Source: Basidiobolus meristosporus CBS 931.73
Lineage: Eukaryota; Basidiobolomycota; Basidiobolomycetes; Basidiobolales; Basidiobolaceae
Assembly (NCBI GenBank): GCA_002104905.1
Contig: MCFE01000684.1
Span: forward strand, 1-45,951
Length of the DNA stretch: 45,951 bases
Reading direction: 5' to 3'
Positions 1-45,951 of this stretch are shown here, one piece after another. Position 1 is the first letter of the stretch. Each line of letters starts with the position of its first letter. A program made the position numbers and the translations under genes. A model generated the notes under the pieces. It had not been told where the DNA came from. It did no database searches and saw nothing but the letters and a program-made list of their open reading frames with translations.

Positions 1-343
1 TGTTTAACGTAAGCATGATTGACATCTGAAATGGTGCCCACCTCCAAGCCCCAATGGTGGAATCTCCATGAATCAACAGGAAATTATGTCATACGGCTAC
101 GTAATTTACCACCCTGCCAAATCTCAAATAGTATTCGTAATCTCTTCATCAGATCCACGCCAGGTTCACTTTTTTTGAAATTCAGAAAAGCATACGTCCG
201 GCCACTACTTATTCTCTTGTTATCTTCTCTTCTTGTGTTATTTTATTCGACTTCTTCACAAAATGGTAAACCCAACTATGCAACTCGGAAAAGTGATCCC
301 CTCCCCACATGGCTGACTGGTTTGTTTGCTTTGCTAGAGTAAT

Positions 344-3300
344 ATGGATGTTGATAAGTCCGAGACCACCATCGACGAAGGACTATACTCCAGACAATTG
401 TACTTTCTTCTTATCATCTATTCTCTCTTGTAGCATAATCTAACTTTTCTGACGTAGGTATGTCTTGGGACATGAAGCCATGGCTAAGATGAGCAGCGCT
501 AATGTGCTTCTTGTTGGTCTCAAGGGCCTGGGTGTTGAAATAGGTACGCAGGTGCTTTAAACAAGCCTTGTCCCTGTTTACGTTTCCGCTAACCTATTGT
601 GTCACATTTCCAGCTAAAAACGTTGTATTGGCCGGTGTCAAGAGTGTGACCCTATATGACCCTGAACCAGTCGAGATCTCCGACCTGTCTGCACAATTTT
701 TCCTCACCGAGGAAGATATTGGTAAAGGTAGAGCTGAAGCTTGCGTTCAGCGCCTTGCTGAGCTCAACCAATATGTCCCTGTCAGTGTTCTTGACGGTGA
801 ACTCACCACCGACAAATTAAGCCAGTTCAAGGTATGGTGTTCTTGGTTTTCGACAGTTCGTTCACTGTTGGCTGACATCAATTGTTCTAGGTTGTCGTTC
901 TTACTGAAGTTCCCTTGGAGCGTCAGCTTGAGATCAATGACTTCACTCACAAAAATGGAATCTACTCTATTGTTGCCGATGTTCGCGGTTTATTCGGGTA
1001 GGTTGTTGTCGCGCGAGCTTAATGTCTTCTGTGCCAACTGACCATTCCGATTGTTTATCTAGTATGGCCTTCTGTGACTTCGGAGAGGGCTTCGTCGTCA
1101 ATGATGCTACCGGCGAGAACCCACACACCTCAATGATTGCCGCCGTTTCAAAGGATGCTGAGGGTGTTGTGACTTGTCTTGACGAATCCAGACACGGCCT
1201 TGAGGATGGAGATTACGTTACATTCACTGAAATCAAGGGAATGGAGGAGCTCAATGGCTGCGAGCCTCAAAAGGTCAAGGTATTGGGGCCCTATACCTTC
1301 AGCATCGGAGACACCTCTGGATTCAGCGACTACGTCAGCGGCGGTGTCTTCACTCAAGTTAAAATGCCCAAGATCTTGAACTTCGTAAGTATTGCTAAGC
1401 GTTGTTATGCCCTGGGCGCTCTCTAACCTCATTGCTGGTAGAAATCGCTACGCGAGTCTCTTAAGGGATCTGAATTCTTGATCACTGACTTCGCCAAGTT
1501 TGACAAGCCTGCTCAGCTCCACGTTGGTTTCCAAGCCCTTAACGCCTTCCAGACCAAGCATTCGCAGCTTCCAAAGCCCAGGGATGAGGCCGATGCTAAC
1601 GAGGTCTTGCAGCTTGCTAATGAGATCAACAGCAAAGCTGAGGAAAAGACCGAGCTTTCCGACGAGTACATAAAGGAGGTTGCATACCAAGCCAAGGGCT
1701 ACCTGTCCCCCATGTGCGCCTTTTTGGGTGGTGTGGTTGCCCAAGAGGTGTTGAAAGCCTGCAGTGGAAAGTTCCACCCTATTTATCAATACCTCTATTT
1801 CGATTCGTTGGAGTCTCTCCCAACAAGCACCAAGTTGAACGCCGAAGAGTGCAAGCCTATTGGCTCTCGTTATGATGGACAAATCGCCGTATTTGGCCGT
1901 GAGTTCCAAGAGAAGATCGCCAACGTCAAGCAGTTCCTCGTTGGTGCCGGCGCCATTGGTTGCGAGATGCTCAAGAACTGGGGCATGATGGGTTTGGCCA
2001 CTGGCCACAATGGTGTTATCCATCTCACCGACATGGATACCATTGAGAAGAGTAATTTGAACAGACAGTTCTTATTCCGCTCTTCTGATGTAGGCCAGCT
2101 CAAGTCTGAAACTGCCACCAGAGCCATCGTCAAGATGAACCCCGACATCGCTGGAAAGATCGTCTCCCACCAAGACCGTATTGGTGTCGAGACCGAGAAC
2201 ATCTACAACGATAGCTTCTTCGAGTCGTTGGATGGTGTTACCAACGCTCTTGATAACGTGGAGACTCGTAAATACATGGACAGACGTTGCGTGTTGTTCA
2301 GAAAACCCCTCCTGGAATCTGGTACTCTTGGCACCAAGGGCAACACCCAGGTTGTCATTCCCTTCTTGACCGAGTCGTACTCTTCTTCCCAAGATCCTCC
2401 AGAGAAGTCGATCCCCATCTGTACATTGAAAAATTTCCCCAATGCCATTGAGCATACCATTCAATGGGCCCGTGATCTGTTTGAGGGTCTCTTCAAGCAA
2501 CAACCTGAGAACACCAACCTGTATCTTTCCCAATCCAACTACATTGAGCAATTGTTGAAGCAAGGAGGCAGCCAAAAGGATGTTCTTGATGGTATCACTA
2601 GCTGTCTAGTGACCGCCAAGCCAAGCTCTTTCCAAGATTGCGTTGCTTGGGCCAGATTGCAATTTGAGGAGCTTTATCACAACAACATCATGCAATTGCT
2701 CTTCAACTTCCCCAAGGACTCCGTCACCTCTACTGGTACCCTCTTCTGGTCTGGACCTAAGCGCGCCCCTACCGTCCTCAACTTTGACACCGAGGACAAA
2801 TTGCACATGGATTTCGTCATCGCCGGAGCCAACCTTCGTGCTTTCATTTTCGGCATCCCCGCTGAGACCGACGCCCGAAAGATTCGCGAGATGGTTGCCA
2901 ATGTCATGGTTCCCGAGTTCTCCCCACGTCAAGGAGTCAAGATCCAGGTCAATGAAAACGAGAACGACAGCTCAGCACAAAACACCGACGAGGCCGAGCT
3001 TGAGCAAACCATCAAATCCTTCCCCAAGCCAGAGAGCTTGGGTGGCTTGAGACTGAACCCAGTAGACTTCGAGAAGGACGATGATACCAACTTCCACATA
3101 GATTTCATTACCGCCGCCTCCAACCTCAGAGCCACTAATTATAATATCAATCTTGCTGACCGTCACAAGACCAAGTTCATCGCTGGCAAGATCATCCCCG
3201 CCATTGCGACCACCACCGCTCTGATCACAGGTCTGGTGTGTCTGGAATTGTACAAGATCATCGATGGCAAGACCAAGCTTGAAGACTACAAGAACGGCTT

Positions 3301-3685
3301 CGTGAATCTGGCCCTTCCATTCTTTGGGTTCTCCGAGCCCATCGCCGCCCCCAAATTCAAGTACCACGAGACCGAGTTCACCCTATGGGACCGGTTCGAC
3401 ATCAAGGGCGATATCACACTCCAAGAGTTCATCGATTACTTCCAGAAGACCCACGGGCTTGAGGTGACCATGGTCTCCTGCGGTGTGTCTATGCTCTACA
3501 GCTTCTTCATGCCCAAGAAGAAGCTTGACGAGCGCAAGAACATGAAGTTCTCCAAGCTGGTGGAAACCGTCTCCAGAAAGGAAATCCCAAGCCACGTTCA
3601 AGCATTGATTGTCGAGATCTGCGTGAACGACCGCGATGGAGAAGATGTTGAAGTGCCATATGTTCGTATCCAAATCCGCGATTAG
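344..3685 (+). CDS. UBA1: Ubiquitin-activating enzyme E1 (UBA1), 6 exons
   Basis: E1 enzyme that adenylates ubiquitin with ATP, holds it as a thioester and passes it to E2 enzymes, in cytosol and nucleus. Exons 344-399, 458-543, 614-831, 891-997, 1063-1384 and 1442-3685 join in one frame to 1010 codons, close to the yeast length of about 1020. Introns are 57-70 bp with GT-AG ends. The N-terminal inactive adenylation half starts with [13 protein letters not shown]. The active adenylation domain has the nucleotide loop [12 protein letters not shown] near residues 431-442. The catalytic cysteine is in [10 protein letters not shown] at about Cys590. The C-terminal ubiquitin-fold domain follows [13 protein letters not shown]. 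The ATG at 344 is chosen because splicing at 399/458 restores the invariant SRQLYVLG block. No defects were seen. Identity is very secure; exon edges come from conservation. Confidence 0.96.
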
Positions 3686-4906
3686 TTCTCATCTCAACAG
3701 ATCCCTAGAGAGCCCGGTGGGGAGGGGGAGGGGGTCAGCCTCTCACCTAGCCACACTAATTTTCTTCCGAATGAAATTGGAATATCTCTTGTCCAAGTCG
3801 AGTCGAGTCGAGTCGCCAAATCCTTCGTATTAAATTAAAAGCCATAATAGCAATTGTGATCACTAGTCTTCTAACCAGATATGGTTCGCACCTTGGGTGC
3901 AAGGTTGTATGTGTCGTGGGCGCAGGGGTTTCGATCCGACGAAAGCGCGGCCCAGAGGTAACGTAGAATACGGGATGCACAGTGCAGCATAGAGGTTTCC
4001 ATCTTGGATGATCCCTGCTGGCTGAAGAGGTCAGGGGTGGAGCAAGAATGTAGGCCCAGGATGTTGATTCTGGCAGTCATGTACGGCCTACGACCAGCCA
4101 TTTTCTCCTTGATCACGATAATAACCAGTGATATGCAACAGCTCTCGGAGGGAATATGACCATGCGATCTTTTATTTCTCATACGTTGGATTGACAGCAG
4201 CTCTATTGCATCATATGAGCAACACAAATCTATCCTGTATGGTAGTTATCTGAACAGCCAAATCTAGCTAGTTTGCCAGACGCAGGTTCATGCATCTTCC
4301 ACTTCATATAAGCCCAAGGTCCATGCAAGTAATTAAGAAGGAAATTCCCGTTTTAAGAAAGTAACACACTTCGGCCTTGCGAGTTCTCTAATCCTGGCCT
4401 GAGGGCAGTCGCAGCCTTTGAACGCGAGAAGGCGAGCACCCAGCTACACGGGATACGGAGGGATTCCCGTGCTGCTGCTAAGCCTCTTCCCCTCCCCATT
4501 GTTACGCTGAGTTTGTTGGTGCTGCTTGGCCCGCATCGTTGATTAGAAAGGATCAGGTAATCGAATCCTCCCGGAGGAATAAGGAAGGCAGGCTATTTTC
4601 CCGATTGTATCACAAAATAGCTCAAGCATAGCGGGGAGCAGGTTGCAGCAATAGTTCAGGCGTGGTAGGCAATTTGTTTGTGTATAAACTAGCTGTAAGC
4701 TGATGTGCGAGTTTACATCCCCGGTTTCCTGTTTCAAGGTATCGGATTTCCTGAACCTTTATAAAGGAAAATACCTCGATGCCATTCAATCTGTTATCCG
4801 TATCCACACAGTTCCCAGCTGATTGCAGACAACTCACAGGACTAATAGGCTGTCCGTTCATTTGATATCGTATCAACAACGTTGCCCAGTAGCATCAGTG
4901 GGCAGT
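3686..4906. other. Intergenic region after UBA1; no gene seen
   Basis: About 1.2 kb between UBA1 and the GNAT-like gene. It starts with a short run of GAGTC/GTCGA repeats near 3797-3815 in the UBA1 3' flank. Reading frames on both strands are short and resemble no family I know. The last 150 bp should contain the promoter and leader of the gene starting at 4907. No tRNA or other structured RNA was recognised. Confidence 0.5.
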
Positions 4907-5461
4907 ATGGATCCATCCAACACTGCTTCGGTATCCCGCAATATATACACCTGGACCAGAGGACACTACTTCATCAGTACGGACCCTAGAGAGCTTGACC
5001 TGGACTTCGTGTACAAATACATCACCTCCTTGAACGAGAGCAATGAGCCCTTGTGCAGGACAAACTTCAAGCGGATTCTCAATTTTTCTTTGTGCTTTGG
5101 CCTGTTCGTCACACTGCCCCAGGAGTACGGCAGTCAAGGGATGCCGGCTGTCTTCCAGATCGGGTTCGCACGAGTTGCCACCGATTATATTCGCCTAGCG
5201 TATCTTTGCAATATCCATGTCTCGCAAGCCTACGAAGGATACTCTCTTCAGGAGTGGCTGATGGAGATCGTGTTGAGCTATCCAGAGCTTCAGTCTATCC
5301 ACTGGGTGGTTCGCACAAGTGATATAATGGAAGGTCGAATGCGACCCTCCCAGAAACGAGATACAAGCTCAATTGGTGAGCAGCTCCTGTATCTGATAGA
5401 GAATACCCGGAAAAGACCAAAGCTGGCGCATGACATGGCTAGCATTGTCACAGATGGATGA
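4907..5461 (+). CDS. Small GNAT-fold N-acetyltransferase-like protein, degenerate acetyl-CoA loop
   Basis: Single-exon 184-residue product. It resembles small GNAT N-acetyltransferases whose core reads FARV-TDY-FAYL-DV-V---RG-GLG-WL. Here the same order is seen: an N-terminal RGHYFISTDPRELDLDFVY, then FQIGFARVATDYIRLAYL, then IHVSQAYEGYSLQEWLM. The usual pyrophosphate-binding R/Q-x-x-G-x-G/A loop is replaced by EGYSLQ, and the family's later aromatic HGLY-like motif is not recognisable. Acetyl-CoA binding may therefore be lost or altered. The frame is open upstream to a TTG at 4823, but the ATG at 4907 fits the start of the family. The last 45 residues are polar and unlike a canonical GNAT end. 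It may be a diverged enzyme, a decaying paralogue or a binding protein; the fold call is firmer than the activity. Confidence 0.7.
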   Translation: MDPSNTASVSRNIYTWTRGHYFISTDPRELDLDFVYKYITSLNESNEPLCRTNFKRILNFSLCFGLFVTLPQEYGSQGMPAVFQIGFARVATDYIRLAYLCNIHVSQAYEGYSLQEWLMEIVLSYPELQSIHWVVRTSDIMEGRMRPSQKRDTSSIGEQLLYLIENTRKRPKLAHDMASIVTDG

Positions 5462-7469
5462 CCATCTCTATAGTTCGGTGGCAAGCACTAGCAAGGTCGA
5501 GATATGCTGCCAATCCTGTGGCTACGAATGCGCAGGGTGTGAAATGTGATCATTGTACTCATTCTGTGCGCTGGTTGGACGCTCAATGGAAGTGTAATAA
5601 TGTGACTCAAGTTTGTTGGCATTTCCCATGGTCCAGAGTGGCGGGGGCGGGAATTTAATCGGGTGATATTTATATATATCGGGTCTTAGCACACATGCAC
5701 TTGTAGAGCATACCGGCCAAAATTTCGAGAATAAACGGAACGTTGTAGCCGTAGGAGCAAAATGTGCTGTCCATCTGAGCCATTGACTGTGATAGGGAGC
5801 TCGGCATTTTGCATCCAGCATGCACACACCGTAGCGATATTGATGTCACGGAACACCAGGCTCGCCAATGGCTGGCCACAGTCCGCGGGCTAGATTGTAG
5901 AATTCCTCGATTCCTGCACGGTGTTCTAATCCCGATGACATGGTAGTGCTCAACAATGGCCAAAGGGCTCGGCGAATGATAGCCAGCCTCGACTCTGAAA
6001 TGTATCTGGTCCTTCTCCAGCACAACTGTGGACACATCCCATTTGCACAGAGCAATGGTGCATTGCTGGCTAATTATAGCGTGCTTCTGATCACTCGGAG
6101 GAAAACCAAGCGAATAAACAGCATTGCTGACCAGTGTGGAAATACCGCGCTGTCGGCAGCCAACCCAAACCTGATTTGCTCATGATCTGCGAATTGGCAC
6201 CAGAGCAGAGGCTCAACTGTCACCAGCTGATCAGAGATTACAGCCATGATAGCCTGATCTCTGCCGCTCCTCAATCTCTGCGCATCCCCATCGTGATGGA
6301 CAAGCCAGCGGGCGAATGGCGGTGCCCCATCGAATATTAGCCTCAAGGGCAGAAACACCGCTCATCTGGCCTCCAGTCAACTCCTGTTCAAAGGTGGAAT
6401 CCTGCGATCCAGTGATTGGAATGATCAGCATTGAAAACACCTGCATCATGTGAATGAACCTTACGGCACATGCATGGTATCATCCCCACCGATGTATGCG
6501 TATCCCATGGTGAAACACCGTCGTTTACAAATCATTCTCCCAGCAGAGGATATGTGTAACCCACCTACCTTTGCAACACCAGGACTCGGCCTCTACGCTT
6601 GGAGCCCATCTAAACAAGTTTCTAAAGCACATAATTTCCTGATCGCAACAGCACCAATACACAACCAATACTGCCTGCTCCGTACTGGTTTTCATCAACA
6701 ACCAACTGGCTCAGCGGCAAGCAATCTGTCCAATGGGACCACACGCACAGAGTACATATCCATGTTGTATCGGTTGCATTCAATCCTGAATGCTGCTTCT
6801 ATCGCGCAGTATCCTATTTGTTGGCGGCCCGCTGAGAACACTCAAACGAGGTACTGACACATAAGCAGTGCGCTCTTCGCGCCGGGGGTGGTGTGGGTTG
6901 ATTTAATGAATCGATTGCAATCTTCAGCATGATGCCACCCAAACCAAACCTTATGTGCGTGCAATCGTACAAATGTAACCAGAAACAATCACTTTGCACG
7001 GAATCATTATTCATCCCGCCTAATTACAAATCACTCTGCTCCTTTCCTCTGCACCTGCCTTATTTTTTTCTCTTTTTCCCAATTTTTTTCTCAACTGGAA
7101 TCATCTCGATATTATCACCGCACAATCAAATCACCTGACCCTCATTCGATCTGGTGATTTCGACGCATTGTATCAGCCAACTATCAACTACTTGACATTC
7201 ATCTCCGTATCTATTATCCTCTCTTCATCGTATTTCCTGCCCACCCATCACCACTTCCTCCTAAATAAGCTTCGCCACTCTCGCCCTTCCGTCACGAAAC
7301 CCAAGCCTCATCCCACACTGCAGAGAGTCAACGTAAAGGCCAGCACTTTTAGTACAGCTTGCCTCCCCCAAACCATCCACTCTTCGTATTGCTGGTACCA
7401 GTTGAAGCACGCTTCCTGACCTTTTGCTAGTTGGCTGTGACCCAAGTTCCCCCTCCTCCTCTGCACACC
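5462..7469. other. 2-kb intergenic region; unassigned minus-strand frames and MUB1 leader
   Basis: No gene could be assigned. Between about 5670 and 6450 the minus strand carries several overlapping open stretches (5670-6035, 5846-6055, 6074-6358 and 6231-6449) that I could not join into a convincing spliced product or match to a family. The plus strand frame 6450-6857 has an unconvincing composition. The last 450 bp is likely the promoter and 5' UTR of the MYND gene. Confidence 0.4.
7037..7096 (+). promoter_or_regulatory. Pyrimidine-rich tract upstream of the MYND gene
   Basis: A run of C/T-rich sequence with several T stretches lies about 370-430 bp before the ATG at 7470. Tracts like this are common in fungal promoters just before transcription start sites. 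The coding sequence is probably preceded by a long 5' UTR. Assigned from composition and position only. Confidence 0.35.
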
Positions 7470-8831
7470 ATGAGAGAGTCCAACTTTTCTTTCCCCAACC
7501 AAAACAGAGCCTGTGTTACGATAACCTCGGCTCTTTACGACCGGCGTGCCCTTGATTGTACCGCCGTCCTGCCGCTGATCAACTCGCTGTCTCATCTGAT
7601 ATACCTAACCAGCACTTCCCCGAGGATAAGAGAGATCATGACCAAAGATGGCGGCCTAGAGCGCTTGATTCGTATTTTAAAAACGACCAGGATTGATGAC
7701 AAACGGATGGCCTGGATATGGTCGATGGCCATCCAATGCGTGGTGAATGTCGGTGTCAGGGGAACCGAGACCATCCGTTGTCGTGTGGTGGATGCCGGTA
7801 TGGTTGAAGTCGTCATTCATATACTGAAGCATTTCCTCAAAGCACTTGAGAAAGTGAAGACCGAGAAGGACAAGGAGATTTACACTTTAACCGGCTCCCG
7901 AGTGAGTGAAGGGGCCTACGAGACTAGTGCATCCGCCCCCTCCATAGACACTAATACATCGCCCCAAATCGAAGACCCATCCCAACAAGCCGCCGCTCAA
8001 CACCCGGATCTGATGAGAAGAGGCGAGTCCAATAACCTGTCCATGGTCAGTCGTAGCCTGCCGTCATTACGCCGCACCCTGGGTTCTCAACAGCTTCAAA
8101 ATGGTGAGGACGTTACTGCTGGTTTCCCCTCACTTTTGATACAGCCTACTAATATATCTGCGACGGGTATTCCAGATATGGAGACGATTCCAAACAATGG
8201 TAATTCCCAGCCATCCTCACCTGCACCCGCAACCTACCAACGCCAAGCCAACAACGGCGCCGCAGATCTGACCCTTCCGCTGGAACACACCGCGTCTGAA
8301 GGGGTCACCATCCCCTCCAACTCGATCAGCCATTCCTCAGACGCCACGGAGGAGGTGCTGTACAGAGAGGAAGACATCCTTCTCTCGCTCCAACTGCTGG
8401 CATATGTATCCAAATACCCACATCTTCGCCAGCGACTTCACACCGAATTCGAGTGCAATCTTTTCGGCCTGGTGGAGAGGTTTACCAGCCGAGGACACAC
8501 CGCAGAGATCCAGTGCTGGGCGTCGATCATCATGCGAAACGCATGCCGTAAGGATGAGTCCCGTGGAGGAATCCGACAGTGTGCCAACATGGCCTGCGGC
8601 AAGTGGGAGAAATACCCCAGAGAGTTCTCGAAGTGCAGAAGATGCCGAAAGGCCAAGTATTGTTCCAAGGCTTGCCAGTCCAAGGCGTGGTCGGACGGAC
8701 ATCGTTACTGGTGCGTCGAGAGGCACTCTGAGCCGGGTACCAGCACAAGCACGGCCCCTCAACCTCAGCCCCAGGAGCTTTCCATACTCCAGCAAAACGT
8801 CGGACCCACCCCCACCCCCATGATTCCGTGA
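7470..8831 (+). CDS. MUB1/SamB-like MYND zinc-finger protein
   Basis: Single-exon 453-residue protein. Its N terminus, MRESNFSFPNQNRACVTITS then ALYDRRALDCT, matches the strongly conserved start of yeast Mub1 and Aspergillus SamB. Yeast Mub1 works with the ubiquitin ligase Ubr2 in turnover of Rpn4, the proteasome transcription factor; SamB affects hyphal morphogenesis. Residues 1-130 are an armadillo-like helical region, 140-290 are Ser/Pro/Asn-rich and probably disordered, and a second helical block follows. The MYND finger spans about 371-415, from CANMACGKWEKYP through CSKACQSKAW to HRYWC, with all zinc ligands visible. The frame extends upstream to a TTG at 7431, but the ATG at 7470 coincides with the conserved start. 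With an E1 gene in the same window the ubiquitin link is probably coincidental. Confidence 0.9.
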   Translation: MRESNFSFPNQNRACVTITSALYDRRALDCTAVLPLINSLSHLIYLTSTSPRIREIMTKDGGLERLIRILKTTRIDDKRMAWIWSMAIQCVVNVGVRGTETIRCRVVDAGMVEVVIHILKHFLKALEKVKTEKDKEIYTLTGSRVSEGAYETSASAPSIDTNTSPQIEDPSQQAAAQHPDLMRRGESNNLSMVSRSLPSLRRTLGSQQLQNGEDVTAGFPSLLIQPTNISATGIPDMETIPNNGNSQPSSPAPATYQRQANNGAADLTLPLEHTASEGVTIPSNSISHSSDATEEVLYREEDILLSLQLLAYVSKYPHLRQRLHTEFECNLFGLVERFTSRGHTAEIQCWASIIMRNACRKDESRGGIRQCANMACGKWEKYPREFSKCRRCRKAKYCSKACQSKAWSDGHRYWCVERHSEPGTSTSTAPQPQPQELSILQQNVGPTPTPMIP

Positions 8832-10237
8832 GCCGGCCATTTCCAAGTATACATGGAGACAGTTTCGCTGAATGTGAGAGCACCTATAGTTTATTTCTTC
8901 TTATTGTAAACAACCATGTACAACATTGATTTTCTTCAAGTCCCAACGTCACCTTAGTCTTCTTTCGTATAGAAACCTCCCGGTTTAATTTAAGCTTTTC
9001 TGGCATTTGAATTGGTTCGCCTTGAACTACCTTTAGTCACCTCCCACTCTCTCCCCTCCCACTCCATCATCATCATCACCACCCTTGTCTGATTGACCAC
9101 CAAATCATGGTCCTTGTGATTTTCGCTTCTGAAGCAGTCGAATTGAACCCTAGTCACTTGTTGATACTTCACATACCACACTTCCATCTAAACTCTGCTC
9201 CCCCTTTCCCCTCATTATTTATCCAACCGAGCCATTTCCATGACTTGAGTGCAACCGGGGTGACGTTGATTTGTTGAATCCACTCAGTGGGGTGTACTAC
9301 AAAGCAGGTGGTGTAGAGCGGAAGTCATACCCCTCCTGCCGAACGCAATTATTGTTACCTATTAATTTCTCCCCTCGTAACCCTGAGATTCACCCCTCAT
9401 GCGATAAACCCCTCATGATCTAATAATTCAACAAGGTTACCATTTACTGGACACCGGGGGACAGGTTTCGTTCCCACCAGATATATTGCTCTCTACTCTA
9501 GTTGGGATCAGGGGGGCCGGAGGAGTCGAGTCCACCTCTTGCAATCAGCGCGGGGCATCCACGCTGAAAGTGGGTCTAAGGGAGTTTCTCCGGGCAACGC
9601 GTCCCAAATGCATGGAATACGCACACCGGCATTCAACGTGGATGCTTGGCCATGGGGAGTTGGCCTTGGATTCGTATGCAAGGGCTGTAGCAAGCCATCA
9701 CCACTCACCCAGAGGTGGGGTCTCCATGGAGATACCGTAGGTATTTGTAGCGTTCAAGCGACCATTGCAAATCCGAGGGAGTCCGGTCCATGGCCAGTGC
9801 TTTTCGAAGGCGGGCCATGAGCGAAGATTGGCGCTTGGGTTGGATCGTAGGCGATTTTTCATTAGGCGCGCACCGATGCACCGTCCCTCACATGCTACAA
9901 GAAGGTCGGTGGTTGCTGCATGCAAGAGGCCGGCCGTTTTTGTCAAGATAACAATGTGCTTGATGGGCAGGAATGGGATCGTTTATTCGTAACAGAGTTT
10001 GCTGAATCACCATGCGATGAAGGTAACGGTGGCCTACAAATTACCTCCACTGCATATTGATCGATAATCATTGTATCACGGAAGACCTACATCCCCGTTG
10101 GGGAACTGGAGTCGACGAGCTGGACACGTGCGGGGGAGTAGAGGGGAATGGAAGTGAAGTGAACTGGTTCAAATGAAGATGGTGCTTTATCTATATTTCA
10201 ATTTGGCATGCATGGATGGGCCGAGCGGAAGCAGACG
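8832..10237. other. 1.4-kb intergenic region between convergent genes; no gene seen
   Basis: This lies between two convergent genes. The 8880-9250 part is AT- and CT-rich and probably holds 3' UTR sequence. Overlapping open frames at 9486-9992 on both strands have odd composition and no recognisable motif. A 14-bp imperfect inverted repeat (9555-9568 with 9632-9645, one mismatch) is present. No RNA gene was recognised. Confidence 0.45.
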
Positions 10238-11703
<1,466 letters not shown>

Positions 11704-12628
11704 CTTAAAGGCAGCGCTTCCAAGCAACGGGCGGTAGTCGAGTGTAGAAAAGGTAGGGAGAAGGATTAATCAACAAGGCCAATCACTTCAAAGGCACACA
11801 AACTGGAGGCGCAAAATGAGTATCCATGGACAAAACCCATCGCCTTTTATACGGGCTGTGGAATCACCTGAGTTGGTGTGCCTACCCCAAACGTAGTAAT
11901 ATCTTCCCACCTGCATATTCCAAGGTGGCAGTCACTCCATAGATCGCATCCAAAATGGGCCTTCACTGTTGAGTAAATGCCATTGAAATCCGGAGAATCG
12001 CCATGATTACTTCTGGAATGATTCCATACGAGCCGTCGGTAGATCCAATCGAATGCGTCCTCGACAAAAATCGGAAATGAGGGTTTTGCGTGGTATTGCT
12101 CATCGTGAGACACGACTTTGGATGTATTGGTCTGATTGGCATTCAGCATGACTAAGGATGAGCAAACCATGGTAATCTCCGATCCCAATCACGGAAATTA
12201 ATCCAAGCACACCAGGTGGTAAGCACCGACGACTATGTTTGTATCTGTTAGGGATCGATCCTGGATGCCGCATACTTTGGCCGCCCTTGAAAATGGAGAT
12301 CCTCTTGTGCGCCTGTTCTGGCGCCCAGACGTTGGACCCCATGAGTGCCAGCAAAGGCTCCCCTTATAGAAAGCTCTCACGAGCGACCTGCTTGTACTCA
12401 GATTTGCCTGTTGCCATGATGAATGTAGCCAATGTAGGAGCTTGACATGGGACGGCTTGCTCCCACGACTCTTTATTTTCATTGTTGCCCCTTCCCGGCC
12501 AGCAGGAAGGTGAGCGAGAAAACGAAACAAAAACGTGTAAGATTTGTTCGGAACAGATAGCAAAGATCAGTCAATGATCGCTTTTCAAGTCAACGATATG
12601 TCTCTGGACAGCGTAGGAGGGACAACAC
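11704..12628. other. Intergenic region upstream of the aminotransferase; no gene seen
   Basis: It contains the aminotransferase promoter/leader on the minus strand (11704 to about 11900) and the 3' flank of the secreted protein. Open stretches at 11847-12188 and 12198-12563 on the minus strand have no motif I recognise and no coding-like composition. Confidence 0.45.
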
Positions 12629-13393
12629 CTAATTGTCGCCGTCCCCGGAGTCGTCCTTTTTCTTGCTCTTCTTCTTCTCTTTTTTCCCATCCGAGCCGTT
12701 CTTTTTTTTGTCTTTCTTGCCCTTGTCTTTACCGGAGGAATCGCTATCGTTGCTGCCACTGGTCAGGTCGGAGGTTTCCTTGGATGTACCGCCGCTTGCT
12801 GCGCCAGTAGCCGTGGGTGGATCGAGGGTTACATCCAACGGAAACCCTGATGAAGTGGCACTGGGTGCAGGGTTTCCGGATGGCTGAGGCTGAGGCTGAG
12901 GCTGAGCTTGAGGTGGGTAATATGGTGGATATTGTGGATTGTAGGGTGGGTAGTACGGTGCCTGTGGTGGGTAATTTGTACTGGGCGGCATGGATGGCTG
13001 AGGCGGGTAGTATCCGTATGGAGGCATCTGAGGCATAGACTGTGGTGGGTAACTTCCACCAGAGGGCATGGGCGGTTGAGGTCCGGCGTTGGGAATCTGC
13101 GTAGGATAACTGGGCTGAGCAGTAACGGGCGCTTGTTGACCACCCGTGGTGGCCATCGGGCCAGGAGGGCCCCCAGGCTTGGTGAAAAGCCAGCCTAGAT
13201 TATCCCCACTGTCACTACTGCCCTTGTCATCGCTACTACCACCGTCGCTGGAGTCCTTCTTGGATTTCTCCTTTTTCAGATTCATCACTGGGCCACTCGA
13301 TAGAGAGCCAGTCGAATCGACGGGATAACTCGAGCTCCTCTCCAGGAATACCAAGGAGAGCAGGGCTAGGAGGATACATAAGAGTCGGTGCAT
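12629..13393 (-). CDS. Putative secreted Pro/Gln/Tyr-rich, Lys/Asp-tailed protein
   Basis: Single-exon 254-residue product of unknown function. It begins with a convincing signal peptide (MHRLLCILLALLSLVFLERS) and cleavage is likely around residues 20-23. A polar Lys/Ser/Asp stretch spans about 38-66, then a low-complexity block rich in Pro, Tyr, Gln and Gly (about 73-175) with PPQ and YYPP repeats. A hexamer repeat at 12880-12906 encodes alternating Pro-Gln. The C-terminal 50 residues are dominated by Lys, Ser and Asp. No catalytic motif or GPI signal was seen. The composition suggests an intrinsically disordered wall-associated or extracellular protein. Low complexity makes the assignment uncertain, but an ATG, signal peptide and 765-bp open frame together favour a real gene. 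Confidence 0.6.
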   Translation of the reverse strand: MHRLLCILLALLSLVFLERSSSYPVDSTGSLSSGPVMNLKKEKSKKDSSDGGSSDDKGSSDSGDNLGWLFTKPGGPPGPMATTGGQQAPVTAQPSYPTQIPNAGPQPPMPSGGSYPPQSMPQMPPYGYYPPQPSMPPSTNYPPQAPYYPPYNPQYPPYYPPQAQPQPQPQPSGNPAPSATSSGFPLDVTLDPPTATGAASGGTSKETSDLTSGSNDSDSSGKDKGKKDKKKNGSDGKKEKKKSKKKDDSGDGDN

Positions 13394-14462
13394 TTGTGGG
13401 TCTGTTACTGCTGAATGAATGCCCTCTCGTCTCCATCCACGCCGGGCTTATATACATGCTGCATTCCCAGCTCAGGCATAGCTAGACTAGTCAAGATCCC
13501 ATGAGACAATGATTGGGACGTTGGTCGTTTACGAGCGTCGCTAATTTCTCGAAATTTTCGTCTCGCCAATCCGAGCCGGCGTCCCATTAAATTCCAATTG
13601 ATTCCAGGCCCGCTCGAAACCAATAGGTTTGATTTTCTCATTTCGTCTGGCTCGTCGAGCAGCTCCAATTTGCCCATTCCACCCTCGCAAACTATTGCCC
13701 TCCGTGAAAATATCGATTGGCAACCACCGAAGGCAGTCCAGGAGTATAACATTTATTTCAGATCAAATGCGGATCTGCTCCCACACATGGCTATTGGATG
13801 AACTACGCCCCAGGGCATGATTGGTCACTGGCGAGTGGGAGTTGGTGATGATGCTTGCCACCCACCCACCCACTTATCCCACAACAAGCTTGATGGAGGC
13901 TCCGCTGCGCTACATGAGTGCCACCCTGGTGTTGACACCCCCGGGCGTGCCTCAATCGTCAAACAGCACTCGGTGCAGCGATGTACCCGCCAAACAACAA
14001 AACGCTCGCTGCTCTACGTAGCCGGTACGACCAACCCTCATTGGTGGTTGACCGTGGTTGGGTGGAGCCTTCAATATCTCCTGAGTGGAAAATTCAATTT
14101 CGGAGCTAAAACTTTGTTTACCACCCGCCCACCAAGAGTGCAATGTGTATATCTGACGATTGGCCGATTTATTCAACGAGGTTTGAAATCCCAACGCCTT
14201 GGGCCAATGACCGCGAGATGAAGAATCTACATCGGCCCTGGGACCTATCGCCCAAACATAACAATCCCCAAAATTAGCTAGAGACAAGGTTCCAAAATCA
14301 AGAAAAGCAACAAAGTATTTGCATAGCCAACACCACCAAACTGACACTCGTGTACCTACATCAACAAACATCTATCGGGTCTCATGACAGCAAGAAAATC
14401 CTATTCTATGATACAACTATTCGCACTAGCGCGAACCGGCGGGGACGTTGGTTGATCAGCCC
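13394..14462. other. Intergenic region; no gene seen
   Basis: About 1.07 kb between two minus-strand genes. The part next to 13394 should be the promoter of the secreted-protein gene. Overlapping short frames on both strands (13541-13820 and 13817-14371) lack recognisable motifs. No RNA gene was recognised. Confidence 0.45.
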
Positions 14463-15899
14463 TCATCGCATCTCGCCATACAGCTCCTGGAACTGGACTA
14501 GTTTTCTGGTCAGGCCTTCGACCATCTCCATCGTTGTGGGCTCTTCCATGCTGCCGGTTGCCGCAAAGGTCGTCGTGCTCTGGTTCTTCGCTTTCTCAGA
14601 GATGGCTATCTGTATGCGGGTAATGCAATCGAAAATATACTTCGTGCGTCGACTCATTTCCTGGAAAGTCATTCGGTTGCTGACATTCTTCACGCGGATA
14701 GGGGGGGAGCCTGGCAGAAGTGAGGTTAGAGGTTGCGAATGGGGATGGGGATGAAGCCATGTAGACTTACGTCTATCGGGGGTAGCTGAGCCATGCTCTT
14801 TGGCGCGAGTAGTATTTCGGGCCTGTTCGAGTGGAGCCTTTTTGGATTTCTTGCGCTTTCCGCTGGAAGGGACATCGTCGCTGGATGGGGTTGCTTTCGA
14901 GGACAATCCCAATTCCTGACTGCTGTTGCTATCTTTGTGGTGCTCTGAAGGATCGGCCAGGTTGGTTTAGTATTGACCGAGTTGGCGCCAAGTGATAGAA
15001 ACCAGGGTACCTTTCCTATCCTTCCTGGTTGATTTCCGGCTTTGTGTTTCTTCGTGGGCCTTGTAGGATTCGTCGTCAAGACTATTTTTCGTATCACGCT
15101 TTCGGCCCCTAGAGGTAGTAAGAGTGAATTCTCCATCTTCCGACTTGGAGCTGACTTTCTTTTTCTTGCGGTCCGCACGGACCAGGTATTCCTCGTCGCT
15201 TTCGGATTCTTTGGTTTTTTGGTTAGAGGCAACGGGGCTGGGCGAGCGGGTTCTCAATGCTTTCGCCCGCTTTGCCCTACTCTGCCGCTTCAAGTTGTCG
15301 AATAGGTCCCCTTCGGAAGAGGCTAGGGTTTTCCTGATGTCCGACTCATTCGGGCTTCGAAGCCTCATTTCTTCGTCCAAAGAAGCATCATTGGGCAGAG
15401 GTATGTTCTCCTCGTACTTCTTGGAGCTTGGTGAACAGCTAAAGCAAAACGTCAGCACAGGAGCAGACAGCAAGAAGAAAGGATAGATGAGCATACCTGG
15501 TGTCAGACTTACTATTGTAATACTGCAAGTACGAATGGTTTTCTGGTTTACATTGCTCACAAAAGTATTGCTCAGGGCAATCCTTTTCGTCCAGTATATT
15601 AACACATGCACAATGTTGCCATACTCTGCATAGCTCGCACTGAATCATCAGCCCCTCGTGATCCAGAGCTGTTTTGGCAGTGATGAGGCGTTACAACTTT
15701 CTGAAGGAGTGACTGATTGAGACGAGGAACTTACGTTGTTGGCCACAAACACAGCGCGTTTCTTCCTCCGACTGGGTCCGTTTACTCGTCCCGCGGTGGC
15801 CTTTACGGTTGGTAGGGTTTGGGGCTCTTCCTGCTTTTTCAAGAGTAAGTCATTACCAAACAACAAAACCTCGGCTCTTTCAAAAAAGGGCGTACCCAT
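14463..15899 (-). CDS. PHD-finger protein, Cti6-like, 6 exons
   Basis: Probable chromatin reader. Minus-strand exons 15899-15896, 15830-15735, 15668-15497, 15438-15011, 14944-14771 and 14710-14463 join to 373 residues with every phase matching. The PHD finger is about residues 27-80. It reads TRCVCGQQ, then [18 protein letters not shown] and [11 protein letters not shown], with the Cys4-His-Cys3 ligands visible. This arrangement, followed by a short acidic linker and a long Lys/Ser/Glu-rich region, resembles yeast Cti6, a PHD subunit of the Rpd3L deacetylase complex. The C-terminal 75 residues ([20 protein letters not shown] onward) look helical. The first coding exon contributes only ATG plus one base. 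That start is chosen because splicing to 15830 makes the frame of the PHD exon continuous. Other PHD proteins such as Bye1 are possible. Confidence 0.82.
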
Positions 15900-16840
15900 A
15901 TTGGTGGAGTAGGTGAAGTACAAGGTTAACCAGGAAGTGAAGTTAGGCAAAACGCTTGTAGAAGACAATCTATCGAAGTCGGCAGTTGATTCTTCAGGTT
16001 GGTTGTCTAGTAGAGTGCGTCGAATCGTTACAATAATAACCGGGAGAATATCCCGTGCCCTTTGGTAAAAAAGTATCCAGCAGCCATATATTCAAAATGG
16101 ATTGGCTTCGGAAAAAAATCAAGCTGAAATATCAAGTCAAACAGTTGATCAATGCACCTTATTTGGTCTCTACGCATACCCAAAGATATATCATTTGTGA
16201 GCCACCAGAAATCGACATGGCTTCCCTCCCTTCTGCACCTGTTATAGAAACGTAGCTTTTAGCTAGACCATATTGAAAAGCTGTTCTGATCAAGTAGAGC
16301 GCCTGATCGTGTACCTCGCACCGAGCTGCGATCTTAGAGATAAATCGCTCTTAATGTGCGCGTACGGGTGCAGTGTATGTCCAAACCCTTCGTTCTAGAT
16401 TTCACGATTCCCGAATAGTCAATTCACAAGAGTAAAGGAAGTGTTTATGGATACGCCGGTTCTGTCATACCATTGAATTAGCCAAATACTGGAGCAAGAT
16501 CGTGGCATAGATTCACATAGATGCTGGTGAGCAGGACTTGTGATGCCGATCATTGTGTCACTCCGACTATTAGTACAGATATATATACAGATATACAACT
16601 CTCCATCATATATTACCAGCCTTTGTTAGAAACTGCATGATCATGAACATGGTGTCGTGAATGGTTGTGTTTTGTTTATCGAATGGATATGTAAAGCTGT
16701 GAATAGGAAAGAGATTACACCAGGCATTGATATCAAACTGGCTGCCACCAAGCTGTTGCCGATGATGCCACTCAGGGCGAGTTCCGCCATACGATGTTCA
16801 CACCAACCAACACTTAAAACGTCCCAACCGTGTGTAGAAT
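15900..16840. other. AT-rich intergenic region; no gene seen
   Basis: This holds the promoter of the PHD gene at its left end and the 3' flank of the Nudix gene at its right end. Short tatata/agatata repeats occur near 16575-16612. No frame longer than about 65 codons looks coding, and no RNA gene was recognised. Confidence 0.45.
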
Positions 16841-17539
16841 CTAAAACAAAGAACTAGCATTCTGGACCAAATGGGCAAGGGGGATGAAGATTGGTGCATA
16901 CAGCGTATCGGAACGAGTGATATCCTCCAACGACACCCATTTCCAGCATTCGCACTTGTTCGGCTCCATAACCTATTGAAGTAGTCAATACCATTTCAGG
17001 GAAAGCCCAATAATTACATCAACCCCTACCTTCGCCTCGGGGTAAGATTCTTCAAGATTGGCTCTGACAAAAACTGTTACATAATGCCTGTTCTCTTCCA
17101 GCATGGGGTCGTTGGTAGCATAGAAATAGCTGAATTTTTCGGCTGGGATGACTAGCCCAGTTTCTTCCTCGGTTTCGCCTGCAACGTATGTGTACATTAA
17201 TACCGCAACAGGGCTGAACCGACAAATAGTAGCTTACGAGAGGCACAGACTTCAAAGTCCTCACCAAACTCCAGGTGGCCTATTAATCATCAAGTAGATG
17301 GTGTACAGTTTAATATTATTGTGCGGAAGCTATATTTGCATATTGTGAAATGAAGCGTACCCCCTGGTAGAGCCCATGTTCCTAAAGTGGACGTCAAATT
17401 AGAACTAGAATATCAGCCATTTACAGAGCGCTGCGTGTATACCTTCTCCATGGCTGCCCTTCCGTTTGCCAATGAGAAACTTTCCGTCCGGACGAAAGAT
17501 TAAGGCACCACAGCCAACGCGCACTTGGTTCCCGGGCAT
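16841..17539 (-). CDS. Nudix hydrolase, NUDT15/MTH2-like, 5 exons
   Basis: Small pyrophosphohydrolase acting on nucleoside diphosphate derivatives, possibly modified nucleotides. Exons 17539-17443, 17381-17361, 17279-17238, 17178-17030 and 16972-16841 join to 146 residues. The N terminus MPGNQVRVGCGALIF is followed by KFLIGKRKGSHGEGTWALPG. The Nudix box GHLEFGEDFEVCASRETEEETG fits G-x5-E-x7-R-E-U-x-E-E-x-G, with Thr where a hydrophobic residue is usual. The C-terminal part (KCECWKWVSLEDI to IFIPLAHLVQN) matches the ending of the NUDT15-like group. Two internal exons are only 21 and 42 nt. The gene is divergent from TOP3. The substrate cannot be told from sequence. Confidence 0.9.
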
Positions 17540-18167
17540 GATGTATCCAAGAAATAGTATTCAACAATAGTATTTGTCTCCCCGCGAGCATTTTATACAC
17601 AATCGATATCCGGCCAATCAGAGAAGACCAATCAAGCGCACGATGTGTATTTGCCATTTATAATCCACTGCATTCATGTATTCACTATGAGACGGCAATG
17701 CTGAAGCAAAATGAGTGACAGCAGACACAACACTCATTTAGGAATCAGTGTCTCTGGCTTGAGCAGAGAAAACATATGGCCTGTAGCACGTTGTTTAAAG
17801 AATGAAATGGCATTAGGTAGACTCTGGGTGATCGTGATCGAACTGATAATGATGCAGCTCGCTGCTAGCGATAAATGTTTCATGGTGAAATAGTCGAGTG
17901 TTCTAAAGATGCGCAACCATGAAAATATTGCATTTCTGATTTAATTCGGATTTGATGGTGATTCTCCACTAATAATAGCTCTGTTGATGTTTGTGGGATT
18001 ATTCGCACATGATATTTGTATCCTATCGGTCATGTTACAATAAGTGTAAATTCAAAACAAACATTTTTTTCTGAAGTTGTCAAATATCCGCATCTTCTAT
18101 TGCCTGAAGGTGTCTTGTTCTCGTGGTATGATACTTGAGCTATAGAAATATAGCTAGATACCTGGAA
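17540..18167. promoter_or_regulatory. Divergent intergenic promoter, Nudix / TOP3
   Basis: 628 bp between the divergent start codons of the Nudix gene (minus) and TOP3 (plus). It is AT-rich in its right half and has no convincing open frame. It must hold the promoters of both genes. No specific transcription-factor site could be assigned. Confidence 0.55.
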
Positions 18168-21100
18168 ATGAAAGTATTATGCGTCGCTGAAAAGCCATCC
18201 ATAGCCAAAAGTATTGCCCAAATTTTATCCAACGGATCCGTGCGCACCGTAAGTTGCTTCAATTCTTTTCGTTACCGCTTTGCACCTTCTGCTGAATCTG
18301 CTCACTCGTAGAGGAGTGTACCCGATCTCCCCTCTCCACTCAACTTTCTTTAGCTAGTGGTTTATGGACTTATATACATATATTCATATATGTATTTACT
18401 TCGCTAAAACACCTTCAGATATAGTTATTGACTGCATATTTGCATTGATTCTCATCACGATCTAGAGGAATGGTAGAAACAAATATTGCAAAAACTTTGA
18501 TTTCCAATACAAGTACAACGGGCAACTTTGCCAGTTCACCATGACCTCGTTGCTTGGCCATTTAATGACGTTGGATTTTGGACCAAGCCATAAAAAGTGG
18601 TACTCTTGCCAACCTTTGTCGTTATTTGAAGCTCCAGTGTATAAGACCGTAAACCCGGTATATATCAATCGAAGCCAAGAAGAATATGCTTTTCTTTCTG
18701 AACCTTTCTAAATTCTGGGAACATCAATTTCATAGGATTTCAAGGATATAGTCGCTAATCTAGAACAGGAGGTACGCGGTGCTTCTATGCTTATGATCTG
18801 GACAGATTGCGATAGAGAGGGAGAGAATATTGGTAGTGAGATCGTAGAAGTTTGTCGCAGAGTTAATAGTAGGGTGCGTGTGTTAAGAGCCAAGTTCTCA
18901 GTAGTAATGGCAAGGTAAGCTATAGCCCAAGGACTTCGTGAGGGTGCGGCGCAGGGTCGGTCAGTTCAACAATTGGTTAATCAGTTTGCCACCATAGAGA
19001 AATTCACGTAGCGTGCCAGAATCCGATGACTTTGGATATCAGGCAGGTGGATGCTGTCGATGCACGTACCGAGCTAGATCTGAGAATTGGAGCAGCCTTT
19101 ACGCGATTTCAGACACTCCAGCTCACCCCTAAATTCCACGAACTCGACCAAAAACTAATCAGCTACGGTGAGTAGAACCGCCAAGCGTGTTTACTTGGGT
19201 GGAGGTTGTCAGTGAAGCTAACATGCGCTCCTAAACCTAGGGCCGTGCCAGTTTCCAACGCTAGGGTTTATCGTCGATCAGTTTTTGAGGGTGGAGAATT
19301 TCGTACCAGAGGATTTCTGGAAGATCGAAGTGTCGGTCAATCGGGAGGATGGGATTGCCAAGTTCAACTGGAAGAGATCCTGCCTGTACGACCAACTGAT
19401 TTGTCTTGTGTTGTATGAGAGATGCGTTGAGAACTCGATGGCTACTGTCACTTCAGTGAAGTCGAAGCCCACTAGCAAATGGTTAGTTCTTTGCTGGAAA
19501 TGGGTGCTCTCCTCCGCATAGATCTCGCGGACTTATCATCACCTTATCATAGGAAGCCACTGCCTCTGACCACAGTCGAACTCCAAAAGTCCGGTGCCCG
19601 TTTTCTTAAAATGTCATCTGATCGAATCATGACGGTACGGTTGGGATATCATTTGAACGTATGTAGCACAGGTGCTAGACATGAACTGTTGCTTAGGTTG
19701 CCGAAAGCCTTTACAATCGAGGTTTCATTAGTTATCCAAGAACAGAAACGGATCAGTTTGAAAGCAATTTTCAACTGATGCCGCTGATTGAGAAGCAGAC
19801 CAGTGACCCGCAATGGGGTGCATATGCCAGAAGGTATTAAGCCATACTCTTTGGTGGTGCCGGCTGCTGTTTCTAACTTGAGCACATGGAAATAGGCTTG
19901 TGGCTGGGGAGTTCAGTTTCCCTCGAAAAGGCAAAAACAACGATAAAGCGCATCCCCCCATTCATCCAACCGCATGGGCAGGCAATCTATCTGGAGATGA
20001 CAGGAAGGTCTATGAATTCATTGTTCGACGATTTCTTGCTTGCTGTTCCGAAAATGCCAAAGGGCATGAAACCATTGTTGAAATTAATATCGCCGATGAG
20101 ATTTTTACTACCAAAGGTACGATGTGATGCTTAGTGGTTATTTCTGTGCCTCGAACTAACATTGTCTAGGCTTAATGATTATCGCTAGAAACTACTTGGA
20201 GATATACCCGTACGACCGTTGGAATGGTAATACCATCCCAGTGTTCACTGAAGGTGAACAATTTATGCCTGACAGTCTGGAAATGACGGAAGGGAAAACC
20301 AGTCCTCCTTCTCTTCTGACAGAGGCTGATCTGATTGCTGTCATGGATAAAAACGGCATAGGTACGTTACCCCGCTACCATATTGGTGAATGGATTTAGC
20401 ATCGAGCTTAACGAATTGCTTAGGCACTGATGCCACCATCCACGAGCATATCAAGAAAGTTTTGGATCGTGGATATGCCTTCAAAGAGGACAACTATTTT
20501 GTTCCTTCAACGCTGGGGATTGCACTCGTTGAAGGATATGATATGATTGACTTCGAGATGTCGCTCTCCAAGCCATTTCTTCGTAGAGAGGTAAGTCTAG
20601 ACGCCGATGGATCTTCAAGAGTGGTTACTGAAGCGAACTCTCCTACAGATGGAAATCAACATGAAAAAAATATGCGAAGGATCACAAACCAAGGACCTTG
20701 TGATAAGGCAGGGAGTCGGCATGTATCGTGAAGTCTTTATCAAGAGCAATGATCAATGTTTCAAGCTAGAAGAGGTGCCTGATTGATATACTGCGTTAAG
20801 AATTGCAAACCTTGACTAACTGTTGAATAGGCGTTGGCTAAGCATTTCGGTCATCTCCCAGAAGACCCAGATCCATCATCAAGGGTATTGGCCATTTATG
20901 TTTTGGTTATGCAACTGGCACTAACTGCTCTCTTATAGAATAACGGCAGTGGAGGAGGTGGTGGTGGGGGTGGTGATGGAGGAAATGACGATGGTTATGG
21001 CAGTGGAAGAGGAGGGAATTCACAATATAATTACTCGCCACTTCCGGACGGGACTGTAATCCCTTCCTGCCATTGTGGACTGCCAAGTGTGCATAGAACC

Positions 21101-22267
21101 GTTAAAAAGGAAGGAGCCAATCAAGGGAAACAGTTTTTCTGCTGCTCCAAGGCACAGGATGATGGTAGATGTGACTTCTTTCAATGGGTTGATCCAAATT
21201 CAGCACCGGTATGCTTGATTTCTCGATATACGATGCTAGACGAGTTGCTGACCATTCGAAAAAGACAACAACTTCTAGCAGGCCGGCTTCCTTCAGCGAG
21301 TCCGCGAATACTTATGGGTTTCCCCAGCACTCTGCCTACCATGGAAGTAGTCGGGATACGGGAACTAGTACCCCATTTCGTAGTAGTTTTGGCAATGCTT
21401 GCGATGCTCCTGAGTGCTCATGCGGCGAGCCTTCGGCTCTAAGAACTGTTCGTAAAGAAGGCCCAAATACAGGTAGACAATTTTACGGTTGTTCAAAGCC
21501 TCAAGGGCAGGGGTGCGATTTTTTCCAATGGAGTGATGAGTTATCGTCAGCTACAGCACCTCTGGATAACCCAGAGCGAGCTGATGCTTTCAGCCGTGGG
21601 ACAGACAATGGATTTTGGTCCATGCTGACTAACGTAAGTTACACTGTATGTTACATAATCGATTCAGTCTTTTGACGTAGATTTCAGCAATTCGATAATG
21701 ATACATCAAGTGATGCTCCGAATCCCAGTAAACCAAAGTGCGGTTGTAGTCTGACTGCGGTCATGAAGACAGTTTCCAAAGACGGGCCCAACAAAGGCAA
21801 AAAGTTCTTCACATGCACTAAATCCATTCGAAGATGCTCTTTCTTTCAATGGGTTGAAGATGACATAAGCGCCAATCAGGGCAGCACAAACCATTCCTCG
21901 CCCGGGGCTTCAAGTATCTGCTACAAATGTAATCAGGTAATGGGAAGAACACAGAACGGCGATGCATATCAAAACTGTACTCATGAGAAGTTTCTAGCCT
22001 GGTCATTTTGGAAGGGATTGCCCTCAGCCGAACGCAACTCGGAAAAAGGCATCCAGTAGTAGTAGTAATAGCTGCTACAATTGTAACAAGGTAATATAGC
22101 ATACTTTTCTGGTGAGCAACCCGAATTTACTCAATTAGGATATTTAGAAGGGGCATTTTGCGAGTGACTGTCCAATGAAAGTTGGTGGAGGACAAGCAAA
22201 AAGCACGATGACCAAGAGCAAGCGCTCATCAACAGGAAAATCCAGTCGTGGGAAGAGGCGGAAATAA
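18168..22267 (+). CDS. TOP3: DNA topoisomerase III (TOP3A type) with GRF and CCHC zinc-finger tail, 17 exons
   Basis: Type IA topoisomerase that passes single strands and, with RecQ and Rmi1 partners, dissolves recombination intermediates. Seventeen exons with matching phases give 968 residues: 18168-18248, 18466-18657, 18736-18914, 18998-19167, 19241-19481, 19553-19634, 19697-19833, 19896-20116, 20170-20361, 20424-20590, 20649-20774, 20831-20884, 20939-21208, 21301-21633, 21688-21936, 21998-22090 and 22148-22267. The Toprim start is MKVLCVAEKPSIAKSIA, and its acidic site is WTDCDREGENIG. The catalytic tyrosine is in GFISYPRTET at about Tyr328. After a Gly-rich linker come three GRF zinc fingers (about 658-700, 743-785 and 833-872) and two CX2CX4HX4C knuckles (893-906 and 924-937), then a basic tail. 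The 21209-21300 intron uses a weak GAG acceptor; without it GRF1 and GRF2 are in different frames. Confidence 0.95.
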
Positions 22268-23212
22268 CCTTCAAGTGGGCTTTAAATGGACTCCTTGAGA
22301 ATGTAAATTAGTCATGTTCTTCGGCATATATTCACAAATACAAGTTCTGTTTTGTTGTAAATGATTTTGAGCCAATAAATAATAAATTATACACTTCGGG
22401 TTTAGACCAGGAAAACGGATGAATCAGAAGCCGCTGACCGATGAGATTTGCTCATTTCCCGAGCAGTATCCAGCTGTGTGCCCTCCTATGAATATGGCTG
22501 TGACTAAATAGCACATACTGCTGGCAAGACATTTTCTGTCGCAAGGAGTCTTTATTAATCCGACCATTCCCACATTTAATATAATGTTAGTATTCTCGCA
22601 AAGTGAGACATGTTGCATTTATCAATGGGTGTAGGATGTGCCTATATAAGTGTAACCTCTACCTGTGAAGGTCTAGAGATCTCGTGAAAATTCGATTTCC
22701 GTGGAACAAATTCAAACCTGCTTGTAAGTATATGCAGTGAAAATATCATCTCAACTTCACCAGAATTTGGAGATCGCGTGAGGTAAGGTGAGATTAAATT
22801 GCCATAGACAAAGGCTCATTGGTGTGGCACCAGTACTCCACTCTGGGAAAGTTTGGTAATGACTGCTATTATAGTATAGCCGCTAACTGTAGTGCTCACC
22901 ACATCCTCGTTCTGTTGTTTGATTTTCCTGAATTTGCTCTTATATAGGGCACAAATTCATCTTAATTGTATTACCAGGCATCGCACAGTACACGAAGTTG
23001 TGAAATTTAGGGATGGTAGTAATGAGCTGCGTAGGTGTAACTTGCGAACTCAATTGTCTATAGCCGAAGTCTTCACCTGATCGACCTCTCTCCAATGTTG
23101 CACCATTGACGTCTTGCTCTGTTTCGTTGCTTTAAAAGGGTAGCCCAAGTCCTTTGGAGCCTCATTCTGATCGTGATCTTTTATACTTTTCCTTGTTGTG
23201 CCTGTTACGAAG
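22268..23212. other. AT-rich intergenic region between TOP3 and ceramidase
   Basis: TOP3 3' flank with polyadenylation-like AATAAA/AATAAT sequence near 22374-22386, followed by the ceramidase promoter. Short frames only (22424-22618 and 22892-23080), none recognisable. No RNA gene was seen. Confidence 0.5.
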
Positions 23213-25817
23213 ATGCTGTGGACCAAAGTGTTGGGATCTTTGAGCTTAGCCAGCATGGCTTTCGCTGCAGACTACTTGGTAAGATGATAGAAATGTCTCA
23301 TGTACATAGTGGCTTTACTCATCTTTTCGGTTCACCTTTTCTTCAATTGAAGATTGGTGCGGGCATTGCTGACATCACTGGGTATGCATTCGTTCATCAA
23401 CAATATGGCATGCTTAAACTCTGTTAACTGTTCTCTATTGTTATCCGATCTTAATTCCAAACATCAACAGCCCAGCTGGTATGTTGGTTTATCCATTTGA
23501 ACATATTCAACTTGACTAAGTATTTGTTTCATGTAGCCGAGGTCAATATGATGGTAGGTCATATCACAGGCGATGCGTGGGCTGCTCTGACTTTTCTCTT
23601 CTCGTAGGGATATGCGAAATCTAGCCAAAAATCCGCGGGCATTCATTTCAGGCTCCGTTCTAGAGGTAAGTATCAGTTGCCACTTGAGCATTTTGCGAGA
23701 TATTATCTTGACAGTTTCGTTGATTTCAAGCCTTTATCATTGGTGACCAAAATGCTAGTGACAAGCGTGTAGTCTATGTCTCGGCAGACATCGGGATGAT
23801 TTCGCAAGTTATTCGCCGTCGTGTCGTCGCAAAATTGAAAACCCTCTACGGGAATCTCTATAATGATGACAACGTTGCTCTTACAGGCACACATACTCAC
23901 AGCGGCCCTGGTGGTTGGCATCAGTATGTCCTTTACCAGTTTACTAATCTTGGATTCATTGAGGAAGCAACCCGCCCCGTTGTTGATGGCATAGTTAATT
24001 CGATTAAAAAAGCACACGAGAGCATGGTCCCTGGCTCTATCACCACCTCCTCCGGAGATGTGGAGAATGGGAACATCAACCGATCCCCTTGGGCGTATGA
24101 ACAAAATCCCGAGTCAGAAAGGGCTCGCTACAAGCACAACACTGATACAAATATGAGATTGATCAAATTCACGGATGAGTCAGGAAAGCCTATCGGTATA
24201 CTAAATTGGTACGCAGTGCACTGTACTTCTATGAACTCCGACAATCTCTTGATCAGTGGGGACAATAAGGGATATGCTTCCTACTTGTTTGAGAAGGAAA
24301 TGAACGAGAACACCTTACCCGGCACTGGGAAGTTTGTTGCGGGCTTCGCTCAGTCAAACATGGGCGATGTCTCTCCAAATACCCAAGGCCCTCGTTGCCT
24401 GGATACGGGATTACCCTGCGACTATAAAACGAGCACGTGTGATGGCAAGAATGCTCTGTGTGTGGCCAGGTAACCAACCCGAACGGATGTACCTTCTTCT
24501 GCTCAAAGTACTCACATCAAATTTAGAGGACCTGGCTACGAAACTGGCGGAGATGTGGAATCTACTCGCATCATTGGATCCTATCAGTATCAAACGGCTA
24601 GGAAGTTAATGAACGAGGCCACCAATGCAATCAAAGGATCCATCGATTTCAGACATCAGTTCGTCGATATGACTGGAGTTCAAGTCAAGCTAAACGCTAC
24701 CACCACCGTAAACCTATGCAAGCCGGCCATGGGGTATTCCTTTGCTGCGGGCACCACAGATGGTAAGGGTCACATCCAATATAATCCGACTCTCCCCACT
24801 CATCGAACCCCTATGACCAGGACCTGGTGAGTTTGACTTCAAGCAGGGTGACTCCGATAAAAAACACCCATTCTGGGATGTAGTCAGGGCATTTATTACT
24901 ACTCCCAGCAAGGAGCTTGAGGCGTGCCATTCACCGAAGCCCATTCTCTTGGCAACCGGCGAGATTAAATTGCCTTACATGTGGCAACCTAAAGTGGTAG
25001 ATATTCAGATTCTGCGCATTGGCCAGTTGGTGATTGCAGTTGTTCCTGGTGAATTTACAACCATGAGTGGCCGTCGTTTGCGCGAAGCCATAGCCAAAGT
25101 GTTCCTCGAGACTAGCGATATAAAGGACCCCATCGTGGTCTTGGCAGGGCCGTCCAATACTTATTCTAGTTACATCGCTACACCAGAAGAATATTCAGTT
25201 CAGCGATATGAGGGTGGGTCTACAATCTACGGGCCAAACACATTACCCGGATATATACAGCTTTACAGCGAGATGGCCGCTGCCATGATTCAAAACAAGC
25301 CTACCGTATCGCTTACCCAGCCACCAGATCTTACTCCAGGTGCTATCAATCTTCAAACTGGTGTTGTATTGGATACAGCCCCAATTGGAAAGAAGTTTGG
25401 TAATGTATTGAAGGATGCTAACGATTCCTATAAGCCCGGAAACACCGTTTCGGTAACCTTCGTAGGCGGACATCCAAAAAACAAGATCACCCTGGAGGAT
25501 ACTTTCCTGACTGTAGAAATGCAGTCCTCAGATGGGTGGAAGACAGTTAAAAACGACGGGGACTGGAGCACCAAGTTCCAATGGGCGAGACAGGGAGTTT
25601 CCGAGAGCTTGGTTACTATCGAATGGCAGATCGAACCAGACACCAAGCGTAAGTATTGCTAGCAAAGCTGGTTGATATGGGCAATCTAAACTAACTTGTT
25701 ATGGAAACTCCTATTCTAGCTGGTTCTTATCGTATTGGTTATTTCGGCGCTAATAAGGCATTTGGAAAAATCACCCCTCACTCCGGCTATACTAAAGAGT
25801 TCAAAATTCAAAATTAA
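23213..25817 (+). CDS. Neutral ceramidase, secreted/lumenal, 9 exons
   Basis: Hydrolyses ceramide to sphingosine and fatty acid at neutral pH. Exons 23213-23278, 23353-23381, 23471-23478, 23537-23553, 23608-23665, 23731-24469, 24527-24762, 24821-25648 and 25720-25817 join to 692 residues with all phases matching. Residues 1-18 (MLWTKVLGSLSLASMAFA) form a signal peptide. Conserved blocks follow: GAGIADITGPAAEVNMMGYA, the zinc-ligand TGTHTHSGPGG, the nucleophile motif NMGDVSPNTQGPRC with Ser at about 274, and LAGPSNTYSSYIATPEEY. The Ig-like C-terminal domain is FQWARQGVSESLVTIEWQ then GSYRIGYFGANK. The length is normal for the family. Exon 3 is 8 nt and exon 4 is 17 nt; both are needed to encode the invariant GPAAEVNMM. 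Identity is secure and substrate preference is inferred from the family. Confidence 0.95.
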
Positions 25818-26835
25818 CAGGAATGCTTCAGTCTATTCTGCACAGCTCTTTTCGGTTTTACCTGGCATGTGCAGTTGCATCAGGGTAGTGAATTAATCAT
25901 CGGCTCAGGTTAATCTTAGTCTACGTAATAAATTGGGTCATATCAATTCAACAAGTCAGATGTTACTCGTACTTTGGGAACAAGTTCAGGAATTTCGGAT
26001 CTTGGGACATTGATTTGATTTGCACCATACATAAATCAATAAACATCCAATTGTCTAAAAAATTTCCCGCCTCAACGTTCAAAAAATCAGGGTCAAGGGC
26101 TATATAAGAGCATAATGCTACATGAAGCATGTGGACCCAAAGTTACACTCATCATTTTTAGATTCTAGGTATGTGGGAGGCATATCGGGACTCATAGGTC
26201 TATGGTATTATCAAACTACAATCCAAAGCTAGCTTGTTGCCACTACCCTAGATATCTGAAAATTTGCCACATTTAATACTAAGCAAATCATTTGCTACAC
26301 ATGTAGTGTCTAGGATTATAGGAATTTATGAGCTACAAAACTGATTAGTTTTGTGTGAACCATATGTACAATCTGGAGCCCTTGGGTATACATTTGAGGG
26401 CAAACAACCCCTATGCCGCTCCCGACGAAACTATCAAGAATGTAGCTGGGTCTCATCATGCCGAAGTCCCCAAATAACCCCATCTGCAGAACAACACTAA
26501 TGTCACATGTAGCGTCAGAAAATGTAGGACCACCGCCTCGGCCACGCTATAAAGCAGGATACGATAGAATACAAGGCGTAATTTGTGTATGTATCACACA
26601 TTTACTTTGCCTGGTCACCGTTGAAATTGGATTTATCTGAAAGCCGGTGCTTGTCAGCAATCCCATGAAGACAAACAGAAGGAGTTCAGCGTAGTGGAAT
26701 TTATTAAAATTACATGGCCTATGTACAGGATATTCTCCAATGATACGCTGACAATATTTACACTGATTACATGAGTAGTCGATACAATCGAACTGCTGGC
26801 GGATTGATAGAGTGTGCGGATGTACCGAAAAAACG
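25818..26835. other. Convergent intergenic region; no gene seen
   Basis: About 1 kb between the convergent ceramidase and arrestin genes, AT-rich, with several short frames of no recognisable family. The two 3' UTRs presumably lie here. Confidence 0.5.
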
Positions 26836-27916
26836 TTAGTGGCCATTCTCCCGCTCAGAAGGTCCGGGGTAACAAGGCGGCTCGTCATCCGCTTTGTACG
26901 AAGGCAATATTTCCAATAGCTCCGATTGCTCTCGGGATCTTAACACGATGCCTAGGTTGAGATAGAGTTCACTTCCGCCAAAGAAATGGTCACAGAAAAT
27001 GATTTTCCCGATGATCCTGTGACGCACTCGGATGTACTTGGTGGTTGAGTCATAGATAGCTGTCTGTGGAATTGCCACAGTCGCTAGAGCTTTGCAAGTG
27101 AGGTTTGGCTTGAATACGAAGGAGAACCTATCAGTCTTTACGATGCTGCTAGAGTTCTGAAGGAGTGTGCCGTCAAATGTCGGATACGATATAATTTCTT
27201 CCAGCGTCATCTCTATCTTCTTGATTTTCAGAATCCTTTCAAGGAAGCGAATCTTCATCTCGACTAGAATCTGCTCATGATGATCGTATACTGGCATTTC
27301 TGTACTCATGCTGCAGAAAACCTGCTCTTTCAGCCATGAAATCGAGGTCACCGAAGGAGTAAGGTAAGCTTCACTAATCGGATGAGGAGCACGCTTGAGT
27401 TGTAGCGTCTTTCCAACTTGGATATTAAAATGAAAGCCGACTTTCTCGACTTCGGCGAACAAGGTGTACTCAATAACCCCGCCAGGAACCTGAACTGATT
27501 CAGGAAGTCTGCCGCTGACGGGTATCTCGAATTCAAAATGGTATTTGTTCGGAGGTAGATAGCACTTGTCTTTGTTGGGGCGGACGAGCGGCCAGCTTCG
27601 GTCCACCAGGAGGTATGTTTGTTTTGGATTCTCTATAGAGGTTCAAAGTAGGGCTGGTTAGAACTGTTCGGAGTGGTAAATAGCGACGAGCGTCGCACTT
27701 ACTGTAGCTAGCAAAGATCTCAGTTTTACCAACAAATCTCAAGTTAATGCCTCTGGTGATCAAAAGGTTGCTCAGGTTCAGGTCCACATAACCGCGCAGA
27801 ACACAGCCAGAAGAATCTTCCGGCGTCCCATACATAACCAAGGAGTCTTCAAAAACATTTATACTGAGATCCTCTTGGTTCCGAAAAATAAGTGGATTCT
27901 TTATGAAGTGAGCCAT
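26836..27916 (-). CDS. Alpha-arrestin (ARRDC/ART-like) with PY motifs, 2 exons
   Basis: Arrestin-fold adaptor of the type that recruits Nedd4/Rsp5 ubiquitin ligases to plasma-membrane proteins for endocytosis. Exons 27916-27703 and 27632-26836 join across a 70-bp intron to 336 residues, matching phase 1. The N-terminal sandwich includes DSSGCVLRGYVDLNLSN, INLRFVGKTEIF and YHFEFEIPVSGRLPESVQ with GGVIEYTLFAEV, all typical of arrestin-N. The C-terminal sandwich spans about 165-310. The tail carries LPSY and PPCY, the second a PPxY-type WW-domain ligand. The protein is short for a fungal arrestin because the usual long disordered tail is missing. It is divergently placed to an MFS transporter, but arrestin cargo cannot be inferred from that. 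Confidence 0.85.
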
Positions 27917-29035
27917 TCGTTAAACTTAAAAGGTACCGCGGAAAGAGTAAACTCACCTTCTGATGCGAGATACATATATATATAATGTAGGACGAAAAAT
28001 TCAAGATCACCCTGATCAAAGAGAGGGAGAGTTCTGCTCTCTTGCGCTATCTTGATTCCTCGAGTCCAATCAATTTGTTGAGCCCACGTAGCGCCTATGT
28101 GTGAAATGCCGAATATGGAATGTATGTTTGATCAAAGAGGATACCTATGTATCAAACTAAGGCGATTCTCAGCCGATAATATCAGGTACGCAATAAGCAT
28201 ACAAGTAATAGAAATAAAATACATGCGTCTTGCTGTATTGTAACCTGTTTTAGCACCATAGCATCTCAAATTTCATCATTGATCCCGAAATCCAATCATC
28301 TCTCGCCTAGTAATTCTGCTTCCTTAATATAGGCCAACTTGCCTATTACGATTCATGAAAATGGAAGCATTGTTTACTTTGATTTGACCGATAGCGGACA
28401 AATATGGTGGCATTCGGAGCAGAGCTTTTCAAGATGGCAGTTGGCTCCGAAGTTTTAAGGCGCTTGGTGTAGAAACTGGATGTTACACTCAGTGAGCTGG
28501 ATGCTATCCATACTGCGGTGGGGTGCATGGGTGTGAAAAAATGGATTCCATTTTCCATTCTATATATGGGGATATTGTCCAGGACGTAAAGAGTAATTTG
28601 GAGCGTCCAAGGTGTGAATAGACTACGAGCGCTATGTAACCTATTCTCCAAAAGGCACCATTCAAATTCTCGAATCGGCCTTCTGTGTGACATGGCCCTG
28701 GTAATGCCATCATATCATAGGTAAACCCTAATATACACTGCATGAACGTAATTTGTCAACACGAACTTTTTTCTAGCGGTGGCTCCCAATAGCTTGGTGG
28801 ATGATTCTCTTAAATGGCAAAAAGTCATGTAAGACAGCCCACTCCAGGTTCGATCGCCGAAGTCCAGATTCTTGGATGTGCTAAGAGAGGAAACATTCAG
28901 ATGCGGCTGCAATATGCCACTTACTGTGTTGTGGAGAATTTGGGGCTTTAGTGCGACTCAGCGCAGTATTTGGTGATTAATTAATAGTTGGGCCAGCTGG
29001 TTTAGAATAGCTCGAAACCCTAACTTCACCAGCCA
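27917..29035. promoter_or_regulatory. Divergent intergenic region, arrestin / MFS transporter
   Basis: 1.1 kb holding both promoters. A tatatatata stretch near 27972-27983 lies about 60 bp before the arrestin start. Between 28346 and 28912 the minus strand has overlapping open stretches of 65-115 codons that match nothing I know, so no gene is called. Confidence 0.45.
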
Positions 29036-30995
29036 ATGAGCACCCTTGCTACCTCAGACGAAGCCAGAGAGCAAACAGATAAATACGGGCAGTCGAGCTT
29101 CGTGAAGGTACCATTCACATATTACTTTAGACTGTTTGAACAGCAAATGGAAATCGTATCCGAGAAGCCTCCTACCAATGAACACAAGGATTTGGAAAAA
29201 TCGCTCGGAAGTCCGGACAACGAAGTCATTAGAACCGAGATATCCTATCGCAAACTGTTGGCCTTGTTTACTGGGTTAGTAGCTGCCATTTGGATTATGC
29301 AGAAATATCTTAAGCCTTACGCTTCTTCACCAGACTCGCGTTGACCTTCTTTCTCGGAGCCATTGATGATACAATCATCGCTACCAGTCTCTCGCATATT
29401 GCCAGCGATTTCAACGCCCTAGACTCTATTTCCTGGGTCGGTACTAGTTACCTCCTGAGTATGACCATCCTACATCCCCTATATGGAAAGTTGGCAACGC
29501 TTTTCGGTAGAAAAAGGGTTCTCATGGGTGCAATCTGCATCTTCATTGTGGGCACCGTTCTCTGTGGTGTCTCGCAAAATATGCCAATGCTAATTATATC
29601 CAGGGCTATAACTGGTATTGGAGGAGGCGGTACATACTCCCTGTCTTTCATCATCATTTCAGGTAAGAATACCTAGTTGCCGATTCCTGGCCAGCAACAG
29701 AGTGCTAATTATTGGGTTTGCCTTAGATACATTCCCCATCCGTGATAGAGGAAAGTACATGGCCATTTTAGCAGGCGTTTTCGCCCTGGCATCCATTTCA
29801 GGCCCCCTGGTTGGAGGATCCCTCTCTGATCACTTGGTATGGAGATGGGCTTTCTATATCAAACTCCCACTGGCCGCGATCGCTCTTTTGGTTGTAGCTT
29901 ATTGCCTAGACGCAGATCACACTCCGGGAAGTATCCTTGGCAAACTCAAGCGTGTTGACTGGATTGGCGCGATGCTACTGGCTGCCAGTGTAGTCTGCAT
30001 TCTAATTCCAACCAACTGGGGTGGCTCTAAACATCCATGGACAAGCCCAACAATCATCAGTCTTTACGTTGTTGGGGTTGTTCTATTGAGCGGCTTCATG
30101 GTTTATGAGCACCGCTTTGCCGCAGAGCCTATCATGCCATTCCGTTTCTTTAAAATCAGGAACACATGCATTTGCTTCCTTGGAGATATTGTGTTTGGAG
30201 CAGTGTACTTTGGGGGGGTGTTTTACATTCCTCTACTATTCCAAGCTGTGCACGGCGACTCTGCCACTGCATCAGGAATCAAACTCCTTCCAGCCTTGCT
30301 GTGGAATTTCGCTGCATCAGTGGCAGCAGGCTGGATTGTTAGTTTGACCGGAAAGGTTCGACCCTGGATTATCCTCGGTGCATCAATCCTCGTTGCTGGT
30401 ACCGTCCTCATCACCACATTAGGCCCCAACTCATCCAGAGGCCAGGAGATTGGATATCTCTCTATATATGGAGTTGGATGTGGTCTTTGCTTCGGGCTCT
30501 ATATTATCGGCATTCAGGCATCCGTGAATGAAGAAGGTACATCCCAACAACATTGCCAACCGTTGAGACGTTCTTCCTAACCTTTCATTCCAGATCAACC
30601 GGTCATTACTGGAATCCACGCCTTTGCACAGAACATTGGTGGTGCGATTGCATTGCCGATTCAAAACACCATCATGAACATTGTTTTGGCTAAAAATCTT
30701 CAAGACAAAGTGCCGGCCTTAGGGGTAAGTCCACCAACCCTCCAAGAACCCCAAATTCGATGAAGCTAACTGATTTCGAATTTAGATCACGTCCATTGAT
30801 CCAACCGATGTGGGCAGGGTCGATCCTCAGTTCCATCAGCAGGTCGTAGAGGCCTATACCGGAGCTCTTCAATATGCATTAATACCTCTCTGTGCATTGG
30901 CCGGTTGCACTTTCTTAGCATCCTTGTTCTTGAAGCCTGTAATACTCAGCGATCGTTCAAAAAAATCGGCACCCGAAACCATCTCTAACGAGTGA
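29036..30995 (+). CDS. MFS drug/H+ antiporter, DHA2 family (14 TM), 5 exons
   Basis: Membrane efflux-type transporter driven by protons. Exons 29036-29274, 29334-29662, 29727-30536, 30594-30724 and 30786-30995 join to 572 residues with matching phases. After an 80-residue polar N terminus the first helix reads LTFFLGAIDDTIIATSL, a DHA2 hallmark. Motif A is seen as GKLATLFGRKRVLM, and the fourth-fifth helix region as AITGIGGGGTYS and GPLVGGSLSDHLVWRWAFYI. About 14 hydrophobic segments are visible, and the C terminus is short and polar. The ATG at 29036 opens the frame; an in-frame ATG at 29147 is an alternative start. Related proteins export toxins, azoles or basic amino acids into the vacuole; the substrate is unknown here. 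No biosynthetic cluster lies beside it. Confidence 0.92.
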
Positions 30996-33861
30996 AAGCT
31001 CACGAGACTGCTATAATTGGCTGTAAATAAATCCACGAGTTGACCTTAAGCACTTCTTGGAACGGATGTCCCTGCCATACTACAACCTATATCTCGCCAT
31101 ATTAGCCAATCATAGACTTAATCTGGATTGCTGGATATGCCCCAAGATGGATATCAAGAAATTCTGAGTGCATTAGCGCCTATTCAGATGGATTAGTCCA
31201 GCTTAGATCGGCGTTCATAATCTGGATCACCAGGGTGTGTAAATCACTCGTAGAAATTGATCCTTGCCCAGAGTGGACAATTTTGCAGCCAGGATTGGAA
31301 TCCTTAATGGTTTGCTACTCTCACATGGTAAATGATAGTGCCACGTTGCCGGCCTCGGTAAAGAACCCGGCATTCTTTTCAAGATAAGCAAACGTATCAT
31401 TGGGAAGCTATTCTACAACAATGGGAAGTGCATATCGGGTTGCATCGTGGCACCTTTGCTTTTTATTGGACATCCACGTTCAGATGGGGTTTATTTAAGG
31501 GTTCGGGCCAATAAAATAAAGAGCACGAATGAGTCTTCCTCACGACGCGGGCCAGTGGTTGAACCATAAATCAATCCGACTATTTGCCAAGACTGACGTA
31601 GGCGGCCCATGAAGGAATTTTTGAAACCATCCTCTCGAGGTAACAGTGAGAATCATTGAAATGGCCGAGATGGTGTTGAGGTTGGACTGGAGTATTCATA
31701 GATCAAGGCCTGCTGGTGACTGACTACAAATCCGGTGCACATGGCACCAAGAGCTTCAAGCCACATTGGATCCAGCTACTGATCAGATGGGGCGCTAGAT
31801 TTGGAAATTGATCATCTTTCGATTGTCGGTGTTCCCAAACATCATGAATCTCTGCACCTAGTACGCATTGTTTGATGCCATTTTTAGAAAACCAACGCTC
31901 GCCTCGGTCCCTAGAGCCTGTGGGGCTGGATTTTTGGGGGGAGTCATGAGGATGGCCATGAGTCGCACGCACTCCAACAGGATTCCTTGAAACACTCTGC
32001 ATACACAACAAAACGGATCCTTGTCATACATGATTTACAAGCCTCGTTGCTGTTGAATTTCCCATTGGCACATCGCAACTGATTCTAAGGAACCAACCAG
32101 GTAATGTGCGTTCAACACTTCCCAGACAGGTAAGACAATTCTTGATTGATCTGTTGATCCAATAGACATCGTTCAGGCATTTGGCTTCAATGGAGATGTG
32201 TTTAGTGTAACGTTCCACCCAATCTTTCCCATTAAGCACTTGGTTTGTTCCCCAGATGAGTAGTCTAGCTGTACGCTGGTGTTGTTGCGAACCATGGAGT
32301 GCCAAGACCAGTATGATTGTCCTTCTGGATACAACGCGGATTCCAATAATAACTGGCGGAAATGAACAATATTGACAACTTGGGATTGATGCTTTTCTAG
32401 AAGTAGCTCCATCCCGTTATAGTAGCACTGACGTGATTGTGGCCTTTACGAATATTTGCCGAGTCACTTCCGTATTTCTGTGGTAGCGATGATATGAAGT
32501 TTACAAATCGGCATCCGTTGAATAACCTTGGGTTCGAGTAAGACGTGTGCTTTCGCATGAGAAACATACTTCCAAAAACTCTTTCATCTGATGGGAGAGT
32601 AGTAGGATAAACACGAGAATTTCATCGAACGATTCCATATCTTTCGACCCATAACTCACCTATTCCGGGGAATGGGTTTTCAATTACAAAACGTGTTCCA
32701 GCGTAGTGGCGGGGTGGGGTCTTTTATAAATCTTCTAGAAATATCGTCTTTTCCCATTCCAACAGGGACCGAATACACTAGTTGCGAAAGCCATCAATGT
32801 TAGTCTCTTCACGAAGGGCTGCTCGCCGAAATATGATGCCATTCTTGGGGACTTCAACGGTTATATCGATGGGATCAGCGTTGTTCATCGCCTGATCCAT
32901 CGTTGTTCATATAGATTGGCTTTTACTGCCTCAACAAGGTCCGCCGCAGTAATTGGCGCCTAGGCGTCGTCGAGGCTAAAACCGTTGAGGCCTTACCAAA
33001 GCCTGGCCCCTATTTAAGGAGTACTTCATCACATTGAGCGTAAGCAGATTACATAATTGAGACGAAAGCGGGATCTTGATTGGGTGGTGCCTGTCACTGA
33101 AGTCAATCATAAGCGTAGATTTTATGTGACACTACCATCAATTTGTTTGTGGATCAAAATATTGGCAAGCACATGCTATGCATCGAGCCTAAAAGCGTCT
33201 CACCAGGCGAAATCCAATTGTTGACGAGTAGTCAAAATGATTGATGTGAGCAATAATGCAGTCAGCTAAGACAATATTATTTAAAGAATATGTATGACTG
33301 CTATGGCTAGTGTTGGAATTCTTAGGGTTGGGGTTAAGGGTTTAAATTCTTTTATTGAATCTGATAAAGTATAGTAATACCACTTCCATTTGATTCAAGT
33401 TGAATAGTGCAAATTGTACAATGTAGTCATATCTATGATAAAGTGAAAGTAAAAATACAACTAAAAATGAGTTGAGTTCTGAAAAGGAATTTATCAACAA
33501 AATCAGGCTAGAATATGAAGTAGAGTTGGGAGTTACTTGAAAGCAGAGCACCAAGGGAAAGTGTAAAGGTATACTACCACTTCTTGGAAGCCAGTGACAT
33601 CTCAGGAAGGCAGAAGCTCTGGACTAATTGCAGATATGATAGCAGAAAGCCTCTGGATGAGCTCCCTTTGTTTGCAGAACTGGAATGAAGATTGGGCATC
33701 CTTAAACCCAAAGCAGCTCTCTACATGAGAGAAGTAAGAATAACTGATATAGAAGGGGCATTTAGAGCACAAGCAAAGTGTGTTCATTCTCAACCTTATG
33801 GCCTAGAAAGCAAATAAGGAACTCCTGATGCTAAGGGATATGTATGCTCCACTATGTGAGT
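30996..33861. other. 2.9-kb gene-poor region with degraded minus-strand coding remnants
   Basis: No intact gene. On the minus strand between about 32930 and 31150, protein-like segments recur in changing frames, interrupted by stops. Examples are ADPIDITVEVPKNGI (about 32835), GTRFVIENPFPGIG (about 32680), YSNPRLFNGCRFVNFIS (about 32505), the frame 32173-32412, and SNPGCKIVHSGQG (about 31240). I do not recognise the family. Their spacing over 1.8 kb suggests a decayed gene rather than a spliced one. At 33313-33345 there is a degenerate TTAGGG-like stretch. The AT-rich 33340-33860 part holds one unassigned 63-codon frame (33602-33793, minus). Confidence 0.4.
31150..32930 (-). pseudogene. Possible decayed protein-coding gene, family unknown
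   Basis: Successive peptide-like segments on the minus strand look protein-derived but shift frame and contain stops. Longer uninterrupted pieces are 32173-32412, 32024-32305 and 31724-32011. I tried joining them with GT-AG introns and did not obtain a continuous product. The assignment rests on composition and segment order only, so it could equally be chance open frames. Confidence 0.3.
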
Positions 33862-33879
33862 CTTAGGGGGGTTAGGGGG
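33862..33879 (+). repeat. Telomere-like G-rich tract at 3' end of LINE copy A
   Basis: The sequence reads CTTAGGGGGGTTAGGGGG and runs directly into the antisense 3' end of LINE copy A. It resembles two imperfect TTAGGG units with expanded G runs. Confidence 0.6.
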
Positions 33880-34050
33880 AGACTGTCACCAACAGGTGAA
33901 ATCTTTGTTTCAGCTGAAACAACAAAGCCAGCACTACTGTTGTAGCTTTCAAACATGAGTGTGTAGGTGAGGGGAATTTGTAGGTAAGTTAGTCAGGAGA
34001 GATGATAGTTCTTCAGTGCTTATGACACTGTTCAGTGGGAAGGGGGTTAG
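33880..34050 (-). mobile_element. LINE copy A: diverged 3'-end fragment
   Basis: About 170 bp matching the 3' end shared by copies B-E (GAGACTGTCACCAACAGGTG, then the region encoding the RT C-terminal end) with roughly 15% differences by eye. It lacks most of the coding region and ends near 34050. It is the most diverged copy and so probably the oldest insertion. Confidence 0.75.
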
Positions 34051-34403
34051 GGGTGTTGTAAGAGTCTTGGAGATATTGGAAGTGAATGGGAGAACAAGTA
34101 GATTATGTGGTTCTCACTTAATGATCTATTGAATGTAAAAGTAGTATTTATACTTTTACATGATCTTGGCATAGCAAACACGTAGAATAGGCTAAGGAAG
34201 GTCCCAAGAACATGTGTGCAAAGTTTGGGGCTGTTTGGACAACTTTGAGAATTTTCAAGTTCTGGGTACCTGGTATTTTGGTGAAAATATTCTAAGTAAA
34301 TCCCGACAAGGAATTTGGTCAGTATTCTCTAGGATTTGAAGGCAATAATCCAAGTGACCAAGTTAGGTGAATATTTAGGTGGAATTACAAATTTTTACAA
34401 CAA
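34051..34403. other. Unassigned AT-rich spacer between LINE copies A and B
   Basis: No open frame. Includes a short palindrome at about 34137-34161 (GTAAAAGTA / TACTTTTAC). It could be part of another repeat such as a degraded LTR; I found no second copy in the window. Confidence 0.4.
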
Positions 34404-34466
34404 GGGGGGGGGAGAAAGTCACCAACAGGTGAGATCTTTATTTCAGTTGAAACAAAGAAGCCAGTG

Positions 34467-35991
34467 CTACTGTTGTTGCTTTGATACAAGAGTGTGTAGC
34501 TGAGGGGAATTTGTAGGTAAGCTAATAACAAGTGATGATAGTTCTTCAGTGCTCAAGACACTGTTCAGGGGGAAGGGTGGTAGCAAGAGGGGTAAGAATG
34601 ATTTGCAAGCAACATTAATGAGGGGAATATGATAAGGATTGATATTCAACATAAAGGGAGTGTCCTGCTTCAAATATTTTTGCCAAAGGTCTGTCAAGTA
34701 CTTTAGGTAGGCCAGTTTGGAATTTTCCAACTGCAGAATATAGTGAGCAAGCTTTTTGACTTCAGGATCTCCAAGTATAGTTCTCCAGCAGGAGCCAGGT
34801 GTAGTGTGGTGTGTTCTCTTCCAGGCATTGATCAGCAGGTTGTGCAGTGGTAAAGTCTGAGATATAATCTGGTTCTAAGGTAGAGAAGTCTGATCTTATA
34901 GGGCATAAACCCAAAACACCAAGAAAAGCATGTCTGTAAGGGCTTCCAGGCAGATGAGGCACCAAGGAGGCAATACACCAGACTGCAAGTGTATCAAGCT
35001 TAGTGCAGTCTCTAGAAGTAAGAGAGAGAAGTGGTAAACCAAATTTCATGACAGGGAAGACAAGCAGCTTGAGTAGAAGGAGGCAGCTGGGAGCTGAGGT
35101 TGTAGGAGAAGTAACAGCCAGTAGCTTGTGGAGTGCCAGTCTTGCAAGGATAATTCTCTTCTTCAAGTGTGCTCCAAAGTCAAGTCTAGTGGGAAAGATA
35201 GGAAAGCCAAGATATGTTGCAGAAACCTGAGCTGGTAGAGTGCAGTTCTCCAAGTTGATAGGACAACCCAAAGGTAATAGACTTGTTCCATCATTCCAGC
35301 TGATCATAGTGCCCAATAGTGCCATAGCATGCCAGATAGTGCCTGATCATGCCACAGAGTGCCAGATGGTGCCATACAGTGCCAATTTGGGATCAAAATT
35401 GACATGCATATGGCCCTAAAATATCAAATTAATAATAAAAAATACAGCACTCTCTGGCACTATGATCAGTGGCACAATGGAACAAGTCTACTGTCTTTGC
35501 AATGGAAAGCTGGATATTATTCTTCTGCAGATACTAGTGGATGGTCTGGGAGTCTTGTTGCACATTATAGGAGGATATTCTGATGTCATCAGCAAACAGA
35601 GTAACCAGGCAGTCAGCTGACAGTCTTAGGAAATCATTCAGGAAGATTGCAAACAGTATAGGGTCAAGAACAGAGCCTTGAACCACTCCATTAGGAACTG
35701 ATAACACAGCTGCTTGCTCACTTGGGTGCAGAATTCTTGCTTGTGGATCCAGAAACAGAGACCTGACAAGGAGAGTGAGGGAGGTACTGGAGAAGCATTG
35801 CAACTTGGACCAAAGCAGATTTTTGTCAACTGAATCAAAGGCCTTAGTAATATCAAGCAGAACAGAGGGATACTTGCACTGGAGAGAGTGATCTCAGCTA
35901 AGTATGACTGCATATTCCAAGGAGAGGCCAGGAACAATGCCAAACTGTGCAGGGTGAGACTTAAGGGAGTTAGAGTAGAGCTCCTGAGCAA
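34467..35991 (-). pseudogene. Broken LINE reverse transcriptase of copy B
   Basis: RT remnant broken by frameshifts and the MITE insertion. The C-terminal part contains HKLLAVTSPTTSAPSCLLLL and the conserved LLYLRTRLY-equivalent region is altered. The catalytic region retains FADDIR. It is not capable of encoding an intact enzyme as it stands. Confidence 0.8.
35278..35490. mobile_element. 213-bp MITE with 14-bp perfect terminal inverted repeats
   Basis: Begins TAGACTTGTTCCAT (35278-35291) and ends with its exact reverse complement (35477-35490). Comparison with copies C and D, which are uninterrupted at this point (AAAGGTACTGTC), shows that it is inserted at a TA, leaving TA on both sides as Tc1/mariner-type elements do; one extra A is present on the left. 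The interior has no open frame and is full of AGTGCC/GGCACT motifs, some in inverted orientation. It is non-autonomous; no transposase is in the window. Confidence 0.8.
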
Positions 35992-36010
35992 TCAGAAGCT
36001 CAAACACCTT

Positions 36011-36625
36011 GTTGTATCCAAGAGAAAAGTGTAATAAAACTCTTGAATGAGTTAACTGAACCTAAGTGACAACTAAGTGCAGAACCTTAGAATTATCAAG
36101 AGTGTCAGAAATATTAGCAGAGAGGTTCTGATCTAATATTAGTCTTATATATAGCTGAGTTGGGCTATAAAGGTAACAGAGTAGGTTTGCTATGCAGGCT
36201 AGGCTTGGTGTTCTTGAGAGTGCTAAATATCCTAAGCTTGGGTAGAAACTAGAATGGATTTGTTGAATTCTTAATTTTGTTGAGACACAGACTAAACCAA
36301 AAGGTTCAGTAAACTTTATTTATACTTTTCTGATTGAGTTGCATTAGTAAGCACCAAGAGACTGGACTAATTGAAATCTGTTGGGGTGTTGATAGGTGCA
36401 TAAGATAAATGAAAAATTGCATCATTAATCAGCTGATGTCTTGGCAACTGCTAAGTGGTTGGATAAATCTCAGATGACTAATCACTTGGAAAGGCTTAGC
36501 AGATCAGTTGAGTATGTAATGACCACATGATAATTAATCAGGTGTGACAGCTAAAAATAGATTCTGAGAAGTGATAAAATAAATCATAACAGGGATTAGT
36601 TATGTTTGTGTTGTGCATCAACATT
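36011..36625 (-). repeat. LTR-like repeat, minus orientation (left arm of inverted pair)
   Basis: About 610 bp that align in reverse complement with 36665-37303. Matching anchors include GTTGTATCCAAGAG at the left end, AGGTTCAGTAAACTTTATTT in the middle and AAATAGATTCTGAG near the right. Identity by eye is around 80-85%. The partner arm precedes a gag-like frame, so this is probably a solo or truncated LTR inserted into LINE copy B. Confidence 0.7.
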
Positions 36626-36664
36626 TAAAACTTAGCCAATTTTACTCCATTTGAAATTCTAGTA

Positions 36665-37303
36665 CCCTAACTGACTTTCCCTAACCCAAACATAACAAAT
36701 CCCAGTTACAGTTTATTTTATCCCACCTCAGAATCTATTTTTAGCTATCACACCTGATCTATTTTCAAATGGTCATTACGTTATCCACATATCTGCCAAG
36801 CCTTCCCAGGTGACTAGTCATCTGAGATCTATCCAACCACTGTGCAGTTGCCAAGACATCAGTTGATTGATGATGTAGTTTTCATTTATCTTATGCACCT
36901 ATGAACACCCAAGTTGATTTCTATCAATCCAGTCCCTTGGCGCTTACTAATTCAACTTGATCAGAAAAGTATAAATAAAGTTTACTGAACCTTTTGGTTT
37001 AGTGTGTGTCTCAACAAAATTAAGATTCTGTCTCAGCAAAAATAAGAATCCAACAATTCCGTTCTAGTTTCTATCCAAGCCTAGTATATCTAGCACTCCA
37101 AAGAACACCAAGCCTAGCCTGCCTAGCAAACAAATATCATTGTCTTTATAGCCAACCCAGCTATATCCAAGACCAATATTAGATCAGAATCTTTCTGCTA
37201 ATATTTCCGCCACTCTGACAATTCTAAGATTCTGCACTTAATTGTCCCTTTGGTTCAGTTAAACCATTCAAGAGTTTTATTACACTTTCTCTTGGATACA
37301 ACA
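36665..37303 (+). repeat. LTR-like repeat, plus orientation (right arm of inverted pair)
   Basis: Inverted partner of the left arm, ending TTACACTTTCTCTTGGATACAACA with a CA terminus typical of LTRs. It lies just before a gag-like frame and so is read as the 5' LTR of a plus-strand LTR element. The left edge is uncertain because no clear TG terminus or target duplication could be fixed. No canonical tRNA primer-binding site was recognised after it. Confidence 0.65.
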
Positions 37304-37344
37304 TTTTTTTTCGTTGAATTCCATTACATTCAGCCAATTAGAAG

Positions 37345-37692
37345 ATGTCCTCAGCAGCAAGCAATCCAAACCTTTCCATGTTGGAAGAAGCCAGGAGAAA
37401 TCAGGAAGAACTTACTAAACAGCTTGAAAGCATCATGCTTGAAAGAGATACCATGATGCTTGAGCACTCAAAGCTTGCCAAAACAAGATCTGATAATCAC
37501 CGTAGAGATGAACTCCCTGAAGTTATATCCGGTTACCAAGATGAAATTGGAATAATTAAGGAAGCACTGGAGAATATTGCCATAGTAATTGACAGCATTG
37601 AAAATCCGCCAAGCCTTGCTCTGCACCAGCCACCTAGAAGTCATGCCTTTGAATCCTCCAGATCTACATCTGTTGTGTTGTATTATGATTAG
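37345..37692 (+). pseudogene. Gag-like fragment of an LTR retrotransposon
   Basis: A 115-codon frame starting at an ATG 41 bp after the LTR-like repeat. It encodes MSSAASNPNLSMLEEARRNQ followed by a charged, probably coiled-coil helix (about 10-45), as at the N termini of fungal Ty3-type Gag proteins. There is no zinc knuckle. The frame ends where the sequence changes into another LTR-like block, so it is taken as a truncated gag. A host coiled-coil gene is less likely given the flanking repeats. Confidence 0.5.
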
Positions 37693-38913
37693 TTTGGGGC
37701 TTGTTCTACAATGTAGAGGCTAATCAACAATATACAACAACTTCCAGTATGCTAATACTGAAATAGTTTATTGGGAGTTTGATATACCAATAGAAGATAT
37801 AACTTTCACTAATTTCCTCAATCTTAGGCTCAAAATATACTGTAGGCAGTGTTTATCACTTCTACAGCAGTGTTCTGACCTTCTGTTGACTAATGGGCTT
37901 ATTTACTTTTATAGTAACTTTTCCTTATTTGGAAGTCACTTTCCTTTCTGAGAAAATATTTCCTAATATGGAAATTCTGAGCTCCCCTTTAACCTAAAGG
38001 GGTGTGTTGTAGAAGTCTCTAAAGGGGTCTTTAGACCTAAAGGGGTGTCTAAAGGGGTGTCTTTAGAGTAAAGGGGCTTCTTGTAGTGGTCTCTAAAGTG
38101 GACTTTACACTAAAGGGGTGCCTAAAGGGGCTTCTTTAGAGTAAAGGGGTTTCTTAAAGGGGTCTCTAAAGGGGTCTTTAGACTAAAGGGGTGTCTAAAG
38201 GGGTGTCTTTAGAGTAAAGGGGTTTCTTAGAGGGGACTTTTCCAACAGAAAAGTGGTAGTTTCTTGTAGAACTTAGATTGGATTCTTGTGAGCTTTGCAG
38301 TCTCTTTACTGATGTAGTACCGATCAAAGTCAGAATACTCAACAGTGCAAGTGATGCAGGGGAAGTCTTATAACCTTTAAACTTGTAATTGTAGTGTGGA
38401 GATTCTGGAAAGAGAGGCTCTCTCTTTATTTTTCAGCTGGGGAAGTCATATATATGAAAATTTTGAAGGATCAAAGTTTTTGGGCGATTGCGCAAGCAAT
38501 ACACGTGATACAAAGCTGAAATTTTGCAGTGGCGCAGATCGGACATAGGCGCAGCACCTGTGAAAATTTCACGTGATTTGATTGGCTGGTTCAAAAGTTA
38601 CACACGATCAAAGTCACCATAGTAATCCTAGCAATAAGGCATAGTATATATAATAGTTGGACTCTTTTGGTCATAACTCCTTAAGTACTGCTTCAAATGA
38701 GCTGTAATTTGAAACATGTGTTGGCTACTACGTGTTCTGTATGACATAATATTCTTGGATGGATTGCTTGTCAGGGTCTGGGGCATTTGCTCTTCAAAGT
38801 TGGAAATTCTTGATCTTTCTGTTGTGTGTTACGATAGCAAAAAGCAAAATAAAGAAATGAGTGCAATATTGGTTTAGAGATATTGTAGTAATGGAATACT
38901 TTCCATTACCACA
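37673..38913 (-). repeat. Probable 3' LTR of the minus-strand Ty3/gypsy element
   Basis: Read on the minus strand, the integrase stop (38922-38924) overlaps a purine tract with GGGGGGACT, directly followed by TGTGGTAATGG. This is the arrangement of a polypurine tract and LTR start, placing the LTR edge at 38913. The LTR would extend left past the minisatellite at 38016-38235 to an uncertain end, perhaps near 37673. There are no open frames. The left boundary is a guess. Confidence 0.5.
38016..38235. repeat. Three-copy 73/74-bp G-rich minisatellite with internal hairpins
   Basis: Units at 38016-38089 (74 bp), 38090-38162 (73 bp) and 38163-38235 (73 bp), each beginning TCTCTAAAG. The units are built from alternating CTAAAGGGG and CTTTAG blocks, so CTAAAG-GGGT-CTTTAG can fold into hairpins, and GGGG runs recur every 8-20 bases. 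Confidence 0.85.
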
Positions 38914-38921
38914 AGTCCCCC

Positions 38922-39970
38922 CTAACTTTGAGAAATAATGCCCTCATTATTACTTCTGATATGGAACTTCTTCAATCTGTTACCAGGTTGTGTCAGTGCA
39001 AGTGGTGTACCGTCAAGTTCTGCTAGTTTGTAAGATCCATTTTTGTTTGCATGTATGATCTTGTAGGGACCTTGCCATCGCATATCCAGCTTGGATGCCT
39101 TGTTTCTTTGGCTTTTTGTGTTGTGAAGTAGTATCAACTCACCTACTTCTAACAATGTTTTTCTTAGGCATTTTTGAGCGTCAAAGTACTCCTTGCCAGC
39201 CATTCTGGATTTCTTCAGGTTTTCTATTGCATTCTGTTGCAGAGTGTGTGCTTGTTGAATCTGTTGTACTCTTGCTAGCAATAGCTCTGATGTTGTTGTT
39301 GTTGGTTTCCATGGGAGGGTAAGCCAATTCTCAAAAGATATGTCTATCGGCAAAACAGCATCATGTCCATATATTAAAAAAAATGGTGTATACCCTGTAC
39401 TTCTTTTAACCGTGACTCTATCAGACCAAATTGCTGCATGAAAGTTATTTGCCCATTTGTTGGGTTCTTCATAGCTAAGCTTTGCTAATGTGTTTGCAAA
39501 AGCAGAATGTCCATGTTCAACTGGTGAGTTTGCTTGTGGGTGATATGGCATAGTATGTATAAGCTTGGTTCCATGCTTTGTTGCTAGTGCTTGTATTTCA
39601 TAAGATCCACATTCTCCATTGTCTGCAATAAGGGTGCCAACTGAACCATGTCTGAGATATACATCTTCTTTGAGAAATCTTGCTACTGCTTTTGCATTGG
39701 CTTGTTTTAGCATTCTAGCCTCTATCCAACCAGTAAAGTTATCACGACAGTCCACCACATACTTATACCCAGCTGTTGCCCTTGGTAAATGTATAATATC
39801 TACATGTGCAATTTGCCAAGCATAAGATGTGTATATACTGTGAAGTGGTTCATGCATCTTTTGGTTGTCTCTTCTTTGACATGGAATACATGATTTCACA
39901 TATTCTTTTGTGTTGGTGTAAAGTGTTGGCCAAAAATACCGTAAGGAGATTTTTGCATATGTTGATGTAA
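38922..39970 (-). pseudogene. Ty3/gypsy integrase fragment, 5'-truncated
   Basis: C-terminal pol remnant. Reading on the minus strand: the end of the H2C2 zinc-binding module (YVKSCIPCQRRDNQK, its histidines lost at the truncation), the DDE core with DIIHLP, TLIADNGECGSYE and PYHPQANSPVEHGHS supplying the three acidic residues, and a GPY/F module (DMRWQGPYKIIHANKNGSYK) before the stop. The catalytic half is open for about 345 codons. The open frame nominally runs to 40001, but residues beyond about 39970 are read from telomere-like and LINE sequence. Reverse transcriptase, RNase H and protease are absent from the window. Confidence 0.88.
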
Positions 39971-39988
39971 TTAGGGTAGGGGGGGGGG
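39971..39988 (+). repeat. Telomere-like tract between integrase fragment and LINE copy C
   Basis: Reads TTAGGGTAGGGGGGGGGG and leads straight into GAGACAGTCACC, the antisense 3' end of LINE copy C. It replaces the upstream part of the integrase gene. Confidence 0.65.
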
Positions 39989-41876
39989 AGACAGTCACCA
40001 ACAGGTGAAATCTTTATTTCAGTTGAAACAAAGAAGCCAGCGCTACTGTTGTAGCTTTGATACAAGAGTGTGTAGCTGAGGGGAATTTGTAGGTAAGTTA
40101 ATAAGAAGTGATGATAGTTCTTCAGTGCTCAAGACACTGTTCAGTGGGAAGGGGGGTAGCAAGAGAGGTAAGAATGACTTGTGAACAACATTAATGAGGG
40201 GAATGTGATAAGGATTGATATTCATCATAAAGGGAGTGTGCTGCTGCAGATATTGCTGCCAAAGGTCTGTCAAGTACTTCAGGTAGGCCAGCTTGGGTTT
40301 TTCTGACTGCAGAATATAGTGAGCAAACTTCTTGACTTCAGGATCTCCAAGTATAGTTCTCCAGCAGGAGTCAGGTGTTGTGTGGTGTGTTCTCTTCCAG
40401 GCCTTAATCAGTGGGTTGTTGCAGTTGTGAAGTCTGAGGTATAATCTGGTTCTAAGGTAGAGAAGTCTGATCTTATAGGGCATAAACCCAAAAGCACCAA
40501 GAATAGCATGTCTGTAGGGGCATTGAGGCAAATGAGGCACCAAGGAGGTAATGCACCATACTGCAAACTTGTCAAGCTTAGTGCAGTCTCTAGAAGTAAG
40601 AGAGAGAAGTGGTAAGCCAAATTCCAGGACAGGGAAGACAAACTGCTTGAGTAGAAGGAGGCAGCTGGGAGCTGAAGTTGTAGGAGGAGTAACAGCCAGT
40701 AGCTTGTGGAGTGCCTGTCTTGCCAGGATAATTTGCTTCTTCAGGTGTGCTCCAGAGTCTAGTCCAGTAGGAAGGAAAGGAAAGCCAAGATATGTAGCAG
40801 AAACCTGAGCAGGTAGAGTGGAGTTCTCCAAGTTGATGGGAGAGCCCAAAGGTACTGTCTTTGCAATGGAAAGCTGGAGATTATTCTTCTGCAGATACTG
40901 GTGGATGGTCTGGGAGTCTTGTTGCACATTGGAGGAGGATATTCTGATGTCATCAGCAAAGAGAGTAACCAGGCAGTCAGCTGAGAGTCTTGGGAAATCA
41001 TTCAGGAAGATGGCAAACAGTATAGGACCAAGCACAGACCTTGAACCACTCCATTAGGAACTGAGAACACAGCTGATTGCTCACTTGGGTGCAGAATTCT
41101 TGCTTGTGGATCCAGAAACAGAGACCTGACAAGGAGGGTGAGAGAGGTACTGGAGAAGCATTGCAACTTGGACCAAAGCAGATTTCTGTCAACTGAATCA
41201 AAGGCCTTAGTAATATCAAACAGAACAGAGGGATACTTGCACTGGAGAGAGTGATCTTGGCTAAGTATGACTGCATATTCCAAGGAGAGGCCAGGAACAA
41301 AGCCAAACTGTGCAGGATGAAACTTGAGGGAGTCAGAGTAGAGCTCCTGAGCAAGCAGAAGCTCAAACACCTTTCTGCAGGTGGGCAGCAGAGATATTGG
41401 CCTGTAGGAGCTAGGATCCAGGTGCTTTCCTTTACCCTTGTACAGTGGCAGAACATTTGCAAAGGACCATTCCTCAGGAGTAGAAAGCTGGGCTGAGCAT
41501 TGCTGAAACAGTGGAAGCAGAAGTGCAGACATGGCCTTGGTACTAGTCTTCAGAAGCTCATAGGAGATTGTGTCCACACCTGGAGCAGTAGAGTTGGGAA
41601 GCCTCTTGAGCACATTATGGATTCTCTTTGATCAAGTGCAAGTGGGATGGGCAGAGTCTTGAAGTCAGGATGAAAGCCAGGAGTTGAGTACTGCTTTGTA
41701 GAGAAGAAGATGTTAGCCAGCTGTTCTGTTGAAGGTAACTTCCTGGAAGAGGGCTCATTGCCTGTAGAGTCTTGATACTGTTCTTGTTATAGAGTTGAAG
41801 ATTGCAGAGCAAGATCATAATGATCAGAGTGAGTATGCAGAGTGTGTGAATGCTGGAGTGTGTATGCTGTCAGAGG
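39988..41876 (-). mobile_element. LINE copy C: 5'-truncated copy
   Basis: About 1.9 kb, near-identical to copy D, from the 3' end GAGACAGTCACCAACAGGTG to a 5' truncation near 41876. The 5' 200 bp carries numerous small deletions relative to D. It covers the RT domain and C-terminal region only. It has no poly(A) tail: the 3' end is C-rich on the sense strand. It lies head to tail with copy D. Confidence 0.9.
40043..41613 (-). pseudogene. LINE copy C reverse transcriptase, frameshifted
   Basis: Two overlapping frames, 41613-41002 (RT fingers/palm: APGVDTISYELLK, SSYRPISLLPTCRKVFE, DITKAFDSVDR, VPNGVVQG) and 41035-40043 (FADDIRIS, thumb and C-terminal region). They are separated by a 2-bp deletion near 41038 relative to copy D. 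Upstream of 41613 further small deletions break the frame. Not intact. Confidence 0.85.
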
Positions 41877-41885
41877 TTAGGGGGG
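41877..41885 (+). repeat. Telomere-like junction TTAGGGGGG between LINE copies C and D
   Basis: Short G-rich stretch joining the truncated 5' end of copy C to the 3' end of copy D, in the same orientation as at the other junctions. Confidence 0.55.
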
Positions 41886-41939
41886 AGACAGTCACCAACA
41901 GGTGAAATCTTTATTTCAGTTGAAACAAAGAAGCCAGCG

Positions 41940-43716
41940 CTACTGTTGTAGCTTTGATACAAGAGTGTGTAGCTGAGGGGAATTTGTAGGTAAGTTAATA
42001 AGAAGTGATGATAGTTCTTCAGTGCTCAAGACACTGTTCAGTGGGAAGGGGGGTAGCAAGAGAGGTAAGAATGACTTGTGAACAACATTAATGAGGGGAA
42101 TGTGATAAGGATTGATATTCATCATAAAGGGAGTGTGCTGCTGCAGATATTGCTGCCAAAGGTCTGTCAAGTACTTCAGGTAGGCCAGCTTGGGTTTTTC
42201 TGACTGCAGAATATAGTGAGCAAACTTCTTGACTTCAGGATCTCCAAGTATAGTTCTCCAGCAGGAGCCAGGTGTTGTGTGGTGTGTTCTCTTCCAGGCC
42301 TTAATCAGTGGGTTGTTGCAGTTGTGAAGTCTGAGGTATAATCTGGTTCTAAGGTAGAGAAGTCTGATCTTATAGGGCATAAACCCAAAAGCACCAAGAA
42401 TAGCATGTCTGTAGGGGCATTCAGGCAAATGAGGCACCAAGGAGGTAATGCACCATACTGCAAACTTGTCAAGCTTAGTGCAGTCTCTAGAAGTAAGAGA
42501 GAGAAGTGGTAAGCCAAATTCCAGGACAGGGAAGACAAACTGCTTGAGTAGAAGGAGGCAGCTGGGAGCTGAAGTTGTAGGAGGAGTAACAGCCAGTAGC
42601 TTGTGGAGTGCCTGTCTTGCCAGGATAATTCTCTTCTTCAGGTGTGCTCCAGAGTCTAGTCCAGTAGGAAGGAAAGGAAAGCCAAGATATGTAGCAGAAA
42701 CCTGAGCAGGTAGAGTGGAGTTCTCCAAGGTTGATGGGAGAGCCCAAAGGTACTGTCTTTGCAATGGAAAGCTGGAGATTATTCTTCTGCAGATACTGGT
42801 GGATGGTCTGGGAGTCTTGTTGCACATTGGAGGAGGATATTCTGATGTCATCAGCAAAGAGAGTAACCAGGCAGTCAGCTGAGAGTCTTGGGAAATCATT
42901 CAGGAAGATGGCAAACAGTATAGGACCAAGCACAGAGCCTTGAACCACTCCATTAGGAACTGAGAACACAGCTGATTGCTCACTTGGGTGCAGAATTCTT
43001 GCTTGTGGATCCAGAAACAGAGACCTGACAAGGAGGGTGAGAGAGGTACTGGAGAAGCATTGCAACTTGGACCAAAGCAGATTTCTGTCAACTGAATCAA
43101 AGGCCTTAGTAATATCAAACAGAACAGAGGGATACTTGCACTGGAGAGAGTGATCTTGGCTAAGTATGACTGCATATTCCAAGGAGAGGCCAGGAACAAA
43201 GCCAAACTGTGCAGGATGAAACTTGAGGGAGTCAGAGTAGAGCTCCTGAGCAAGCAGAAGCTCAAACACCTTTCTGCAGGTGGGCAGCAGAGATATTGGC
43301 CTGTAGGAGCTAGGATCCAGGTGCTTTCCTTTACCCTTGTACAGTGGCAGAACATTTGCAAAGGACCATTCCTCAGGAGTAGAAAGCTGGGCTGAGCATT
43401 GCTGAAACAGTGGAAGCAGAAGTGCAGACATGGCCTTGGTACTAGTCTTCAGAAGCTCATAGGAGATTGTGTCCACACCTGGAGCAGTAGAGTTGGGAAG
43501 CCTCTTGAGCACATTATGGATTCTCCTTTGATCAAGTGCAAGTGGGATGGGCAGAGTCTTGAAGTCAGGATGAAAGCCAGGAGTTGAGTACTGCTTTGTA
43601 GAGAAGAAGATGTTAGCCAGCTGTTCTGTTGAAGGTAACTTCCTGGAAGAGGGCCTCATTGCCCTGTAGAGTCTTGATACTGTTCTTGTTATAGAGTTGG
43701 AAGATTGCAGAGGCAA
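41940..43716 (-). pseudogene. LINE copy D reverse transcriptase with one-base frameshift
   Basis: The RT domain is clear: LPNSTAPGVDTISYELLK, YRPISLLPTCRKVFELL, FGFVPGLSLEYAV, VLFDITKAFDSVDRNLLW, GVVQGSVLGPILFAIFLNDF and the catalytic FADDIRIS. An extra G near 42729, absent from copy C, moves the thumb/C-terminal part into the frame of 42899-41940. That part has a Leu-rich stretch and PYHIPLINV near its end. The active-site aspartates are all present, so the break is recent or a single-base assembly artefact. Confidence 0.9.
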
Positions 43717-44693
43717 GAACTCATAATATGATCCCAGAGCTGAGTATGCAGAGTGTGGTGAATTGCCTTGGAGTGGTGTATTGCTGTCAGGAGGAGTTTC
43801 TCTGTTTTTGGGTTAGGGAAACTCAGGTAGCTTTGTTGCAGGGCTGAAACAATGGATTCCCATTTTCTTGAGGTAACAGCAGTAGTCTTGCATGGCAGTG
43901 AGAGGGAGGCAGACACCAGAATCAGATGCTTCACAAAGAGCCAGGCATAGTTGAGATCATCTGGCAGAGAAAGTAGCAAACTGGCAAGCTTCAAGTAGTT
44001 CCCAAAGTCTTTCTTCTGATTCTTGGTAGCTTTGTGGGTGAGCACAGTAAGTTTTGGCAGCTTCTTCTTCACAACTGGTTGCATAGAAAGGGACCAGGCT
44101 GGGTGGTCAGAGGCTCTCAAGGATCCTAGCTCAGCTCCAGAGAATTGCTTAACTTCATTCACAAAGTAGAGGGCAGCAGCAGAAGGGCAGATCCAGTCAA
44201 CACATCTTTTCTCAGATTGAGCACCTAGTGCTAGCAGATGGCTTTCTCTCAGGAAGTTCAGTAGGAATGTAGACCTTGGCTTCATTCTTGCAGTCAGAGT
44301 AGTCTTGTTCTCAGGATGGGGAATGTTGAGATCTCCAAGCAAGATAATAGGTGTTGATATAGATTGCTGGTATTGCTGAACTTTCTGGCATATAACTTGC
44401 ACTTCCTGAAGGGCAAGACTTGGAGGCAGATAGCAGAGCACCAGACTGATAGTTGGCAACTGGAGAGCAGCACAGTAAGGGGAGTAAAGAGGAACACAGA
44501 GCTGAGGAGTATTGATGGTAGAAGAGATGAAGCAGATAGAGGAGGTATTCTTTGTTCTAGGAGTAGAAAAGCAATATAGATTAGTCAAAAGTATAGAGGG
44601 TAGCTGGACATCAATCAAACACAGGAGGGAAAATCTTGAAAGAAGTCTCTCTAGAGTTGGTCTTGATGGCTGTATGCTGTTGCAGTTAAGCAA
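43689..44693 (-). pseudogene. LINE copy D APE-type endonuclease domain
   Basis: 334-codon frame for the N-terminal half of ORF2. LLGDLNIPHPENK (catalytic Asp/Asn loop) and RASDHPAWSLS (the conserved SDH end of the APE fold) are visible. It starts with MLNCNSIQPSRPTLERLL, comparable to the WNCNSI start of LINE endonucleases. The usual QE motif after the second strand appears altered. The frame overlaps the RT frame by 28 bp in a different phase, indicating a further frameshift near 43700. Confidence 0.85.
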
Positions 44694-44708
44694 CAGAACT
44701 TCAGGTAG

Positions 44709-45126
44709 TCAGGCAGAGGTTGTAGCTTCTTCAGAGGCAGCATTGACAATGTGACCTGCAGAGTCCCAGAGCTCTTCAAATGGTGCATCACTTAAGTCAG
44801 CAAGGAGGGAAATGGCATGATTCTTGAGGAAGTATGCCACATCATAGGAGGGGGCTTGTCTCTTGATGGCAGCAAAGAAAGACAGAATGGCAACATGGGC
44901 TGGAGGCTTGTTGAACAGTAGAGAGTCAGAGGATTCAGATTCTTCAGGCACTATCTTGAAGTCAGTTTTCAGCCAGTTAAGGTTCTTCTCCACAAAGGCA
45001 ACAAATGGGTCAGCAATGTTTTGGTCTAGGATAACCTCCAGAATCTTCCCTTTTCTCCAGGCCAGGTTGACAATTCTTGAGAGCTGAATATTGCATGCTT
45101 GAGTGCTTCTGATGTTGAATGGGAGT
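44709..45126 (-). pseudogene. LINE copy D ORF1-like 3' fragment
   Basis: Open frame from the truncated 5' end to a stop at 44709, 16 bp before the endonuclease frame. It encodes a charged, helical product (RIVNLAWRKGKILEVI, then VAFVEKNLNWLKTDFKIVPE and ISLLADLSDAPFEELW). The position suggests the C-terminal part of ORF1, the LINE RNA-binding protein, but no RRM or zinc knuckle is seen in this piece. Confidence 0.55.
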
Positions 45127-45150
45127 CAGGGAATGCTTCAGTACACACAG

Positions 45151-45169
45151 TAGGTAGGGTTAGGGGGGG
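45151..45169 (+). repeat. Telomere-like tract between LINE copies D and E
   Basis: Reads TAGGTAGGGTTAGGGGGGG. It is the best telomere-like junction in the window, with nearly two consecutive TTAGGG units leading into the antisense 3' end of copy E. Confidence 0.7.
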
Positions 45170-45951
45170 AGACAGTCACCAACAGGTGAAATCTTTATTT
45201 CAGTTGAAACAAAGAAGCCAGCGCTACTGTTGTAGCTTTGATACAAGAGTGTGTAGCTGAGGGGAATTTGTAGGTAAGTTAATAAGAAGTGATGATAGTT
45301 CTTCAGTGCTCAAGACACTGTTCAGTGGGAAGGGGGGTAGCAAGAGAGGTAAGAATGACTTGTGAACAACATTAATGAGGGGAATGTGATAAGGATTGAT
45401 ATTCATCATAAAGGGAGTGTGCTGCTGCAGATATTGCTGCCAAAGGTCTGTCAAGTACTTCAGGTAGGCCAGCTTGGGTTTTTCTGACTGCAGAATATAT
45501 TGAGCAAACTTCTTGACTTCAGGATCTCCAAGTATAGTTCTCCAGCAGGAGCCAGGTGTTGTGTGGTGTGTTCTCTTCCAGGCCTTAATCAGTGGGTTGT
45601 TGCAGTTGTGAAGTCTGAGATATAATCTGGTTCTAAGGTAGAGAAGTCTGATCTTATAGGGCATAAACCCAAAAGCACCAAGAATAGCATGTCTGTAGGG
45701 GCATTCAGGCAAATGAGGCACCAAGGAGGTAATGCACCATACTGCAAACTTGTCAAGCTTAGTGCAGTCTCTAGAAGTAAGAGAGAGAAGTGGTAAGCCA
45801 AATTCCAGTACAGGGAAGACAAACTGCTTGAGTAGAAGAAGGCAGCTGGGAGCTGAAGTTGTAGGAGGAGTAACAGCCAGTAGCTTGTGGAGTGCCTGTC
45901 TTGCCAGGATAATTCTCTTCTTCAGGTGTGCTCCAGAGTCTAGTCCAGTAG
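45169..45951 (-). mobile_element. LINE copy E: 3' end, continues past the window
   Basis: Near-identical to copies C and D, with only a few differences by eye over 780 bp. It runs from the 3' end GAGACAGTCACCAACAGGTG to the window edge. It forms the third unit of the head-to-tail array. Confidence 0.9.
45224..45951 (-). pseudogene. LINE copy E reverse transcriptase C-terminal part, edge-truncated
   Basis: The RT C-terminal frame is open from the window edge to the stop at 45224, with the same Leu-rich region and PYHIPLINVVHKSF motif as in copy D. No frameshift is visible in this segment. Whether the full copy is intact cannot be told here. Confidence 0.75.

Follow-up and report, generated by a model that had tools for sequence, protein, structure and literature searches.

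Copies of a LINE and telomere-like tracts in the window

The window, which represents the entire 45,951 nt contig MCFE01000684.1 of Basidiobolus meristosporus CBS 931.73, carries copies A to E of an APE-type LINE of approximately 4.6 kb, accompanied by TTAGGG-like tracts (Table 1). Four TTAGGG-like junctions had been quoted in a sequence-only reading of this DNA, namely TTAGGGGGGTTAGGGG at 33863, TTAGGGTAGGGG at 39971, TTAGGGGGG at 41877 and TAGGTAGGGTTAGGGG at 45151, and all four were found at these positions, with the G-strand running into antisense LINE for copies A, C, D and E as had been claimed. That list was incomplete, in that a TTAGGG-like junction to non-LINE sequence occurs further in, at 33322, and copy B (34413) adjoins a bare G-run. 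Copy C lies on top of a Gypsy integrase reading frame, two other copies of which continue beyond the point where it is cut here. The TTAGGG enrichment within the window alone is modest, with eight matches to (TTAGGG)2 at up to two mismatches where 2.88 would be expected, and eight matches reached by 2/100 shuffles; it is the genome-wide counts that carry weight.

Table 1 Features of the window. Percentages are identities
Feature	Position	Strand	Remarks
Innermost TTAGGG-like junction, TTAGGGTTGGGGTTAAGG	33322..33339	+	Leads into sequence other than this LINE; LINE matches start only at 33880
TTAGGG-like tract ahead of copy A	33863..33879	+	
LINE copy A	33880..34050	-	171 bp from 3' end; 89.5 % to terminal copy of contig C780
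G-run ahead of copy B	34404..34412	+	No TTA
LINE copy B	34413..36010	-	Matched at 34413-35276 (90.7 %) and 35489-36010 (95.2 %), ~210 bp of other sequence between
Gypsy integrase reading frame	38922..39970	-	Cut at 39970, copy C on top
TTAGGGTAGGGGGGGGGG tract ahead of copy C	39971..39988	+	
LINE copy C	39989..41873	-	5'-truncated; 97.9 %
TTAGGGGGG tract ahead of copy D	41877..41885	+	
LINE copy D	41886..45157	-	5' truncation within ORF1; 99.0 %
RNA 3' hairpin UCACC-UGUU-GGUGA	41892..41905	-	Common to LINE, SINE-like and ORF1-only elements
AATAAA	41910..41915	-	Just upstream of hairpin in RNA; read from sequence
Reverse transcriptase frame, copy D	42487..43812	-	PF00078 (RVT_1) 4.9e-25; frame-shifted relative to endonuclease frame in copy D
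Frame with APE-like endonuclease, copy D	43689..44708	-	PF14529 7.6e-5, under curated cut-off; Asp33 in place of the relatives' Glu
ORF1/ORF2 border, TGA-CTA	44706..44711	-	Same frame; 10/10 borders seen, two LINE families
ORF1 C-terminal part, copy D	44709..45125	-	No Pfam match
Final part of TTAGGG-like tract ahead of copy E	45158..45169	+	
LINE copy E	45170..45951	-	Cut by contig end; 98.9 %

Coding frames and 3' ends of the elements

The traits of an APE-type LINE are present, including a reverse transcriptase without LTRs, an APE-like endonuclease N-terminal to it and 5'-truncated copies. Among solved relatives the reverse transcriptase is nearest to LINE-1 ORF2p (2.2e-13, versus 0.034 for R2). 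The N, Y, GDxN and SDH motifs of the endonuclease line up with those of its relatives, while the column of the catalytic Glu holds Asp in 10/10 frames seen, drawn from two LINE families, as well as in P0121 (76 % identity), the one relative recovered in a protein search with the endonuclease frame. Glu occupies this column in 6/6 other relatives covering it, with two more lacking coverage. On the basis of this alignment, the endonuclease is characterised by a Glu-to-Asp change. As the domain has been kept and is conserved in P0121, it probably retains some role; comparison of the endonuclease with solved structures gave no matches. UGA-CUA is a readthrough motif, and its occurrence at the border of the two frames suggests that ORF1 and ORF2 are probably joined through readthrough.

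The LINE is accompanied by an ORF1-only element and a SINE-like element, with which it shares its 3' hairpin and tail, and the AAUAAA found just upstream of this hairpin in the LINE is a polyadenylation signal. The predicted RNA folds of the SINE-like tail (z -0.8) and the ORF1-only tail (z -1.7) were no better than those of shuffles. Compared with the A- and B-box consensus, the SINE-like head contains an exact B box and an A box with two mismatches, a fit equalled in 1/400 mononucleotide shuffles, while ARAGORN recognised no tRNA in four loci and no tRNA match was found in Rfam. The common tail of three element types hints at what the reverse transcriptase reads. The caveat that the C-rich tail could be the element's own holds in part: the G-run looks element-encoded and the TTA perhaps so, with TTA preceding the last G-run in 52/68 LINE and 15/22 SINE-like junctions (the 68 LINE 3' junctions being those in the sampled stretches).

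Orientation and position at chromosome ends

Across the genome, the LINE 3'-end word GAGACAGTCACCAACAGGTGAAATC occurs 602 times on the plus and 43 times on the minus strand (none for the backwards control), and (TTAGGG)5 is divided 6978/73 between the strands. The LINE 5' region runs one way in 40/40 cases and the ORF1-only element is split 37/3, compared to 19/21 for a Gypsy piece. The 3' end of the LINE is directed towards the centromere, after zero to four TTAGGG units, and at its 5' end, full or truncated, there follows either another element or terminal (TTAGGG)n. Among 44 LINE copies sampled on contigs of at least 60 kb, 42 are no more than 20 kb away from the end to which they point, where 5.8 would be expected if they were evenly spread.

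The sequence-only reading of a telomere-linked LINE is thus borne out as far as it could be checked, with copies near contig ends carrying (TTAGGG)n and short, variable TTAGGG at the junction. The terminal repeat of this species is TTAGGG, and the sampled copies are not scattered through interior DNA, the exceptions being two interior arrays, one located at 98 kb on contig C558 and the other, with inverted copies, at 59 kb on contig C726. An ordinary single insertion was rejected as the explanation of the C558 array, which is a multi-element layer with unmatched DNA at 1, 20, 45, 102 and 115 kb; it may represent a fusion, a misassembly or a relic. Fifteen of the 32 contig ends examined lack terminal TTAGGG, many of them stopping within an element, and six of the fifteen listed telomeres rest on sequence unassigned to this LINE/SINE-like group.

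Inner tracts, caps and layers

The inner tracts at the 68 LINE junctions have a median length of 12 bp (range 0 to 30 bp), and at least one T(1-3)AGG unit precedes the LINE in 60 of them, with none in the remaining eight. By contrast, the terminal tracts measure 135 to 258 bp, typically about 200 bp, at 15/15 ends listed. The telomere repeat is found directly on truncated LINEs and on a complete LINE 5' end, as well as on scraps of roughly 10 to 45 nt (L084, ~10 nt; L074, ~40 nt; L132, 45 nt). The outermost copy is nearer to the reference, itself a terminal copy, in 21/25 comparisons and the reverse holds in 4/25, so that the arrays appear to be layered, in most cases with the younger copies lying outside the older ones. 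A telomerase RBD domain is encoded on contig C880, above the cut-off in two pieces.

Proposed mechanism and alternatives

We consider it probable (about 0.7) that a telomere-dwelling APE-type LINE, together with its ORF1-only and SINE-like partners, lengthens chromosome ends beside a telomerase gene. The simplest reading is that cDNA is primed by ends short of most of their telomere, with telomerase capping afterwards. The process would start at an end stripped of most of its telomere, a structure seen as a break or zero to four TTAGGG units followed by the 3' end of an element. The LINE reverse transcriptase would recognise the RNA by its common 3' hairpin. Synthesis of cDNA would be primed by the 3'-OH of the chromosome end, probably through pairing of the G's of this end with the RNA's C-rich tail CUGUCUCCCCCC, which may continue with UAA. 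The new end would consist of cDNA of any length, as seen in pieces of ~10 nt to ~4.6 kb, to which the ~200 bp of TTAGGG observed would be added, presumably by telomerase. Repeated loss and re-attachment would give rise to the head-to-tail layers.

The sequence-only reading had left a choice between a telomere-targeted and a telomere-capping element. Given the very short inner tracts, a capping, end-attached element is preferred, and insertion into telomere repeats fits less well. Such insertion, in which nicking of TTAGGG repeats by the APE domain, on the model of TRAS/SART, is followed by target-primed reverse transcription inside the telomere and later by contraction of the inner tract while the outer stays, is considered unlikely. 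It would agree with the presence and conservation of the APE-like domain, with the TTAGGG-like unit at most junctions and with the reported insertion of the APE-type TRAS/SART elements into telomere repeats (PMC4700185, PMC5537684), and the MoTeR precedent indicates that short inner tracts are possible with insertion into telomeres (PMC7367193). However, the contrast between inner and terminal tracts persists even under the outermost scraps, the eight junctions without any unit and the G-runs that abut non-telomeric DNA directly are not readily accommodated, and the endonuclease has Asp in place of Glu. Contraction could also give short inner tracts, which counts against attachment at chromosome ends; interstitial TTAGGG tracts of more than three units are described as breakage-prone in Magnaporthe, where MoTeR arrays have similar tracts of 1-10 units (PMC7367193). 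Also counted against attachment at ends were the retained endonuclease, the C558 and C726 arrays, the telomeres resting on other sequence, the bare contig ends and the reversed layers.

That break-induced replication or unequal exchange, and not retrotransposition, spread the arrays among chromosome ends appears highly improbable. Subtelomeres do recombine, MoTeR arrays are reported to grow partly in this way (PMC7367193), and the inverted copies in C726 would fit, but 61 distinct 12-nt inner flanks were distinguished among the 68 LINE junctions, the sole recurrent one being the end of a SINE-like element, which points to mostly independent events. LINE truncation points furthermore vary widely, and the sample did not reveal long shared stretches spanning the junctions of most ends. 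That collapsed or chimeric repeats at contig breaks produced the arrays is scarcely credible: the bare ends that stop inside elements, indels in some stretches and the odd appearance of C558 and C726 would be in keeping with an artefact, but the elements keep one orientation with respect to the telomere, which the Gypsy repeat does not, arrays reach the contig end with a terminal tract at every end listed, and misassembly would not be expected to yield an age order.

Attachment at uncapped ends followed by telomerase capping may be extended into a more speculative picture, to which we would give clearly less than even odds. Here the LINE, ORF1-only and SINE-like elements would form an end-building community that arose apart from that of Drosophila, in an early-diverging fungus, and works with telomerase. 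As their RNAs would end in a telomere-complementary C-run, their own tail could be copied onto any uncapped end as a first-aid cap, with telomerase finishing the repair, and the Asp-bearing endonuclease would no longer be needed for target opening.

Comparison with known telomeric elements

No description of this Basidiobolus element was seen in search listings of the openly licensed literature. Like HeT-A, TART and TAHRE, which form head-to-tail arrays, are held to attach at the 3'-OH of the end and include the ORF1-only HeT-A beside autonomous members (PMC4700185), the Basidiobolus arrays are end-directed and head-to-tail, with the 3' end centromere-ward and an ORF1-only member. They differ in that Drosophila lacks telomerase and TTAGGG-type repeats, whereas Basidiobolus encodes a telomerase RBD and each layer can be capped with TTAGGG; in addition, a SINE-like partner has the same tail, which is C-rich in place of poly(A). 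The TRAS/SART elements of Bombyx are, like the Basidiobolus LINE, APE-type elements in a telomerase-bearing host, with one of the two families antisense to the G-strand (PMC4700185, PMC5537684). They have a sequence-specific endonuclease, are inserted inside TTAGG repeats and are reported as full-length (PMC4700185), unlike the mostly truncated Basidiobolus copies with their tiny inner tracts and Asp for Glu.

The fungal telomeric LINEs MoTeR (Magnaporthe), FoTeR (Fusarium) and Cnl1 (Cryptococcus) fall in a clade of CRE type whose REL endonuclease is C-terminal (PMC12857005). MoTeR resembles the Basidiobolus LINE in that its 5' ends face the chromosome end, 1-10 TTAGGG units separate copies and MoTeR1 and MoTeR2 have a 3' border in common (PMC12857005, PMC7367193). 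The Basidiobolus LINE is set apart from all three by domain order, its APE-like domain preceding the reverse transcriptase, and by its LINE-1/R2 scores, and no REL-type Pfam domain was found after its reverse transcriptase. The Athena elements of rotifers similarly combine 5' truncation with a few telomeric repeats at the 3' end, a pattern interpreted as transposition onto uncapped ends (PMC5537684), but they are Penelope-like and without endonuclease, whereas the Basidiobolus element is a LINE with an APE-like endonuclease and an RVT_1 domain nearest LINE-1. Zepp of Chlorella, a LINE accumulated in the telomeric region (PMC5537684, PMC10088271), is likened by description only. Telomeric LINEs are few. 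Among the cases consulted, Drosophila has lost telomerase, while for TRAS/SART, MoTeR and FoTeR targeting of the element into telomere repeats is the accepted view. The hundreds of copies in this one genome would record repeated end loss and re-capping with a telomerase gene present; if so, the shift of a host between telomerase and retroelement telomeres would be testable in a cultured, sequenced fungus.

Distribution and orientation of the LINE

The assembly of Basidiobolus meristosporus CBS 931.73 comprises 1311 contigs (89,006,234 bases; described in PMC7466969 as PacBio), of which the window is one entire contig (C962, 45,951 bp). The references for the LINE and its two partners, a SINE-like and an ORF1-only element, all lack a match in window positions 1-33,300; the remainder, from 33.3 kb, holds TTAGGG-like junctions, LINE copies A to E, two repeat copies in inverted orientation and a Gypsy element that is cut. 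The inverted copies, which resemble either paired LTRs or a foldback element, recur beyond ORF1 in an ORF1-only stretch (L115; 98 % and 83 %).

Repeats located in the outer part of the window
Feature	Window position	Description
Inverted repeat pair	36010-37303	600-700 bp each; arms up to 90 % complementary
Tandem 73-bp repeat	37963-38255	4 copies; CTAAAGGGGTGTCTAAAGGGG type

The junctions between TTAGGG and LINE 3' ends, first noticed in the window by the sequence-only reading, proved general across the assembly, on the basis of 3'-end word counts and contig-end positions. A 25-base word from the LINE 3' end occurs 602 times on the + strand and 43 times on the - strand. By strand, (TTAGGG)5 numbers 6978 vs 73, and TTAGGG array starts in one phase 102 vs 1, so that telomeres lie mostly at contig right ends, with the LINE oriented in the same manner. 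The LINE 5' region is on the + strand in 40/40 scored copies and the ORF1-only element in 37/40, while a control Gypsy piece (window 39700-39970) is found 19 times on + and 21 times on - among its 40 scored copies. On contigs of at least 60 kb, 42/44 LINE copies (29 contigs) are situated no more than 20 kb from the end to which they point, where even placement predicts 5.8; these belong to 68 copies with a fetched 3' end, a non-random sample comprising the best 30 of 43 matches, the first 30 listed 3'-word matches and stretches picked later.

The near-constant placement of telomere arrays at contig right ends is an orientation bias of the assembly. The one-phase array start by itself is present on nearly 100 contigs, which points to a large number of chromosomes or to split haplotypes. 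Element arrays also occur in the interior of C558 (95.4-99.5 kb; L009) and C726 (56-66 kb; L007 and L145), the latter with copies in both orientations, and possibly represent chromosome fusions or misassemblies.

Anatomy of the LINE and its partners

The terminal copy of contig C780 (stretch L063), which served as identity reference, begins with AGACAG and is 4562 bp long up to the terminal TTAGGG. ORF1 includes a CPNCG...CKC stretch close to its start (by eye), while ORF2 encodes an APE-like endonuclease and RT. Both ORFs occupy one frame and are separated by TGA followed by CTA; in a search that did not fix the border codon, TGA was recovered in 10/10 stretches showing the border, across two LINE families with differing neighbour residues. 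The frames are broken in individual copies, including the C780 copy and copy D. The endonuclease retains N, Y, GDxN and SDH, and aligns an Asp where Glu is found in the six of six outside relatives covering the column. This Asp is present in 10/10 endonuclease frames (eight of the LINE family and two of a second family), searched with the residue left free, and likewise in P0121, a relative from an ENA contig with 76 % identity. The 5' untranslated region in L063 contains CCCTAACCCTAA, and the first ~100 bp of the LINE 5' end are tandemly repeated in L062. The contig ends in L004, L114 and L129 hold at least one further LINE family, which has a separate ORF1 and likewise carries Asp in its endonuclease.

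The tail families have CACCAA...GGTG in common ahead of AAATCTTTATT, with loops varying in sequence and length. The LINE 3' end is folded far more stably than its shuffles (z -4.2); the SINE-like (z -0.8) and ORF1-only (z -1.7) tails fold no better than shuffles, yet the hairpin is formed in each. The 242-aa frame of the ORF1-only family is open in 4/4 compared stretches, with pN/pS values of 0.04-0.34 (six pairs), and in L116 its tail and the telomere are 1021 bp apart, too little to accommodate an RT. The SINE-like element (524 nt) has A- and B-box-like words, and neither ARAGORN nor Rfam called a tRNA in it.

Telomeric tracts and the layering of copies

The TTAGGG-like units preceding the LINE at 68 junctions number none (8), one (38), two (17), three (4) or four (1), giving an inner tract with a median of 12 bp and a maximum of 30; the SINE-like tract has a median of 10 and a maximum of 24 (22 junctions). 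The outer tracts reach the contig end in the 15 listed ends (places 2-16 in the list of array starts), 135-258 bp from the matched start, and that of C22, in first place, measures 221 bp. In another set of 32 contig ends (31 from LINE-bearing contigs and one filler; C22 included), terminal TTAGGG occurs in 17, at 156-249 bp, several of these lengths being overstated through nearby TTAGGG words, and is lacking in 15. None was found at the left ends of eight further contigs.

LINE copies end 5' at many positions, followed by TTAGGG or the next element. Five of the 15 listed telomeres sit on a LINE truncated near 411, 657, 1963, 2985 and 3973, three on the SINE-like element and three on other repeats, while Copia-like sequence (two), another LINE (one; ORF1 similarity) and a cut tRNA gene (one) were recognised by eye. 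The telomeres on sequence outside the LINE and SINE-like group indicate that breakage, with capping that does not involve this LINE, happens at other sites too. In L131 (C249:12561-12691), the telomere is seemingly joined to a tRNA gene cut near its end, with an anticodon loop that appears Lys-like by eye, as if host DNA had been capped with no LINE involved.

Identity to the C780 reference in the window runs, from inside outwards, 89.5 % (A), 90.7 and 95.2 % (B), 97.9 % (C), 99.0 % (D) and 98.9 % (E). Among 33 contig-strands with at least two matched pieces, the outermost piece is nearer the reference in 21/25 and farther in four, with eight ties; this is supporting evidence only, since the reference is itself a terminal copy among the 33 and the compared pieces are different element parts. 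Copy C adjoins a Gypsy element cut inside its integrase frame, with two other Gypsy copies continuing past this point, an arrangement to be expected had the LINE healed a broken end. Sequence loss at this cut is inferred, as the contig ends within copy E, short of any telomere.

Proposed mode of attachment and comparison with known systems

The structures fit, and favour, attachment to telomere-poor ends followed by capping, whereby the LINE would join ends with little or no telomere and capping would come after. Random insertion within a 200-bp telomere would be unlikely to leave inner tracts so short throughout. Interstitial TTAGGG tracts are reported to contract in Magnaporthe (PMC7367193), which weakens this argument without removing it, as it is true also of scraps at the very end (~10 nt in L084, ~40 nt in L074 and a SINE-like scrap of 45 nt in L132). 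Copies could alternatively have spread by recombination, against which 61 distinct 12-nt flanks over the 68 LINE junctions argue for many separate events; the sole recurrent flank (eight times) is the SINE-like element end.

At the LINE junctions the last G-run has six residues in 33/68 and a TTA directly ahead of it in 52/68, and the element RNA tail may be read as CCCCCC, perhaps with UAA. Either the RNA or the chromosome may have supplied further TTAGGG units, and the endonuclease may or may not act in attachment. A telomerase RNA-binding domain is found at C880 in two pieces, both above the cut-off and one with an internal stop.

No earlier description of this LINE was found among the openly licensed papers listed for Basidiobolus telomeres and retrotransposons. 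The element does not belong to the CRE-type fungal telomeric LINEs, whose defining feature is a REL endonuclease, and its junctions differ from those of TRAS/SART. In its working it is most alike to the Drosophila telomeric elements and Athena.
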